From the NCBI GenBank assembly GCA_016788885.1, contig JAEURX010000036.1, positions 1-64,000 of the forward strand: a stretch of DNA of 64,000 nt, in the 5' to 3' direction. The notes under the pieces were generated by a model. That model saw only the letters and a list, made by a program, of their open reading frames with translations. It was not told the DNA's origin and searched no databases. Position 1 is the stretch's first letter. Every line of letters begins with the position of its first letter. Origin of the DNA: Nitrospira sp. GTDB taxonomy: Bacteria; Nitrospirota; Nitrospiria; Nitrospirales; Nitrospiraceae. The position numbers and the translations under genes are program-made. This document shows, in pieces, positions 1 through 64,000 of this stretch.

Positions 1-111
1 AGGGCCGATGTGTTTGATTACATCGAGCGCTTTTATAATCCGCGACGGCGGCACTCCACGTTAGGATATCTCAGTCCAATGGAGTTCGAACGACAAGCGA
101 CAGAAGCGTAG
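1..111 (+). pseudogene. IS3-family transposase (OrfB), C-terminal end, cut by window start
   Basis: Reading frame 1 is open from the first base to a TAG at 109-111. It translates to the typical end of an IS3-family rve (DDE) integrase-type transposase: the stretch FYNPRRRHSTLGYLSP is a hallmark of this family's C-terminus. Only about 36 residues lie in the window, so whether the full element is intact cannot be judged. The type is set to pseudogene only because the gene is partial here. The element borders the toxin-antitoxin pair that follows, a common setting for mobile or accessory DNA. Confidence 0.85.
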
Positions 112-113
112 AA

Positions 114-140
114 GGGTGTCAACGAAACCGGCAGCAGGCC
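114..140 (+). repeat. Probable right inverted repeat of the IS3-type element
   Basis: Directly after the transposase stop, the sequence TGTCAACGAAACCGGCAGCA and the following GGCCACA resemble the GTGTCnnnnAAACCGG-type terminal repeats of IS3-family members. The left end is outside the window, so the repeat cannot be paired and its exact outer limit is approximate. Confidence 0.5.
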
Positions 141-438
141 ACAGCGACACCTCCAGCAAAGGATCCTTCACCAGCTTTTGCCCACCTAGGAGCACCGTAC
201 CACCATTTCTAAAGCATTAAACTCGTTGGGAATCTGCTGATGCGCCGAGCTCTGATGAGGTCAGGTCTGTCATGGTCACACGTGTATTGGGTGTAGTTGC
301 CAGTGGCAAGCAGGGTCTTCTTGATATGGTTCCCATTGTCGAAGCGAGACCTGATCTCAGATCTGCACATTGACCGTTCCCCACTCCATACGCTAGTCTC
401 ATGACTAGAATTCTGGTCTTTTACCCTGGAGGGCTACC
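141..438. other. Gap between insertion sequence and toxin-antitoxin pair
   Basis: No convincing gene is seen. A 61-codon minus-strand frame at 217-402 has no recognisable domain and no good ribosome site. The stretch probably holds the promoter of the antitoxin gene and possibly debris left of the IS insertion. A GGAGG at 428-432 belongs to the antitoxin gene. Confidence 0.4.
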
Positions 439-735
439 CTGGCAAAAACCCTGTCGTTGTCGGAGGTCAAAACGCGCTTGCCTGAATTGGTGGCTGGCGT
501 GCAAGAGCGCGAAGAGGAAGTCATCGTCACGAAAAATGGGCGGCCGGCTGCCATCTTGATCAATGTCGATGAATATACCCGGCTCAAAGAAACCTTGGAT
601 GTCCTGAGCGATCCCGGACTCATGAGCCAGATTGCCGAGAGCCGGGCCTTTTACAAAACCAAACACCACGGGCTCTCGTTTGAAGACGTATTTGGCGAAC
701 CACTCATGCCCGTTAAAAAGCGGCGTACTGCATGA
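439..735 (+). CDS. Type II antitoxin, Phd/YefM family
   Basis: This 98-residue protein has the Phd/YefM antitoxin pattern: an N-terminal DNA-binding part (SLSEVKTRLPELVAG, then VIVTKNGRPAAILINVDEY) and a less conserved C-terminal tail that would bind the toxin. Such antitoxins neutralise the partner toxin and repress their own operon. The start needs care. No ATG or GTG lies in a sensible place. A CTG at 439 sits six bases after GGAGG (428-432) and gives the family-typical beginning MAKTLSLSEVK, whereas the TTG at 457 has no ribosome site and trims the conserved N-terminus. The stop overlaps the toxin start by four bases, so the pair is translationally coupled. Confidence 0.85.
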   Translation: MAKTLSLSEVKTRLPELVAGVQEREEEVIVTKNGRPAAILINVDEYTRLKETLDVLSDPGLMSQIAESRAFYKTKHHGLSFEDVFGEPLMPVKKRRTA

Positions 736-1025
736 CTCCGTTTACGCCAAGCATTCCCCCGCATATTGCAGCGGTGATCCGGACGCTTCATCCCGATCTT
801 AAACAATCGATCAAGTCAGCCATTCGCGCCATTGCCGCCAATCCCGAATGCTGCGAGCCGCTCCAACGCGAACTGAACGGGTTACGAAAATATCGCGTGC
901 GCCGCTTTCGCATCGTGTATGCCGTTGAGCAAAAAAGACGCGTCATCCGTCTGATGGCCGTCGGCCACCGTCGAACTGTGTATGAAGAACTGACCGACCG
1001 GATTCGACGTGCGGCCCGAGGCTAG
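732..1025 (+). CDS. Type II toxin, RelE/ParE superfamily
   Basis: This 97-residue basic protein matches the RelE/ParE fold: an N-terminal helical hairpin (HPDLKQSIKSAIRAIAANP), then the beta-sheet segment LNGLRKYRVRRFRIVYAVEQ and the C-terminal strand RVIRLMAVGHRRTVYEEL. RelE members cut mRNA on the ribosome and ParE members poison gyrase; the sequence alone does not decide which. The ATG lies inside the antitoxin's last codons (ATGA, 732-735), as expected for a co-transcribed pair. The closest likeness is to RelE-type partners of Phd/YefM antitoxins. Location next to an insertion sequence suggests an acquired module. Confidence 0.85.
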   Translation: MTPFTPSIPPHIAAVIRTLHPDLKQSIKSAIRAIAANPECCEPLQRELNGLRKYRVRRFRIVYAVEQKRRVIRLMAVGHRRTVYEELTDRIRRAARG

Positions 1026-1058
1026 TAACGCTACGCAGGAAGAAGTCGCCAGATCGCA

Positions 1059-2213
1059 CTAGCGAGACTGCAGGGCATCCAGGAAGCTGTCACCCCAGGG
1101 TAACCTCGCCGCTCCCAACGCTTCACCGATCGTCTGAGCGAGATCGGCAGCAGTGCTTCTCGTCCCCAGGTTGACGCCGCGGGCGAGACGCGGACCGGTC
1201 ACCAGGCAGGGCACGTACTCGCGCGAATGCCCGGGATTCGGCCTGGCACAGTCGAATCCGTGATCGCCCGTGATGATGAGCACATCGCCGACCTTGAGAT
1301 GTTCTTGCAGGTCGCGCAACCGCCGATCGACGTGTTGCAGCGTCGACACGGTGTCCTGCAGATCGGGGCTCATGATAGGCAGGTTTGCGTAGATCAAACC
1401 GCGAGGCGCCTTGCTGAACATGCCGATGACTTCGTCCATGACGGCAGGGGTCTGAAACAGAGGCACCGATCTGGTGACGCCGCGCCCGCTGAAGAGATCG
1501 CCGACTTTTCCTACCCCGAACACCAGTTGGCTGGCTTGACTCAAATGATCCAGCAGGGTCAGCCCCGCCGGTTCCACGGCAAAATCCCGGCGACGTTCGG
1601 TGACGGCAAACCGCCCCGGTTGCCCGACAAACGGACAGGCCACCACGCGAACGACCGGCATCGTCGCCTTGAGCCGCCGTCTGGCTTCGCGCGCCAGTCG
1701 ATACAATTCCTCCGGCGGAACGACCTGCTCGTGGGCAGCCAGCATGATGGTCCCCGCCGTATCGATCCACGCGATGGGCATACCGGATTTTTGATGCTCG
1801 GCGCCGAATTCCGCAATCGGCTCCAGATGAACCGTGCGACAATTCCCCAGCGTCTTTTGTCCCAACGCGGCTTCGAGCCCGGAGGCCAATTCACTCGTAA
1901 AGGTCTCAGAGGGACGCGGGCCGTCTTCGATCACATAGCCGGCCAATTCCCAATGTCCGGCCAGCGAGTGTTTGCCCTTCGTCGTAAACCCCAACATGCC
2001 GTAGCAGCCCTCGGGCTGAGCCATGGGGCGGATGCCTTGAAACTGGCCCAGGAGACCGAGGCCGAGTTGTTCGAGATTTGGGAGAGTCAGTCCCTTGGAG
2101 ATCGCGGCCAGCCGCTGCAGCGTATTACAGCCGGCATCGCCATATGATTCAGCATCGGGCAGGGAGCCGATGCCAAACCCATCCAACACTAACAGTACGA
2201 TTCGCGTCATCAT
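1059..2213 (-). CDS. deoB: Phosphopentomutase DeoB
   Basis: DeoB interconverts (deoxy)ribose 1-phosphate and 5-phosphate in nucleoside salvage, in the cytoplasm. The 384-residue product has the usual length. It carries the alkaline-phosphatase-superfamily metal motifs: VLLVLDGFGIGSLPDAESYG at the N-terminus and ITGDHGFDCA near residue 317. Two ATG codons stand in tandem at the start. The deoC gene lies 91 bp upstream on the same strand; DeoC cleaves the deoxyribose 5-phosphate that DeoB makes. No Shine-Dalgarno sequence precedes the start, and a -10-like TATAGT ends six bases before the ATG, so the transcript may be nearly leaderless. Confidence 0.95.
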   Translation of the reverse strand: MMTRIVLLVLDGFGIGSLPDAESYGDAGCNTLQRLAAISKGLTLPNLEQLGLGLLGQFQGIRPMAQPEGCYGMLGFTTKGKHSLAGHWELAGYVIEDGPRPSETFTSELASGLEAALGQKTLGNCRTVHLEPIAEFGAEHQKSGMPIAWIDTAGTIMLAAHEQVVPPEELYRLAREARRRLKATMPVVRVVACPFVGQPGRFAVTERRRDFAVEPAGLTLLDHLSQASQLVFGVGKVGDLFSGRGVTRSVPLFQTPAVMDEVIGMFSKAPRGLIYANLPIMSPDLQDTVSTLQHVDRRLRDLQEHLKVGDVLIITGDHGFDCARPNPGHSREYVPCLVTGPRLARGVNLGTRSTAADLAQTIGEALGAARLPWGDSFLDALQSR

Positions 2214-2219
2214 CGAGGC

Positions 2220-2247
2220 ACTATATCAAATCCGGCGGAACGAGCAA
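2220..2247 (-). promoter_or_regulatory. Possible promoter of deoB with almost no 5' leader
   Basis: On the minus strand TTGCTC (2242-2247), a 16-bp spacer and TATAGT (2220-2225) stand right before the deoB ATG at 2213. The -10 box is good (5 of 6 to TATAAT); the -35 is weak (3 of 6). The expected transcription start coincides with the start codon. Confidence 0.4.
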
Positions 2248-2304
2248 GCCAATCTCACCGTCCGGCATGGCCCGGTTTCTTGACTGCACACAGCGCGCTG
2301 CGGC

Positions 2305-2994
2305 TCATCGATTGCCGGACTGTTCCGCCCGCCATTCGGCCAGGATCTTCAGACTTGCGCTCGTGCCGATGCGATCTGCTCCCGCTTCCAGCAACGCCCT
2401 GGTCGACTTCCAGTCTCGAATGCCGCCCGATGCCTTGACCTTTGCCCTCCCCGCCACGGCCTCTTTCATCAGCCGCACATCCTCCACCGTGGCGCCGGCC
2501 TGATTGAATCCCGTCGAGGTCTTCACATAGTCCATGCCCGCCTCGACGGCCAGACGACATGCTGTCAGTTTCTCTTCGCGGGTGAGCAAGCAGGTTTCCA
2601 GAATGACCTTATGGTTGACGCCCGGCGTGGCTCGCACGACCGCCGCCATATCCTGCCGCACGAAATCATAGTCGCCGGATTTCAGGCGGCTGATGTTGAT
2701 GACCATGTCCAGCACTCGCGCGCCATGCGCCACCGCCTCGATTGCCTCCGTGACCTTCGCATGGGTCGAATGCCCGCCGAGCGGAAATCCGATCGGAATG
2801 CCGACCTGCACCGCCGTGCCGGCGACAGCCGCGACTGCCTCATCGACATAACAGGGCGGCACAAAGATCACGACAAACCCTTGCTCCTTCGCCTCGGCAC
2901 AAAGCCGCAATACGTCGGCCTTGGTCGCCTCCGGCCGCAACACGGTGTGATCCAGCAGGCCAGGCAAATTCTCGTTCCACGACACAAGTCCCAT
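2305..2994 (-). CDS. deoC: Deoxyribose-phosphate aldolase DeoC
   Basis: DeoC splits 2-deoxyribose 5-phosphate into glyceraldehyde 3-phosphate and acetaldehyde, forming a Schiff base on lysine. The 229-residue protein shows the family landmarks: LLDHTVLRPEAT near the N-terminus, the catalytic segment DYVKTSTGF with the Schiff-base lysine, and KASGGIRDW with the second lysine. The start is supported by AAAGGAAGAGGG upstream. With deoB downstream on the same strand it makes a small deoxynucleoside salvage group. Confidence 0.95.
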   Translation of the reverse strand: MGLVSWNENLPGLLDHTVLRPEATKADVLRLCAEAKEQGFVVIFVPPCYVDEAVAAVAGTAVQVGIPIGFPLGGHSTHAKVTEAIEAVAHGARVLDMVINISRLKSGDYDFVRQDMAAVVRATPGVNHKVILETCLLTREEKLTACRLAVEAGMDYVKTSTGFNQAGATVEDVRLMKEAVAGRAKVKASGGIRDWKSTRALLEAGADRIGTSASLKILAEWRAEQSGNR

Positions 2995-3078
2995 ATCCCT
3001 CTTCCTTTCAGATGGTGAATCTCGATGGTGCGAATGGTGTAGTGAGGCGATGCGTCGTGCCGAAGCAGATGCGAAAGA

Positions 3079-4128
3079 TCACGCGCCGTGGGTGACAAGG
3101 CTGCCTCGCGCGCGCTTACGGAACGGCTGCTTCTGATATTTTTCCACGGCTTGATTGTGTTCGGCCAGCGTGGAGGAGAACTGATGGGTTCCATCGTTGC
3201 GCGACACGAAGTACAGATAGGACGCCTGCGCCGGGAACAAGGCCGCACGGAGCGAATGGGCTCCGGGGCTGGCAATCGGTCCCGGCGGCAGTCCCTGCAC
3301 GCGATACGTGTTGTAAGGGCTCATGACGGATAAATCGCGTTTGTGAATGTTGCCGTCAAACGCCGGGAGCCCGTAGATGACCGTCGGATCGCTTTGTAAG
3401 GGGATCTTCTTTCGCAGCCGATTGTGAAACACCGCCGCGATCAATTCGCGCTCTTCCTTGGAGCCGGTTTCCTTCTCAATCACCGACGCCAGCGTTAACA
3501 CTTGGTGCAGAGACAACTTCATGCGCACCGCTTGTTCCTGCAGGTCGGCGCTCCACACCCGATGCAGGCCGTCGACCATCGCTTTGATGACATCACGGGC
3601 TTTGGCCTGGCGAGGAAAGGAATAGGTCTCCGGAAATAAATACCCTTCCAGTGAATCGGCCTCAATTCCAAGCGTCGTGATGAATGGGCGATCACGGACC
3701 AGCTTCGAGAATTCCTTGACATCGGTCACCTGCTGTCCCGCCAGTACCTCGGCGATTTGCACCAGGTTGTACCCTTCAGGGATTGTGACCGGATGCAACA
3801 CGACTCGCCCAGCCCGCAGCTTCTCCAAGATGGCTTGCGACGCCATACTCCCGTCTAACTCGTATTCACCCGGGCGAATTTTTCGATCGACATCCCGGCT
3901 TTTGCCGAGCAGGAGAAATGCCCAGCGGCTGCGAATCAGTTGCTCGCTTTTTAAAATCGCCGCGACCTGTTGAAACGTACTGCCGTCGGGAATGACGACG
4001 ATTTTCGAGGGAGGTTTAGGAAGCCCGCTGACGACGGGACTTTGAGCCCAGCGTAGCGTGAGAAACCCCGAGATGGTCAGGAGTATCATCGCCGCCAGCA
4101 CCAGTCCTGCAATCAATCTCTTCTGCAT
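3079..4128 (-). CDS. mltG: Endolytic murein transglycosylase MltG
   Basis: MltG (YceG-like) is an inner-membrane enzyme that cuts nascent peptidoglycan strands and helps end glycan synthesis. The 349-residue product begins with a single membrane helix (LIAGLVLAAMILLTISGFL), followed by a LysM-like segment and the catalytic domain. The motif LASVIEKETGSKEER holds the catalytic glutamate. Conserved NPYNTYRVQGLPPGPI-like residues are visible near residue 280 (here SPYNTYRVQGLPPGPI). I chose the ATG at 4128; a TTG at 4149 would add seven residues. The gene overlaps the end of ruvX by 113 bp in another frame. Confidence 0.93.
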   Translation of the reverse strand: MQKRLIAGLVLAAMILLTISGFLTLRWAQSPVVSGLPKPPSKIVVIPDGSTFQQVAAILKSEQLIRSRWAFLLLGKSRDVDRKIRPGEYELDGSMASQAILEKLRAGRVVLHPVTIPEGYNLVQIAEVLAGQQVTDVKEFSKLVRDRPFITTLGIEADSLEGYLFPETYSFPRQAKARDVIKAMVDGLHRVWSADLQEQAVRMKLSLHQVLTLASVIEKETGSKEERELIAAVFHNRLRKKIPLQSDPTVIYGLPAFDGNIHKRDLSVMSPYNTYRVQGLPPGPIASPGAHSLRAALFPAQASYLYFVSRNDGTHQFSSTLAEHNQAVEKYQKQPFRKRARGSLVTHGA

Positions 4129-4627
4129 TCTCGACTCGTGGTTCGTCAAAAGACCAGCGATCGTCGTCCTCGGATTGGTTCAGGGCCTGCTCCTGGCCGG
4201 ACGACGGCTTCTCTAAGCTCGCAAGGTAACTCTGAAGCAGAATGGCGGCGGCGATTCGATCGACGATGCCTTTCCGCTTCCGTCGCCCGACATCAGCGGC
4301 GATCAATAGGTCCTCCGCCGCGCAGGTCGTCATCCGTTCGTCCCAGGTCACCACGGGGACCGACAAGGCCGGTTCGAGCAACTGGATGAATTCCTCGACC
4401 ACCTTGGCAGCGGGACCGCTCTCCCCGTCCAACCGGAGCGGCAGGCCGACGAGCACCTTGCCGACCTCGTGTTCGCGCACTAACTCCTGGATATGCCGGA
4501 TGTCGGCCTCGGGATTGCGCCGGTAAAACGTCTCCAACGGCTGGGCGGTCCACCCGAGCTCATCGCTCAAGGCAAAGCCGATCCGTTTGGAGCCGTGATC
4601 GATCGCAAGAATCCGCTGGCCCTTCAT
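4016..4627 (-). CDS. ruvX: RuvX/YqgF-type Holliday junction resolvase-like nuclease
   Basis: RuvX (YqgF) is an RNase H-fold nuclease, proposed as an alternative Holliday junction resolvase and as a pre-16S rRNA maturation factor. The N-terminus shows ILAIDHGSKRIGFALSD with the catalytic aspartate, then VGLPLRLDGESGPAA, VPVVTWDERMTT and DRIAAAILLQSYL. The start at 4627 follows the alaS stop by four bases; an upstream ATG at 4663 lies within alaS and is less likely. The family core ends near residue 140, but this frame stays open to 203 residues. The extra C-terminal part comes from reading into mltG and is low in conserved features. Confidence 0.9.
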   Translation of the reverse strand: MKGQRILAIDHGSKRIGFALSDELGWTAQPLETFYRRNPEADIRHIQELVREHEVGKVLVGLPLRLDGESGPAAKVVEEFIQLLEPALSVPVVTWDERMTTCAAEDLLIAADVGRRKRKGIVDRIAAAILLQSYLASLEKPSSGQEQALNQSEDDDRWSFDEPRVENAEEIDCRTGAGGDDTPDHLGVSHATLGSKSRRQRAS

Positions 4628-4631
4628 CAGT

Positions 4632-7262
4632 CTACCCTTCCAAGGCCTTTTGGACCAACCCAAAAACTTTTTCCAGCGCCGGATTCAGCCCGTCGGGATT
4701 TTTTCCGCCGGCCTGTGCCATCTCTGGACGCCCACCTCCGGTGCCGCCGACTTCGATCGCCATCTCCTTGATCAATTCACCTGCCTTCAAGCGCCCCACC
4801 AGATCCTTGGTCACCACCACGAGCAACGACACCTTACCGTCGTTGGCCGCACCGAGCGCCACGACGCCGCTCCGGAGTTTGTCACGCAGTTGATCGGCAA
4901 GTGCCCGCATGCCGTTCACGTCGAGGCCGTCCGTGCGTTGCGCGTGAACATTCACGCCGTTGATCTCGCGAGCCTGGGCCTGGGTCGACGACGTGCTCGC
5001 CATCTTGAGCTTCACGTCCGCCAGTTCCCGCTCCTTATCCTTCAACTGCTCGCTTAACTTCCGGGTGCGGGCCACGACTTCAGCCGGAGCGACTTTCAGG
5101 AGATCGGAGAGCTCCCGCACGTCCGCCTCCAGCCGCTTCAAGGAATCCAACGCTCCGCTGCCGGTCAAACATTCGATCCGGCGCACTCCCGCCGCCACTC
5201 CGGATTCAGACACGATCCGGAACAATCCGATTTCGCCCGTGCGCCGGCAATGGGTGCCGCCGCACAATTCCTTGCTGAAGGTGTCGATCTGCACCACCCG
5301 TACCTGGTCGCCATACTTGTCGCCGAAAAAGGCCAACGCTCCGCCGGCCACGGCATCCTGCACCCCCATCACGGCCGTTTGCACCGGTTGATCCTGGCGG
5401 ACCTGCTCATTGACGATCGCTTCGATCTCGTCGATGTCACGAGACGACATGGGCCGGAAGTGGGCAAAGTCGAACCGCAGGCGATTCGGCGCTACCAACG
5501 AGCCGTACTGTTTGACGTGCGGCCCCAGCAGATCACGTAACGCGGCATGCACTAGATGGGTGGCGGTATGGTTACGCGCGGCATCCTGCCTCGTGCGAGA
5601 ATTCACCGAAAGCTGCAACCGCTCGCCCGCACGAATGGAACCCGACGTCACCACGCCCTTATGCACGATCAATGTCGGCACCGGCCTGGTGGTTTCACGA
5701 ATCTCCACGCGACCATCGGTACCGGTCAACACGCCCTGATCGCCGGCCTGCCCGCCGCCTTCCGCATAAAATGGCGTGACATCGAGCACGAGTTCGATTT
5801 CATCGCCCTCTCGGGCTTCCTTGATCAGGCGATCACCCTGAAGAAGCGCCTGCACCACGCCTTCGGAATCCAACCGTTCATACCCGACAAAGGCTGTGGT
5901 TCCGACACGAGTCGCCACGTCGCTGAGGACCGGCCTCGCCGTTTCATGCTCGAAGCCTCCCGTTTTTCTGGCGCGTGTCCGCTGCTCTTCGATGGCGGCT
6001 TCAAAGCCGGTTTCGTCGAGGGTGATCCCTTGCTCACGGCAGGCTTCCGCAATGAGGTCCATCGGGAACCCGTACGTGTCGTACAATTTGAAAATCTCCG
6101 TCCCCTGCAGCACCTGCTGCCCCGACGCTTTCACCTTCGAGATCATGTCGTTCAGGATCGGTAATCCTTGATCGAGTGTGGCGATAAAGCGCTCCTCTTC
6201 GCCGCGCGTGGCTTCTGCCACCGTACCGGCCGCGTGCCGCAACTCGTGATAGGCCTCGCCCATCTGATCCACGACCGTCGCTGTCAGCTCATGCAGGAAT
6301 GGCTCGGTGATGCCCAGCAACCGACCGTGACGGGCCGCGCGCCGAAGAATTCGCCGGAGCACGTAACCCCGCCCTTCATTCGAGGGCAACACACCATCGG
6401 CCATCAGGAAGGTAATCGCCCGGAGGTGATCGGCAATCACACGCATGGAACGATCCGCCTGCTCCGCTGCTCCGTATTCAGCCCCGGCGCGACGTCCGAT
6501 CGCCGCCAACAATGGTGTGAACAAATCGCTGTCGTAATTGCTGAGCCGGCCCTGGGCCACCGCCGTGAGACGTTCGAGTCCCATGCCGGTATCGATGCTC
6601 GGCTTCGGGAGCGGATTGAGCGTGCCTGCGCTGTCGCGGTTGAACTGCATGAACACCAGGTTCCAGATCTCAATGACCCGGTCCCCTTCACCGTTCGGCG
6701 TGTCGTCGCCGGGGACCGATGGTCCCTGGTCGAAGTGCAGTTCCGAGCAAGGCCCGCAGGGGCCCGTGTCGGCCATCTGCCAGAAGTTGTCCTTCTCGCC
6801 ACAACGCACGATGCGGCTCGGGGAGACGCCGATCTTCCGCCACAAACGATCGGCTTCATCGTCTTCGCGGAAGATCGTGATCCACATCCGGTCTTTCGAA
6901 AGTCCGACCACCGACGTGAGGAACTCCCAGCCGAATCGGATGGCCTCCTCCTTGAAGTAATCGCCGAAGGAAAAGTTCCCCAGCATTTCGAAGAAGGTGT
7001 GATGGCGTCTGGTGTAGCCGACATTTTCGAGGTCGTTGTGCTTTCCACCGGCACGCAGACACTTCTGCACGCTCACGGCTCGCTGATAGGCGCGCGTTTC
7101 TTCACCCAGAAACACCCGCTTGAATTGATTCATCCCGGCGTTGGTAAACAGTAGCGTCGGGTCGGCCTGGGGAATCAAGGGCGCGCTCGGCACCGCCCGA
7201 TGGCCCTGCTGTTCAAAATACTGGATGAAGGCCCGCCGCAGATCATTTACAGGTTGGCTCAT
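4632..7262 (-). CDS. alaS: Alanyl-tRNA synthetase
   Basis: AlaRS charges tRNA-Ala and edits mischarged Ser or Gly. The 876-residue length is standard. In order: class II catalytic core (residues 1-250, with FTNAGMNQFK and the TRRHHTFFEMLGNFSFGDYF region), tRNA-recognition helices, editing domain with the zinc-type motif HTATHLVHAALR (near 570) and the CGGTHCRRTGEIG cysteine/histidine site (near 670), and a C-terminal domain rich in helix (720-780) ending in GGTGGGRPEMAQAGG, the conserved tail motif. Its ATG overlaps the recX stop by four bases, and ruvX and mltG follow downstream, forming a recA-recX-alaS-ruvX-mltG string. Confidence 0.97.
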   Translation of the reverse strand: MSQPVNDLRRAFIQYFEQQGHRAVPSAPLIPQADPTLLFTNAGMNQFKRVFLGEETRAYQRAVSVQKCLRAGGKHNDLENVGYTRRHHTFFEMLGNFSFGDYFKEEAIRFGWEFLTSVVGLSKDRMWITIFREDDEADRLWRKIGVSPSRIVRCGEKDNFWQMADTGPCGPCSELHFDQGPSVPGDDTPNGEGDRVIEIWNLVFMQFNRDSAGTLNPLPKPSIDTGMGLERLTAVAQGRLSNYDSDLFTPLLAAIGRRAGAEYGAAEQADRSMRVIADHLRAITFLMADGVLPSNEGRGYVLRRILRRAARHGRLLGITEPFLHELTATVVDQMGEAYHELRHAAGTVAEATRGEEERFIATLDQGLPILNDMISKVKASGQQVLQGTEIFKLYDTYGFPMDLIAEACREQGITLDETGFEAAIEEQRTRARKTGGFEHETARPVLSDVATRVGTTAFVGYERLDSEGVVQALLQGDRLIKEAREGDEIELVLDVTPFYAEGGGQAGDQGVLTGTDGRVEIRETTRPVPTLIVHKGVVTSGSIRAGERLQLSVNSRTRQDAARNHTATHLVHAALRDLLGPHVKQYGSLVAPNRLRFDFAHFRPMSSRDIDEIEAIVNEQVRQDQPVQTAVMGVQDAVAGGALAFFGDKYGDQVRVVQIDTFSKELCGGTHCRRTGEIGLFRIVSESGVAAGVRRIECLTGSGALDSLKRLEADVRELSDLLKVAPAEVVARTRKLSEQLKDKERELADVKLKMASTSSTQAQAREINGVNVHAQRTDGLDVNGMRALADQLRDKLRSGVVALGAANDGKVSLLVVVTKDLVGRLKAGELIKEMAIEVGGTGGGRPEMAQAGGKNPDGLNPALEKVFGLVQKALEG

Positions 7263-7747
7263 AACTCGTCTAACCCCGTCTCCCAGTCGACTTGCGTGAC
7301 TTGCTGAATGGTGTCGTCATCAAACCCACGTTGCCGCAACAATCTCACCCATTGTAGAGGGCGTGTACTCGCCGCACGCCCTTCCAGCGCCCGGCAGGCC
7401 AATTCCTGCTCGGAAATCGACCGGAAGGCACTCTGTAAGGCCCGCTCCGCCACCGGTTCTTCGAAGCCTCGACCGAGGAGTTCCAACTTCAACCGCTCAC
7501 GCCCCATCGGACGTCGCAAGAGCCTGGCTTCTGCCCAGCGCGTGGCAAAGGCCTGGTCATTGAGATAGCCACGGCGCTCCAGCTCGCGTACAACCTCGCG
7601 CCTCTGCGCCGGGCCTGCCCCTTTTCCCTCAAGGTATTGATCAACCTGCGATGCGGTCCTTTCGGCACGGGCAAGATACCGGATCGCCATGGTCAGGAAA
7701 TCCGGCTGCGACTCCCCATGTCGTCGTTCACCGCGGCCGGCCGGCAT
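7259..7747 (-). CDS. recX: Recombination regulator RecX
   Basis: RecX binds RecA filaments and modulates recombination. The 162-residue product has the three-helix tandem repeats of the family: YLARAERTASQVDQYL, RELERRGYLNDQAFATRW, RLKLELLGRGFEEPVAE and LLRQRGFDDDTIQQV. It begins eight bases after the recA stop, with AGGGA as ribosome site, and ends overlapping alaS. The RecA-RecX pairing is classic. A shorter start at 7690 (MAIRYLARAERT) is possible. Confidence 0.93.
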   Translation of the reverse strand: MPAGRGERRHGESQPDFLTMAIRYLARAERTASQVDQYLEGKGAGPAQRREVVRELERRGYLNDQAFATRWAEARLLRRPMGRERLKLELLGRGFEEPVAERALQSAFRSISEQELACRALEGRAASTRPLQWVRLLRQRGFDDDTIQQVTQVDWETGLDEL

Positions 7748-7755
7748 ACCGATCC

Positions 7756-8859
7756 CTATGTCGTCGCTCTCGCACTCTGGCCGCGCTTGTCGTCCTGGCG
7801 GCTCTCAATCTTTCGCTCAGGCTTCTCGTCCTTGGCATCAACCTTCTTGTCGGCCCCCCGCAGTGGCAGCCCGGCGAGTTCGCGCACTTTTCCTTCGATT
7901 TCCTTGGCAATGGCTGGGTTGGTCTTCAGAAAATCGCGCACGGCTTCGCGCCCCTGTCCCAACCGTTCCCCTTTATAGGAGTACCAGGCGCCGGCCTTTT
8001 CCACCACGCGCTTCTCCACTCCCATATCGACGATCTCGCCCGACTTGGAAATCCCCTCGGAAAACATGATGTCGAATTCCGCCTGCCGGAACGGCGGGGC
8101 CATTTTATTCTTGACCACCTTCACCCGCACACGGCTCCCGGTGACATCCTGTCCATCCTTGATCGACTCGATACGGCGAATATCCAGCCGCACAGACGAA
8201 TAGAACTTCAACGCGTTGCCGCCCGTTGTGGTTTCCGGATTGCCGAACATCACGCCGATTTTCATGCGGATTTGATTGATGAAGATCAGGGTCGTCTGGG
8301 ACTTCGCGATCGCCGCCGTCAATTTGCGCAACGCCTGCGACATCAACCGCGCCTGCAAGCCCATGTGGGCATCACCCATCTCGCCTTCGATTTCAGCCCT
8401 GGGTACCAACGCCGCTACGGAGTCGACGACGATGACATCGATCGCCCCGCTGCGCACGAGGGTTTCCGCAATTTCGAGGGCCTGCTCGCCGGTATCCGGT
8501 TGAGACACGAGCAAGTCGTCGGTATGCACACCCAACTTCTTGGCATAGGTTAAATCCAGCGCATGTTCGGCATCGATGAAGGCGGCGACCCCGCCGGCCT
8601 TCTGCGCCTCGGCGATCGCATGCAAGGTGAGGGTTGTTTTCCCGGACGACTCCGGACCAAAAATTTCGACAACCCGTCCGCGCGGGAATCCGCCCACGCC
8701 GAGCGCAATATCCAATCCCAGGGAACCGCTCGAAATCGCCGGCACGTCCGCCGGTCGACCCTCGGTTCCCAACTTCATCACCGCGCCCTTGCCGTATTGT
8801 TTTTCAATCTGAGCCAGGGCCAGGTCCAACGCGCGCTTCTTCTCGTCTTTTTCACTCAT
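7756..8859 (-). CDS. recA: Recombinase RecA
   Basis: RecA catalyses homologous strand exchange and, in many bacteria, stimulates LexA self-cleavage. The 367-residue protein contains the Walker A motif [19 protein letters not shown], the Walker B region [17 protein letters not shown] (here [18 protein letters not shown]) and the L2 loop around [16 protein letters not shown]. The C-terminal 35 residues are charged and variable. The frame is open upstream to 9060, but the ATG at 8859 follows a strong GGAGGAG and gives the standard [20 protein letters not shown] start. No LexA box that I can recognise with confidence is present upstream. Confidence 0.98.
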
Positions 8860-9333
8860 TCGACACTCCTCCTCGCAACATGACTCGTGAAGTGGGCTGG
8901 TCTCACATGTCGTCGAGACAACGCACCAGCCGACCATGAGTTGACTAGGCGCCAACCGGACCAGACTCAGACCAGAAAAGCAGACAGAACATTGGAGTAT
9001 ACCGGACTTAGACGGAAGAAGCCTAGCCCGCAAGGGTCCGCTACCAATCTCGAGAGACAACAGACCCAGGTCCTGTTCCGTTGTGAATCGTGCGAGACAC
9101 GTGGAGAAAAATCACCGCGCCGCATGCCTGTCTCCGCCACTGACGTCAAAAATCCCGCAGCGTTCCGTCATAGCCGCCACGGCAACGACGAGAGGGGACA
9201 TCACCAGGCTGGTGTCTTTCCGCGTGGACACCTAGCCGAGACCTGACACGTAAGTCTATGAAAACACTGCTGAGACTGACGCAATTCGGCACAAGGATGG
9301 TCGGCTAAAGTCGCAGCGCGTACAAACCGACAT
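8860..9333. other. Non-coding region upstream of recA
   Basis: About 470 bases hold no supported gene. A 119-codon plus-strand frame at 8887-9246 has the composition of a shadow frame: many Arg, Ser, Thr and His and no domain. The region should contain the recA promoter. A TATACT at 8997-9002 on the minus strand is a possible -10, but I found no matching -35 and no clear SOS box. Confidence 0.4.
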
Positions 9334-9366
9334 TCTTGGTGAGAGACAATGCGTTTGGCACCAAGA
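9334..9366. repeat. 8-bp inverted repeat overlapping a sigma-54 promoter
   Basis: TCTTGGTG (9334-9341) and its exact reverse complement CACCAAGA (9359-9366) are separated by 17 bp. The right arm covers the end of the -24 box and the spacer of the sigma-54 promoter at 9356-9371, so a protein bound here could block or bend the promoter. Confidence 0.5.
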
Positions 9367-9371
9367 TTGCT
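9356..9371 (+). promoter_or_regulatory. Sigma-54 (RpoN) promoter, -24/-12 type
   Basis: TGGCAC (9356-9361), five bases, TTGCT (9367-9371) matches the consensus TGGCAC-N5-TTGCW exactly, with the invariant GG-N10-GC spacing. It lies about 50 bp before the ATG at 9420, giving a leader of roughly 38 nt that includes the AGGAGG ribosome site. The chance of such a match in 64 kb is low and the placement is right. Confidence 0.8.
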
Positions 9372-9419
9372 CCTACGCTGCAGTGGTTGATCATCTCACA
9401 CTTGATGCAGGAGGCCCCC

Positions 9420-9683
9420 ATGCCACAACAGCACATGGATGACCGATCCGGACAGTCTGCCTCTCACCCCCAGGAGCCCATCGTACGCGCGCCACGCGAC
9501 CTGACCTATGACGAAAAGAAAGCCGCCGAGGCAGCCTTTCGGGGCGAGCCCTTCAACCCCGCCTGGTCCGTCGCTGCGGCAGCCGTGTATGAAGGCATCG
9601 TCTCGGCGATGTGTCGCATGCAGGTGGCCGCGTTGACTGATATGGAAGCCATTCCTGTCGCCGAGGAATGCCTCACACGGTAA
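9420..9683 (+). CDS. Small soluble protein of unknown function under a sigma-54 promoter
   Basis: This 87-residue protein starts at an ATG preceded by AGGAGG. The first 30 residues are polar and probably disordered (MPQQHMDDRSGQSASHPQEP). The rest holds RDLTYDEKKAAEAAFRGEPF and a helix-rich segment, AWSVAAAAVYEGIVSAM. I do not recognise a family. No signal peptide or membrane helix is obvious. It stands alone between recA and thpR, both on the other strand. The sigma-54 promoter implies expression under a specific signal through an enhancer-binding activator. Function unknown. Confidence 0.75.
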   Translation: MPQQHMDDRSGQSASHPQEPIVRAPRDLTYDEKKAAEAAFRGEPFNPAWSVAAAAVYEGIVSAMCRMQVAALTDMEAIPVAEECLTR

Positions 9684-9749
9684 AGGAAGACCGGCGCCCG
9701 TCACCCCACCGGCTTGACCTGAAGGTAGCCGCGACCTCCGGTGGTAGGG

Positions 9750-10364
9750 CTAGCTCATCGAGCTCAGTGGACACTCCCACAGCTTCGTATAGACCGAGCC
9801 GGCCTGCCGCAACCGACTTTGCATCATGATCACCGTCTTGATCGCCAACCCGCTGTTCGCCAACGACTGATCCAGCGCCCTGCTCTCCGCCAAAAGCTGC
9901 CCAACCTGCCGCTCCCCTTCCTTGATTCGTGCCAACGTCAGATGCGGACTGAACGGCCGCACTTCCGCCGCCAGATTCACTGCTCTACAGACTTCTTCGA
10001 TGTCTCGATACAACGCCTGCAACCGTTCTCCCTCAAGCCCCTGCTCCCAACTCTCAGGCGGCCCTGCCCACAGCACTCTCGGCTGCTGAAGTCGGGGAAA
10101 CGTCCCCAGTCGTGAGAAGGGAACCTGGATGGTTCGATGCCTAGCCACCACCTGCGCCACCGTTGCATGGAGCGACTCGATCACTGCTTCCGGCGTCTCA
10201 CCAAGAAACCTCAACGTCAAATGCATCGAGGCAGGCTGCACCCAACTGATCCGCGTGCGCCGATCGACCGTTCGCTCGAGCCGTCGTCTCAGATCCTGCT
10301 GGATCACCGACAGGGCCGCGCGGAGTTCGGGTGATATCTCAATGGCGAGAAAGGCTCTGATCAT
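9750..10364 (-). CDS. thpR: RNA 2',3'-cyclic phosphodiesterase (2H/LigT family)
   Basis: The 204-residue protein is a 2H phosphoesterase. It carries the two HxT/S-type motifs, MHLTLRFLGET near residue 51 and PHLTLARIKEG near 141, spaced as in ThpR/LigT, with the opening MIRAFLAIEISPE typical of the family. It hydrolyses 2',3'-cyclic phosphates to 2'-phosphates and may have RNA ligase activity in vitro. Its ATG overlaps the cinA stop (10361-10364), so the two are coupled; cinA and thpR are neighbours in many genomes. Confidence 0.93.
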   Translation of the reverse strand: MIRAFLAIEISPELRAALSVIQQDLRRRLERTVDRRTRISWVQPASMHLTLRFLGETPEAVIESLHATVAQVVARHRTIQVPFSRLGTFPRLQQPRVLWAGPPESWEQGLEGERLQALYRDIEEVCRAVNLAAEVRPFSPHLTLARIKEGERQVGQLLAESRALDQSLANSGLAIKTVIMMQSRLRQAGSVYTKLWECPLSSMS

Positions 10365-11644
10365 GTGAGTCTGTTCTTGGTCAACCAGCGACGCAACAGA
10401 TCCAGCGCTGCCTGCGACGAGCGTTGTTTGATGACGTTGCGATCTCCCCCGTGAAACCGGAACTCCTTCGTCATCACCTGCCCAGCCCCACCGTCGAGCC
10501 CTACATACACCAACCCCACGGGCTTCGTGTCCGTGGCCCCGCCCGGCCCGGCAATGCCGGTCACACTCAGTCCGACAGACACGCCGCTGCGCTCACGGAT
10601 ACCACGAGCCATGGCTGCCGCCACTTCGGCACTGACCGCTCCATGACGATCAATCAGTTCCGATGGTACCCCCAACAAGTCCACCTTCGCGCGATTGCTG
10701 TAGCAGACCACGACCCGATCCACATAGGAGGAGGAGCCCGGTACCTGCGTCAAGCGATGGCCGATCAATCCTCCAGTGCAGGACTCGGCCGCTGCCAGCG
10801 TCATCCGCTGCGTGGTGAGCAACTCGCCGACCACCGATTCCATCGTGTCCGCTTCTTGTCCATACACGATATCGCCGAGCCTGCTCTTGGCCTCATCAAA
10901 CGACCGCTCAAGCGCAGCAGTTCCCTCCGCACCGGCCGGTCCTGTCAGCGACACCATCACTTCCATCGGCGACGCGTAGATTCCCAACTGGACCGGACTG
11001 CCTGGTGGCAGCAATCCTTCAAGCTGTTGATCCACGACCGATTCCGGCACCCCCGCCGTATGCAACACCCGCCGCATCATCGGTGTCGCCGGTCGCACCT
11101 TCTGCGTGGGCATCCAGGCCTGCAGGCGCGGCACGACCCCATCTCGAAGCATCGGCTCCATTTCACGCGGGACACCCGGAAGGGCGGCAAAGAACGTCCC
11201 GTTCCACACGAGGACGAATCCCGGCGCGGTGCCGACCGGATTGGACACAATATCCGCTCCGGACGGAATCATGGCCTGTCGGAATTGCGACTTCGTCGGA
11301 GTCCTGCCCCACTGAGCCAATCGAGCGGTCATCTCGTCCAGTGCGGCTTTTCGCCGGACCAAGCGATGGCCGGTGGCCTCCGCAACCGCTTCACGCGTCA
11401 GATCATCGACGGTCGGCCCCAACCCGCCCGTAATGATCACCACCCTGGCGCGGCGGGCCGCGGTTTTCAGGACGGCCACCATGTCCGGCAAGTCATCGCC
11501 GACAACCGTCTTGTATCGGAGCTCAACCCCGCATGTGGCGAGGCAATCCGCAATATACAGAGAATTGGTATCCACCCGGCCGCCAAGCAACAGCTCGGAG
11601 CCGATGGCGATGGTTTCAGCCGTCCAGGCTTTGGGCTTGGTCAT
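10361..11644 (-). CDS. cinA: CinA: competence/damage-inducible protein with NMN deamidase domain
   Basis: The 427-residue product has two domains. Residues 6-180 form the MoCF/molybdopterin-binding-like domain (AIGSELLLGGRVDTNS, ITGGLGPTVDDLTREAVAE), linked to ADP-ribose pyrophosphatase activity. Residues 260-420 form the CinA C-terminal domain (AAESCTGGLIGHRLTQVPG, SVTGIAGPGGATDTKPVGLV), which deamidates nicotinamide mononucleotide. Together they serve pyridine nucleotide repair and recycling. The gene is followed by thpR with a four-base overlap. Confidence 0.95.
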   Translation of the reverse strand: MTKPKAWTAETIAIGSELLLGGRVDTNSLYIADCLATCGVELRYKTVVGDDLPDMVAVLKTAARRARVVIITGGLGPTVDDLTREAVAEATGHRLVRRKAALDEMTARLAQWGRTPTKSQFRQAMIPSGADIVSNPVGTAPGFVLVWNGTFFAALPGVPREMEPMLRDGVVPRLQAWMPTQKVRPATPMMRRVLHTAGVPESVVDQQLEGLLPPGSPVQLGIYASPMEVMVSLTGPAGAEGTAALERSFDEAKSRLGDIVYGQEADTMESVVGELLTTQRMTLAAAESCTGGLIGHRLTQVPGSSSYVDRVVVCYSNRAKVDLLGVPSELIDRHGAVSAEVAAAMARGIRERSGVSVGLSVTGIAGPGGATDTKPVGLVYVGLDGGAGQVMTKEFRFHGGDRNVIKQRSSQAALDLLRRWLTKNRLT

Positions 11645-11686
11645 GCAAGGTCAACCTTTGTGAAGAGCGTTGGCGGGATCGTCACA

Positions 11687-12301
11687 TTATTCGATATGGG
11701 CGAAATCGAGTTCGAAGCTGACTTGGCCGCCGCCGGATGGAAACACGGTGAGCGTCGTCTTCGCGCGCGGGTCCAACTCTGCATAGGGGAATTGCGCAAT
11801 CACCTTTGCCCGATAGGCAGGCTGTTGGGGCCACACCGCCGTGCGATCTCCCCTCGCATCAAATCGAACCGTAGAAGGCTTCACGGTCCGGCCGGCCTGT
11901 TCCAGAACCACATAACTGTCAGCGGCGAAATTGATCCGGTCCCCATAGAGCACTACATTGACGAGCAGGTTCTCGTTCGCCATCACCTGGGCGATGTCCT
12001 GTTCCGTTGGGGACAAGGCCCGTAAGCGCAAATGATTGGCCATCACGAGCAAACTCCCGAGCTTGGTCATGATGAAACCACGGGGAGCCAGATCCTTTTC
12101 AGAACCGAACCAGACGTGGAGTTGATCGGGCGCAATGCCCTGAGCGGCGGCGGCTCGTCCACGTTCGACCGTGGCAGAAATCTGTCCAGGAGTCGGCTGG
12201 ATCTCGATGCCATGCAACGGCGTGGGCGCACTGACGCCTGCCGCAATCAGCAGGCTCCACAGAAACGGGAACTCGGCCACCCATTTCCGAATGCAGCTCA
12301 T
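11687..12301 (-). CDS. Exported protein of unknown function
   Basis: About 204 residues from the ATG at 12301 (an upstream in-frame start at 12355 is less likely). The N-terminus, MSCIRKWVAEFPFLWSLLIA, looks like a signal peptide with a hydrophobic core ending near residue 25. The mature part includes SEKDLAPRGFIMTKLGSLLV, FAADSYVVLEQAGRTVKPST and a C-terminal beta-rich segment. This suggests a periplasmic protein with an immunoglobulin-like or similar beta fold, but I do not recognise a family. It lies back to back with the hemQ-like gene and could share the intergenic control region. Confidence 0.7.
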   Translation of the reverse strand: MSCIRKWVAEFPFLWSLLIAAGVSAPTPLHGIEIQPTPGQISATVERGRAAAAQGIAPDQLHVWFGSEKDLAPRGFIMTKLGSLLVMANHLRLRALSPTEQDIAQVMANENLLVNVVLYGDRINFAADSYVVLEQAGRTVKPSTVRFDARGDRTAVWPQQPAYRAKVIAQFPYAELDPRAKTTLTVFPSGGGQVSFELDFAHIE

Positions 12302-12366
12302 CCTGTGCAGGCAGTAACAGATCAATGCCGGCCTGTCAATTCTCGCCCAAGGCACGGTGGACTCTG

Positions 12367-12396
12367 TTGACAGCCCTGGAGACGAAATGCTAAAGA
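12367..12396 (+). promoter_or_regulatory. Probable sigma-70 promoter of the hemQ-like gene
   Basis: A perfect -35, TTGACA (12367-12372), is followed at 18 bp by TAAAGA (12391-12396), a modest -10. The leader would be about 45 nt and includes the GGAGGG ribosome site before the ATG at 12447. Confidence 0.5.
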
Positions 12397-12406
12397 GCTA
12401 GCTCTT
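12393..12406. repeat. 14-bp perfect palindrome at the hemQ promoter
   Basis: AAGAGCTAGCTCTT reads the same on both strands and overlaps the -10 box and the expected transcription start of the hemQ-like gene. This is a natural place for an operator. It could also be chance, since a few 14-bp palindromes are expected in a window this size. Confidence 0.4.
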
Positions 12407-12446
12407 ATTCTTTTACATTATCAAGAAGTTGCCTGGAGGGTTCCTC

Positions 12447-13154
12447 ATGTCCAGCCCCGAACAAGCGGCCCGCCGCCAGTACGTCAATTTCACATTCTAT
12501 AAGGTTGATCCGGCGTGGCGCCGCCTGCCCGAAGATGAGCGCACACGCGGAAAGCAGGAATTCCTCCGCGCCGTGGAGGAATACCAGGGCAAAGTACTCG
12601 TCATTGCCTACACGACGGTCGGCATTCGCGGCGACTGCGATTTGATGCTCTGGCGTATCAGCTACGAACTTGAACTGTTCCAGGAAATGAGCACGAAGAT
12701 CCTGGCGTCCGGATTGGGCAAGTATCTGCTCAACCCCTATTCGTACCTGGCGATTACCAAACGCTCCATTTACGTCGATAACCACACCCACGAGAACCAG
12801 GAAAGTAAGCGGCTGACCGTGGTCCCCGGCAAGGCCAAATACATTTTCGTCTACCCGTTCGTGAAGACCCGCGAATGGTTCCTGCTCACCAAGGCTGCGC
12901 GTCAGGGCATGATGGATGAACACATCGAGGTGGGGCACCGCTTCCCCTCGGTGAAATTGAATACGACCTACTCGTTTGGTCTCGACGATCAAGAATGGGT
13001 CGTGGCGTTCGAGACCGACAAGCCGGAAGACTTCCTGGACCTGGTCATGGCACTGCGGGAAACCGAAGGTAGCCGGTACACCTTGCGAGATACCCCGATC
13101 TTCACCTGCATCCGCAAGAGCCTGAAGGAAACGCTAGATACGCTGGGTGGCTGA
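12447..13154 (+). CDS. hemQ: Chlorite dismutase-family heme protein, HemQ (coproheme decarboxylase)-like
   Basis: The 235-residue protein belongs to the Cld/HemQ family. The C-terminal half has the HemQ pattern NTTYSFGLDDQEWVVAFETD and YTLRDTPIFTCIRKS. The proximal histidine candidate lies in MMDEHIEVGH. Where true chlorite dismutases have the distal catalytic arginine (in Nitrospira Cld, the sequence KRKLYHSTGLDD), this protein has Leu (KLNTTYSFGLDD). It is therefore unlikely to dismutate chlorite, and fits better with HemQ/ChdC, which oxidatively decarboxylates coproheme III to heme b. The ATG at 12447 follows GGAGGG; a strong hairpin follows the gene, so it is probably monocistronic. Confidence 0.82.
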   Translation: MSSPEQAARRQYVNFTFYKVDPAWRRLPEDERTRGKQEFLRAVEEYQGKVLVIAYTTVGIRGDCDLMLWRISYELELFQEMSTKILASGLGKYLLNPYSYLAITKRSIYVDNHTHENQESKRLTVVPGKAKYIFVYPFVKTREWFLLTKAARQGMMDEHIEVGHRFPSVKLNTTYSFGLDDQEWVVAFETDKPEDFLDLVMALRETEGSRYTLRDTPIFTCIRKSLKETLDTLGG

Positions 13155-13179
13155 GATCGTCTCACAGCCCGAACGGTAT

Positions 13180-13213
13180 ACACGGCCTTCGATCCAGTGA
13201 TCGAGGGCCGTGT
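13180..13213 (+). terminator. Hairpin terminator after the hemQ-like gene
   Basis: ACACGGCC-t-TCGATC, a CAGT loop, GATCGA-g-GGCCGTGT forms a stem of about 14 pairs with one mismatch. Only a short T run follows (GCGTTTCG), so it may be a non-canonical terminator or mRNA-stabilising hairpin. It lies 26 bp after the stop. Confidence 0.65.
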
Positions 13214-13257
13214 GCGTTTCGCCCGGTAATCCATCGGACCACCGCATCCTCACATCC

Positions 13258-13920
13258 ATGTCAGTTGACGCTCAGACTCACCCGGCCTCTGATCGCCGCG
13301 CCGCCTTTTACTCAGTCATGCTCCCCGGACTGGGCCAACTGCTTCGCGGAAGGATTGCAGCCGCCGCTTTTTATGGCCTCATCACAGTTCTGCTCATCAT
13401 CCTGAGTGTGGCTCTGGGACGAGTTTCCGGTCGAGCCGCGGAAGTGTTTTTTTTCATGCTGTTGGCGCTTCCCTGGTGGGCACTGCAGAGTTACGACGCC
13501 GCACTCGGACCGGCCGCGTCCGGCTTCGACTTCATGAGAACCGGCCGCCAGGCATGGGCGGAAGGGCATGATATCCGATTTCTCGGCCTGCTCTTTTTGA
13601 TCAGTGCCGCAAACGACGCCATCATCATCGCTCAAAACCCCGAGTATCTCTTACCGTTTTTCTGTACAAAGTTGGACGGTGCGGCGGGCTTCGTGACCAA
13701 AGCCCTCTCACCATTCCTCCATACCTGGGTCGGGTACGGGTTTTTGCGCCTCAAGAAATGGTCGCTCCTGGTGTATCTAGTGTATGCTGCCTACGGCACC
13801 ACCAACGCACTCGTCAACCTCACCTGTTTCGGACCCGGTCGAATCCGGAACACGCTCTTGATCGCTTTGATCGCTTTCACCAGTTACATCCTCTGGCGCC
13901 GCCGGATGTTTCAACGCTGA
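13258..13920 (+). CDS. Multi-pass membrane protein of unknown function
   Basis: This 220-residue protein begins at the ATG at 13258 (a GTG at 13210 falls in the upstream hairpin and is unlikely). The segment FYSVMLPGLGQLLRGR resembles the short PGLGQ element of small TM2-like or DUF5683-like membrane proteins. At least four hydrophobic stretches follow (near residues 33-55, 65-80, 105-120 and 195-212). The polar segment RTGRQAWAEGHDIRFLG lies between two of them. No transport or catalytic motif is visible. The next small gene is 102 bp downstream. Confidence 0.7.
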   Translation: MSVDAQTHPASDRRAAFYSVMLPGLGQLLRGRIAAAAFYGLITVLLIILSVALGRVSGRAAEVFFFMLLALPWWALQSYDAALGPAASGFDFMRTGRQAWAEGHDIRFLGLLFLISAANDAIIIAQNPEYLLPFFCTKLDGAAGFVTKALSPFLHTWVGYGFLRLKKWSLLVYLVYAAYGTTNALVNLTCFGPGRIRNTLLIALIAFTSYILWRRRMFQR

Positions 13921-14022
13921 CTGCCGGTCATGGAGACGAAGGGTTCACATTTTGACACTCAGCTCGAGCCTGTGTTACCAGTAGTAGCCGGTTGGTCCAC
14001 ATCCTCAGACGGAGCAGCGCCT

Positions 14023-14235
14023 ATGGCCGAAAACAATGCGGTCTATGCAATTCGCCATCCTGACGGGTCTGTCACCCTGTATATCGACGAAGAATATGCC
14101 ACTGATCGTGGCGTAGATCCGGCCAAGCTGGTGCGGATCGAAATCCCGCGTGAATTATTTGTCAGCGGCAGCATCCAGCAAATCCGCGAATACGTCGCGG
14201 TCTACCTTGAAAACAGCCATCAAGGCACGGCCTGA
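14023..14235 (+). CDS. Small protein of unknown function
   Basis: A 70-residue protein starts at an ATG with GGAG nine bases upstream; an in-frame ATG at 13930 would add 31 residues of less regular composition. The sequence (YAIRHPDGSVTLYIDEEYAT, then KLVRIEIPRELFVSG) suggests a compact beta-strand and helix fold. No family is recognised. It is 33 bp from the next gene and probably co-transcribed with it. Confidence 0.65.
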   Translation: MAENNAVYAIRHPDGSVTLYIDEEYATDRGVDPAKLVRIEIPRELFVSGSIQQIREYVAVYLENSHQGTA

Positions 14236-14268
14236 GCGAACCTTTTACCTCGCACGAGGGGCCACACC

Positions 14269-15438
14269 ATGTCCGCTTTACTCACCCCTGAACTCATTGC
14301 CTCCACCATTGAACAAGCCCCGATCCAGGGCAGGATCATGCTCAAACTGTTGCTCTTGCAGCACTTTGACATCACGCCCGAGGAGATTAGTCATATCGCG
14401 GCCGATCGCCCCGATCCTCGCTGCGTGGCCGGCTCGAAACCGATCCACCAGATGGTCAAACAAGACGCACTGAAGGACGTCACGAACCGGAGAGATGAAT
14501 ATCGCCGTCGAGTACGGCTGCGGCGGGAACGTCTCTGGCTGCAAATGGAAGCCATGAAGGGCATGATTACCTTGGCCGAAGGCATGGTGCGGGTAGCCAC
14601 GGACCTGCTGCGCACGCGCTACAAGCTGACTGCTGACGCTCTCGATGCCATCAAACAGGGCGCACGCGCCGCCGTTCCCAAGCCGGCAATCCGTTTATTG
14701 AACCGACGATGGGACGAAGATGATATTTCCGCTGAAGCCTATCAAGAAGCCAGGCTGGGCCTGGAAATCCAGGCACAGCTCCGCCTGATCGAAAAGTACA
14801 AGAAACGCCTTGAGGTTTCGGAACGGGAATGGAAATCGATCAATGCCGCTCCCATGCAGGATCATGAGATCGGGCACATTTGGGGGATCCCGGCGGGAAG
14901 CCTCGCCGGCCGAAAGGTGAAACATCTCCATCAATACCTGCACGCCATTCAAACCAACCTGCAGAAGGCCTCAGCCCAAGCAGTCCCGACAACCGGCACG
15001 CTTGACCTCTGGAAAGAAACGCTGGCCGTCTTAAGCGAACGACCGGTTGAACGCTCAATCGCCCACTATGACGGGCTCGAGCGGACCGAGGAAGCGTTGG
15101 TGGAAAAACTCCGGACCTTCGCCTGGGGCACTCTGGGGGAAGATCTGGAAGCAAAATTCTGGCTGTCGCTTGTTCATGGGGCCAGCTCCAATGCCGTGCA
15201 CTCGGAAAACACCCGGTCCGTCTTCGGTCTGCAACGGCTGCTGGCTGTGCTCTCGGAAATTGACTCTAGCCTTGATGCACTTGAAGAAGAACTGCTGGCC
15301 CGAACGGCTCCAGTTCCCAAGGATATTCCTGAACTGACCGATGAAACGGCACAGCCCACGCCCGAAGAAATGGGACAAATGCAGCAACATGTGCTGAATA
15401 GTTTCATCGGGGAGTTACACAACGACCTGCAACGGTGA
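14269..15438 (+). CDS. Helix-rich cytoplasmic protein of unknown function
   Basis: The 389-residue product begins at an ATG after a GAGGGG site. It is charged and mostly helical. Residues 70-110 (EYRRRVRLRRERLWLQMEA) and 150-190 (QAQLRLIEKYKKRLEVSERE) are likely coiled coils. The end is acidic and proline-containing (VPKDIPELTDETAQPTPEE). No signal peptide, membrane segment or catalytic motif is seen, and I recognise no family. The 70-residue gene upstream probably shares its transcript. It could be a structural or scaffolding protein. Confidence 0.7.
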   Translation: MSALLTPELIASTIEQAPIQGRIMLKLLLLQHFDITPEEISHIAADRPDPRCVAGSKPIHQMVKQDALKDVTNRRDEYRRRVRLRRERLWLQMEAMKGMITLAEGMVRVATDLLRTRYKLTADALDAIKQGARAAVPKPAIRLLNRRWDEDDISAEAYQEARLGLEIQAQLRLIEKYKKRLEVSEREWKSINAAPMQDHEIGHIWGIPAGSLAGRKVKHLHQYLHAIQTNLQKASAQAVPTTGTLDLWKETLAVLSERPVERSIAHYDGLERTEEALVEKLRTFAWGTLGEDLEAKFWLSLVHGASSNAVHSENTRSVFGLQRLLAVLSEIDSSLDALEEELLARTAPVPKDIPELTDETAQPTPEEMGQMQQHVLNSFIGELHNDLQR

Positions 15439-15527
15439 CGGGCGACCATCAACGGCCCTCCGGCTGGTCGACTCGGAGCGCAAGAGGACGGTTCCAGGGA
15501 TTGCCAGACATTTATTTTGCGGCCGCC

Positions 15528-15556
15528 TTCTCAGCTCGAGGTCAATTTTGTATAAT
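15528..15556 (+). promoter_or_regulatory. Sigma-70 promoter placed almost on the start codon
   Basis: TTCTCA (15528-15533), a 17-bp spacer and a perfect TATAAT (15551-15556) precede the ATG at 15566 by nine bases. Initiation about seven bases after the -10 would leave only two or three leader bases, so the mRNA is likely leaderless or nearly so. Confidence 0.6.
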
Positions 15557-15565
15557 TCATCACAT

Positions 15566-16003
15566 ATGCATGCTCCTCACCGACCACAGGCATTCCGGTC
15601 ACGAGTAGGAATGCTGGGCCTCTTAGCTGGAACATTGGCCTGCGTGCTCGTGACTATGGCACCCGTCCCCCTCTTCGCGTCCGCTCTCGTCGAAGTCACC
15701 GAATTGCTCGCCCATCCAGACCATTACGATCATCAAGTGGTCACCGTCAGCGGGCGCGTGACGAATTTTCAGCTCGCGACCAATCGTGATGGGCAACCGG
15801 CATTTGGTTTCTTGCTGCAAGACACGGCCGGCACGGTAAAAGTAGTCGGCCTCGGAAAAGCGGATGTGCGGGAAGGCGACTACGTGGTCGTAGAAGGAAT
15901 TTTCAGCCGCCTGCGCCAGGCTGGTAGAGCTATCGTCTATAATGAAATCAAAGCCACTTCTGTGCAGTCCATGGCCAAGATGAATCCGGATCTGGTCGGC
16001 TAA
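15566..16003 (+). CDS. Exported OB-fold protein
   Basis: The 145-residue protein has an N-terminal signal peptide (basic start, then GMLGLLAGTLACVLVTMAPV, cleavage likely after the following LFASA). The mature part reads VTELLAHPDHYDHQVVTVSG, then FGFLLQDTAGTVKVVGLGKA and VREGDYVVVEGIFSR. This is the pattern of a small OB-fold (nucleic-acid/cofactor binding type, similar in form to periplasmic tOB or CcmE-like proteins). There is no heme-binding histidine motif of CcmE. Start at 15566 was chosen because the promoter box lies right before it. Ligand unknown. Confidence 0.72.
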   Translation: MHAPHRPQAFRSRVGMLGLLAGTLACVLVTMAPVPLFASALVEVTELLAHPDHYDHQVVTVSGRVTNFQLATNRDGQPAFGFLLQDTAGTVKVVGLGKADVREGDYVVVEGIFSRLRQAGRAIVYNEIKATSVQSMAKMNPDLVG

Positions 16004-16306
16004 CCACTCGTCAGCCTCCCCTTCGTTACTTCGCTCCGTCATTCCGCAGATCGATACGCCTCACTCGTTGCTCATCGCCAGTCATCCGCTTGCAGCCACA
16101 CTGTCTTCCTCAGGAACATCGGTTCCCTCGGTCCGACTGCGTACCGCATCGCCGAATTCCTCGTGAGGATCTCGCGAGGACAATTTAGTGCCATGCCCTC
16201 GAATGGCTGCTGAGGTAAGTCAGAAGAACAGAGCACGACGACAGATCCCCAGGGTCTCAGAATCGTTGCAGAGTGTGACAAGACACGGAGGAGAAGAGAA
16301 CGGGGT
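16004..16306. other. Non-coding gap between convergent genes
   Basis: I see no gene or strong hairpin. The minus-strand frame 16072-16395 runs into the peptidase gene in a wrong frame and is not supported. Confidence 0.4.
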
Positions 16307-16873
16307 CTACCAGTGGCGAAAAGGACCGGAGTCAAGATGCACGAACTTGCCGCGCGGATAGTAACCGACCCCGCCACAACCAAGGCGTAACGCAACCTCG
16401 CGCAGGGTCCTCAACGACACACCCGGGATTTGTACATCCATGGCTTGGCCGGACACGTGGTAACTATGGCGCGCGGCGCGGGTGCCCATTTTGATGAGCT
16501 GTTCATTGTATTCGGGAGAACGGTATCCTGAGACGATATACACATCGCGTCGTCCGCCGATCCGCTGCTGCACCAAATTCACGAACTCGATAAGCTGGAC
16601 ATCCATTGTTCTGGATTCGTTCGTGTGGTGACACCGCAGAAGGTGATTCAGATCGCGGAGTGCCTCTTGATCGTACACACCATTCTCATCCCGATACCTC
16701 ACCGACAGCCGTTCGTCAGTATGCAGGTTGTACAGACTGAGACGTCCATCAGGAAGTCGTGACGCCCACGCACCGGAGGGCAACGCCAGTTTTGCCACCG
16801 CCAACGCCGCGCCAGCGGCCACCGTACGAAATAGACTCCGCCGAGTCCAGAGAGACGGTGTATGCACTGACAT
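16307..16873 (-). CDS. YcbK/DUF882-type peptidoglycan peptidase, Tat-exported
   Basis: The 188-residue protein starts with a twin-arginine signal (TRRSLFRTVAAGAALAVAKL). The mature part belongs to the YcbK/DUF882 branch of the M15-like peptidases: SLYNLHTDERLSVRYRDENG, then VYIVSGYRSPEYNEQL and the metal-binding segment SYHVSGQAMDVQIPG, ending with GKFVHLDSGP. The His, Asp and His ligands expected for zinc are present. Members such as MepK cut cross-links in the cell wall. The ATG at 16873 has AAGGAG seven bases upstream; a TTG directly before it opens the frame further but is not needed. Confidence 0.9.
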   Translation of the reverse strand: MSVHTPSLWTRRSLFRTVAAGAALAVAKLALPSGAWASRLPDGRLSLYNLHTDERLSVRYRDENGVYDQEALRDLNHLLRCHHTNESRTMDVQLIEFVNLVQQRIGGRRDVYIVSGYRSPEYNEQLIKMGTRAARHSYHVSGQAMDVQIPGVSLRTLREVALRLGCGGVGYYPRGKFVHLDSGPFRHW

Positions 16874-17185
16874 CAATACACTCCTTGAGGGAACTACTGT
16901 ACGTGCCTAGGGGCATTCGCACGCACATCACTGGGCAAATCTTTCGGCCAACGCCTACATCGTGCGTGTCACAGATGGCTCACGCGGACTACGTAACAGG
17001 ACGGGCCGACGCTTAACGAACTGACGAGACCTCGGAAGGACCGAGTCAGCAGATACTGGAAGTCTCTACTACTTAACAAATACCGCGGCAGTGGTCAACC
17101 CATTTACGCTTGAGACCACCGCATGGACAGTGTTTCGTCGCCCCCATCGCAACGCCGCCCGATGGTTCACCATCGCCGAACGCCG
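16874..17185. other. Non-coding gap upstream of the peptidase gene
   Basis: The gap lies between the starts of the minus-strand peptidase gene and the end of the regulator gene. No convincing gene, hairpin or promoter pair is visible; a TACAGT on the minus strand before the peptidase has no good -35. Confidence 0.4.
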
Positions 17186-18598
17186 TCAGTGCTCCGTCAT
17201 CGACGCGCGAGTCGACAAGCTGGGAAACCGACGCGCTTCGAGACTTCGTTCCATTCCGTATTGACGCAACCGTCGATAGAGCGTGGAGCGACTGATCCCC
17301 AACTCCTGTGCGGCTCGACTCAAATTGCCCTGCGACAGCGTAAAGGCCTTCAGAATCAAATCCGTCTCGATCCGTTGCTGGTTGACCTTCAAGGAGATTG
17401 AGCCGTCATCCTGACGCGGTGCCTGGCGCGGCAAATCCAGGTCTGCCGGGGCGACATGGGTCCCCTCCGCCATCACGACTGCACGACCAACTCGATTGGA
17501 TAATTCCCGCACATTGCCAGGCCAGGAATAGGCCTGCAGCGTGTCCAGCGCCTCGCGCGTAAAGCCGTAGATCCGCTTGTTATAGCGTGCCGCCGCTTGG
17601 CGCAGAAACGACATGGCAATGAGCGAGACATCCTCGCCACGCTCACGCAACGGGGGAAGATTGATATGCACGACCCCAAGCCGGTAATAGAGATCTTCTC
17701 GAAAGGTGCCCTTCTCGATCGCTTCTTTGAGGTTCACATTCGTCGCGGCAATAATGCGCACGTTCATCTCGATCGGCTGGTGTCCGCCGACCCGCTCGAA
17801 GGTATGATCCTGGAGAAACCGCAGCAATTTGACTTGCAAGGTATTGGGCAACTCACCAACTTCATCGAGAAATAGCGTGCCGCCTTGAGCAAATTCGACC
17901 TTGCCCTTCTTCTGTCCCACCGCGCCCGTCAATGCACCCCGCTCATACCCGAACAATTCCGACTCGAGCAGACTTTCCGGAATCGCCCCGCAATTGATCG
18001 GGACAAACGGTCCCTGACGACGAAGCCCCCGCTCATGGATTGCGCGCGCGGTCAGCTCTTTTCCCGTCCCGCTTTCGCCGGTGATGAGAATCGGCGCATC
18101 GTTCGTCGAGACCTTCCGAATCGCTTCATAGATGCGATGAATGCTGGGACTGGTCCCGAGCATGCCACTGAACTCCTCATGCCCGGTTCCCGTGATCGCG
18201 CCACGCGCGTCCTGCTCCAAATCGGCAATTCTGGCCACACGACACACGAGTGGCTTCAGCACGGTCAAATCGAGCGGCTTGGTCAAGATCTCGCACGCGC
18301 CGTGTTGAATCGCTTGGACGGCAAGACTTCGCTCCGTTGTCGCTGTATACACGATAATTTTTCCAGTATGCCCGGCCTGCCGAAGTTGTTGCAGCATCAC
18401 GACGCCATCCTCGCTTGGCGAGGTCGACGACGTATCCAGGTCCAGCAAAATGACCATCGGTGCCCGCTCATGAACGTGCCGGATGGTCTGCGCATTCCAC
18501 CCGGACAGGCATACCTCAAACTCCTCCTCCAACAGGGCTCGCAAGGCAGACGCAATCAACTCATCATGCTCCACGACAAATACCGTAGGTTTCGCCAC
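17186..18598 (-). CDS. NtrC-type response regulator with AAA+ and Fis domains; altered GAFTGA loop
   Basis: The 470-residue protein has a receiver (residues 1-125; acidic pair in EHDE, candidate phospho-Asp in VILLDLDTS, Lys in ILTKPLD), a central AAA+ domain (about 150-385; Walker A GESGTGKELTARA, Walker B GTLFLDEVGEL, arginine finger region FREDLYYRLGVV) and a Fis-type HTH (LSRAAQELGISRSTLYRRLR). It resembles NtrC-like regulators such as the PrsR group linked to exopolysaccharide genes. The loop that touches sigma-54 reads GALTGA, with Leu for Phe. A GTG at 18598 behind AAAGGAG gives the best start; the frame is open to 18658. A degenerate receiver is encoded just upstream. Confidence 0.9.
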   Translation of the reverse strand: MAKPTVFVVEHDELIASALRALLEEEFEVCLSGWNAQTIRHVHERAPMVILLDLDTSSTSPSEDGVVMLQQLRQAGHTGKIIVYTATTERSLAVQAIQHGACEILTKPLDLTVLKPLVCRVARIADLEQDARGAITGTGHEEFSGMLGTSPSIHRIYEAIRKVSTNDAPILITGESGTGKELTARAIHERGLRRQGPFVPINCGAIPESLLESELFGYERGALTGAVGQKKGKVEFAQGGTLFLDEVGELPNTLQVKLLRFLQDHTFERVGGHQPIEMNVRIIAATNVNLKEAIEKGTFREDLYYRLGVVHINLPPLRERGEDVSLIAMSFLRQAAARYNKRIYGFTREALDTLQAYSWPGNVRELSNRVGRAVVMAEGTHVAPADLDLPRQAPRQDDGSISLKVNQQRIETDLILKAFTLSQGNLSRAAQELGISRSTLYRRLRQYGMERSLEARRFPSLSTRASMTEH

Positions 18599-18702
18599 GA
18601 TTCGGCTCCTTTCAGAAGGTGGGACGGAGGACGCCGGCTCTTGGGGCCCTCTACGCACTGCCTTCGATCTGGTGGTTCAATACGGTGTGACTTGACGGTA
18701 CG

Positions 18703-19092
18703 CTACGGGAGCGTCGCCGGTGGATCGAGCGAGTCACACATGAACACGTCTGCGCCGAAAGCCGTCGCAAATCTCGGTGCGGATCCGGCGGATCGGACAA
18801 TCGACGGTTCCATGATCGCGATAATGGGCACCTGCGGGCAGGTCGTCTTGAGACGCGGAACCGTGGTGTGGAGCGGCGCGGGAGTCGAGGAGAAGCCGAC
18901 GACGATGAGATCAGGACGGAGTTCCTTCAGATTCTGTTCCAACGGATGAACCGTCGAGGTCATGGTGGCCTGGTAGCCATGGAGTGCGAACCAGTCCGCA
19001 CACCGATACCCTTTGCTCACATCATCATACACGACTGCGACCGTAGGCCGTTTCCCTACGCGTGCGTTCGGTCTCCCGTTCGGTTGCACCAT
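18703..19092 (-). CDS. Degenerate response-regulator receiver-like protein
   Basis: This 129-residue protein has the layout of a stand-alone receiver: VAVVYDDVSKGYRCADWFA with an aspartate pair, then LKELRPDLIVVGFSSTPAP and QVPIIAIMEPS. At the spot where the phospho-accepting Asp should stand (PDLVLLD in normal receivers) it has Gly (PDLIVVG), and the conserved Lys near the end is not evident. It is therefore probably not phosphorylated and may act by protein contact. I start at the ATG at 19092 behind a GGGGGG run; a GTG at 19104 is also possible. The NtrC-type regulator follows on the same strand about 100 bp later, so a joint role is likely. Confidence 0.65.
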   Translation of the reverse strand: MVQPNGRPNARVGKRPTVAVVYDDVSKGYRCADWFALHGYQATMTSTVHPLEQNLKELRPDLIVVGFSSTPAPLHTTVPRLKTTCPQVPIIAIMEPSIVRSAGSAPRFATAFGADVFMCDSLDPPATLP

Positions 19093-19116
19093 ATGTCCCC
19101 CCACATTGTGATCGAT

Positions 19117-19359
19117 TTACGTAACATTTCGAACATCTGTGAGTTGCGTCAATCGACGCTCCATCTGCGGCCCCCACCAGGCCACATCCTGTAGCATGGC
19201 GGCTTCGAGAGGACTCAGCTGAGCCAGGATTTCCAGCCATCCCCGGCGAAAGTCGCCGGTGCGCGGGTCCACGCATGATCGTTCATGCACATGGCGTTCA
19301 CGCACTGCCTCGTACACTGCCAACAAGGTAGAGGCACCTGTGACCCAGGGCTTCGACAT
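19117..19359 (-). CDS. Possible small protein of unknown function
   Basis: An 80-codon frame lies between the NarL-type regulator and the degenerate receiver on the same strand. The codon choice (G/C in many third positions) and the helical segment WLEILAQLSPLEAAMLQDVA look coding. No ribosome site precedes the ATG, so the true start is uncertain. It resembles no family I can name. The remaining sequence up to 19480 holds nothing I can identify. Confidence 0.35.
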   Translation of the reverse strand: MSKPWVTGASTLLAVYEAVRERHVHERSCVDPRTGDFRRGWLEILAQLSPLEAAMLQDVAWWGPQMERRLTQLTDVRNVT

Positions 19360-19480
19360 GGAGGTGAGAATAGGCTTGAACGGAGTGGGAGGCTATCGCT
19401 GCGGGACCTATTTCTGTGTCACAAAACTACAACGCTCATCGTCATGGTTGGTACGACAGATTCGTAGACTTCCCGAACGG

Positions 19481-20143
19481 TCACACGACCAGGCCATGTT
19501 GCAGGGCATAGCGGGTCAATTCGGCATTGTTCTTCAGACTCATCTTGTCCAGAATTCTCGCCCGATAGGTGCTGATCGTGGTGACGCTGAGATGAATGCT
19601 TTCGGCGATATCACTGACGGTCTGGCCAGACGCAATCAGGCAGAGCACCTCATATTCCCGATCCGACAGGCGCTCGTGAGGCAGCTTATCCACACCGGTT
19701 CTGACCGTCAATGCAAGGGCTTCTCCCACCGACGCGCTGACATATTGTCCCCCTGCCATGACCTTTTTCGCCGCATGCACCAATTCCTCCGGGGCACTTG
19801 CCTTGGTAAGATACCCGGCGGCACCGGCCTTGAACATGCGAATCGCATATTGATCTTCGGGGTGCATGCTCAGAATCAGAACCGGGAGCGTCGGCGCCAA
19901 CTGCTTCAGCTCCTTCAACACTTCTGGACCACTCCGCCCCGGCATACTGATGTCCATCACGACGAGATCGTAGGGCTGTTCGCGTACGTGATCCAGCATT
20001 TCTTGAGCATTGCCGCACTCGGCCATGCTGGCCCCCTCAAATCCTTCTTCAAGAATGTCCTTCACTCCGCGCCGAAACGAGGGGTGATCATCGACGACCA
20101 AAATTCGTACGGTCGCTGCTGTTCGCATCGTACCTTCCATCAT
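19481..20143 (-). CDS. NarL/FixJ-type response regulator
   Basis: The 220-residue protein has a receiver domain (ILVVDDHPSFRRG; phospho-Asp in DLVVMDISMPGRSG; Lys in GYLTKASAPEEL) and a LuxR-type HTH (LSDREYEVLCLIASGQTVSD, then VTTISTYRARILDKM). The ATG is preceded by GGAAGGA and lies 14 bp after the stop of the histidine kinase, so the two form a two-component pair. DNA targets are not evident from the window. Confidence 0.95.
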   Translation of the reverse strand: MMEGTMRTAATVRILVVDDHPSFRRGVKDILEEGFEGASMAECGNAQEMLDHVREQPYDLVVMDISMPGRSGPEVLKELKQLAPTLPVLILSMHPEDQYAIRMFKAGAAGYLTKASAPEELVHAAKKVMAGGQYVSASVGEALALTVRTGVDKLPHERLSDREYEVLCLIASGQTVSDIAESIHLSVTTISTYRARILDKMSLKNNAELTRYALQHGLVV

Positions 20144-20157
20144 GTCACCATCCTTCC

Positions 20158-23100
20158 CTATCGAGGCAATTGCAGGACGATCGTCGTCCCGTTGCCTTCC
20201 TGTGTTTCGATCTGTACGTCTCCACCGAGAAGCCCGGCGCGCTCCCGCATGCCCAAGAGACCAAACGATCTGGCGTCGGTCAGGCGATCCTGGGGAATTC
20301 CTCGTCCATTGTCACGCACCCGCAAGACTAACCCCGCTCCCTGGTCTTCCAGGCACACCTGCACCTCGGTCGCCTGCGCATGCCGGGTCACGTTGGTCAG
20401 CGCCTCCTGACAAATCCGGAAGACGGCCGTCGCCTGTTCAGGATCAACTCGCAGATCTTCGTGACTGACCGTGCAGTGACAGACGATGCCCGTGCGTCGC
20501 TGAAAATCCCGGCATTGCCATTCGATCGCCGCGACCAACCCCAAATCGTCTAACACGCCCGGACGCAATTCGGCCACAATCCGTTGCACCGAGGTGATGG
20601 TGCTATCGACCTGCTCCTTCATCCCGCGAATTTTTTCATCGACTCTGGCGCGATCGCCGGGAATGAGGCGCTCCCCCAACAACCCGCCAAGGCGTGACAA
20701 ATCAATCTTGAGACACGTCAGGCCCACGCCTAATTCATCATGCAACTCGCGCGCGATTCGTCCGCGCTCTTCTTCACGGATGCCCTCCATCCGTCCTGAG
20801 AGTTTCCGCAACCGCCGCAGGGAATCCTGCAACTGCGCTTCCGCCCGCTTGCGATCCGTCGTATCCTTGAAGACCACCACCGCACCAACAATCTCCCGGC
20901 GTTCCCACATGGGCGTACTGACATATTCCACAGGAAAACTCGTGCCGTCTTTCCGCCAAAACATGCCGTCCACCTGCTCTCGAATCTCCCCTGCCGTAAC
21001 CGTTTCCAGAATCGGACAGCGTAAGTCCCTCAACGGACGCGCACCGGTATCTGGAGGAAACACATACGAGTCCATGGAGCGGCCGATCAAGTCCTCTGCT
21101 TCGACTCCAAACATTTTCGCCGCCGCCGGGTTAACAAAGGTAAAACACCCGCTCCGATCCACACCGTAGATCCCTTCTCCGGCGGAATTCAAGACAACTT
21201 GATTGTGATAGTGAAGCCGGTCGAGTTGCTCCTCCGCGGACCGTCGTTCGCTGATATCGCGCAGGATCATGGTGAAAAACAGGTCGGACTTCCCTTTCCA
21301 CGATGTCACGCTCAACTCCAGGGGAAACTCCGCTCCCGCTTTCCGGAGGCCGACGAGTTCCAGCGTTTTGCTCGTCGAGTGCACGCGCTCCAATAATCGA
21401 ACGCGCTGCACGTTGCGCTCCAGTTCCTCGTGATACCGCTCTGGAATAATCACCGTGACCGGTTGACCGATGATTTCTTCGGCTGAATATCCGAAGGTCG
21501 CCTCGGCGCCTTTGTTCCAGAATGCCACCTTCATCAGCGCATTGACCAAGACAATGGCGTCCGTGGTCGATTGCACAATCGAGCGCAATCGCTCTTCACT
21601 GACGCGAAGTGCGTCTTCAATTCGGCGACGCTCGGTGACATCTCGAATAATTCCCAACACGCCGACGACGCGGCCCTGACGCATCTGCGGCGTGCCCACG
21701 AATTCTCCGGTTACGTACCCACCCTGCTTCGTGCTGATTTGCATCGAGCAGGTCAAGGGTGTTCCACGCTCGACGATCGCCTGCAGCACATCCTGACAAA
21801 ACCCTGCGTCGTCGGGGTGGAGCAACGCGACAAGCGGTTCGCCGATCCATTGCGAACGCGACCAGTTCGTGACCGTTTCAAACGCCGGGTTCAGGGAGGT
21901 CATGGTCGCCTCGGTCGAGAGGGTGAAAATAATATCGCGTGCACCTTCCACCAGACTACGAAACCGATACTCCGATTCAAAGAGCGCATCCTGAGCGCGC
22001 TTCAACCACGTAATGTCATGGAAGACCAGCACGGTCCCGCGCAACACCCCCGCATCGTCTCTGATCGGCCTGGCATTGATGCTGATCCAGCGACCGGGCA
22101 CGCCTTGCGAAGCCCGCAAATAGGCCTCCAACCAATCGACCTTCTCCCCGCGCATCGCGCGCGCCAACGGCCATTCATTCCGCGAAAACGGAGTCACCGT
22201 GTCCCCATGAAAAAATTCATACCGTTCCGCCCACTCGGTCGGAGGGAGCAGGCCTGGCGCGAACCCGAGAATACTTTCCACGGCCGGGTTCGCGACCAGG
22301 AGTTGCCCTTCGGCATCCGTCACCACCACGCCGTCCCCCATGCTTCGCAGAACCGAGTTGACGATTCTGGTCTGCTCGTTCAGGGCCTGTTCCGACCGTT
22401 CCAGCGCCTCGGCCCGTTCCCGCAACGCCCGCTCCGCCTCCGCGATTCCAGCCGACTGCGTCCGGACGGCATCTTCATAGACGTGCAGCAACTGTTCGGC
22501 CACGGCCAGTCTCGACTGATGGCGCAACCCAGCAGCGCGTTCGGATGGCCCCATCGCCGGCGACATCACGGTCCCCTCCGTGCCAGCCTCACCTGGGGAG
22601 GCCTCGTCGAATGCCAGCAAGGAGGTTTTGAGACTGAGTGCAAGGGATTTGCAGAGAGAGGCCGTCTCACGAGGGACTGGAATTTTCGAGAACAAAATGA
22701 CCGCGAATAAATCATGTGACGGCAACATGCCGCCAAAACACAAGACGGATTTGACGCCGTACTTCACGACGAAACCTTCCTGCACCGGCACATAGGGACT
22801 GCCCACCGCATCGGGGACATAGAACACGTTGTACGTCTTCTCTTCCAGATCGACGAGCCACTCCCCCTCCGGCGTGACATCGAACGCCGTCGAAACGCCG
22901 AACTGATGCAGCAACTGGGAAAACATCGGGAACTGTTTGACGAAATCTGCGCTGACCATCGGAATCACTCGATACCGGTGTGACCGCTCCACGTGATTCC
23001 ACGTGGCTTCTTCACCGGCCGAGGCTACCAATGTAAAACACTTCATGTCGGGGGAGGGGACAATCCCACCAAGTTTTTCACGCGCCAGTTGCTGCATCGC

Positions 23101-23310
23101 CGGTTCAAGCCGGCTGTAGGAGATGGTTTTAAAGCAACGGACCAGCACGCACTCGCGCGCCCCCGTCTCTTCGTTGCCCAGGTGGGTGAAAAGGTAGTCC
23201 ACAGCGCGGGAGGCCGCCTGCTGCAGGGAATTCGATTGTTCACCCAGCTGACGCAAAACAGCCGAGCATTCAGTCACTTCCAACAGCGAGAAGCGAGCCA
23301 GACTATACAC
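20158..23310 (-). CDS. Multi-PAS sensor histidine kinase (HisKA_3 type)
   Basis: The 1050-residue kinase has an N-terminal region of about 240 residues with GAF-like features but no clear family, a coiled linker (AEAERALRERAEALERSEQA), then four PAS domains (roughly 310-435, 445-565, 575-690 and 700-825). The catalytic end is of the NarX/DegS kind: ERGRIARELHDELGVGLT with the phospho-His near 850, N-box around LTNVTRHAQAT, and DNGRGIPQ and GLLGMRERAGLLGG for ATP binding. No membrane helix is obvious, so sensing is likely cytoplasmic. The GTG start has GAGGG upstream. The partner regulator follows directly. Confidence 0.93.
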   Translation of the reverse strand: MYSLARFSLLEVTECSAVLRQLGEQSNSLQQAASRAVDYLFTHLGNEETGARECVLVRCFKTISYSRLEPAMQQLAREKLGGIVPSPDMKCFTLVASAGEEATWNHVERSHRYRVIPMVSADFVKQFPMFSQLLHQFGVSTAFDVTPEGEWLVDLEEKTYNVFYVPDAVGSPYVPVQEGFVVKYGVKSVLCFGGMLPSHDLFAVILFSKIPVPRETASLCKSLALSLKTSLLAFDEASPGEAGTEGTVMSPAMGPSERAAGLRHQSRLAVAEQLLHVYEDAVRTQSAGIAEAERALRERAEALERSEQALNEQTRIVNSVLRSMGDGVVVTDAEGQLLVANPAVESILGFAPGLLPPTEWAERYEFFHGDTVTPFSRNEWPLARAMRGEKVDWLEAYLRASQGVPGRWISINARPIRDDAGVLRGTVLVFHDITWLKRAQDALFESEYRFRSLVEGARDIIFTLSTEATMTSLNPAFETVTNWSRSQWIGEPLVALLHPDDAGFCQDVLQAIVERGTPLTCSMQISTKQGGYVTGEFVGTPQMRQGRVVGVLGIIRDVTERRRIEDALRVSEERLRSIVQSTTDAIVLVNALMKVAFWNKGAEATFGYSAEEIIGQPVTVIIPERYHEELERNVQRVRLLERVHSTSKTLELVGLRKAGAEFPLELSVTSWKGKSDLFFTMILRDISERRSAEEQLDRLHYHNQVVLNSAGEGIYGVDRSGCFTFVNPAAAKMFGVEAEDLIGRSMDSYVFPPDTGARPLRDLRCPILETVTAGEIREQVDGMFWRKDGTSFPVEYVSTPMWERREIVGAVVVFKDTTDRKRAEAQLQDSLRRLRKLSGRMEGIREEERGRIARELHDELGVGLTCLKIDLSRLGGLLGERLIPGDRARVDEKIRGMKEQVDSTITSVQRIVAELRPGVLDDLGLVAAIEWQCRDFQRRTGIVCHCTVSHEDLRVDPEQATAVFRICQEALTNVTRHAQATEVQVCLEDQGAGLVLRVRDNGRGIPQDRLTDARSFGLLGMRERAGLLGGDVQIETQEGNGTTIVLQLPR

Positions 23311-23567
23311 AGGCGAGCCCTCAGGTGAACGATGGGGGATGATGCGATCAACGCGCTACTGGGTGACGCGCGTCGGGAGATGCCGGGTCGAGAGGGAAGG
23401 CGCGTACCTGCAGCACAATGCCTTGCAACGCGAGGCGTGACACGAGACTTGCGGCGAGTCTAGTGAAGGGAGAGGACCTTGTCAAGCCGTGCACTCGGGC
23501 AGAATCCGGCTCGACACAGGCATCTGAGGCTGATGGTGCCCCCTAGCCAATGCGGCAAGGGACCAGA

Positions 23568-23993
23568 TCACGACCGCGATGACGCCTTCTGCGCGAGGGC
23601 CTGCGACAGGAGCTGCACATCGGATGGATACGTCAGTCGCCGCAACGCCTCCTCACGTTCGACCCATTCCACTTCCTCAACTTCCCCGTCAGGCACACCA
23701 CCGCGCTCCAACGGAACCATCTTGAACCAGACGACCGTCTTACGGAATCGCCGTCCTTCCCGTTGAAACCAATACTCTGTCGTCGAAAGATCTGCTTCGA
23801 TCCGACAACACCAACCGGTCTCTTCCATAACCTCACGCACTGCCGCTTGTGCGGGAGTTTCTCCGGCATCCAGCCGGCCCTTCGGAAAGGACCAGACAGG
23901 CCGACCCTTGATGTCAGACACCCGGATCAAGAGGACCTCCTGTGGTCGCAAGACCACTCCACCAGCCGATCGAATCCACCCTGCTTCGGGCAT
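23568..23993 (-). CDS. NUDIX hydrolase
   Basis: The 141-residue protein has the Nudix box in GRLDAGETPAQAAVREVMEE followed by TGW, matching the Gx5Ex7REUxEExGU pattern. Members hydrolyse nucleoside diphosphates linked to another moiety; the bis-phosphate (Ap4A or diadenosine-type) branch is suggested by SFPKGRLD, but the substrate is not fixed. A GAAGGAG site lies before the ATG. It ends before the long gap that separates it from the kinase and may be transcribed with the SDR gene only by read-through. Confidence 0.9.
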   Translation of the reverse strand: MPEAGWIRSAGGVVLRPQEVLLIRVSDIKGRPVWSFPKGRLDAGETPAQAAVREVMEETGWCCRIEADLSTTEYWFQREGRRFRKTVVWFKMVPLERGGVPDGEVEEVEWVEREEALRRLTYPSDVQLLSQALAQKASSRS

Positions 23994-24027
23994 CTCAGCT
24001 CCTTCTCACCCGTGCACTATGATGCAC

Positions 24028-24885
24028 TCATGCGCGGTGCGGAATCCCCATGAACCACGCCAGGAGCCGATCCTGCACGCGATCAGGCAATATGTGTTTC
24101 AAGAAGGCTCTGAGCCGCGCGTCCTTGCCGACCAGATATCGTGACCGCGGCCGCGACGCCGTCAACGCACGAGCGACAACCTGCGCCACTGCGTCTGCAG
24201 GAATCGCTCGTGCGGCTGCCCCGGCCATCACCTCCTGCATACGACGCAGCGGCTGCGCATAGAGCGCGAGTGACTCCGGCGCAACTCCACCGAGCGTACG
24301 CGTGGCCGACATCGTGGCCCGTTGCCAGATTTGCGACTGAATCGCACCGGGTTCGACCAGCGAGACCGCAATACCCCACGGTGCCAACTCCAGCCGCAAC
24401 GCATCACTCATCGCCTCCAGCGCAAATTTCGATCCGCAATAGGCTCCAAGAAACGGCGTGGCCGCCACGCCTGCAATCGAACTGATGTTCACGATGCGAC
24501 CCTGCGCCAGTCGCAACGACGGAAGCAACACTTGAGTGACGGCCAGCGCGCCGATGACATTGACCTCGAATTGCGTGCGCACCTCGGCAAGAGGCAACAG
24601 TTCCAGCGGCCCAGCGACTGAAATTCCCGCGTTATTCACAAGCCCGGCCAGGCCGGATTCGGATGTGCCTTCGCAAATCGCTCGTCCTGCCTCGGCCACG
24701 GACGTCGGATCGGTGACATCCAGCGTCACGACACGAAGCCGCGCAGATGCCGCACGAACCAATCTCTCTCCATCCGCCTTGCTGCGCACACCAGCCCAGA
24801 CCGTAAATCCCTGTTGATCCAGATACCTCGCGCATGCGGCCCCGATTCCTGATGATGCACCCGTGATCACGACCGCTCCCCGCAC
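24028..24885 (-). CDS. Short-chain dehydrogenase/reductase
   Basis: The 285-residue oxidoreductase has the classical SDR motifs: VVITGASSGIGAACA for NAD(P) binding, LVNNAGISVAG, and the catalytic Ser/Tyr/Lys set in IVNISSIAG and GAYCGSKFALEAMSDALRLE. The length and the C-terminal extension fit retinol-dehydrogenase-like SDRs of wide substrate range. A GTG at 24885 behind AAGGGGGG gives the natural start; the frame is open to 24987. Substrate cannot be told from sequence or context. Confidence 0.9.
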   Translation of the reverse strand: MRGAVVITGASSGIGAACARYLDQQGFTVWAGVRSKADGERLVRAASARLRVVTLDVTDPTSVAEAGRAICEGTSESGLAGLVNNAGISVAGPLELLPLAEVRTQFEVNVIGALAVTQVLLPSLRLAQGRIVNISSIAGVAATPFLGAYCGSKFALEAMSDALRLELAPWGIAVSLVEPGAIQSQIWQRATMSATRTLGGVAPESLALYAQPLRRMQEVMAGAAARAIPADAVAQVVARALTASRPRSRYLVGKDARLRAFLKHILPDRVQDRLLAWFMGIPHRA

Positions 24886-25157
24886 TCCCTGCCCCCCCTT
24901 CACAAGCCAACGGATGGAATCGATACGACCATCCTGAATACAGGCGTCTCCTGCACAACATCCACGGATAGCGCTCCAGATTATCATGCACGCGAGGCAA
25001 GAGGCACCATCCTCTGCGACAGCTCATCCCTTCACGCAATTCAGTAAGGGATTCCCGGAGCAGAAAAAGAATTCAATGTTTCCGGCTGCTTGTCCTGCTC
25101 ATCACGAGAGACTCTCGCACGCATCAGAACAGATAACACGAGCGCGAGGGAGCTGAT

Positions 25158-25185
25158 TTGACAATCGACTATCCTGATCTAGACT
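25158..25185 (+). promoter_or_regulatory. Sigma-70 promoter ending six bases before a start codon
   Basis: TTGACA (25158-25163) is a perfect -35. TAGACT (25180-25185) follows after 16 bp (4 of 6 to TATAAT). The ATG at 25192 coincides with the expected transcription start, and no ribosome site precedes it, so a leaderless mRNA is predicted. Confidence 0.55.
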
Positions 25186-25191
25186 TGACTC

Positions 25192-25875
25192 ATGCCTACA
25201 TACACCACATCCTCCAGAAGCGGCACATTCACTCACCGATGGACCTTCGCGATGTTCGCGTTGGTCGGATGTCTTGTGTTCTTGCCTTATCAGGCTCTTG
25301 CCGGTCGCACGCTCGTCGTTCCCATCTCCGTCGCCACCTACACAGACAATCAGGCGGGCTTCCCGACATTCGTCATGAAATGGGATGAGGGGAACCAGCC
25401 GGATCCGCTGGCGTTGAAATGGGGCCGCAGCCAAGTGCCGGTCAGAGGAACCGGGATGAAATCCGTTCAGCACGCATTCCAGTTTGCCGTGGAACGGCTG
25501 GGTTCATCACTCCGTCCGACCGGAACCGTGTCCCTCTATGCGACATTTTCAGGGCCACTCAGCGGGGAGGGAACGACAGCAGAAGCTGCACTGGCCATCG
25601 GCTTTCTTGCGTTGCTGAAAGGCGACCACCTCAAGCAGGACATTACGATCACGGGAACGCTGGAAGCTGATGGTCGGATCGGACAAGTGAGTCAGGTGGC
25701 AGAAAAAACGACAGCGGCGGCGCGAGCGGGATATCACGTCTTGCTGGTCCCACGCGGTCAGTTCTACACGCCCCGCGTCAATAGAGTCAGCCTGGCACTG
25801 GAATCAAGCGTGATGGTGCGAGAAGTGGATACGATTGAAGAAGCCTACGAAATCATGACCGGAAGAAAACTCTAG
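25192..25875 (+). CDS. Exported Lon-like (S16 fold) domain protein
   Basis: The 227-residue protein has a signal peptide (hydrophobic FAMFALVGCLVFLPYQALAG; cleavage near residue 38). The mature part aligns with the proteolytic domain of Lon: GTTAEAALAIGFLALLKG matches the GPSAG-plus-helix segment, ITITGTLEADGRIGQVSQVA matches the MTGEITLRGxVLPIGG strand, and the dyad lysine sits in EKTTAAARAG (Lys172). The nucleophile Ser of GPSAG is replaced by Thr129; a shifted reading could use Ser124. No ATPase domain is present. It faces the CHAT gene, with a shared hairpin between. Activity is uncertain. Confidence 0.75.
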   Translation: MPTYTTSSRSGTFTHRWTFAMFALVGCLVFLPYQALAGRTLVVPISVATYTDNQAGFPTFVMKWDEGNQPDPLALKWGRSQVPVRGTGMKSVQHAFQFAVERLGSSLRPTGTVSLYATFSGPLSGEGTTAEAALAIGFLALLKGDHLKQDITITGTLEADGRIGQVSQVAEKTTAAARAGYHVLLVPRGQFYTPRVNRVSLALESSVMVREVDTIEEAYEIMTGRKL

Positions 25876-25933
25876 ACTCCCCACCCACGGACCCGTCACC
25901 CTCGACCTTTTCCCCCTCGTGCCCAACTCTCAT

Positions 25934-25961
25934 GCACTCACACCACTCGACGAGTGAGTGC
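25934..25961. terminator. Hairpin between two convergent genes
   Basis: GCACTCAC (25934-25941) and GTGAGTGC (25954-25961) are exact complements around a 12-base loop. A competing inner pair, CACTCG/CGAGTG (25944-25956), is also perfect. No T run follows on either strand. It probably separates the converging transcripts of the Lon-like gene and the CHAT gene. Confidence 0.5.
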
Positions 25962-25971
25962 CTATCAATTG

Positions 25972-28446
25972 TCACATCCAGTTATTGATCAGCAGGAACG
26001 CCGACCAGAAACTCGGATGGCTATGCCCGCGTTGCGCGAGAATCTTCTGTTGGGCACGCTGCAAGGCGACCGCCTTGGACACGGTTGGATCCTGGAGCTG
26101 CCGATAGAACTCTTCGACAAGCTCAGTGGTGGTTGTTTCTTCAGTTGCCCAAAGACTCGCGAGAGCCGTTCGTGCACCCGTTTTTACCGCCACGCCCGTC
26201 AGCCCCAACGCAGCACGGTCATCCTCTGCAGCGATCTCGCACGAACTGAGCGTCAAGAGATCCAAGGGCTGCTGCCGATAATGCTGCATACCGACGAGTT
26301 GCGCCAACCGATCCATTGAAATCTTCCCGTCATGGGCGAGCACGAACGATTCATTCGCCTCCCCGCCGACGATCGTTTGGGATGCGACATGCACAATTCC
26401 TAGCCCCTGATCCTTAATTTCTTCCTCGAGTGAAGGGGCTGAGAACTGCTTGTTCATCAGCAGCTTTCCACCGTAGAGTGTTCTGATGGCTTGAACTTCC
26501 GCTTCTGCATGCCGGGGAGCCGGAACTCCCTCAACGGATTCGGTTAATCCAACCGACAACAGCTTTCCCTTGCGACGCTGAGACGACATTAAATCCGTCA
26601 TTTCCAGGCTGGGAGTGACGGCCACCGCCACCGTGTCCACAAGAAATTGGCGACCGTCATGCAACGCTCCCATCGGAATGGTCCGAAGCGCCCCTTCTGC
26701 GACCACAACCAACGTAGAGATTCCAGTCGACTGAAAATCCTGCTGCAGGGGTGCCACGAGCCACCCATGCAGCATCTGCGCCGAGGCCATATAATTTTGA
26801 GATCGCGAATCCTGAATGAGGCGCCTAAAGGTACGAATCTCTTTGGTCAGCTTTTCCCCGCTCACCGGGACTTGAATTTGCTTCAACCCAGTAGGGGTCT
26901 CCACCAGCAATTCGAGCCGATCCGGGAACGAAATGGGATAGACCACCATGGTGCCCGATGGCAACGCGCCGCCCTTGTGTTGCGCCACCACTTTTCCCAC
27001 ACAATCGTCCTGAAAATAGTCCTGCAACTCAGCTGCATGAGACGTTTCGATCGTCTCTTTGACCTGAACGAGCCACCGTTCGCTCTGATCAGGCGTCTTG
27101 GCAGTTGCGGCACGCCGTAACAAGACGTCCTCATACTCCACGAACAACGGGGCCACGGAGTCGTAGAAAGAATGATGGCGTCCCTGATATCCCACCGAAT
27201 ATTCAAAGCGAATCGGTTTCACCAGGCCTACCGCCCGCTGATACGCAGCCAACGCCTCATCCTCTTTCCCCTCAGCCCTCAACAACCTCGCGCTTTGCCA
27301 TTGCCAACGATATAAGGATTCCGGCGCATTGACCTTCTGTGCCGCAAAGGCCGCTTTGCGAGACAACTCTAGTGCCTCTGGGTTGCGATGTGCCTTTTCA
27401 AACAAGCCACCGAGATAGCCCCAGGCATACGATTGCCCCCGAGGGTCTCCTGTCCGCCCGGCGGTCTCACCGGCAGCAGTGAACGCGTCAGCGGCCTGAC
27501 GCAATAACCCAGTGCCAAGGCCACCTGGTTGGGATGCGTCTGTAACCCGTACTTTGCCCCCATCCGCCTTCTTGGCCGAAGCGTGCTTGGCAGTCATCGC
27601 AGCATGCAGATCTTGATACCCCAATCCGATATTCAGGAGTCCGGCGGTTTTGGCCCGGCTGTCACCCAAGGCTTGCACATCCGACCACGCCTGATCCAGA
27701 TGCCGTCGTGCTTCATCCATCTGCTGATTCAAGAGTAAGGCCATCGCACCATTCACCTGAGCCGTCGTCGCGAGAGCAGGCTGCTTCGTCTCTGCGGCAA
27801 GGCTTCGACTCTCGGCGTACACATCGATCGCTTCGGCAAACTGGCGACGTGCCGTGAGCACGTTGCCAAGATCGTTCAATACTCCGGCCACCAGCACCGG
27901 CTTTTGCTCCTCCCGCGCAATCGTCAGGGCTTTCGTCAAATGTTCTGTCGCCGGCCCCTCTTTTCCTAATGCATGCGATGTCGTACCAAGTTGCGCAAGA
28001 ATGGTCGCCGTCAGCACACGATCCCCCAGGGACTCCGACAACTTGAGTGCGGCTTGCAGCGTTCCCTGCGCCCGCCGCATTTGTCCCTCTTGTTGCAACG
28101 CGTGTGAAAGATTGATCAGAGCCTGGCATTGCTCCTTGGACTGCCCTCGCTCCTCATACACCTGCGCAGCAGCAATCCAGTGCGTCGCTGCTTGGGCATA
28201 GCTGCCTTGCTGAAACAGTTCCGCACCTTGCTTCATCTCCTGTGCAGGTGAAATTGCCGATCCGCCTCGCAATAACGGCAGGTCCTCGGCACCCACTAGC
28301 GTGACGGAGGCAACCGATGCCATGACCAGCAGGCCACCAGCCGCCAGTCCGAGGCTGGCGTGAGCACTACGGAGGGTTGCCGTCCAAGCAGACATCCGTC
28401 GTCGATCCATGCCGCCGCGAATCTTATTCTTGCTCTTCATAGGCAT
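25972..28446 (-). CDS. Exported TPR-repeat protein with C-terminal CHAT domain
   Basis: The 824-residue protein has a signal or anchor helix near residues 32-52 (LGLAAGGLLVMASVASVTLV), TPR-like helical repeats over about 60-430 (for example GVLNDLGNVLTARRQFAEAI), and a CHAT (caspase-like) domain over about 540-824. The catalytic cysteine is in LLTLSSCEIAAEDD (Cys736). The catalytic His of the usual HxATHG or HxASHG pattern is Gln here (IVHVASQTIVGG). The ATG at 28446 follows GGAGGAG; a GTG at 28461 overlaps that ribosome site. It starts 18 bp after the TpsA stop. CHAT proteins often sit with two-partner secretion genes. Confidence 0.88.
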   Translation of the reverse strand: MPMKSKNKIRGGMDRRRMSAWTATLRSAHASLGLAAGGLLVMASVASVTLVGAEDLPLLRGGSAISPAQEMKQGAELFQQGSYAQAATHWIAAAQVYEERGQSKEQCQALINLSHALQQEGQMRRAQGTLQAALKLSESLGDRVLTATILAQLGTTSHALGKEGPATEHLTKALTIAREEQKPVLVAGVLNDLGNVLTARRQFAEAIDVYAESRSLAAETKQPALATTAQVNGAMALLLNQQMDEARRHLDQAWSDVQALGDSRAKTAGLLNIGLGYQDLHAAMTAKHASAKKADGGKVRVTDASQPGGLGTGLLRQAADAFTAAGETAGRTGDPRGQSYAWGYLGGLFEKAHRNPEALELSRKAAFAAQKVNAPESLYRWQWQSARLLRAEGKEDEALAAYQRAVGLVKPIRFEYSVGYQGRHHSFYDSVAPLFVEYEDVLLRRAATAKTPDQSERWLVQVKETIETSHAAELQDYFQDDCVGKVVAQHKGGALPSGTMVVYPISFPDRLELLVETPTGLKQIQVPVSGEKLTKEIRTFRRLIQDSRSQNYMASAQMLHGWLVAPLQQDFQSTGISTLVVVAEGALRTIPMGALHDGRQFLVDTVAVAVTPSLEMTDLMSSQRRKGKLLSVGLTESVEGVPAPRHAEAEVQAIRTLYGGKLLMNKQFSAPSLEEEIKDQGLGIVHVASQTIVGGEANESFVLAHDGKISMDRLAQLVGMQHYRQQPLDLLTLSSCEIAAEDDRAALGLTGVAVKTGARTALASLWATEETTTTELVEEFYRQLQDPTVSKAVALQRAQQKILAQRGHSHPSFWSAFLLINNWM

Positions 28447-28464
28447 GATAGTCTCCTCCACTGC

Positions 28465-29736
28465 CTAGCATCCCTGCCACGTTCCGATCGTTTGAGAAAT
28501 CACACTGTCACGACCCGACGCTGCTTGCACTGGGACAGTCCCCATCTCTGCCTCTGTCCCAACCTCCTGGAGCAAGACCGGAGTCGCCATGGCGACTCCG
28601 GGCTGTGTTGGTGTGACATCCCGTGGGGCCTGAACAAAGCTGCTGAACTGGCCATCCTGCCGAGAGGCGCAACGGCTGGTCAGGAGAGGAGCGGGTGATG
28701 AGGGTGGTTGCTGCGCAATTTGAACGACTGCACGATTGAGAAATGCCACTGGGTCGATGAAATTAGGAGTTGTGATTGTCTGCGTCACGAACGAGAGCGG
28801 TGGTAGGCTACTCCCTGCAGATCCCACAACGGTCAGTTGACTGACCTGATTCGTTGAAGGATTTACAATCCTGTTTACTTGAGCCCCCGCCGGCGTGGTG
28901 ATTGTGCTAGGGAGAATATCTACGGATGCAGGGACGCCGGCACCACCGGTGGCTAACAAAAAGGTACCCGCGGAAGCCTGTACTTCTCCGTTACCAGAAG
29001 CCCCAGAGAACGGGTCCCCAACCGTAGGCTGGACACTAATTTCTCCAGGAGAGGCGGTACTACCGACAATGACCCGCTGCGCAATAATTCTGCTCCCATT
29101 AATCTGAATAGTACCGCCCATAAGTCCAATCGCCGTATTACCTTGCAGGGTACTGCCAGAAGAAAGCACGATAGGATTGTAGGGCCCGGGCCCCAGGAAG
29201 CCAAATGTTACTGGCGAGCCAACGGAGAGGGTCGAGTCCAAAGCGGGAGTCGTGGCAGAGAAAATGCCGCCCCCTGCAAGACGCACTTGAGCCGCAGTGC
29301 TGAAATAAGCAGCTCCCGATACATTTAAATGAGCGGCTGGGCCGAACACGATTCCATTCGGGTTGATGAAAAACAAATTTGCGTTCAACACCTGAATGGT
29401 GCCGAAGATATTGGATTGAAAGCCGCCAGCCATTACTCGAGTAATGACATTCGACACTCCGCCAGGGTTTACAAAAGAAGCAACATCTCCCGTGGCCACC
29501 GAGAATTGATTAAAGCTATGAAAAAGATTTGGCCCACCACCCGGCCTCGTCCCACCCGTAATACTTGTGGTATTGCCTGAGGTAGCCACTGAAGTGCCAA
29601 GACCTCCGAGGCCCGGAGGGGTTGCAACGATGTGAGTGCTCTGTGCAAAAACAAGGGCAACATGGCCCTCCCCAGTAAAGGCTGAGCAGACTACTGCACA
29701 GGCCACGATAAACAACCTCGCAATGTGACACCGCAT
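28465..29736 (-). CDS. TpsA-type exoprotein with filamentous haemagglutinin N-terminal domain
   Basis: The 423-residue protein has a signal peptide (IARLFIVACAVVCSAFTGEG) and then the TPS secretion domain over about 35-290: NLFHSFNQFSVATGDVASFV, NIFGTIQVLNANLFFINPNG with the NPNG motif, and IVFGPAAHLNVSGAAYF. After the domain there is only a short tail rich in Ser, Pro and Gln, ending with Cys, and none of the long repeats of large adhesins. It would be exported by the TpsB encoded upstream. The ATG at 29736 has AGGAG seven bases before; an ATG at 29751 overlaps that site. Confidence 0.9.
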   Translation of the reverse strand: MRCHIARLFIVACAVVCSAFTGEGHVALVFAQSTHIVATPPGLGGLGTSVATSGNTTSITGGTRPGGGPNLFHSFNQFSVATGDVASFVNPGGVSNVITRVMAGGFQSNIFGTIQVLNANLFFINPNGIVFGPAAHLNVSGAAYFSTAAQVRLAGGGIFSATTPALDSTLSVGSPVTFGFLGPGPYNPIVLSSGSTLQGNTAIGLMGGTIQINGSRIIAQRVIVGSTASPGEISVQPTVGDPFSGASGNGEVQASAGTFLLATGGAGVPASVDILPSTITTPAGAQVNRIVNPSTNQVSQLTVVGSAGSSLPPLSFVTQTITTPNFIDPVAFLNRAVVQIAQQPPSSPAPLLTSRCASRQDGQFSSFVQAPRDVTPTQPGVAMATPVLLQEVGTEAEMGTVPVQAASGRDSVISQTIGTWQGC

Positions 29737-29871
29737 GGCAATTCTCCTCATGAAGATTATGAGAGGACGGAATTGTGTCTTACCTCAATCCGTATACAAC
29801 TTCAACTGTCGAGGCGTGAAACACATCCACAAGGTTAGCCGTGGGGAAAAATCGGCCCGGGCCATTCATCC

Positions 29872-31680
29872 CTAGAACGCCTCCACCACTAACTGAAGAT
29901 GAATGCCATGGTCCTGTAGGTTGTCTCGATCAGTATCATAGCGTTTCAACTGCTTGCCGTAGTAGACCTCAAAATGACTACCCCGCCAAAAATTCCAGAT
30001 CGCTCCGATGCCGACACTGGCCAGCGTTTTGGGAGGGGTACCAGGCGTCTGAACACTGGTTTGCCAGCCATGGCCGAAATCAAAGAAGGGCGCCAAAAAG
30101 ACCGAATCGACCCCGGCCTTCGTCGTATAGACCGGCACCCGGGCCTCGATCGATCCCATGGCGGCGTTATCCCGGATCAAGGTGAACTCGCGATACCCAC
30201 GGACGCTATAACGACCACCAACGGCAATTTGTTCGAGAGGGAACAGATGGTCATTTGAAAGTTGTACAACTCCACGGCTAACCAACTGGGTCCGCCATAG
30301 GGGAAGTTGCCGAATCCATTGCGCCTCGCCCAACCACGAAAAGAAGCGAGCATCCGGCAAGTTGGGATCACCATTGGCCGTAGCACCCATCGCACCGACG
30401 CCTACGGAAAAGCGGGACAGGACTGACACCACCTGCTCCGTTGAGCGTCGAGAATATTCCTGGCCGAACCGGAATGCCGTGACTCGGAATTTTCCGTTCG
30501 GAGATCCGGCGATCAGCTCGAAAGGATCCCCACCCAAAAGACTTTCGTTACGCTCATGCTCGCCCGTGAAAGAAACGGCGAGTTCCTGCTCAGCGGTGCG
30601 GTACACAGGATGCCGCACCGAGACGCCCAAGATTTGAGCCTTGTTCTTAATATCCAAGACATCGAACGGCGCTTCCTTCACCGCAAAATCAAAACGCCGG
30701 TATTGGAACGACACCGTGGTATCGCGCGGACTGACGGGAATCTCATATTTAAAATTCAGCATGGGATTGACACCCGAGGATCGACCATACTGAAGGCTTA
30801 AGGTATCCCCGAATCCGAGCAGATTTCGATGAGCGAGAGTGACAAACCCCTGTTCCCCCCCGACGACCGGAGACTGGTAGTTGTTGAATTCCAACCAGGC
30901 CTTTAAGGGATTGGCTTCCTTCACCCGCACGTTGAGCGTGCTTTCACCAATGTTCGTACCGGGCAGGAGCTCGGCATTAATTCGTTCGACTCGAGGGTTG
31001 GCTTGCAGCAATTGCAAGCGTTCCTGCAACCGTCCGACATTCAACGGCGGTCCCGCTGCCAAATTGATCCGGTTCTGGAAATAGGACGAACGGAACCACT
31101 TGGTGTCGTCGACGTGTATTTCCGTGAGTTTGCCCTCGATGATCTGCATCGTCAGGGTGCCGTCCGCGACGTCCTGCTCCGGAATCACCGCGCCCGACGT
31201 GACATATCCGTGATTGATGTAGTGGTGGGTCAATGCGAGCCGAAGCCCTTCGAGATCTTCAGCCGTGAGCTCGCGATTCGTGTACGGTGCGGTGATCTCA
31301 GACAACTGCTGAGAGGTGAAGGCGGTATTCCCAACCAACCGAACTTCCTTCACCAGAATCTTCGGCCCGGTGATGGCTTGCTCCATCGTGCCGGGAGGAC
31401 GTGGCGACGGCACCTCGAGTGCGGGAGGTTGCACCGGAGGCGGCGCCGTCGGAAGTTGCGGCGGCTTCGGCGGTAAGGGAATGAGCTGTGAATGAGCCGG
31501 CATGCCCCACCCAAGCAGGAACACACAGGCCACGAGACTCCCACCAAGCCTCCGGGACCACGTTCGTACCAGCTGTTCGCCTCCGCGCTGCACGGGCCTA
31601 CAGTGAGCGCTCCCGCCCGGATCCATGCGCACGCTGTTGCCTACTGATTCTTTCTGCCTACTCTCCCTGACACGAGCCAT
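29872..31680 (-). CDS. TpsB-type outer-membrane transporter (ShlB/FhaC/HecB family)
   Basis: The 602-residue protein has a signal region (residues 45-64, SLVACVFLLGWGMPAHSQ), a proline-rich linker (PPKPPQLPTAPPPVQPPALE), POTRA domains (about 105-250: ILVKEVRLVGNTAFTSQQL and then LTMQIIEGKLTEIHVDD) and a C-terminal 16-strand barrel (about 260-602) ending in VVEAF with a terminal Phe. VRGYREFTLIRDNAA holds the VRGY signature near the sixth loop. It exports the TpsA protein encoded 136 bp downstream. The ATG at 31680 follows GGGGAGG; the TTG before it is not needed. Confidence 0.93.
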   Translation of the reverse strand: MARVRESRQKESVGNSVRMDPGGSAHCRPVQRGGEQLVRTWSRRLGGSLVACVFLLGWGMPAHSQLIPLPPKPPQLPTAPPPVQPPALEVPSPRPPGTMEQAITGPKILVKEVRLVGNTAFTSQQLSEITAPYTNRELTAEDLEGLRLALTHHYINHGYVTSGAVIPEQDVADGTLTMQIIEGKLTEIHVDDTKWFRSSYFQNRINLAAGPPLNVGRLQERLQLLQANPRVERINAELLPGTNIGESTLNVRVKEANPLKAWLEFNNYQSPVVGGEQGFVTLAHRNLLGFGDTLSLQYGRSSGVNPMLNFKYEIPVSPRDTTVSFQYRRFDFAVKEAPFDVLDIKNKAQILGVSVRHPVYRTAEQELAVSFTGEHERNESLLGGDPFELIAGSPNGKFRVTAFRFGQEYSRRSTEQVVSVLSRFSVGVGAMGATANGDPNLPDARFFSWLGEAQWIRQLPLWRTQLVSRGVVQLSNDHLFPLEQIAVGGRYSVRGYREFTLIRDNAAMGSIEARVPVYTTKAGVDSVFLAPFFDFGHGWQTSVQTPGTPPKTLASVGIGAIWNFWRGSHFEVYYGKQLKRYDTDRDNLQDHGIHLQLVVEAF

Positions 31681-31995
31681 CAAGGCCTCCCCTCTTTCTT
31701 GATGACAGGGCGGTCACCGGTCACCCCCGTGTCCGCAACGCTGTTGTTTTGCGATGTGACGATACACTCGATAGCCTGTGCCCCAGGCCAACCAGCAGCC
31801 ATGAAGTCGATCGAGGCTCCGCCCACTAAGATCCTACGCTGCTCGTACGTATCTCTTCTGATAATCAGTGTAATTGTGATGGTGCTTATAACATGTCTCG
31901 AATCAAAATACTCCTACAGCCCGGAAGTTTTTTCATCCGACGGGAAATCTGACTCAGGTTGGCACAGCAGGAACGGTGGGATATCCGCATGTCCA
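31681..31995. other. Non-coding region upstream of the two-partner secretion operon
   Basis: About 315 bases are AT-richer than the surroundings between 31840 and 31950 and should contain the tpsB promoter. On the minus strand TTATAA (31881-31886) is a possible -10 without a convincing -35. A tandem repeat of GGTCACC stands at 31712-31725. No gene is seen. Confidence 0.4.
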
Positions 31996-33420
31996 CTAAT
32001 GGGGCAACGCCGCAAGACCAGCACCCGGGACGAGACGCCTTGTGGATGATTCCTCTTCAAAACGCGCCGTGAAATGGCGCAGGTGAGACGCTTCATAGGT
32101 CATGACCAGCCCTCCGAGGGCGTCTCGATGCAGCAAGAGATCAACAACCGATTCCGCCACATAGCTCAAATGCGAATTCGTGTAGACGCGGCGCGGGATG
32201 GCCAGCCGGACCAGTTCCAGCTCAGGATAGGTCGCCTGCCCCGTCACCGGATCGCCCTTCCCGAACATCACCGATCCAATCTCAATGCCGCGAATGCCAT
32301 ACTCGCGATAGAGGGCGACGGCCAAAGCCTGCGCCGGGAACTGGTGTCGGCCGAGATGGGGCAGGAACTCCCTGGCGTTCAGATACACGGCATGCCCCCC
32401 GACTGGCTTGAGGATCGGCACGCCGCCGCATTCCAGTAACTCCGCCAGATATCGCACCTGACCGACCCGAAAGCGCAGATAGTCTTCCTCGAGCACTTCC
32501 TCAAGTCCTCTCGCCATGGCTTCCAGGTCACGTCCCGCCAATCCACCATAGGTAGGAAAGCCCTCGACCAGTATCAGGAGATCGGTGATCGCCCTGGCCC
32601 AGTGTTCATCGTTCAAACTGACGAATCCGCCGATGTTAACCAGGCCATCTTTTTTCGCCGACATGAGGCATCCGTCGCCCAGGCTGAACAAGGATCGCGC
32701 AATCCCCCGCACCGGCACATCGGCATAGCCGGGCTCGCGCTCTTTGATGAAGAAACAATTTTCCGCAAACCGGCAGGCATCGAAAAACAGCGGAATGCCG
32801 TAGCGGTTGAGCAACTGCCGGGTCGCACGAATATTGGCCATCGAGACAGGCTGCCCGCCGCCGCTGTTATTGGTGACCGTGAGCAGCACGAACGGCACCC
32901 GATCACGCCCGACGCGTTCGATGGTGGATTCCAGCCGGTCTAGATCCATGTTGCCCTTGAACGGGAGGTCGCAATGGGGATCGTAGGCCTCCTTGATCAC
33001 CAGATCGAGCGCCTCGGCATTTCGATGTTCGATGTTCGCCCTCGTGGTGTCGAAGTGCATGTTGTTGGGGACACACATGCCGGGCTTGACGACGGCCGCA
33101 AAGAGCACATGCTCCGCTGCCCGCCCCTGATGCGTGGGGATCACATGGCGATAGCCGCAGAGGGACCGCACAACCGACTCGAAGTGATAAAAGCTCTTGC
33201 TGCCCGCGTAGGATTCGTCGCCGAGCATGAGACCGGCCCACTGGGCATCGCTCATTGCGGAGGTGCCGCTGTCGGTCAACAGATCGATCGCCACGCTGTC
33301 GGCGGGAAGGTGGAAGAGATTGTACCCGGTCTCGTGGAGCAACCGACACCGCTCTTCGCGAGTGGTGGGGGTGATCGGCTCGACGACCTTGATCTTATAC
33401 GGCTCGAATGGGCAGTTCAC
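31996..33420 (-). CDS. Beta-eliminating lyase, tryptophanase/tyrosine phenol-lyase family
   Basis: The 474-residue PLP enzyme has all family blocks: IDLLTDSGTSAMSDAQWAG, SVVRSLCGYRHVIPTHQGRA, the PLP lysine in LMSAKKDGLVNIGGF, and LRHFTARFEEES near the end. It would split an aromatic amino acid to indole or phenol, pyruvate and ammonia. The position of the tyrosine-specific Arg381 of tyrosine phenol-lyase (sequence MERG there) is IEIG here, as in tryptophanase (VEIG), so indole formation from tryptophan is the more likely reaction. The N-terminal AMSDAQWAG block looks more like tyrosine phenol-lyase. The start overlaps the HTH gene by 26 bp. Confidence 0.85.
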   Translation of the reverse strand: MNCPFEPYKIKVVEPITPTTREERCRLLHETGYNLFHLPADSVAIDLLTDSGTSAMSDAQWAGLMLGDESYAGSKSFYHFESVVRSLCGYRHVIPTHQGRAAEHVLFAAVVKPGMCVPNNMHFDTTRANIEHRNAEALDLVIKEAYDPHCDLPFKGNMDLDRLESTIERVGRDRVPFVLLTVTNNSGGGQPVSMANIRATRQLLNRYGIPLFFDACRFAENCFFIKEREPGYADVPVRGIARSLFSLGDGCLMSAKKDGLVNIGGFVSLNDEHWARAITDLLILVEGFPTYGGLAGRDLEAMARGLEEVLEEDYLRFRVGQVRYLAELLECGGVPILKPVGGHAVYLNAREFLPHLGRHQFPAQALAVALYREYGIRGIEIGSVMFGKGDPVTGQATYPELELVRLAIPRRVYTNSHLSYVAESVVDLLLHRDALGGLVMTYEASHLRHFTARFEEESSTRRLVPGAGLAALPH

Positions 33421-34375
33421 GAATCGACCTCCTGAAGTAGGTCAACTGCTCGTGAAACGGACCAGGGCCCTGGTAGTCGAAGACGAACCGGGTCATGTCG
33501 AATAACGGGGCGGGATCGAGCTCCCTGATCATCTCCGGCTTCCAGGAAATCTGCAGGCGATTGATCATCGTAATCGGCGTCGGCGTGCCGACCATGCCTA
33601 ACGGGACGGTGCCGTAGGTCTGAGAAAAGATCAACACTTCGCGATCGAACATCGCGCTGTTCATATCCTCCGCCGCGCCATACTTCCTGAAGTCTTCCTC
33701 CAGCCGTTGGAATGTCGGAGAATGGACCAACGCCTCGCGAAACGCGTAGAAAATCTTGATGCCCGCACGCCGCTGATCGTCCATCACGTGGATGGCATCG
33801 GCGACCGTCGCCTCATCTTCCATCTGGGCCTGCGTCAGGATGAGCAGGCGTCGAATACGGACATGCCGTCTCGCCGCGGCTTGGTTCGCCAGCAGGTAGT
33901 TGGGATACAGAGCTTCGCCCTTTTTCCAGATATTCCATCGCTCCATCATCGCATCGACTGAGCGTTCCGCCGTCTCCATCAACCGTACCGCCTCGGCATT
34001 CGCCGCCGCGCCTTCGTACGTGAGGGTTTGTGCCTCCAGTTGTTTTAATTCCCGCCCTATCGCTTCGACTTTTTTAGGCAGGTACCGCGGATGTTTCGGC
34101 ACGTGCAGCATCACGTCGACAGCGGTCAACGCGAGGGTCCAGTATTCCTTCGCCTGCTTCGGCGCCTTGTCCTTTTGCGCGATCAGCAACAACTCCACAG
34201 GATTTTTGTCCAGCAGCTTGGCCATCTTGATACACAGTTCCGGCTTGGGAATTTTCAGACCTCGCCGCATCAGATTGGCTTCGGGTTGCGCAATGCCTAG
34301 TTTTTTTGCGAGAGCGTAGTCGCTACTCAGGCCATAGCGTTCCTTGACCGCATCGAAATACCGGGCAATCTCCAT
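33395..34375 (-). CDS. Helix-turn-helix protein with large unknown C-terminal domain
   Basis: The 326-residue protein opens with an XRE-like HTH (residues 5-60: DYALAKKLGIAQPEANLMRR and the following PELCIKMAKLLDK). The remaining 260 residues are helical at first (KKVEAIGRELKQLEAQTLTY) and then mixed (FSQTYGTVPLGMVGTPTPI, SWKPEMIRELDPAPLFDM). I do not recognise this part. The ATG has GAGGGAG upstream. The gene overlaps the lyase start by 26 bp, so the two proteins are made together; the HTH protein could regulate the lyase or sense its substrate. Confidence 0.75.
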   Translation of the reverse strand: MEIARYFDAVKERYGLSSDYALAKKLGIAQPEANLMRRGLKIPKPELCIKMAKLLDKNPVELLLIAQKDKAPKQAKEYWTLALTAVDVMLHVPKHPRYLPKKVEAIGRELKQLEAQTLTYEGAAANAEAVRLMETAERSVDAMMERWNIWKKGEALYPNYLLANQAAARRHVRIRRLLILTQAQMEDEATVADAIHVMDDQRRAGIKIFYAFREALVHSPTFQRLEEDFRKYGAAEDMNSAMFDREVLIFSQTYGTVPLGMVGTPTPITMINRLQISWKPEMIRELDPAPLFDMTRFVFDYQGPGPFHEQLTYFRRSIRELPIRAV

Positions 34376-34462
34376 CAGCTCCCTCGCAACACCATTGTGA
34401 TCAGCCTCCGGCAGCGTCGAGTTGCTCCCACTGTGATCACTCGTCGGCCTGGATTCCCCCGT

Positions 34463-36388
34463 TCACGCTGAGACGGAGACCCCGACCAACCGGTCCGTCT
34501 CAGCCGCCAGACGGGTCTCGATCGAACCATAACGAATGATGCCCTCCTCCAGCCAGCCGACCTGGCCGGACAGAATGGCTTTGGCCACCGGATACAGCGT
34601 CGTATCGTCGTCCCACCCCGACGTCCGAAGCGAAAGCAAGCGCGAGGGGTTGAATTCCGCCTTCGTTCTTGCGCAGAAGTACGTCGCCAAGCTCTCGATA
34701 TGGGCCTTACCCCGAAGCGATTCCCGCGACTTGTACCACAGCAACGATTCGACGGCAAAGAGATGCATGGCGGCTTTCACCAGACGCGTCATCAGCAGCT
34801 GCTTCCGAGCCAAGCCCTGGCGATCCCGTATGGCAACCCACAAGGTCGTGTGCGCCAGTTCCCGACTTTTTTTCTCCACAAAGCCTTCCCACACCCGATC
34901 GAACGTGCCGACGGCGCCCCCTTTCTTCTCATAGGCAGACACAGCATGGACCGATCTGGCTGCAGTCGTAAGAAAGAACGGCGCGGCTCGCAGCATGTCG
35001 GCAACCTGATTGGAAAGGAACGCCTGCCCGTGCGTAAAATATTTGGCCAACCCTTCCCGGCCGATCCAGAGAGTCAGGATGCCGTTGCTGCCTTCCCAGA
35101 TCACATTGATCAGCGCATCGCGGATCATCCGTTCGACCGGCACCGGCACGTCCCCGTGGAGACGGAGCGAATCCGGTGTCTCAAATGCGCGCCCGCCATA
35201 GATCCGGAACAGGTCCAGCAAAGATTCCAGCAGCCATTCTGTGGAGAGAATCTTGGCGGCTGCGGACTCCAGCCGCACATCGTGTTTCGTATCGGCCCAG
35301 ATCCCCGTGATGTTCACGATGGCCTCCAGGGCCAAGACCCGTGAGGCCATCAGGACAATCTTGGCTCCAATGTCCGTGTGTTCGCCGATCGGACGGTCAT
35401 ACTGCACACGTTGTTGTGCCCGCGCACGGGCCAACCACAAACATTGTTTGAGATTGCCCAAACAGGCGGCAGGAAGCGTAAGCCGCCCTACAGTCAAACT
35501 CTCAAGGGCACGTCGTAGACCGTCGCCCTCGGCGCCCAACCGATCGGCCACCGGCACGAACACCTCGCGCAGATGCACCTGCCCGTTATAGATACCGCGC
35601 ACGCCCAAAAAACTGAGCCGCGTACAACGGCATCCCCTCGAGTGTGTATCGACGACGAACGCCCCGAACTTCCGCTCTTCCTTGGGACGATGCACCTGGT
35701 CGGGCGCCTCCACGATTTGTGCAATGACCACCAGCAGGGACGCGAGGAAGGTCTCATGTCCGCGGGGCGCATTCGTCGTATAGAGCTTGTCACCTGTCAG
35801 CCGATACCCGACCACCACCCCCGCTTCACGAATGGGAATCGCATAGGTGTGCAGATCCCAGATGTCGCATCCGGCGTCCTTCTCCGTCAGCGCAAACCCC
35901 GAAATCTCCCCGCTCGCCAGACGCGGCAATAGTCGCGCCTGTTGTTCAGGATTTCCGACTAACTTCACAGGTTCTGCCGCCCCGATCGAATTGTGAGCCG
36001 ACAGAAGGACGGTGGTCGCCGCATCGTGACTGCCCAAAAGCGTCGCCACCCTGTGGTATTCCGACTGAGAGAGGCCAAGCCCGCCATAGCGAGAAGGGAT
36101 CTTCATGCCGAACGCCCCGATCTGTTTCAGCGCAACAAACACGTCTTCGCCGATGGCGCCCGCTTTGTCGATGGCTTCCGGATCCACCCGATCGAGCAGC
36201 AGGTGCCTGAGGCTGTCCAGAAACGCACAGGCAGGAGGGCTGCCTGCCTGAATCACCGCCTCAGCAAACAGCTGTCGGCGAACCTTTCCCTCGAACAGGC
36301 CTGCGATGAATCCTGAATAGGCTCGCGTATCGCGAGCGGCCTCGGCAGCCGCGAGGGATCCTTTGAAGAGAGGCCCCCTTGTCGCCAT
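34463..36388 (-). CDS. Acyl-CoA dehydrogenase family protein, long form
   Basis: The 641-residue flavoprotein exceeds the usual 380-residue form by a C-terminal extension, as in very-long-chain dehydrogenases and ACAD9. Landmarks are IGAFGMKIPSRYGGLGLSQS, GEISGFALTEKDAGCDIWDL, FLGVRGIYNGQVHLREVFVP and the catalytic base region NVIWEGSNGILTL, where the glutamate takes the alpha-proton. It would introduce a double bond in an acyl-CoA, passing electrons to ETF. It heads the minus-strand lipid group with patatin, hydratase, dehydrogenase, thiolase and ligase. Chain length is not fixed by sequence. Confidence 0.87.
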   Translation of the reverse strand: MATRGPLFKGSLAAAEAARDTRAYSGFIAGLFEGKVRRQLFAEAVIQAGSPPACAFLDSLRHLLLDRVDPEAIDKAGAIGEDVFVALKQIGAFGMKIPSRYGGLGLSQSEYHRVATLLGSHDAATTVLLSAHNSIGAAEPVKLVGNPEQQARLLPRLASGEISGFALTEKDAGCDIWDLHTYAIPIREAGVVVGYRLTGDKLYTTNAPRGHETFLASLLVVIAQIVEAPDQVHRPKEERKFGAFVVDTHSRGCRCTRLSFLGVRGIYNGQVHLREVFVPVADRLGAEGDGLRRALESLTVGRLTLPAACLGNLKQCLWLARARAQQRVQYDRPIGEHTDIGAKIVLMASRVLALEAIVNITGIWADTKHDVRLESAAAKILSTEWLLESLLDLFRIYGGRAFETPDSLRLHGDVPVPVERMIRDALINVIWEGSNGILTLWIGREGLAKYFTHGQAFLSNQVADMLRAAPFFLTTAARSVHAVSAYEKKGGAVGTFDRVWEGFVEKKSRELAHTTLWVAIRDRQGLARKQLLMTRLVKAAMHLFAVESLLWYKSRESLRGKAHIESLATYFCARTKAEFNPSRLLSLRTSGWDDDTTLYPVAKAILSGQVGWLEEGIIRYGSIETRLAAETDRLVGVSVSA

Positions 36389-36409
36389 CGGTGTACTCCC
36401 TCCCTTCCA

Positions 36410-37627
36410 CTACTTCGCCTTGCGCCAGGCCACGCCGACTGCTCCGATGCAAGCGGGCGCCGCCGCGGCCTGAGGCGCGCGCGGAACGGTCACCGCCCCA
36501 GTCGGGTCGAGCCCGGCAAGGCGACTTCGGGCCCGCTCCTCGAATCTGACGCGCGACACGGCAAGACCGTAGCGAGCAAATTGTACGGACAGCTCCTCGA
36601 ACCGATCCCGCGCCATCGTCACCACTGACATGTATCCGGCTCGAAGGAGGTGGATGCGGTCGCGATAACTCAAAAAACTCCGCTCGAACAACAAGGCATC
36701 CTCCTCCACCGGGGAGATGACCAACATTTCCTTCTCCGGGTAATCATGCTCGAAACGTTCCAACGCCTGTGAAAAACGAGCATCGAAGTTGATCCTGGAG
36801 GCCTGTTCCCCGATGGACAAAAACCCACGCTCCCGCATTCGCTTCTCAGTCCCGCCGAGCAACGGCCCCATCGACGACCGGCGCTGGGGAGCCCGCGCCA
36901 TGGGATTGATCATGATCATGAAGTCGACGTGTTTCCGAACTGCGATGTCGAAGAAGGCCATGCGACCGATCCCTGCATCAATGTAATCACGCCCCTGGAT
37001 ACGCACGGGGCAGAAATAAATGGGCACGGCAGATGAAGCGGTGACGGCACGGGAGATCGGCACCTCCCGCCAACCTTCATCGCCGAACATCACCCCATCG
37101 CCGGTTTCCAAATCGATCGCTGGAATATAGAGCTCCTTCGAGAGCCCGGCAAAGGTGTCGCTCAACTTTCTCGTCCGAAAGATCGCCGCCAGGTACGCAG
37201 CAAAAGGCTCGAGCGTGTAAATGCCGCTGGGCAGCGCATCTTGAGCCTTGTCGAGCAGATCGATGAGCGTCATTTCTCGATAATGACGTACATAGAGCTT
37301 GAGTAATGGAACCATCTGGCGGGTGACGCGCCAGACGGTCTTGAGTCCCTCTCCGATAGCGGGTGAAAAGACGTTGCGGTGGTCGAAATAGTAGGGCCTG
37401 GTTCCGGACAGATTGGTCTCCAGAATCTCTCGCGGTGTCACACCATTGGCGACCAACGACGCCGCAGCGGCTCCCGCACTGACCCCGACATAGAGATCAA
37501 GGTCATTCATACTGCCCCCGTCCTCGAACAAATCGTCCAGCGCGGTCAACGCACCGACCTCGAAGAGATAGCCCGTGAAGCCTCCTCCGCCCAATGCCAA
37601 CGCCCGTTTGCCGCATGCCCGTGCCAT
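36410..37627 (-). CDS. Patatin-like phospholipase
   Basis: The 405-residue protein has the patatin signatures: the oxyanion loop LALGGGGFTGYLFEVGAL, the nucleophile elbow VGVSAGAAAAS with the catalytic Ser, and the catalytic Asp in YIDAGIGRMAF. It would release fatty acids from lipids, possibly feeding the neighbouring ligase and beta-oxidation enzymes. I start at the ATG at 37627; the frame is open to 37744 but that part overlaps the enoyl-CoA hydratase gene. No signal peptide is seen, so action on cytoplasmic or inner-leaflet lipids is likely. Confidence 0.87.
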   Translation of the reverse strand: MARACGKRALALGGGGFTGYLFEVGALTALDDLFEDGGSMNDLDLYVGVSAGAAAASLVANGVTPREILETNLSGTRPYYFDHRNVFSPAIGEGLKTVWRVTRQMVPLLKLYVRHYREMTLIDLLDKAQDALPSGIYTLEPFAAYLAAIFRTRKLSDTFAGLSKELYIPAIDLETGDGVMFGDEGWREVPISRAVTASSAVPIYFCPVRIQGRDYIDAGIGRMAFFDIAVRKHVDFMIMINPMARAPQRRSSMGPLLGGTEKRMRERGFLSIGEQASRINFDARFSQALERFEHDYPEKEMLVISPVEEDALLFERSFLSYRDRIHLLRAGYMSVVTMARDRFEELSVQFARYGLAVSRVRFEERARSRLAGLDPTGAVTVPRAPQAAAAPACIGAVGVAWRKAK

Positions 37628-37670
37628 CTCGCCCTCAGCATAGGATCGACCGCATCGCCTGCACAGACGT

Positions 37671-38459
37671 TCATCGATCGACGAAGTGTGGTTGCCGCTT
37701 CTCCAGGAAGGCGGCCACGCCTTCTCGTTTGTCCTCTGTCTCACAGAGCCCGCCGAACAGACGCGCCTCCAATGCCAGGCCCTCCTGCAGAGTCAGCTCC
37801 CTCCCCTCACGAATCGCTCGCAGCGACCCGCGCAGTGCCGTCAGACTCTTCGCTGCGATGTTCCGTGCCATCCCCTGAGCCTGACGCAGCAGATCTTCCG
37901 GCGCGATGACCTCAGAGACCAACCCGAGCGCCCTGGCCTCCTGCGCGGAAATCGAGTCGCCCGTCAGGATCAGCTCCATGGCCTTGGATTGCCCGACGAT
38001 CCTGGGTAGACGCTGAGTGCCGCCGAAACCCGGCATGATGCCCAGATTGATTTCCGGCTGGCCCAACCGACTGCCCTCCGCCGCGAGACGGATGTGGCAA
38101 CACATGGCCAGTTCCAGCCCTCCGCCAAGGCAGGCACCATTGATGGCAGCAATAACAGGTTTATCCAACGTCTCGATGCGATTCAGAATGGCCTGACCTT
38201 GTTGCGCAATCGTTACGCCCTCCTGCGACGAAGCCACCGCAGCCAACACGCGAATGTCGGCCCCTGCAACAAAGAATCGGCCAGTCCCGGTCAGGACAAC
38301 CGACTTAACGGCCTCATCCTCGTCGCACTGGCCAATCGCCAGGCTCAGCTCAGCGAGAAGGTCAGGGGTGAGCGCATTCGCCGGAGGACGATTGATCACG
38401 AGCGTGGCCACTGCACCATCCACCGTGCAAGAGACCATTGAGCCGGTTGTTGTGGTCAT
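37671..38459 (-). CDS. Enoyl-CoA hydratase/isomerase family protein
   Basis: The 262-residue protein has crotonase-fold features: LVINRPPANALTPDLL, the oxyanion-hole segment FFVAGADIRVLAAVA, INGACLGGGLELAMCCHIRL, and INLGIMPGFGGTQRLPRIVG, with the two glutamate positions of hydratases. It hydrates trans-2-enoyl-CoA to 3-hydroxyacyl-CoA. The next gene downstream in the pathway, the 3-hydroxyacyl-CoA dehydrogenase, is encoded 79 bp upstream, so the two halves of a FadB-like enzyme are separate proteins here. Confidence 0.92.
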   Translation of the reverse strand: MTTTTGSMVSCTVDGAVATLVINRPPANALTPDLLAELSLAIGQCDEDEAVKSVVLTGTGRFFVAGADIRVLAAVASSQEGVTIAQQGQAILNRIETLDKPVIAAINGACLGGGLELAMCCHIRLAAEGSRLGQPEINLGIMPGFGGTQRLPRIVGQSKAMELILTGDSISAQEARALGLVSEVIAPEDLLRQAQGMARNIAAKSLTALRGSLRAIREGRELTLQEGLALEARLFGGLCETEDKREGVAAFLEKRQPHFVDR

Positions 38460-38538
38460 ACGAACCTCACCTGGTTCATCGGTTCAACGATTGACGTAAC
38501 GAGCGGCGCACTGCCCGCCCACATGGCGGTGGCGACCG

Positions 38539-39762
38539 TCAATAGGGAAAAAACCCCCTGCCGGCCAGTTGCCCGGTAAAACCGGCATCCACCAGTCTTC
38601 GCAACATCGGAGCGGGCCAGAAGCGAATTCCCACACTCTCTGTGAACTTGTCCAACTGCCGGAGGACTTCATCGATGCCAAGTTGGTCGGCAAGGTGCAA
38701 TGGCCCTCCCTTTTCATTCGGAAAGCCCGTGCCCGCCACCACCGCGAGATCGATATCACGCGCCGAGGCCACACCTTCCTGCAGCGCAATGACCGCCTCA
38801 TTCACCATAGCCAACAGCGGCCGTGCCCTCGTCCACTGACGCCGAAAGCCCCCGCTGTGCTGCCGAGCTTGCTGCATGAGATCTTCGAGACCGTGATCCA
38901 CGCCTCCCGTCTCCGCGCTTCCATACCGATAGAATCCCTGTCCGGCTTTGACTCCCATCCGTCCCGCTTTCACCATCGCCTCCAGCAACGGCGCCGGAGC
39001 CATTCGCGGCCCGTACGACCGGTGAAGAATCCGTGCAACCTCGAGCGCGATATCCAGCCCGACGGAATCCAACAGGGCAAAGGGGCCGACAGGCATCCCG
39101 AACGAGACCATGTCCTGCTCGATCTCGTTGAGGGACACGCCACTGTCTTGGAGACACCAGACGGCCTCGTTCAAATAGGGAGAGAGCAGCCGATTGACGA
39201 GAAAACCCGCGCATTCCTTCACGACGACCGGCGTCTTGCGGAGACCTTCCGCAAAACCGACGACATCCTCGACTGTGTGGGCATCCGTCGCCAACCCGGG
39301 AATGACTTCCACCAGCGGCATGGCATAGGCCGGATTGAAAAAATGCAATCCGATCACGTTGCCGGGACGAGTGGTTCCAGCCCCGAGTGCTGAAATGGAT
39401 AACGCAGAGGTATTGGTCGCCAGGATGGCACTCCGCGCGCAGATGCGGTCAAGTTCCTGGAAGACTTGCCGCTTCAGCGCCAGATCTTCAGGCACAGCCT
39501 CGATGACCAGATCGACCCCTTTCAGGCCTTCGAGGTTCGGGGAGGCGGTGACTAACAGCATTTTTTCCTCCAGCTGTTCAGGCGTCATCTTCCCCTTGTC
39601 CACACGAGCCTCGTAAATCCTCCGCACCCCGGCGACGCCTTGCACGGCAAGAGCCTCCTGTCGATCCGCCACCACCACCGGCAGACCGGCATAACTCACC
39701 ACTTCTGCGATCTGCGCGCCCATGGTTCCAGCCCCCAGCACTCCGACGGTGTAGATATACAT
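38539..39762 (-). CDS. 3-hydroxyacyl-CoA dehydrogenase with duplicated C-terminal domain
   Basis: The 407-residue protein has an N-terminal NAD-binding domain (VGVLGAGTMGAQIAEVVSYA; VDLVIEAVPEDLALKRQVF; ILATNTSALSISAL) and the GLHFFNPAYAMPLVEVI catalytic segment, followed by two 3HCDH C-terminal domains (about 185-280 and 300-407, the latter with GTGFPNEKGGPLHLADQLG). This is the dehydrogenase half of FadB/FadJ without the hydratase. It oxidises L-3-hydroxyacyl-CoA. Hydratase and thiolase genes flank it. Confidence 0.93.
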   Translation of the reverse strand: MYIYTVGVLGAGTMGAQIAEVVSYAGLPVVVADRQEALAVQGVAGVRRIYEARVDKGKMTPEQLEEKMLLVTASPNLEGLKGVDLVIEAVPEDLALKRQVFQELDRICARSAILATNTSALSISALGAGTTRPGNVIGLHFFNPAYAMPLVEVIPGLATDAHTVEDVVGFAEGLRKTPVVVKECAGFLVNRLLSPYLNEAVWCLQDSGVSLNEIEQDMVSFGMPVGPFALLDSVGLDIALEVARILHRSYGPRMAPAPLLEAMVKAGRMGVKAGQGFYRYGSAETGGVDHGLEDLMQQARQHSGGFRRQWTRARPLLAMVNEAVIALQEGVASARDIDLAVVAGTGFPNEKGGPLHLADQLGIDEVLRQLDKFTESVGIRFWPAPMLRRLVDAGFTGQLAGRGFFPY

Positions 39763-39795
39763 CGACTCACCAGGCAGCCCGGCGCCGCCTCCTTC

Positions 39796-40986
39796 TCACA
39801 CCTGCTCAAGCACCATTGCGGCGCCCTGTCCGCCGCCGACACACATGGCGACCGCGCCGAGCGAAGCCCCCCGCCGCCGCATTTCATAGAGCAAGGTGAT
39901 CACCAGACGTGTCCCGGTCATACCGACCGGATGTCCCAGAGCGATCGCCCCGCCGTTCACATTGACGAGGTCCCGCTTTAACCCCAACACACGCTCCACC
40001 GCGAGGTATTGCGCGGCAAATGCTTCGTTTACTTCGAGCAACGCCAAATCGGCAAGACTCACCCCGGCACGTTTGAGAGCCAACGGCAGCGCCTCCGCCG
40101 GACCGATACCCATGCGGGTGGGATCCACGCCGACAAAGGCGTAACTCTTGATGCGTCCGAGCGGTCGACAGTTCAACTCACGCGCACGCGCGGCGGACAT
40201 GACCATCGCCGCCGCCGCCCCATCATTGAGCGGGCAACTATTTCCCGCAGTGACGGTGCCGCCGTCCTTAAACAGCGGCGGGTAGAGTGCCAGTTGCTGT
40301 TCGGTCAATCCGACATTCGGCCCTTCATCCTGGGTCATCGTGACCGGGGCGACATCCCGCCCCGCCACCGATTTCGGGATCACGACCGGAAACACCTCCT
40401 CCTTGAGCCGCCCCTCGCGAATCGCTTTGAACGCACGCCGGTGGCTCTCCACGGCAAACCGATCCTGTTCCTCATGACCGATGCCAAACTCCTCAGCCAG
40501 GGTTTCCGCCGTCCGCCCCATCAGCTGACCACAAAACGCATCCGTCAATCCCTCCCAAATGCTGTCGATGAATTCCGCGTGGCGGAGACGTTTGCCCCAT
40601 CGCATCTCCCGCGAAACAAACGGGGCGCGACTCATGCTCTCGACTCCGCCGACGATCTGCACGTCCGCATCCTCGCTCTGAATATTTTGGTAGGCGTTGA
40701 CGAACGGTTGGAGGCCTGACGAACAATTGCGTTGGACCGAATACGCGGGCGTGCGAACGGGAAGACCTGCCAGAAGAGCGATGACACGCGCGACGTTATA
40801 CGCATCGCTCGTATGCCCGACGGAACCGATGATGACCTCGTCGATGAGGTGCGGATCCACTTGGGCACGCAGGATCACTTCCCGCACGGCCAACTCACCC
40901 ATCTTGTGGGGTGTCAGATCCTTCAGAGCGCCGCCGAAGTTGCCGATGGGGGTTCGTGCACCGGTCGTCACGACGACTTCTTTCAC
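39796..40986 (-). CDS. Thiolase (acetyl-CoA C-acyltransferase)
   Basis: The 396-residue protein has the thiolase landmarks: the nucleophile in [54 protein letters not shown] and [15 protein letters not shown] with the second Cys. In this setting it would cleave 3-oxoacyl-CoA in the last step of beta-oxidation; a biosynthetic acetoacetyl-CoA role is possible. The gene stands between the dehydrogenase and the acyl-CoA ligase with short gaps. Confidence 0.93.
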
Positions 40987-41013
40987 AGCGCCTCCTTGTG
41001 GCCGTCACCTTGC

Positions 41014-42720
41014 TTATCGCGTCGGCTGCGCATCCGTGACAGGCCTCTCCGCACCATCCCGCAGCGCTCTTCGCAACACCTTGCCGATAATGGTCCGCGG
41101 CAATTCGCTCCGAAATTCAATCACCGTCGGCACCTTGAATCGCGCCAGCGAGGTGCGACAGTGGTCGATCAGATCCTGTTCGGTCACTGACGTGCCAGAG
41201 ATCGGCACGACATACGCTTTCACCGCTTCTCCGTAATGGTGATCCGGAGTGCCGACCACCACCGCCTCCTGCACGGCAGGATGCTGAGACAGGATCTCTT
41301 CCACCTCTCGTGGATAAACCGTCTCTCCCCACGGCTTGATCACGTCCTTCTTTCGATCCATGAAAAAGAAAAACCCGTCTTCATCCCGCCTCACGATGTC
41401 ACCGGTATACAACCAGCCGTCTCGCAAGACGGCCCGCGTCTCCGCCTCGTTGTTCCAATAGCCCTGCATCACCTGCGGCCCGCGGACGACAAGTTCTCCT
41501 GCTTCGCCGATCGACACATCCCGATGCCCGGTCTCTACATCGACAATCCGTGCGTCCGTATCTGGAAACGGCACCCCCATTGAACCATGCGGATGCGGAC
41601 CCTGAATCGGATTGCAGTGAGTCGTCGGGCCGGCTTCGGTCAACCCATACCCCTCTGAAATGGTGACCCCGCTCAACCGTTCAAATGCATCCTGCACATC
41701 GGCCGACAGCGGGCTGGCCCCGCAGAGACAGACCCGAATCGAACGCAGGTCGTGCCGGCGCGCCTTGGCACACTCAGTCATCATCGAGAACATCATCGGC
41801 ACACCGGACATGATGCTGACCCCATGTTTCTGAATCGCCGTCATCACCTCGTCGGCTTGGAAGCGGGGGAGCAACACGATTCGAGAACCGGTCGCCACCG
41901 CAAGATTTTGGCACGTGCTCAACCCGTAACAATGAAACAGCGGGACCGCGCCCAGAAAGACCTCCTGCCCCTCACGGAAATTCGAACACCAGCGGCGGCC
42001 TTGCAAGGCGCTGACCACCACGTTCCGATGCGTGAGCATGACCCCCTTGGGGATACCGGTCGTGCCGCCGGTGTACTGAATCTGGGCCAGGCTGGTGGGT
42101 TCCACAGAGGGCAAGGACGACGTCTCGGCCTCCGTTGCCATAGGCACAGGATCGAGAAGTTCAAGAAAACCATACACCGGTGCAATCTTCTCCACCACGA
42201 TCCAGCGCTTCGCCCACCGTGCTTGTAAGGGATACAACAGTTTTTTTGCAGTCGGCAAAAAGTCTCGCAGGCTGGTGACAATGATCCGCTTGGGCAGGCC
42301 TGCTCGCTCGCGAGCGACGCGGATGCGTGGATACAGAAGATCCAAGGCGACGATGGTCTCACTACCCGAGTCCGCGAGCTGAGTCTGAATTTCGCGCTCG
42401 ACATACAGCGGGTTCATGGGCACGACAACGGCACCGGCCTTCATCGCACCATAGTACGCAATGACTGCCTGGGGGATGTTCGGCAGCATGAGCGCCACAC
42501 GATCACCCGCCTGCACACCAAGCCCGCGTAGCGCCAGGGCAAAGCGAGTGGTGAGGTCATTGAGTTCACGGTAGCTGAGGGTCGTACCGTAGAAATGGAG
42601 TGCCGGCGAGTCGGGGAAGCGTGAGGCAGAGCGCCGGAGCAGGTCCGGAACGGTCCATTCCGGATAGCCGGAGGTGGCAGGCACGCCGGGATCATACCGG
42701 TTGATCCATGACCGAGGCAT
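41014..42720 (-). CDS. fadD: Long-chain fatty-acid-CoA ligase type AMP-forming ligase
   Basis: The 568-residue protein of the ANL superfamily has the P-loop-like motif IQYTGGTTGIPKGVMLTHR, the A5 region EGYGLTEAGPTTHCNPI, YTGDIVRRDEDGFFFFMDRK and the C-terminal lysine in LPRTIIGKVLRRALR. It activates fatty acids to acyl-CoA through an acyl-adenylate. The start at 42720 follows GGGGGAGG; the frame is open to 42837 without support. Neighbours supply the beta-oxidation steps. Substrate chain length is inferred only from family. Confidence 0.9.
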   Translation of the reverse strand: MPRSWINRYDPGVPATSGYPEWTVPDLLRRSASRFPDSPALHFYGTTLSYRELNDLTTRFALALRGLGVQAGDRVALMLPNIPQAVIAYYGAMKAGAVVVPMNPLYVEREIQTQLADSGSETIVALDLLYPRIRVARERAGLPKRIIVTSLRDFLPTAKKLLYPLQARWAKRWIVVEKIAPVYGFLELLDPVPMATEAETSSLPSVEPTSLAQIQYTGGTTGIPKGVMLTHRNVVVSALQGRRWCSNFREGQEVFLGAVPLFHCYGLSTCQNLAVATGSRIVLLPRFQADEVMTAIQKHGVSIMSGVPMMFSMMTECAKARRHDLRSIRVCLCGASPLSADVQDAFERLSGVTISEGYGLTEAGPTTHCNPIQGPHPHGSMGVPFPDTDARIVDVETGHRDVSIGEAGELVVRGPQVMQGYWNNEAETRAVLRDGWLYTGDIVRRDEDGFFFFMDRKKDVIKPWGETVYPREVEEILSQHPAVQEAVVVGTPDHHYGEAVKAYVVPISGTSVTEQDLIDHCRTSLARFKVPTVIEFRSELPRTIIGKVLRRALRDGAERPVTDAQPTR

Positions 42721-42749
42721 ACACGCCTCCCCCTGGACCGGTGACGGGA

Positions 42750-43508
42750 TTATCCCCGCAACTCGCTCCCACGCTGTGGCATTGCGTGGCTCCCTGCCTG
42801 CGCGGAACCAGCGGGCACCCGTTCGAGGCCCATCCAAAATCCTTCGAGATAGTCGAGCACCGCGTTCATCCCGAAGCGAAAATCACTTTTCTCACTCTCC
42901 GACATGCCGGACGGTGAGACGGATGCTGCACCGTCAATCGCCTCCATGGCTTGCGCCATGGCCTGCTCATGCCCAGCCTCAAGCTGTCGGTGAAACGTAA
43001 AGTAGGTCATGTCCATGTGAGGGTACCGGGTAGCCTGCACGATTGAGAGCCCGGGAATGAGTTGGTCCCACATCGTAATAGCCATGTTTTCGAGACCAAA
43101 CGATGCGCCCAGTGCCGTCGTATGGTTTCGACTGCTGTACAACGCTTCCATGCCTTCAATGTAGGCACGCGTGGAGGTGCGCATCGGCGTCGTCATGGCT
43201 GCATGAACGGACATGCCGATGGAACGCAAAAACCGCCGATACAACAACTCGTGCCGATTCTTGACGAGTCCGTCGCCGAGCTCCGAATAGAGCACCCGGG
43301 TCAATTCATCGGCGACGGCTTCATCTTCAGTGTTGACCAGCTGGGCGGCAAGGATGCGCGGGAAACACCGCGCGAAGCTGTAGAACTGGATGGCAAACTC
43401 ATCAAACTCTTCGTCACTGATATGGCCGGCCTGAAAGCGTGTCAGAAATGAATTGTGGATCGCTCCGTGTTGGAGCACTTCGGCGCGAACGTCGTCGTAA
43501 AACGGCAT
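42750..43508 (-). CDS. Heme-oxygenase-like diiron (HDO) family protein
   Basis: The 252-residue all-helical protein has the metal pattern of the HDO or iron-containing redox enzyme family (PqqC/TenA fold): ELGDGLVKNRHELLYRRFL with Glu and His, GASFGLENMAITMWDQ with Glu, and DMTYFTFHRQLEAGHEQA with His, Glu and His. Known members oxidise fatty acids (UndA), amino acids or the pABA precursor (CADD-like). The E-to-H spacing of ten fits the general iron-redox group more than CADD. GAGGAGG precedes the ATG. Being next to an acyl-CoA ligase, a fatty acyl substrate is conceivable. Confidence 0.75.
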   Translation of the reverse strand: MPFYDDVRAEVLQHGAIHNSFLTRFQAGHISDEEFDEFAIQFYSFARCFPRILAAQLVNTEDEAVADELTRVLYSELGDGLVKNRHELLYRRFLRSIGMSVHAAMTTPMRTSTRAYIEGMEALYSSRNHTTALGASFGLENMAITMWDQLIPGLSIVQATRYPHMDMTYFTFHRQLEAGHEQAMAQAMEAIDGAASVSPSGMSESEKSDFRFGMNAVLDYLEGFWMGLERVPAGSAQAGSHAMPQRGSELRG

Positions 43509-43587
43509 GGCGCACCTCCTCGCCCATCAGAGGATCGTGCCTCCTCCATTAATGCGATTTTCATATCACCTCGCCCTGATAGTCATT

Positions 43588-43664
43588 CGACGCAATGCGA
43601 TAAAGGAGAAATGCATTTCGAACAACCGCCATTCACGATCATGCCAAGACTTTCTATTGCGTCG
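43588..43664. repeat. Separated inverted repeat in the divergent control region
   Basis: CGACGCAAT (43588-43596) and its exact complement ATTGCGTCG (43656-43664) lie 59 bp apart in the region between two divergently read gene runs. Such spaced half-sites can serve a looping regulator, but a 9-bp match could also be chance. Confidence 0.3.
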
Positions 43665-43686
43665 TACAAATAATACAGAATCTATA

Positions 43687-43714
43687 TTGAATGATGCAAC
43701 TACTTTGTTATATA
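43687..43714 (+). promoter_or_regulatory. Sigma-70 promoter of the plus-strand catabolic run
   Basis: TTGAAT (43687-43692), a 16-bp spacer and TATATA (43709-43714) give a fair promoter about 80 bp before the first gene at 43796. The surrounding 60 bases are clearly AT-rich compared with the flanking genes. Confidence 0.55.
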
Positions 43715-43795
43715 GTCGGATCATGATCGATGCAGGACTCTCACGACAGATGAGACGGCGCGAGGTTCCACGCACACCGAGCAGGAGGACCCGCC

Positions 43796-44392
43796 ATGAA
43801 AGACGCCATCGGCATTGACCACGTCACCTTGTGCGTTAAGAATCTGGCCGCCACACGATTTCTCTTCACACAGATTCTCGGATTCCATGTCATCTGGGCG
43901 GCGCAAGATGTCGGGAGCGACAAGTCCTCCATGGACACGGTCGTGGTCCAGAGAGGCGAGGCGAAGATCGCCCTCATGCAAGGGAGAAACAAAGAGCAGA
44001 AGTCCCAGATCTGCGAGTTCGTCGAGAAATACGGCGAGGGTGTCCAGCATATTGCACTTGAGGTGGACGACATCGATGCGGTCTGCCGTGAATGGGAAGC
44101 CCACGGCGTCAGATTCAGCGGAGACATCAAAGACGGCAGAGACGGCTTCGGGCCCCTGCGACAGCGCTTCACCTATCCCCTCTTCCCCGAATGCGGCCTG
44201 TTCCTGGAATTGACCCAACGGCAGCACGGTCGAGAGGAATCCAAAACGTTCGTACGCGCCACCGTCGAGGCGTTGTATCGAGACATCGAGCGGGATCAAC
44301 ACAGAGGCATCACACGAACGATCGTCGACTATGAGACCTTGCCGCTTCCCTTTGAAACGGCTGAGGCCGCCTCCCTTCAACATGCATCCTGA
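43796..44392 (+). CDS. Single-domain HPPD-like dioxygenase (VOC superfamily)
   Basis: The 198-residue protein corresponds to the catalytic C-terminal half of 4-hydroxyphenylpyruvate dioxygenase. It keeps all three iron ligands in the expected places: His in IDHVTLCVKNLAATRFLF, His in KYGEGVQHIALEVDDID and Glu in CGLFLELTQRQHG. The C-terminal helix (FVRATVEALYRDIERDQ) also resembles the HPPD end. Standard HPPD has about 350 residues with an extra N-terminal VOC domain, which is absent. AGGAGG precedes the ATG. The next gene is homogentisate dioxygenase, so making homogentisate is the likely role. Confidence 0.8.
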   Translation: MKDAIGIDHVTLCVKNLAATRFLFTQILGFHVIWAAQDVGSDKSSMDTVVVQRGEAKIALMQGRNKEQKSQICEFVEKYGEGVQHIALEVDDIDAVCREWEAHGVRFSGDIKDGRDGFGPLRQRFTYPLFPECGLFLELTQRQHGREESKTFVRATVEALYRDIERDQHRGITRTIVDYETLPLPFETAEAASLQHAS

Positions 44393-44429
44393 GACATCGA
44401 GCCGCACCTGACCGGTCAGGAGGTGTGCG

Positions 44430-45545
44430 ATGTATCTGCGGAAACAAGGCACCGCCCCCAATCAGGCTCACGTCGGCATTCCCGAGGGCCTGTACGAAGA
44501 CGAGCACGGTCGCCAGGGATTCTCGGGCCCTTCCTCACACCTCTATCACCGTCGGCCTCCGACCGAGTGGAGCCGGATCGAAGGCCCTCTACGGCCGCGA
44601 GCCTGTACCTGCACGGAATTACCCACTCCCGACCAACGCATCCCCGATGGGGGGCCGGTCATGATTCTCCAAAGTCCTGATGCGCGAGTCTGTATTTCAC
44701 GCCGACACGCGACGATGACGCATTTCGTGCGCAACGCCGACGGTGACGAAATGATCTTCGTACACCAGGGACAAGGACGGCTTGAAACCGACTACGGCCT
44801 GCTGCCGTATGAGCCCGGCGATTACCTCGCCATTCCGAAGGGAACGACGTATCGTGTACATGTCGACCCCGCGCAGGACGACGGCCTCTTTCTGATCGTT
44901 GAAACTCAGGCTCCGCTCACCCTTCCGGAACGGGGTCCGCTCGGCCGGCATGCCTTGTTTGATCCGGGCGTGATCGTGGCACCGGAACTCGGCCCCTCCC
45001 CTGAGGATGCGACACTCCAGCGCGAATGGGAAGTGCGCATCAGACGCGCCGGGGAAGAAACTCGCGTCTACTATCCCTACTATCCCATGGATGTCGAAGG
45101 CTGGAAGGGTGATCTGTGGGCGGCAAAGTTGAACGTGCGTGACTTTCGCCCCGTCACCAGCCCCCGGTACCACCTCCCCCCCAGTGTCCACGCCACCTTT
45201 CACGCCGGGGGGCTTCTGATCTCCACCTTTGCACCACGGCCTTTGGAGACCGATCCACAAGCGCTGCGCGTCCCGTTCTATCACCGCAACATGGATTACG
45301 ACGAAGTCCTGTTCTACCACCAGGGAGAGTTCTTCAGCCGCGCGGGCATTCGCGCCGGCATGTTGACGGTGCACCCACAGGGTATCCATCACGGGCCCCA
45401 TCCTCAGGCGGTAGCCGCCAGCAAATCGAAGGACCAGACCAGTGAAGTGGCCGTCATGATTGAGTCGCGACACCCGTTTCGGGTGACGGCAGAATTTGAA
45501 ACGGCGGAGTTCAAAGATTACGCCATGAGCTGGAGTCGGCCATGA
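44430..45545 (+). CDS. hmgA: Homogentisate 1,2-dioxygenase
   Basis: The enzyme opens the ring of homogentisate to maleylacetoacetate. The 371-residue protein is shorter than the usual 430-440 residues but has the two cupin halves. The first has EMIFVHQGQGRLETDYG and YEPGDYLAIPKGTTY. The second has the iron ligands in PFYHRNMDYDEVLFYHQG (His and Glu) and GIHHGPHP (His). It follows the HPPD-like gene and overlaps the fumarylacetoacetase-family gene by four bases. No maleylacetoacetate isomerase gene is seen in the window. Confidence 0.9.
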   Translation: MYLRKQGTAPNQAHVGIPEGLYEDEHGRQGFSGPSSHLYHRRPPTEWSRIEGPLRPRACTCTELPTPDQRIPDGGPVMILQSPDARVCISRRHATMTHFVRNADGDEMIFVHQGQGRLETDYGLLPYEPGDYLAIPKGTTYRVHVDPAQDDGLFLIVETQAPLTLPERGPLGRHALFDPGVIVAPELGPSPEDATLQREWEVRIRRAGEETRVYYPYYPMDVEGWKGDLWAAKLNVRDFRPVTSPRYHLPPSVHATFHAGGLLISTFAPRPLETDPQALRVPFYHRNMDYDEVLFYHQGEFFSRAGIRAGMLTVHPQGIHHGPHPQAVAASKSKDQTSEVAVMIESRHPFRVTAEFETAEFKDYAMSWSRP

Positions 45546-46537
45546 AACTGGTGAGCTTCGACATCCACACTCCGGTCGGCACCTTCACGAGAATCGGCGC
45601 ACACCGGGAGCATTGCATCATTGATCTCAACATGGCCTATGCCCGCCGGCTGGCCGACCAAGGAGAACCGCAGCCGCGCCGGCTGGCGGATGCACAGCTC
45701 CCGTCCACCATGTCGGAGTTTCTGGCTGGCGGCACCTCCGCAATGGAGGCGGCGCGGCATGCGTTGAATCACGCGGTCGCCCTCGGTACCTCCGCAACAG
45801 GCCCGGCCGGTGAAACGATGGCGTACGATCCCGGCTCCGTCTCCCTAAGGGCGCCGCTCCCCACCCCCTCGTCCCTGCGCGACTTCATCGCGTTCGAGGC
45901 CCACATCGCCGCCACCTCCAAGCGGCGCGGGCAACCGATTCCGCCTGAATGGTACAAGGCCCCGGTCTACTACAAGGGGAACCATCGGACGATCATCGGA
46001 CCGGACCACCGACTTCGTTGGCCGTTGAACACGCACAAGTTGGATTACGAACTCGAGTTGGCCTGCATCATCGGGCGCCAAGGCATCAACATCACTGAAC
46101 GTGACGCACCCGCATACATTGCCGGCTACACCATCATGAATGACTTCAGCGCGAGGGATATCCAATTTCAGGAAATGGCCTGCCGCCTCGGTCCCGCGAA
46201 GGGGAAAGACTTCGCCACGGCAATCGGTCCCTGCATCATGACGCCTGACGACATTCCTGATCTTGCTGCCCTGGAGATGATCGCCCGCATCAATGGAGAG
46301 GTCTGGTCGCGGGGACGATTCGGTTCGATTCACTGGTCCTTCCCGCAGATGATCGAGCATGTCTCCCGAGATGAGGCCATGTATCCCGGCGACCTCCTGG
46401 GCTCCGGTACCGTCGGCGGCGGCTGCGGATTAGAGCTTGATCGCTACCTCAAACCGGGAGATGTCGTGGAATTGGAAATTCAGCCGATCGGCATCCTTCG
46501 CACCACCATCGCCACACCAGATGAGAGGAGCGCGTGA
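45542..46537 (+). CDS. Fumarylacetoacetate hydrolase family protein
   Basis: The 331-residue protein has the FAH fold landmarks: RDFIAFEAHIAATSKRRGQP, KAPVYYKGNHRTIIGPDH, LDYELELACIIGRQG with the metal-binding glutamates, and MNDFSARDIQFQEM. It would split fumarylacetoacetate to fumarate and acetoacetate, closing the tyrosine route. Some members act on other acylpyruvates, but its place directly after hmgA supports this role. The ATG overlaps the hmgA stop (ATGA) and the next gene overlaps its own stop. Confidence 0.9.
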   Translation: MKLVSFDIHTPVGTFTRIGAHREHCIIDLNMAYARRLADQGEPQPRRLADAQLPSTMSEFLAGGTSAMEAARHALNHAVALGTSATGPAGETMAYDPGSVSLRAPLPTPSSLRDFIAFEAHIAATSKRRGQPIPPEWYKAPVYYKGNHRTIIGPDHRLRWPLNTHKLDYELELACIIGRQGINITERDAPAYIAGYTIMNDFSARDIQFQEMACRLGPAKGKDFATAIGPCIMTPDDIPDLAALEMIARINGEVWSRGRFGSIHWSFPQMIEHVSRDEAMYPGDLLGSGTVGGGCGLELDRYLKPGDVVELEIQPIGILRTTIATPDERSA

Positions 46538-47304
46538 CCATCATGCTGTCATCCCTCGACAAATCGCCGGACGCCGCCAACCTGGAGCTGGTGGAACGAC
46601 ATCGAGCGCTCTATGAGGGGCCGGAGATCGACACCACACTCGCGCACCTCATTCGCGACACCCCCCGTCCCACGTTGTCTGCCTGGGATATTCAGCAACT
46701 CCTGCGCCGTTCGCGCGCCGTGTATTTCGACAGTCATGTCGAGGTGGTCTCAGGCCACCATACGGGTGTCTACCTTCGCTTCGAGGCCGTGGCTCGATTT
46801 CCAGATCTGATCACGCGTCTCGCGTCCGACATGGCGGAGTGGATCGTGGAGACCTTCGGGCATACTCCTCCGACAGGAATTATCACCACGTCATCGGATG
46901 CTCGGCTATTGGCCCAACGCACCAGCGAACTCCTCGCGGGGCGATTGCCGCTGCGGGTGGTCCTGACGCCGTTCAATCGACAGACGGGCAAAATCGGCAC
47001 CGATCTGGTCCAAGGCACGATCGACACCGGAGAACGATTCCTGGCGTTGAATGATGTGACGACACGAGGCCTGTGCGTCAATAAACTGGGAACCGTGGTC
47101 ACCGATCGCGGCGGACAGGTGGCGGGCATGATGGTTTTTGCCAGACGCGACAGCGGCCAGTTCCCGCTGATAGCCGAACTGACCAGCACCTACCCGTTTT
47201 ATGTCGGCGTCGATCTCGAGATGCCCCAGTGGGAACCATCCGCCTGTCATCTATGCAGCGACAACAAACCGCTATTCCTCTGGAGGGATCTGCCCGAGCT
47301 GTAA
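46534..47304 (+). CDS. Phosphoribosyltransferase-fold protein of unknown substrate
   Basis: The 256-residue protein resembles type I PRTases such as orotate phosphoribosyltransferase. The segment RFLALNDVTTRGLCVNKLG takes the place of the PRPP loop (usually hhhhDDhhxTGG), and TGIITTSSDARLLAQRTSE precedes it. The second acidic residue is kept but the first is Asn. The tail has a CHLC pair near residue 240. Starts are GTG at 46534, overlapping the FAH stop, or ATG at 46543. Why such a protein sits between tyrosine and branched-chain oxo acid genes is unclear; it may be regulatory. Confidence 0.7.
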   Translation: MTIMLSSLDKSPDAANLELVERHRALYEGPEIDTTLAHLIRDTPRPTLSAWDIQQLLRRSRAVYFDSHVEVVSGHHTGVYLRFEAVARFPDLITRLASDMAEWIVETFGHTPPTGIITTSSDARLLAQRTSELLAGRLPLRVVLTPFNRQTGKIGTDLVQGTIDTGERFLALNDVTTRGLCVNKLGTVVTDRGGQVAGMMVFARRDSGQFPLIAELTSTYPFYVGVDLEMPQWEPSACHLCSDNKPLFLWRDLPEL

Positions 47305-47340
47305 ACAGGACCGCGAACAACCGGGGCACAAGGAGGGGCT

Positions 47341-48342
47341 ATGGACCAGGCCGCCGTATCGAAAGACATCCCTCGCAGCGACCTCCTGAACATGTACTTC
47401 TATCTCCGGCTGACGAGAAGCCTGGAAGACCGGATCAGCGCCCTGTACCGCCAGGGACGTATCGTCGGCGGCGTCTACACCAGTCACGGCATGGAAGCCA
47501 TCGCGGTCGGCTACGCCTCGGCGTTGCAGCCCGACGATGTCATCGCTCCCTTTCATCGCGATATGGGAGCCTTTCTGATTCGCGGGTTCACGCCCGGTGA
47601 AATCATCGCCCAATATCTCGGCAAACAGACCGGTCCCACCAAAGGCAAAGACGGCAACGTGCACATGGGTGATCTGAAACGGGGGATGATCGGATTCGTC
47701 AGCCACTTGGCCGACAACCTGCCGGTCGCAGCCGGCGCCGCACTCGCATTCAAGATCCGGGGAGAGGCGCGCGTGGCCTTTGCCGGAACCGGCGACGGCG
47801 GAACGAGCCGCGGGGATTTCCATGAGGCCATGAACTTCGCAGCGGTCCGAAAACTCCCCGTCGTGTATTTCTGCACGAACAATCAATACGCCTACTCGAC
47901 GCCGGTCTGCTATCAAATGGCGATCACGGATGTGGTCGAACGAGCGAAAGCCTATGGCATGCCGGGGGAAATTGTGGATGGCAACGACGTCGCCGCTGTC
48001 TACCTTGCCTGCCGTCGCGCCGTCGCTCAGGCCAGGACCGGCGCGGGCCCGACGTTTCTCGAGTTTAAGACGATGCGCATGCACGGGCATTCCGAACATG
48101 ATGCGGCGAAGTATGTCCCGCGAGAATTATTGGAGGAATGGAAAGCCAAAGATCCTATTCTCCGGGCAGAACGGTTACTGATGACACTGGGCTACGCGGA
48201 CGAATCCTATTTCCGCGATGTGGGCGAACGCGCCAAGAAAGACGTCGACGCAGGGGCGGAGTTCGCGGAACAGAGTCCGCTTCCGGAAGGGCGCGAGACC
48301 CTTGTCGGCGTGTTTGCGTCACTCGATGAGGTGTCGGCATGA
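47341..48342 (+). CDS. 2-oxo acid dehydrogenase E1 alpha (likely branched-chain type)
   Basis: The 333-residue subunit has the thiamine diphosphate motif FAGTGDGGTSRGDFHEAMNF ending in the Asn-rich CTNNQYAYSTP. RGMIGFVSHLADNLPVAAGA precedes it. The C-terminal loop MHGHSEHDAAKYVP is where the E1 alpha phosphorylation-loop region lies. With E1 beta it decarboxylates a 2-oxo acid and passes the acyl group to E2. Pyruvate is possible, but the flanking leucine and valine genes suggest branched-chain oxo acids. AAGGAGG precedes the ATG. The E1 beta start overlaps by four bases. Confidence 0.88.
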   Translation: MDQAAVSKDIPRSDLLNMYFYLRLTRSLEDRISALYRQGRIVGGVYTSHGMEAIAVGYASALQPDDVIAPFHRDMGAFLIRGFTPGEIIAQYLGKQTGPTKGKDGNVHMGDLKRGMIGFVSHLADNLPVAAGAALAFKIRGEARVAFAGTGDGGTSRGDFHEAMNFAAVRKLPVVYFCTNNQYAYSTPVCYQMAITDVVERAKAYGMPGEIVDGNDVAAVYLACRRAVAQARTGAGPTFLEFKTMRMHGHSEHDAAKYVPRELLEEWKAKDPILRAERLLMTLGYADESYFRDVGERAKKDVDAGAEFAEQSPLPEGRETLVGVFASLDEVSA

Positions 48343-49331
48343 TCACCATACCCACCACCCAGGAAGTCACCTACGTCGACGCAATTTCCCAGGCCTTGGA
48401 CGAAGAAATGAGCCAGGATGAACGGGTCTTCCTCATGGGGGAAGACATCGGCCTCTACGGAGGGGCGTTCAAGGTGACGGACGGCTTCCTGAAAAAATAT
48501 GGCGAATGGCGGGTGCTGGATACCCCGCTTTCGGAATCAGGCTTCGTCGGCGCGGCGATCGGCGCAGCCATGATGGGGTTGCGTCCGGTGGTCGAGATGC
48601 AGTTTGCGGATTTTATTTCCTGCGCCTTCGATCAGATCACCGAAGTCGCCGCAAAGAATCACTACCGATGGGGCGCGGCGGTGCCTCTGGTCATCCGAGC
48701 ACCGTTCGGCGGCGGGGTCCACGGCGGCCCGTTCCACTCGGAATGTCCCGAGGGCTGGTTCTTCCATTCGCCAGGGCTCAAGATCGTGGCCCCGTCCACC
48801 CCCTATGATGCCAAGGGGCTTCTCAAGGCCGCGATTCGTGATCCCAACCCGGTCCTATACTTCGAGCACAAGTTTCTCTATCGGCGTATCAAGGCCGTCT
48901 TGCCGCAGGAGGAATTCGTCGTGCCGCTCGGGAAAGCCGAGGTCAAACGCAACGGCCGCGACATTTCGGTCATCACGTATGGGGCGATGGTGCATCTGGC
49001 GTTGGAGGCGGCGGACCTGTTGAGCAAGGAAAGCCTCGAGCTTGAAGTCGTGGATCTTCGCACACTCATCCCGCTCGACAAGGAGACAGTATACGAATCG
49101 GTCCGCAAGACCAGCAAAGCCATCCTGCTGCATGAGGACAATAAAACCGGCGGCATCGGGGCAGAGATCGCCGCGCTCCTGGCGGAAGACTGCTTCGACT
49201 GTCTGGACGGGCCCATTCTCCGCATCGCCCCGCCCGACACGCCGGTGCCGTTTAGTACGCCATTGGAAGAATTCTTTTTACCCAAAGTGAGCGACATCGT
49301 CGCAGGAGCCAGGAAGCTGGCGGCCTATTGA
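48339..49331 (+). CDS. 2-oxo acid dehydrogenase E1 beta
   Basis: The 330-residue partner of E1 alpha has the transketolase-like layout: EMSQDERVFLMGEDIGLYGG near the N-terminus, LDTPLSESGFVGAAIGAAMM, VVEMQFADFISCAFDQITE and the C-terminal DLRTLIPLDKETVYESV. It forms the heterotetrameric E1 of branched-chain-type complexes. Overlap of four bases with E1 alpha supports coupled translation. A 56-bp gap separates it from E2. No lipoamide dehydrogenase (E3) is encoded in the window. Confidence 0.92.
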   Translation: MITIPTTQEVTYVDAISQALDEEMSQDERVFLMGEDIGLYGGAFKVTDGFLKKYGEWRVLDTPLSESGFVGAAIGAAMMGLRPVVEMQFADFISCAFDQITEVAAKNHYRWGAAVPLVIRAPFGGGVHGGPFHSECPEGWFFHSPGLKIVAPSTPYDAKGLLKAAIRDPNPVLYFEHKFLYRRIKAVLPQEEFVVPLGKAEVKRNGRDISVITYGAMVHLALEAADLLSKESLELEVVDLRTLIPLDKETVYESVRKTSKAILLHEDNKTGGIGAEIAALLAEDCFDCLDGPILRIAPPDTPVPFSTPLEEFFLPKVSDIVAGARKLAAY

Positions 49332-49387
49332 GCTGCAAACGAAGCCGTGATCAGCTGACCGCCCAACGCTGAGAGCCTGAGGTTCAC

Positions 49388-50533
49388 GTGGCAACCGATA
49401 TCGTCATGCCTCAACTGGGGGAAAGCATCGCCGAAGGGACCGTCATCAAATGGCTGATCCCGCCTGGCGGCATGGTCGAAAAGGACCAGCCCCTGTTGGA
49501 GGTCGAAACCGAAAAGGTGGCACTCGATATTCCCGCTCCCGCCACCGGCGTTCTCCGCGAGGTCCTCGTGCAGGAAGGAGCGACCGTGCCGGTCGGGACT
49601 GTGTTAGCCAGGCTTGAGCATGAACCGGTGGAAACCGTGATGAGTCGGGTGGGAGGCATAGGGGTACGTGCTCGCAGCTCGGCTGCAGAGGGAGCGCCAC
49701 ACTATTCTCCGGCGGTGAAACAGGTGGCCCGTGAGCACGACATCCAACTGTCGGAGGTCACAGGCAGCGGCGAGGGGGGACGGATCACCAAAAAAGACGT
49801 CCTGGACGCCGTCGCCAAACGAGGCACCTCCACGCCCCCCCCTTCTGCCGCCCCAACGCTACCAAACGCGGAGGAGGAGCTGGTCCCGTTCAATCACATG
49901 CGAAAAACCATCGCGGAGCGGATGGTCTCCAGTCGCCGTACGTCGGCTCACGTCGCAACGTTTTTCGAAGCCGATTGCTCCGGTATCGAGCAGTTCCGCG
50001 CCGGTCGTTCATTGACCTACCTCTCGTTTGTCATCAGCGCCGTCAGTACTGCCCTGAGAGCACTGCCGATGGTGAATGCCAGCTGGCGCGACCACGGCAT
50101 CGTGCTCAACAAGGCCCTGCACATCGGCATCGCGGTGGCGATCGAGGACGGCTTGCTCGTGCCGGTAATTCGTCATGCCGATCGCAAGGGACTGACGCAG
50201 ATCGCGAAGGAAGTGGCTGATCTGGCACAACGCGCCAGAAGCAAGCGCCTGGCACCGGAAGACGTACTGGACGGGACGTTCACCATCACCAATCACGGCG
50301 GATTCGGCAGCCTGTTCAGCACACCGATCATCAATCAGCCGCAGAGCGCCATTCTCGGCGTGGGCGCCGTGCAGAAGCGTGCCGTCGTGATTAACGACGC
50401 CATCGCGATTCGGCCCATGTGCTACCTGAGCCTGTCGTTCGATCACCGGATCATCGATGGCGCCATCGCCGATCGATTCATGAGTCTCGTGAAGCAGCAC
50501 CTGGAAACCAGCCACTGGGACACACGGCTATGA
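49388..50533 (+). CDS. 2-oxo acid dehydrogenase E2 (lipoamide acyltransferase)
   Basis: The 381-residue protein has one lipoyl domain (lysine in VETEKVALDIPAPATG), a peripheral subunit-binding domain (about 100-137: YSPAVKQVAREHDIQLSEV, then GSGEGGRITKKDVLDAV) and the catalytic domain with the His/Asp site in LSFDHRIIDGAIADRF. It transfers the acyl group from lipoyl to CoA. The GTG start is preceded by GAGG. The last codons overlap the next thiolase start (ATGA, 50530-50533). Confidence 0.93.
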   Translation: MATDIVMPQLGESIAEGTVIKWLIPPGGMVEKDQPLLEVETEKVALDIPAPATGVLREVLVQEGATVPVGTVLARLEHEPVETVMSRVGGIGVRARSSAAEGAPHYSPAVKQVAREHDIQLSEVTGSGEGGRITKKDVLDAVAKRGTSTPPPSAAPTLPNAEEELVPFNHMRKTIAERMVSSRRTSAHVATFFEADCSGIEQFRAGRSLTYLSFVISAVSTALRALPMVNASWRDHGIVLNKALHIGIAVAIEDGLLVPVIRHADRKGLTQIAKEVADLAQRARSKRLAPEDVLDGTFTITNHGGFGSLFSTPIINQPQSAILGVGAVQKRAVVINDAIAIRPMCYLSLSFDHRIIDGAIADRFMSLVKQHLETSHWDTRL

Positions 50534-51714
50534 GCACCGGACAACGGGCTGTCATCGTCAGTGCGGCTCGAACCCCGATGGGTAGTTTCAACGGCGCGTT
50601 TAGCTCCATGCCCGCGCCTACGTTGGGCAGTCTCGCCATTGCCGAAGCGGTCAACCGCATCCACCTGCCTGGAGAGCAGGTCGATGAAGTCGTGATGGGA
50701 TGCGTGCTCAGCGCCGGGCTGGGTCAGGCCCCGGCGCGACAGGCGGCCATCGGCGCGGGGCTTCCCCACAAGGTCGGAGCCGTAACCGTGAATAAGGTCT
50801 GCGGCAGCAGTCTCCAGAGCGTCATCATGGCGAGCCGGGCCATCGCCTTGGGAGAAGCACGTATCATCGTGGCAGGCGGCATGGAAAACATGACCCGCGC
50901 CCCGTTCCTGTTGGAAAAGGCCAGGCAGGGCTACCGCCTGGGCCATGGTGAATTGACCGACAGTCTCATCAAGGACGGGCTGTGGGATGTGTACAACCAG
51001 TTTCACATGGGCAACGCCGGAGAACGGTGTGCGGCCGCCTATCGGTTTTCCCGGCAGGAGGTGGACGACTTTGCCCTCGAAAGTTATCGCCGCGCACGTG
51101 AAGCGATCACCGGCGGTTCATTCACCAGAGAGATTGTCCCGGTCGAGGTGCCCCAGAAAAAAGGCGCACCACTCAGCGTCGCGGACGATGAGGAGCCGAA
51201 CCGGGTCGATCTCTCAAGGCTGCGGCACCTGAAGCCCGTCTTTCAGGACGACGGGGTCTTGACGGTGGGAAACTCCCCTTCCTGCAACGACGGCGCGGCG
51301 GCACTGGTCCTGATGGCGGAGGAGGAAGCCCGGCGATTGGGGCTGACACCAATGGCTAGGATTGTCGGATATGCGGGAACCGCGCTGGCGCCTGAATGGT
51401 TCACCATCGCCCCGATCGAGGCCATCCGCCGCCTGCTGTCACAGACCGGATGCGCCATCGGAGACATCGACCTGTTTGAAATCAACGAGGCTTTTTCCGC
51501 CGTCTCGCTCGCCATCAATCGGGAATTGGGCTTGGATCCGAAAAAGGTGAACGTGAACGGCGGGGCGGTCGCGTTGGGCCATCCCATCGGCGCAACAGGA
51601 GCGAGAATTCTGACCACGCTCCTGTACGCAATGGAAGCCCGCGATGCCCGCCGCGGGCTGGCCGGGCTGTGCATCGGGGGTGGCGAAGCGCTGGCGCTTC
51701 TCATCGAACGTTGA
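50530..51714 (+). CDS. Thiolase (acetyl-CoA acetyltransferase type)
   Basis: The 394-residue protein has [20 protein letters not shown] with the nucleophilic Cys, [36 protein letters not shown] and [11 protein letters not shown]. The start was placed at the ATG overlapping the E2 stop; the frame is open to 50419. In this setting it would cleave acetoacetyl-CoA or 2-methylacetoacetyl-CoA from isoleucine or the butyryl route. It is paired with a 3-hydroxyacyl-CoA dehydrogenase 28 bp downstream. Confidence 0.93.
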
Positions 51715-51742
51715 GGAAGGACCGCAGCGGGAAGGAACCGGG

Positions 51743-52627
51743 ATGACCATCGACGACGTCAAAACCATCGGTGTCGTAGGCGCGGGACAGATGGGGCGCG
51801 GCATCGCGCAGGTGCTGGCGACCTCCGGGTGGAATGTCTTGCTGGTGGACGTGGCGGAAGAAGTCCTGGAGGAGGCCACCAGGAAACTCTGGCAGGGTGT
51901 GACCAAGGCCGTCGAAAAGGGAGCCCTGCGCGGCGACCAAGCCGGTGCAGCCATGGCCATCATTCACCCCATGCGGCACCTGCAACGCTTGCGGGAGGCG
52001 CAGGTGGTCATCGAAGCGATCCCGGAAGATGCGGTCATGAAGCGGGCGCTCTTCGCCCAACTGGGTCAGGTCTGTGAGCCGTCGACCCTGCTGGCCAGCA
52101 ACACCTCTTCGATTTCCATCGCGAGTCTAGGCATGGCGTCGGGCCGACCGGATCGCGTGCTGGGCCTGCATTTCATGAATCCCGTTCCGGTCATGCGCCT
52201 GGTTGAAGTCGTACGCGCCATCGGCACCTCCGAGCAGGCTACGCACCTCGCATTAGAACTGATCCGGCGAGCCGGAAAAACGCCGGTCGTCTGCAAAGAT
52301 TTTCCCGGCTTCATCGTCAATCGCGTGCTCATCCCCATGATCAACGAAGCCATCTTCGCGCTGGAAGACGGCGTGGCGACGGCAGAAGAAATCGATCTCG
52401 CCATGGTGGAAGGCACGCACCATCCCGTCGGTCCCCTGGCCTTGGCGGACCGCATCGGCTTGGATACGGTACTCGCCATCTGTGAGGTGTTGCATCAAGA
52501 TCTGGGTGATCCCAAGTTTCGTCCTTGCCCTTTGTTACGCAAGTATGTGGAGGCGGGCTGGCTCGGCAGGAAAAGCGGGCACGGGTTCTATCAATACGGA
52601 GAGCAGCCTGCGATGCAGATCCCCTGA
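51743..52627 (+). CDS. 3-hydroxybutyryl-CoA dehydrogenase type enzyme
   Basis: The 294-residue protein has the NAD fold ([20 protein letters not shown]), [35 protein letters not shown], and [19 protein letters not shown], with a single C-terminal domain ending in [12 protein letters not shown]. The size fits short-chain enzymes such as Hbd or PaaH. It would oxidise 3-hydroxybutyryl-CoA or the 2-methyl form to the oxo acyl-CoA for the upstream thiolase. The ATG at 51743 was chosen; the frame extends upstream into the thiolase gene. Confidence 0.92.
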
Positions 52628-52658
52628 CTTCCCCGTCGCTGTACTGGAGGGTCGCGTC

Positions 52659-54254
52659 ATGAGCGAGCGGACATCTCGACGTACCTCTCTCTCCGATCTC
52701 GAGATCGAACCGGTCTACACACCCGACCATCTCAAAGGCTGGAGTGCCGAACGGGATCTCGGCCTCCCGGGCGCATTCCCCTACACCCGCGGCATCCATT
52801 CGACCATGTACCGCAGCCGCCTTTGGACCATGCGGCAATTCGCGGGCTTCGGCTCGGCAGACGACACCAACCGCCGCTTCCACTACCTGCTCCATCATGG
52901 TCAAACCGGACTGAGTGTCGCCTTCGACTTGCCGACACTGATGGGACTCGACTCGGATGATCCACGGGCCCTAGGCGAAGTGGGTCGTTGCGGCGTCGCG
53001 ATTTCGTCTCTGGCCGACATGGAGCGGCTTTTCGACGGCATTCCGCTGGATCAGGTCACAACCTCGATGACGATCAATGGGCCGGCGGCCGTACTCTTCG
53101 CCATGTACCTCGCGGTCGCCCGCAAACGCGGCATGCCCTTTTCGCAGCTCGGCGGCACCATCCAGAACGACATGTTGAAAGAGTACATCGCACAAAAAGA
53201 GTGGCTGTTCCCACCTGAGCCTCACATGGCCTTGATCGTCGACACGATCGCCTACTGTGCCGAGCATCTCCCCAAATGGCATCCGATCAGCATCAGTGGG
53301 TACCACATCCGGGAAGCCGGATCGACGGCGGTTCAGGAGCTCGCCTTCACCCTGTACGACGGGCTCACCTACGTGGAGTCCGCGAGACAGGCCGGACTCG
53401 ATGTCGACACGTTTGCGCCGACCCTCTCCTTCTTTTTCAACGTGCACAATGACTTCTTTGAGGAGATCGCCAAGTTTCGTGCGGCTCGACGATTGTGGGC
53501 GCGTGAAATGGAACGGCGCTATCATCCCAAGAATCCTCGCTCACTTCAGCTCCGGTGTCATGCCCAGACCGCAGGATGTTCTCTCACCGCGCAACAGCCG
53601 ATGAACAACGTGGTGCGGACTAGCCTCCAGGCTCTGGCGGCCGTGCTGGGTGGCACACAGTCGCTCCATACCAACTCGATGGATGAAACCTTGGCCCTCC
53701 CGACGGAAGAGGCGGTCAAGCTCGCCCTCAGAACCCAACAGATCATCGCGACTGAGAGCGAGATCGTGAATACCGTCGATCCATTGGGCGGATCGTTTTT
53801 CGTCGAGTCGCTGACGAATCGCCTGGAAGAAGGAGCTCAGGACTATTTTCGCCGGCTCGACGAAATGGGAGGCATGATCAGGGCCATCGAACAAGGTTTC
53901 CCGCAGCGTGAGATTCTCGAGGCGTCACAGCGGTATCAGGGACAGCTCGAGCGGGGCGCACGGGGTCTGGTCGGCGTCACGGATCATGCAGAGGAGACAC
54001 CCTGCCCGATTCCTATCTTGCGGATCGGCCCGGAGGTGGAACAGGAGCAGGTGGCACGACTGTCGGATCTGCGCAAATCACGCGACCCCTTCAGAATGGC
54101 CGGGGCCTTGGAAGAAGTGCAGGAAGCGGCAGCCTGTCATCAAAATGTGATCCCCTCCCTCATTGAGGCCGTCCAAGCGAAGGCGACCGTGGGCGAGATT
54201 TGCAGCGCATTGCGCGAGGTGTACGGAACCTACCGCGAACCGGTGGTGTTATGA
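52659..54254 (+). CDS. icmA: B12-dependent acyl-CoA mutase large subunit, isobutyryl-CoA mutase type
   Basis: The 531-residue protein is the substrate-binding TIM-barrel part of the methylmalonyl-CoA mutase family ([54 protein letters not shown]). Aligned without gaps to Propionibacterium MutB, the specificity residues Tyr89 and Arg207 are Phe61 and Gln179 here, as in isobutyryl-CoA mutase; the residue specific to 2-hydroxyisobutyryl-CoA mutase (Asp) is Ala88. It therefore likely interconverts isobutyryl-CoA and butyryl-CoA. The ATG at 52659 follows GGAGGG. The B12-binding subunit is encoded separately after an MBL gene. Confidence 0.85.
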
Positions 54255-55099
54255 AACTGGGAGCATTCCACATCCATCCTGTCACGGATGGCCGATTTCG
54301 ACTCGATGGCGGAGCCATGTTCGGTGTCGTCCCCAAAACGCTCTGGGAACGCTGTTGCCCCGCGGATGAGCACAACCGCATTCCCCTCAGCTTAACCTGC
54401 CTGTTGATCAAAGCACACGGGAAGAATGTGTTGGTGGATACGGGGCTGGGCGACAAAGAGGATGCGAAATTTCATTCGATCTTTGCCGTCGAACGCACGC
54501 CGACGCTCAGCGAATCCCTCGCGCAGCAGGGCCTCAGCCACGACGACATCCATCTGGTCGTGAATACGCATCTGCACTTTGATCACGCCGGAGGCAACAC
54601 CGTCGCCGCCGGCCCGCAATCCCTGAAGCCGGCGTTTCCCAAAGCCACCTACTGTGTCCAACTGGGAGAATACGAAGACGCGGCTCAGGCCAATGAACGG
54701 ACGAGGGCCAGTTATCGCCATGAGAATCTGACGCCCGTCTCACACGCGGGGCAATGGGAATTCATTCGTGGAGACACGGAACTCCTTCCAGGCGTGACCG
54801 CGATCGTCACGGCCGGGCATACCCGTTACCACCAAAGCGTGAAAGTGGAGTCCGAAGGGAACACCGCCTTCTTTCTCGGCGACCTCATTCCCACCGTCTC
54901 ACATCTGCCTCTTCCCTACATCATGGGGTATGACCTCAACCCGGTCCGCACCCTGGACACCAAACGGTGGGTGCTGGAGCAGGCCGTCGCCGGACATTGG
55001 CTCCTGATCTTCGAACATGACCCGTTGGTGCAGGCCGGTCATGTCAGAAAAACGCCGGCAGGCACGTATGTGCTGGAGGAGGTGCGGCTATGGCAGTAG
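54251..55099 (+). CDS. Metallo-beta-lactamase-fold hydrolase between the mutase subunit genes
   Basis: The 282-residue protein has the dinuclear metal motif [16 protein letters not shown] (HxHxDH) near residue 100, further ligands around [16 protein letters not shown] and [15 protein letters not shown], and [10 protein letters not shown] near the end. The family includes thioesterases, lactonases and glyoxalase II; the substrate is unknown. Its ATG overlaps the icmA stop by four bases and its end overlaps the small mutase subunit by ten. Such coupling suggests a function tied to the mutase, for example hydrolysis of a side product or acyl-CoA. Confidence 0.85.
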
Positions 55100-55497
55100 C
55101 AGCGTCCCCCTTGCGGATTTTGATCGGCAAGATCGGACTGGACGGACATGACCGGGGCGTCAAACTCGTGGCGAGAGCGCTCCGCGATGCCGGGGTGGAG
55201 ATCATTTATACCGGGCTTCACCAGACGCCGGAGCAAGTCGTGGCCACCGCCATCCAGGAGGATGTCCATGCCATCGGACTCAGCATCCATTCCGGCGCCC
55301 ACAATTCACTGTTCCCCCGGGTACTGCATTTACTGCGTGAACAGGGAGCCGGCGACATCACCCTGTTCGGCGGAGGAATCATTCCCGATGAGGATGTGCC
55401 GCGGTTGAAAGCGGCCGGCGTCCAGATGCTGTTTCGCCCGGCGACGCCGATGCACGACATCGTGGAGTTTGTGAAGGGACTACACGCCGAACGGTAA
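55090..55497 (+). CDS. icmB: B12-binding small subunit of the acyl-CoA mutase
   Basis: The 135-residue protein is a stand-alone cobalamin-binding domain. It has [18 protein letters not shown] with the DxHxxG motif whose His coordinates cobalt, [18 protein letters not shown] and [14 protein letters not shown]. Size and separate coding match IcmB or archaeal MCM small subunits. With the large subunit it forms the active mutase. The ATG lies inside the end of the MBL gene. Confidence 0.92.
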
Positions 55498-55510
55498 GGA
55501 GCACCTCACG

Positions 55511-57115
55511 ATGCATGCGCTGCCCACCGCCGTGATGCGTCATTCGGACGAATTCACCCGCAACCGTGCGCATTACGAACAGCTGGCCGCCGACCTACGG
55601 AAACATCTCACGTGGTCGCAGGCGGGCGGCCCGGCCGACGCGGTGGCGCTTCACCAGCAACGCGGCAAGCTGACGGCGCGTGAACGGATCACGGCGTTGC
55701 TCGATCATGGCTCGCCCTGGATCGAATTGAGCCCACTCGCCGCTCTCGGCCTCTACGACAACCGTGTGCCCTCCGCCGGCATCATCACCGGAATCGGTTC
55801 CGTTTCGGGGCGATGGTGTGTCATCACCGCCAACGATGCCACGGTCAAAGGCGGCACGTACTTCCCCATGACCATCAAGAAGCATCTGCGGGCGCAAGAG
55901 ATCGCGCTCGAGAACCGCCTGCCGGCGATTTATCTGGTCGACTCGGGCGGCGTGTTTCTCCCGTTGCAGGCAGACGTGTTTGCCGACAAGGAGCAGTTCG
56001 GGCGGATCTTTTTCAATCAGGCCCGCATGTCAGCAGCGGGAGTCCCCCAAATTGCGGTCGTCATGGGCATGTGCACAGCCGGCGGCGCATACGTGCCGGC
56101 AATGTGCGACGAAAACATCATCGTCAAGGGAACAGGCACCATCTACCTGGCCGGGCCGCCGCTCGTCCAGGCGGCGACCGGCGAGAACGTCACCAGCGAG
56201 GAGTTAGGCGGAGCCGATCTTCACACCCGCGTTTCAGGCGTCAGCGACCATTTGGCGGAACACGATCTCGACGCGCTTGACCTGTGTCGCGCCTCCGTCG
56301 CCACGTTGGGACGCCGACCGCCGAAGGTACGTCGCGAGCCGGTCGAGGAGCCACTCTATCCGGCCGACGACCTCTACGGCATCATTCCCTGCAATCCCCG
56401 TCAGACGTGGGAGATTCGCGAGATCATCGCGCGTCTCGTGGATGGAAGCCGCTGGCATGAATTCAAGGCCCGGTATGGGTCGACACTGGTCTGCGGGTTC
56501 GCCCATTGGATGGGCCATCTGGTGGGCATCGTCGCCAACAATGGTGTGTTGCTGCCGGAGTCTGCGCTGAAAGGGGCCCATTTTGTCCAGCTCTGCTCGC
56601 AGCGTCGTCTTCCCCTGCTGTTTCTCCAGAACATCACCGGCTTCATGGTCGGCAAGGAGTATGAAGAGCAAGGGATCATCAAGGATGGAGCCAAGATGGT
56701 ACAGGCGGTGGCGACGGCCGACGTGCCCAAATTCACCCTCGTCGTGGGCGCGTCTCACGGAGCCGGGAATTATGCGATGTGCGGCCGGGCCTATGGCCCA
56801 CGATTCCTCTTTACCTGGCCGAATGCCAGGATCTCGGTCATGGGCGCACAACAGGCCGCCCAAGTCCTGGTCACGGTCAAGCAGCAACAACGAGCACGGG
56901 ACAGCGCGCCGTTGTCGGATGACGAACGGCGGCGGCTCACCGAGGCAACCGTGCGGCAATTTGAACAGGAAGGCACGCCCTATTTCAGCAGCGCGCGCCT
57001 GTGGGACGACGGCATTCTCGATCCCATGGAGACGCGCAGGGTGATCGGGATGTGTCTCGACATCGCGGCAACAGTGCCAAGCAAGGACAGCCGCGCGCCG
57101 GTGTTCCGCATGTAG
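55511..57115 (+). CDS. liuB: Methylcrotonyl-CoA carboxylase beta (carboxyltransferase) subunit
   Basis: The 534-residue carboxyltransferase carries the methylcrotonyl or geranyl-CoA pattern: [77 protein letters not shown] and [19 protein letters not shown]. Propionyl-CoA carboxylases differ in the [13 protein letters not shown] segment. It carboxylates 3-methylcrotonyl-CoA in leucine breakdown with a biotin-carrying alpha subunit, which is not in the window. LiuC-like hydratase and HMG-CoA lyase genes follow. AAGGAG precedes the ATG. Confidence 0.9.
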
Positions 57116-57140
57116 AAGGTTCACGGTCGAGGAGCACGCG

Positions 57141-57989
57141 ATGCATCAATTCACCACCCTCATCGTTGAATCACAGGGCATGATCGGCAGGATCACGCTC
57201 AACCGGCCGCACCGTCGAAATGCGTTTGACCGTACGATGGTGACCGAACTCCAACAGGCGTTTGAGGCCGTGACACAGGTACCGGCGCTGAGAGGAATCG
57301 TGCTGGGAGCGGCCGGCTCCGTCTTCTGCGCCGGGGCAGACATTCAGTGGATGCAGGCAGAGTCACCCGTCTCCGAAGCCCAGGCAACGGAAGATGCTCA
57401 CCAACTGACACGCATGCTCCACGCAGTCGATGAATGTCCTTGTCCGGTCGTTGCCAGAGTACAGGGCTCCGCCTTCGGAGGCGGACTCGGCCTGTTGGCA
57501 GCCTGCGATATCGTCGTAGCCGCGACGGATACGACCTTTGCCCTGAGCGAGACCAGACTCGGACTGGTCCCGGCCGTCATTGCCCCGTTCCTGCTGCGAA
57601 AAGCCGGAGAATCGTTTCTCCGGCGATATGGCCTGAGCGGTGAATTATTCGACGCGTCATCGGCCCAACGGTTCCAGCTGGTGCACGACATCGTTCCACT
57701 GCACACGCTCGACACTCGCATCATCGAACTGACGGACGCACTCATGCGTCTGGCACCGTTCGCAGTCAGGGACAGCAAAGCCCTCTTTCGTCGGATGTCG
57801 ACCCTGTCCGATCCTGACCGCCGCTCGCTCGGTACGGAGATCAACGCGCATGCCCGCCGAGGAGCGGAAGCCGCGGAAGGCCTTGCGGCATTTGTAGAAA
57901 AGCGTTTACCCTCGTGGGCTCATTCACCAGACCGGCAGTCGACAGAGGAGGCCACCTCGTCAGACCATGGCGCTCTTCGGCACACATGA
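57141..57989 (+). CDS. liuC: Enoyl-CoA hydratase family protein, likely methylglutaconyl-CoA hydratase
   Basis: The 282-residue crotonase-family protein has ITLNRPHRRNAFDRTMVTEL, SVFCAGADIQWMQAE, RVQGSAFGGGLGLLAACDIV and FALSETRLGLVPAVIAPFLL. The place between carboxyltransferase and HMG-CoA lyase genes suggests hydration of 3-methylglutaconyl-CoA to HMG-CoA. The family itself does not fix this substrate. GAGGAG precedes the ATG. The end overlaps the start of the lyase gene by 23 bp. Confidence 0.85.
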   Translation: MHQFTTLIVESQGMIGRITLNRPHRRNAFDRTMVTELQQAFEAVTQVPALRGIVLGAAGSVFCAGADIQWMQAESPVSEAQATEDAHQLTRMLHAVDECPCPVVARVQGSAFGGGLGLLAACDIVVAATDTTFALSETRLGLVPAVIAPFLLRKAGESFLRRYGLSGELFDASSAQRFQLVHDIVPLHTLDTRIIELTDALMRLAPFAVRDSKALFRRMSTLSDPDRRSLGTEINAHARRGAEAAEGLAAFVEKRLPSWAHSPDRQSTEEATSSDHGALRHT

Positions 57990-58914
57990 CCTGCCTCGAC
58001 CGTCCGTTCGCATCATCGAAGTGTCTCCACGCGACGGACTTCAGCACGAATCGGCGTTTGTGCCCACGATGCGCAAGATTGCCCTGATCAACGCCTTGTC
58101 GCGAACCGGTGTGTCAGAAATCGAAGCCGGCTCATTCGTCTCCCCCACCGCCATTCCCCAGCTGGCGGATTCAGACGAAGTTTTCCGGAGCATCGAACGA
58201 ATCCCCGGGGTCACGTATTCGGCCTTGGTGCCGAACGAGCGCGGCCTTGAGCGGGCTCGAGCTGCAGCCGTCAAAAAAATCGCCTTATTCACGGCCGCCT
58301 CGGACAGTTTCACTCGCCACAACATCAAATCCACGGTCCGCGATTCACTGAACCGGTTTGCGCCCATCATCCGAGCGGCCGAACGGGACGGCATATTGGT
58401 GCGCGCCTACATCTCCACCGTGGTGTTTTGCCCCTATGAAGGACGCGTGACGCCAAGGCGGGTGCTGGATGTCATGCAGCAGTTGTTCGACCTCGGTGTG
58501 AGCGAGCTCTCGCTGGGTGAAACCGTCGGCAAGGCTGCGCCATCGGATCTTCGCCGATTGCTCGACACCGTGATCGCCCACATCAACCCGGCTCGGCTGT
58601 CCCTGCATTGCCACGACACCTATGGCCTGGGAATCGCCAATGTGCTCACAGCCTGGGAGGACTATGGCATCACGGCCTTTGACTGTTCGGCCGGAGGGCT
58701 GGGCGGATGCCCCTCTGCGCCGGGCGCCTCCGGCAACGTGGCGACAGAAGATGTAGTCTTTGCCTTGAAAGCCTCCGGCGCGATAGTTCCGGTGGATGAA
58801 CTGTTGGTGGCGACCTGTGCGCGGCAGTTCGCGGAGCTGCTGCAGCATCCGCTCAACTCCCGGCTGTCCCAACTCCCGCATCCGTGCGAATCATCCGCGG
58901 CACTGAAGGTGTAA
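57967..58914 (+). CDS. liuE: Hydroxymethylglutaryl-CoA lyase
   Basis: The 315-residue TIM-barrel enzyme cleaves HMG-CoA to acetyl-CoA and acetoacetate, the last step of the leucine route. It shows IIEVSPRDGLQHESAFVPT with the catalytic Arg-Asp pair, LSLHCHDTYGLGIANVL with metal-binding His, and GGLGGCPSAPGASGNVATED with the family's active-site Cys loop. The tyrosine usual in the CPYA part is Ser here. The ATG overlaps the hydratase; meaB follows with no gap. Confidence 0.93.
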   Translation: MALFGTHDLPRPSVRIIEVSPRDGLQHESAFVPTMRKIALINALSRTGVSEIEAGSFVSPTAIPQLADSDEVFRSIERIPGVTYSALVPNERGLERARAAAVKKIALFTAASDSFTRHNIKSTVRDSLNRFAPIIRAAERDGILVRAYISTVVFCPYEGRVTPRRVLDVMQQLFDLGVSELSLGETVGKAAPSDLRRLLDTVIAHINPARLSLHCHDTYGLGIANVLTAWEDYGITAFDCSAGGLGGCPSAPGASGNVATEDVVFALKASGAIVPVDELLVATCARQFAELLQHPLNSRLSQLPHPCESSAALKV

Positions 58915-58915
58915 T

Positions 58916-59734
58916 GTGATTCAGCCCTGCCTCGATCGCTCATCCATGCGGCTCGAAGCCGAGACTCTGGCGGCACAGGTCGCGCAGGGTACGGTTCGAG
59001 CCATCGCGCGAGCCATCACGCTGCTCGAAAACCGAGACCCGTTGGGTGCGTCGATCCTGGGACAACTCAGGCCACCCCTCACACAGCCCTCGGTGATCGG
59101 CGTGACCGGGTATCCCGGCACCGGCAAGAGTACGCTGATCGATCACCTCATCAGCGCATACCGACGACTTGGACACAAGGTCGGGGTGCTGGCGGTCGAT
59201 ATCAGCAGTCCGGTCACCGGGGGTGCGGTGTTGGGCGACCGCATCAGGATGCAGCAACACGCGGATGACCCGATGGTCTTCATCAGAAGCATGGCGACAC
59301 GCGGGCAACAGGGCGGACTCGCCGGCACGACCCGGGAAGCGCTTCGCGTGATCGAGGCGGCCTCCTATGACGTGATTCTGGTCGAAACGGTCGGTGTCGG
59401 GCAGAACGAGCTCGAGATCGTGCAGGTTGCTCCCATCGTGGTCGCAGTCGTGGCACCAGGGCTTGGCGATACGATTCAAGCCATGAAAGCAGGGTTGCTG
59501 GAGGTCGCCGATATCGTCGTCATGAACAAAGGCGACCATGTCGGCGCCGACCGCACCATGCAGGATCTCCACGAACAGTGCCGCACGGTGCTTCGCACGG
59601 TCGCCCTGACGGGTGAGGGCATTGCCGAATTGATCGCCGTCATTGCCGAGTACCGAAGGCTGCGCGATCTCAATGGGTCGAGGTGGTGCAGGCCGACCGG
59701 ACGACTCGTGCAAGGCGGAGCAGCACGTCCGTGA
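58916..59734 (+). CDS. meaB: MeaB-type GTPase chaperone of a B12-dependent mutase
   Basis: The 272-residue P-loop GTPase has VTGYPGTGKSTLIDHLISAY, VLAVDISSPVTGGAVLGDRI, DVILVETVGVGQNELEIV and VMNKGDH, all typical of MeaB/ArgK. Members gate cobalamin loading and protect the mutase from inactivation. The usual length is about 320-330; the C-terminal dimerisation extension is missing or short. The GTG at 58916 starts right after the lyase stop; ATG at 58946 is an alternative. The partner is probably the IcmA/IcmB mutase encoded upstream. Confidence 0.9.
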   Translation: MIQPCLDRSSMRLEAETLAAQVAQGTVRAIARAITLLENRDPLGASILGQLRPPLTQPSVIGVTGYPGTGKSTLIDHLISAYRRLGHKVGVLAVDISSPVTGGAVLGDRIRMQQHADDPMVFIRSMATRGQQGGLAGTTREALRVIEAASYDVILVETVGVGQNELEIVQVAPIVVAVVAPGLGDTIQAMKAGLLEVADIVVMNKGDHVGADRTMQDLHEQCRTVLRTVALTGEGIAELIAVIAEYRRLRDLNGSRWCRPTGRLVQGGAARP

Positions 59735-59834
59735 TGGCAAATCGAGTGGTGCTCGATCATCGCGGAATGCGGTCACGGGTTCAGCAGCGTGAGACAGGGA
59801 GCGTGCCCAGGCTGTATCCCTTGTGAGGTCATGC

Positions 59835-61229
59835 ATGTTGGCCGATCACCTTGCGCAGTACACGCGTGCACTCTGTTACGACGACCTTCCCGCTCCTGTC
59901 GTACATGAGGTGAAGCGACGGCTGCTAGACAGCCTGGGCTGCGCATTCGGCGCGTGGAATGCCCCTCCTTGCTCAATCGCCCGAAAGTTGGCGCAATCGG
60001 CGAACATTCCGACCGGCGCCACCTTGTGGGGCACAGCGCACAAAACCCTGCCGGAGCTGGCCACCTTTGCCAATGGCGCCATGGTCCGGTATCTGGATTT
60101 CAACGATACGTACCTGGCCAAGGAACCGGCTCATCCCTCCGACAATATCCCGGCCGTCATCGCGGCGGGAGAAACGGTCCACGCTTCGGGCACACGTGTC
60201 ATTCAGTCCATCGCGCTGGCGTACGAAATCCAGTGTCGGCTCTGCGATGCCGCCGCCTTGCGCCCCAAAGGGTGGGACCATGTCACCTACGGCCCCATCT
60301 CGTCGGCGCTCGGCGCGGCCAAGGTGATGAAGCTTACGGAGGTGCAGGCGCGCCAGGCCATCAACCTGGCCGCAGTGGCGAACATCGCCCTGCGACAAAC
60401 CAGAGTCGGCGACCTCTCGATGTGGAAGGCCTGCGCGTTTTCCAACGCCGCACGCAACGGCCTGTTTGCCGCGCTGCTGGCTCGTCTCGGCATGACAGGC
60501 CCTTCGCCGATCTTTGAAGGAGAGAAGGGCTTCATGAAGGTGGTGTCCGGGTCATTCGAACTACCGAGGCTTGGTGGTCGGCCGGCCCTAGACGGTGCCT
60601 CGGTCCCGTTTAAAATTCTCGACACCTACATCAAGCACTTCCCTGTTGAGTACCATGCGCAGACCGCCGTCGAAGCCGCGTTGGCCCTACGCGCAAAACT
60701 GATCGAGCAGGAAGGACCGGAGACAATCCACACGCTCTCTGATGTCGAGATCGGCAGTTATGCCGTAGCGATAGAAATTATCGGCCGCGATCCCGAGAAG
60801 TGGCGCCCTGCGACACGAGAGACGGCCGATCATAGTTTTCCCTACTGTGTCGCCGCCGCCTTGATGGACGGTCGACTGGCCCTTCCGTCCTTCAATGCAA
60901 AACGACTGGCTGACCCCGCGTTGCGCAAACTGATGCGTCACATTCGTGTCATTCCGCTGCCGGAATTCGACGGCGTGTACCCCGGCACCATGCCAACGCG
61001 CATCACCGCGACCACTGCCAAGGGGGTTACGCACAGTGCGCACGTCGACCTGCCCTTAGGCCACCCTGCCCGTCCTCTACCCGATCGCCAGATCGAAGAG
61101 AAATTTCGACGACTGGCCTCGAGACGACTGGGCGGAACGCGATTGAACCGGCTCATCGAATTCGTCTGGAATCTTGAACAGGTCAAGGACATCGGAACAT
61201 TGATGCCGCTCCTCAAGGTCACAGCATGA
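59835..61229 (+). CDS. prpD: MmgE/PrpD family 2-methylcitrate dehydratase
   Basis: The 464-residue protein has MmgE/PrpD landmarks: RRLLDSLGCAFGAWNAPP, NDTYLAKEPAHPSDNIPAVI, YEIQCRLCDAAALRPKGWDH and FKILDTYIKHFPVEYHAQTA. It dehydrates 2-methylcitrate to 2-methylaconitate in propionate breakdown. The frame begins at a GTG (59823), but the ATG at 59835 has GAGG at the right distance. The next two genes encode methylisocitrate lyase and methylcitrate synthase, which fixes the pathway. Confidence 0.92.
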   Translation: MLADHLAQYTRALCYDDLPAPVVHEVKRRLLDSLGCAFGAWNAPPCSIARKLAQSANIPTGATLWGTAHKTLPELATFANGAMVRYLDFNDTYLAKEPAHPSDNIPAVIAAGETVHASGTRVIQSIALAYEIQCRLCDAAALRPKGWDHVTYGPISSALGAAKVMKLTEVQARQAINLAAVANIALRQTRVGDLSMWKACAFSNAARNGLFAALLARLGMTGPSPIFEGEKGFMKVVSGSFELPRLGGRPALDGASVPFKILDTYIKHFPVEYHAQTAVEAALALRAKLIEQEGPETIHTLSDVEIGSYAVAIEIIGRDPEKWRPATRETADHSFPYCVAAALMDGRLALPSFNAKRLADPALRKLMRHIRVIPLPEFDGVYPGTMPTRITATTAKGVTHSAHVDLPLGHPARPLPDRQIEEKFRRLASRRLGGTRLNRLIEFVWNLEQVKDIGTLMPLLKVTA

Positions 61230-62149
61230 CAACCGAGCGATCGACCGTCATCAAAGGGCAGCGCCTGCGGGAGTTGTTGGCGACAGGTACCATCGCCATC
61301 CCCGGTGCCTTCAACGCGCTGACAGCTATTCAAATCGAGCGGGCCGGCTTCGACGCCCTCTATGTATCGGGAGCCGCCATCTCCGCCGCCAGAGGCCTGC
61401 CCGATATCGGACTGATTTCGCTGGCGGACATGGCGGGGGACGCAGCCGTCATCGCCAACGCGGTGACGATCCCGGTCATTGTGGATGCAGATACCGGATA
61501 CGGCCCCCCTCCCATGGTCATGGAGGCCGTGCGGGAATTCGAGCGGGCGGGATTGGCCGGCATGCAAATCGAAGATCAGGAATCAGCGAAGAAATGCGGT
61601 CATCTGCCGGGGAAACGAGTCATCCCCATCGACGAGATGGTCGCTAAACTCATGGCCGCCGTCACGGCACGGCGCCATCGTGACTTCCTTCTCGTCGCAC
61701 GGACGGATGCGCGGGCCGTCGAAGGCATGGACGCGGCCATTCGTCGCGCCAAGGCCTATGCCGACGCCGGGGCAGATGTTCTGTTTCCCGAGGCGCTGGT
61801 ATCTGCGGAAGAGTTCGGCACTTTCGCCCGCGAGCTGGCGCAATCAGGCATCCACGTGCCGCTGATCGCCAACATGACCGAGTTCGGCAAGACGCCCTAT
61901 GTGCGTGTGAGTGACTTTGCAGCTCTGGGTTATCGTGCCGTGCTGTTCCCCGTCAGTACGTTGCGCGTGGCTGCCCGCGCGGTTGATCGACTCCTCGGCG
62001 AACTCAAGTTGTTCGGGACTCAACGGGATTGGCTCGATCACATGATGCCCAGGCAAGAACTCTACGACCTGCTTCAGTATGACGATCAGCAACCATCGAC
62101 CGGGAGGCTCCATGAACCAGGTCATACAGGAACACCCAGCAACCAATAG
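61226..62149 (+). CDS. prpB: Methylisocitrate lyase
   Basis: The 307-residue TIM-barrel protein splits 2-methylisocitrate to pyruvate and succinate. It has the isocitrate-lyase-superfamily signature KKCGHLPGKRV with the catalytic Cys, DADTGYGPPPMVMEAVREF for metal binding, and LVARTDARAVEGMDAAI. The ATG overlaps the prpD stop by four bases. The end overlaps the prpC start by 38 bases in another frame. Confidence 0.94.
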   Translation: MTTERSTVIKGQRLRELLATGTIAIPGAFNALTAIQIERAGFDALYVSGAAISAARGLPDIGLISLADMAGDAAVIANAVTIPVIVDADTGYGPPPMVMEAVREFERAGLAGMQIEDQESAKKCGHLPGKRVIPIDEMVAKLMAAVTARRHRDFLLVARTDARAVEGMDAAIRRAKAYADAGADVLFPEALVSAEEFGTFARELAQSGIHVPLIANMTEFGKTPYVRVSDFAALGYRAVLFPVSTLRVAARAVDRLLGELKLFGTQRDWLDHMMPRQELYDLLQYDDQQPSTGRLHEPGHTGTPSNQ

Positions 62150-63290
62150 GTTGGGCCAACTCCCCTACAGCCCTGGACTGGAAGGCGTCATCGCCGGCGA
62201 ATCGGCCATCTGCCAGGTGGACGAAGGGGAATCAGGCCTTCGGTATCGAGGGTATGCCATCCGTGATCTCGCGACATGGAGTAGCTTCGAAGAAGTCGCT
62301 CACCTGTTGCTGGTTGGGCGTTTGCCGACAGGGTCTGAGTTGCGCACTTTCTCTGATCGGCTGGTGAAGGATCGACAGCTTCCGGACGCAGTACTGCGGT
62401 TGATTGAGACCTTGCGCCCTGGGCTGCATCCGATGGACGTGCTGCGAACCGGTTTATCACTCCTGGGGATGAGTGACCCCGACGCGCAAGACGGATCACC
62501 GGAAGGAACCCTTCGTCAATCGATCCGACTCTTGGGCCAAGTCCCCTGTCTTGTCGCCGACAGCCACCGGATTATGGCGGGACTGCCGCCCCAGCCACGA
62601 GACCATTCCGGCGGGTTTGCGGAACATCTGCTGCGCCTCATCATCGGGCAGATACGAGGCGATGTTGGCGACGCCATGGTACAGACGCTGAACGTGTCTC
62701 TGATCCTGTATGCCGAACACGAGTTCAATGCCTCCACCTTTTCCGCCCGAGTCACGGCATCCACCCTCGCAGATTTGTACGGAGCCCTGACGGCGGCAGT
62801 AGCCACGCTGAAAGGTCCGCTCCACGGAGGCGCCAATGAAGCGGTAGCTGCCATGCTGCTCGAAATCGACACCCCGGCGCGGGCGGAATCCTGGGTGCGT
62901 CAGGCCCTCGCCGAGAAGCGACGAGTGATGGGATTTGGTCATCGCGTGCTGAAACAAGGCGATGCCCGCTCGGTGATCATCCAAGGCCATGCAGAACGAT
63001 TATGCGAGCTGTGCCAGGATCGCCGCTGGTATCAGATCGCGTCGACTATTGACCACATCATGCTGGAGGAAAAAGGGCTTCGCCCGAATCTCGATTTCTA
63101 CACCGCCGTGGCATACCTCTTGATGGGTATTCCACGCGAACTGTCCACACCGCTGTTCGTCTGCTCCCGCCTCACCGGTTGGTGCGCCCATGTCATGGAG
63201 CAGCAGCAGCACAACCGCCTCATCAGACCACGGGCCCGGTACACCGGCCCGTCACTGAGGACGTATGAGCCCCTTCACCGGCGCATCTGA
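62112..63290 (+). CDS. prpC: 2-methylcitrate synthase / citrate synthase
   Basis: The 392-residue citrate synthase family protein has the catalytic residues in GPLHGGANEAVAAMLLEI (His), MGFGHRVLKQGDARS (His) and PNLDFYTAVAYLLMG (Asp). Condensation of propionyl-CoA with oxaloacetate is inferred from the prpD and prpB neighbours; citrate formation remains possible. The ATG at 62112 follows GGGAGG; the frame is open to 62079. Confidence 0.92.
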   Translation: MNQVIQEHPATNRLGQLPYSPGLEGVIAGESAICQVDEGESGLRYRGYAIRDLATWSSFEEVAHLLLVGRLPTGSELRTFSDRLVKDRQLPDAVLRLIETLRPGLHPMDVLRTGLSLLGMSDPDAQDGSPEGTLRQSIRLLGQVPCLVADSHRIMAGLPPQPRDHSGGFAEHLLRLIIGQIRGDVGDAMVQTLNVSLILYAEHEFNASTFSARVTASTLADLYGALTAAVATLKGPLHGGANEAVAAMLLEIDTPARAESWVRQALAEKRRVMGFGHRVLKQGDARSVIIQGHAERLCELCQDRRWYQIASTIDHIMLEEKGLRPNLDFYTAVAYLLMGIPRELSTPLFVCSRLTGWCAHVMEQQQHNRLIRPRARYTGPSLRTYEPLHRRI

Positions 63291-64000
63291 CAGGATCGAG
63301 CAGGCGCGCGATGCCTCCGGATCGGTTGCAGAACTTCCCTGGGTCTCGTTTGCCGAATTCTTTCGCGCACGCGTGTACGACCCGCACCTCGTGACCAGAA
63401 ACTTCCTCACCTATTGCGACGACGAACGCCGTATCCGCCGGACCTATACCTATGCGGAATTGGGCGCAACCGTCGATCGCCTGGCGAACGTATTACACAG
63501 CACGCTCGGCCTCACGCGCGGAGACCGAGTCGCCACACTGCTCTTCAACGATGACTTGACGGTGCTGACCTACTTTGCGGCCTGGAAATTAGGCATCGCC
63601 GTGGTACCCATCAACCTCGACGAATCGACCGAACGGAAGCGGTATATCCTCGAGCATGCGGACGTCACAGCCGCGTGCTGTTGGCGGGATGTCTACCCCG
63701 AGATCACAGACCTTCAGACGACCCTACCGGCCCTGCGAGAAGTCGTGGCCTTCGGCGACCGTGGACTACTCGACCTCACGCGACAATCGGCAGGCGGCAG
63801 AAGACACGACTCCCTTGCTCCACCTCGTCCCTGTCCCTCGACCTCACAACTCCACGACCCGGCGCTGATCGTGTACACCTCCGGCACCACCGGGCAGCCC
63901 AAAGGGGTGATCCTGACGGTGGCGAATCTGCTGATCGATGCGGATGCCATCGCGGCCTGGCATGGTTTCGACTCCAACGACCGATTGATGTGCGTGCTAC
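63266..64000 (+). CDS. AMP-forming acyl-CoA synthetase, cut by window end
   Basis: An open frame starts at ATG 63266, inside the end of prpC (25-base overlap), and runs out of the window (about 245 residues). It begins MSPFTGASDRIEQARDASGS and contains the ANL adenylation motif LIVYTSGTTGQPKGVILT near residue 207. The N-terminal part has RTYTYAELGATVDRLANVL. It would activate a short or branched acid to its CoA ester, such as propionate or acetoacetate, to feed the upstream routes; the substrate cannot be read from the part seen. Confidence 0.85.

Follow-up and report, generated by a model that had tools for sequence, protein, structure and literature searches.

The locus considered here raises the question whether two exported protease-like proteins, one with a caspase-like CHAT domain and one with a Lon-like domain, act as proteases on a protein secreted by the two-partner (TPS) pathway, or whether they serve it in some other way. 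Nitrospira are key nitrite oxidisers and, to our knowledge, little is known about their surface proteins. The locus lies in a 64,000-nucleotide stretch of a Nitrospira sp. contig (JAEURX010000036.1, positions 1 to 64,000), in the following called the window. The best-named relatives of this genome are Ca. Nitrospira defluvii and further Nitrospira MAGs. All four protein families named in the original prediction, namely TpsB, a short TPS-domain TpsA, a TPR-CHAT protein and a Lon-like protein, here termed LONX1, are present with Pfam matches (Table 1), and the three genes on the minus strand follow one another at short distances: according to an ORF scan, TpsB and TpsA are separated by 120 bp, and 3 bp separate the TpsA stop from the CHAT start. 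The called TpsB reading frame starts at TTG, and its real start is probably located inside the ORF. The Lon-like gene does converge on the CHAT gene as had been described; it is, however, not found within positions 25972-31680, where it had been placed, but outside, about 100 bp downstream of CHAT. Since LONX1 is encoded on the plus strand and converges on CHAT, it is not in the same operon as CHAT, TpsA and TpsB, and a co-transcribed LONX1 is ruled out by this orientation.

Table 1. Positions of the genes and other features of the locus in the window, with the observations on which their assignment is based.
Feature	Positions	Strand	Basis
TpsB	29872-31683	-	Pfam ShlB 115 bits, POTRA_2 87 bits, Omp85 match
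TpsA, 428 aa	28465-29751	-	Pfam TPS 107 bits, residues 52-240; signal-peptide-like N-terminus
TpsA C-terminal two-Cys module, candidate periplasmic anchor	28465-28671	-	Cys pattern common to homologues
TPR-CHAT, 829 aa	25972-28461	-	Pfam CHAT 155 bits, residues 560-825; many TPRs
LONX1, 227 aa, single-domain Lon_C (S16) homologue	25192-25875	+	Lon_C 31.8 bits, E 1.3e-7
Intergenic stretch separating LONX1 from CHAT (convergent genes)	25876-25971	.	Short gap
Sensor histidine kinase, several PAS domains and HisKA_3	20158-23310		Syntenic with the locus across Nitrospira

TpsB combines POTRA and Omp85-type barrel domains in the manner of a type Vb transporter, and TpsA carries the corresponding N-terminal TPS domain behind a hydrophobic N-terminus; TpsA is predicted to leave via TpsB. 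A signal-peptide-like hydrophobic N-terminus is found on all four proteins of the locus (TpsB, TpsA, TPR-CHAT and LONX1), for which these N-termini are the only overt evidence of localisation. The tail of the window TpsA, with the pattern SRCA...FSSF...RDVTP..PG......WQGC, contains Cys361 and the terminal Cys428, 67 residues apart. Throughout the exoproteins compared, the tails display two Cys residues separated by 65-98 residues, the second being located at the C-terminus or a few residues from it. This module is common to the loci of Nitrospira and of other Nitrospiraceae and occurs with variations at the cyanobacterial loci, where one of four exoproteins (L113) has a single tail Cys. It resembles the anchor of HMW1 and HxuA in the position of its two Cys, and by analogy the tail would be disulfide-bonded and retained in the periplasm.

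The combination of TPS, TpsB and CHAT is itself common in the family, LONX1 being the unusual part of the locus. The genome of the window contains three TPS genes, each with a CHAT gene no more than about 6 kb away, and in N. defluvii (G030) six of seven TPS matches are located within about 15 kb of one, according to a manual count that covers the listed places and L120. Loci with all three families are also found in other genera of the family and as clusters on plasmids of Nostoc and Pseudanabaena, and the CHAT proteins of these TPS loci begin with signal-peptide-like stretches. At TPS-CHAT loci outside the LONX1 clade, both in other genera and on the cyanobacterial plasmids, a Lon-like gene is absent. 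A limited search of the open literature, which constitutes weak evidence, yielded no co-mention of the CHAT domain and either two-partner secretion or filamentous hemagglutinin. At another TPS-CHAT cluster of the same genome (contig 42, L099:1607-2557) a gene for an exported DUF4384 protein follows directly 3' on the same strand and occupies the place that LONX1 has at the window locus. Three tandem TPS genes followed by one TpsB are found in N. defluvii (L119:938-13164), the first TPS being broken into a 197-aa frame.

For these CHAT domains the sequence His-Gly...Ala-Cys is taken by us to be the MEROPS clan CD catalytic motif, and the catalytic His was assigned by this motif and by the pattern in CHATs not linked to LONX1, not by residue alignment to Csx29. 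Compared with a clan CD peptidase, the window CHAT shows the profile and the Cys (Cys741), but the His of the His-Gly motif is replaced by Gln695 (codon CAA). Loss of the His or the Cys affects six of the 31 LONX1-linked CHATs, i.e. the window protein and five further relatives (with Gln, Arg or a lost Cys), and the dyad is broken in several separate lineages. The canonical motif is present in a single LONX1-linked CHAT out of 31, compared with 12 of 13 unlinked TPS-CHATs (the remaining one reading His-Ala), while most of the linked proteins read His-Thr...Ser/Ala-Cys; they form a derived, motif-divergent group. The median dN/dS of the CHAT domain is 0.047. A sequence search of the PDB with the CHAT domain gave no match, and a profile search with CHAT retrieved TPR proteins only. 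In the sister-genus genome G014 two TpsA-CHAT pairs are arranged in tandem (L057:10411-18987); there, both catalytic residues are missing from the CHAT adjacent to LONX1 and present in the second CHAT.

A Lon-like protein was detected by homology search in 138 of 147 genomes of the family. Nitrospira carries two lineages of it, the window type LONX1 and LONX2, whose representative in the window's own genome (G000:C7) is 38-40% identical to LONX1. LONX1 is present in all 29 Nitrospira genomes examined as well as in G014 of one sister genus, and forms one clade, the stem of which is long (0.92, support 100/100). The Lon_C score of the window protein is above the Pfam cut-off of 21.1 bits, and the profile also matches 19 of 19 close homologues; an AlphaFold model calculated with 19 close homologues reached a pLDDT of 40 and is unusable. 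Median pairwise dN/dS values (Nei-Gojobori) are 0.078 for LONX1, which is under purifying selection, and 0.102 for LONX2. The latter is to be regarded as a conserved, unexplained and putatively exported Lon-domain protease of the family. Its gene invariably diverges from one for a pentapeptide-repeat protein, behind which scpA and scpB are located (L075:9599-10294 and 19 more loci within L058-L077), and relatives of LONX2 from other genera adjoin the same three genes too; in 20 loci with wide flanks no TPS, TpsB or CHAT gene is located near LONX2 or its relatives.

In an alignment to solved Lon domains, Thr129 of the window LONX1 corresponds to the catalytic Ser, and Lys172 to the catalytic Lys. 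The window protein thus displays the Lon_C profile and the Lys of an S16 peptidase, but not the Ser in a GPSAG-type motif; in LONX1 this motif is gone and reads EG[STA]TAEA. Ser is found at the nucleophile site in none of the 31 LONX1 copies, whereas both Ser and Lys are kept in all 29 sampled LONX2 proteins and other-genus relatives outside the clade. Because the catalytic Ser is replaced, a role of LONX1 in binding or regulation rather than cutting is suggested. As the window CHAT lacks its His as well, the idea of two proteolytic folds that process the exported protein finds no backing here; with each of the two proteins devoid of a standard catalytic residue, a LONX1-CHAT proteolytic relay appears unlikely in the window species. 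The conserved Thr and the kept Lys could in principle form a working Thr/Lys dyad, with which an active LONX1 would process TpsA in the envelope together with CHAT. The nucleophile site is indeed Thr in 29 of the 31 copies, the Lys is kept in 29 of 30 readable ones (a broken copy being unreadable) and selection is strongly purifying; but Asp (G014) and Gly (L116) occupy the nucleophile site in two copies, His replaces the Lys in another (L038), the GPSAG motif is lost and the paralogue lineage with an intact dyad has neither CHAT nor TPS neighbours, and we consider such joint processing by an active LONX1 distinctly improbable. That both proteins are decaying remnants devoid of present function would agree with the loss of catalytic residues in the two of them, with the repeated breakage of the CHAT dyad and with the G101 copy of LONX1 (L118:6217-6897), in which two in-frame stop codons in the MAG represent either decay or an assembly error. 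Ratios of dN/dS of 0.05-0.08 and reading frames that are full-length in nearly all genomes, however, make decay very unlikely.

A further alternative concerns the linkage itself. LONX1 lies tail-to-tail with CHAT in all 31 copies, with gaps of 29-250 bp in intact relatives; in the one copy that is disrupted by stop codons, the gap measures 362 bp. A neighbourhood kept this completely is not due to chance. The gene-neighbourhood comparison that the original prediction had proposed as a check thus came out in its favour, as the Lon-like gene stands beside CHAT-TpsA-TpsB throughout Nitrospira and in one sister genus, and beside a different TpsA-CHAT pair in one further context (L116). Nevertheless, LONX1 and TPS-CHAT might owe their adjacency to common descent alone and be unrelated in function: the flanking genes for a histidine kinase, a NUDIX protein and an SDR protein, themselves unrelated, are just as syntenic with the main locus, so that a single inherited event may account for 30 of the 31 linkages, LONX1 is convergent and not co-transcribed, and other TPS-CHAT loci exist without it. 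The remaining case argues in the opposite direction. At L116 (contig 125 of G110), a single MAG contig that provides the one independent context, a LONX1-type gene is positioned tail-to-tail with a different, second TpsA-CHAT pair, and on its other side a glycosyltransferase gene takes the place of the SDR, NUDIX and kinase genes. CHATs of more than one lineage are therefore paired with LONX1. The L116 CHAT is close to a CHAT of N. defluvii at L120 (86.6% nucleotide identity), in the vicinity of which no LONX gene is found, and CHAT therefore does not require LONX1. Also the derived, motif-divergent character of the linked CHATs is at odds with a merely passive neighbourhood. Common descent remains a serious rival, though one that we consider rather unlikely. 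A reading of the locus as a defence system was rejected, since the matches returned by PADLOC, with a TPR model and with the Lon portions of CARF-Lon models, were all weak.

The explanation that we favour, to which we would grant an even chance of being correct, is that of an anchored TpsA, a periplasmic TPR-CHAT protein acting on it and LONX1 as a pseudo-Lon partner of CHAT. It is built on the gene content, its conservation and linkage, the lost catalytic residues, purifying selection and the two-Cys tail. The locus would belong to a type consisting of TPS, TpsB and an exported TPR-CHAT protein, to which LONX1, a presumably periplasmic Lon-protease homologue that lost its Ser and remained under purifying selection, would have been added in Nitrospira and one sister genus. 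TpsA would exit through TpsB while its two-Cys tail stays in the periplasm, leaving TpsA attached to the cell. From the periplasmic side, TPR-CHAT may recognise this tail or a secretion intermediate, cleaving where the His/Cys dyad is intact and only binding where it is lost, as in the window, and LONX1 would act as its non-catalytic partner or regulator. A more far-reaching version, in which both exported protease homologues are non-catalytic and the Lon and caspase-like domains form a periplasmic recognition complex on the anchored TpsA tail, is put forward tentatively and seems to us rather unlikely.

In the literature, two-partner secretion is presented as a minimal system of two proteins, and the genes of TPS maturation proteases apparently lie outside the TPS operons (PMC5422565). 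TPS loci with an exported caspase-like protein, widespread in Nitrospiraceae and cyanobacteria, would widen this two-protein view, and LONX1, catalytically degenerate and yet under selection, would represent a natural case for non-proteolytic roles of the Lon fold. The cyanobacterial plasmid clusters of Nostoc and Pseudanabaena contain the same three families, a CHAT protein with a signal-peptide-like N-terminus and, in most cases, the same exoprotein tail; they differ in that no Lon-like gene is annotated nearby and that the CHAT dyad is intact where readable. TPR and CHAT are likewise combined in the Craspase protein TPR-CHAT (Csx29) and in separase, with the His/Cys dyad of clan CD (PMC9729208). 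In contrast to Craspase, the window TPR-CHAT is exported, is encoded at a secretion locus, is not CRISPR-associated and has Gln for His. With regard to Lon (MEROPS S16) and the exported S16 proteins of the SepM type, LONX1 is likewise an exported single-polypeptide S16 homologue with a Lon_C score above the Pfam cut-off, but it contains no AAA+ or PDZ domain and its catalytic Ser is replaced in all copies. A further parallel is provided by HMW1ABC and HxuA/HxuB of Haemophilus influenzae, in which, as in the locus reported here, a TpsB and a TpsA with a two-Cys C-terminal tail are accompanied by extra genes; the third partner is a glycosyltransferase in the HMW system, whereas it is a TPR-CHAT protein at the window locus, joined in Nitrospira by the Lon-like protein.
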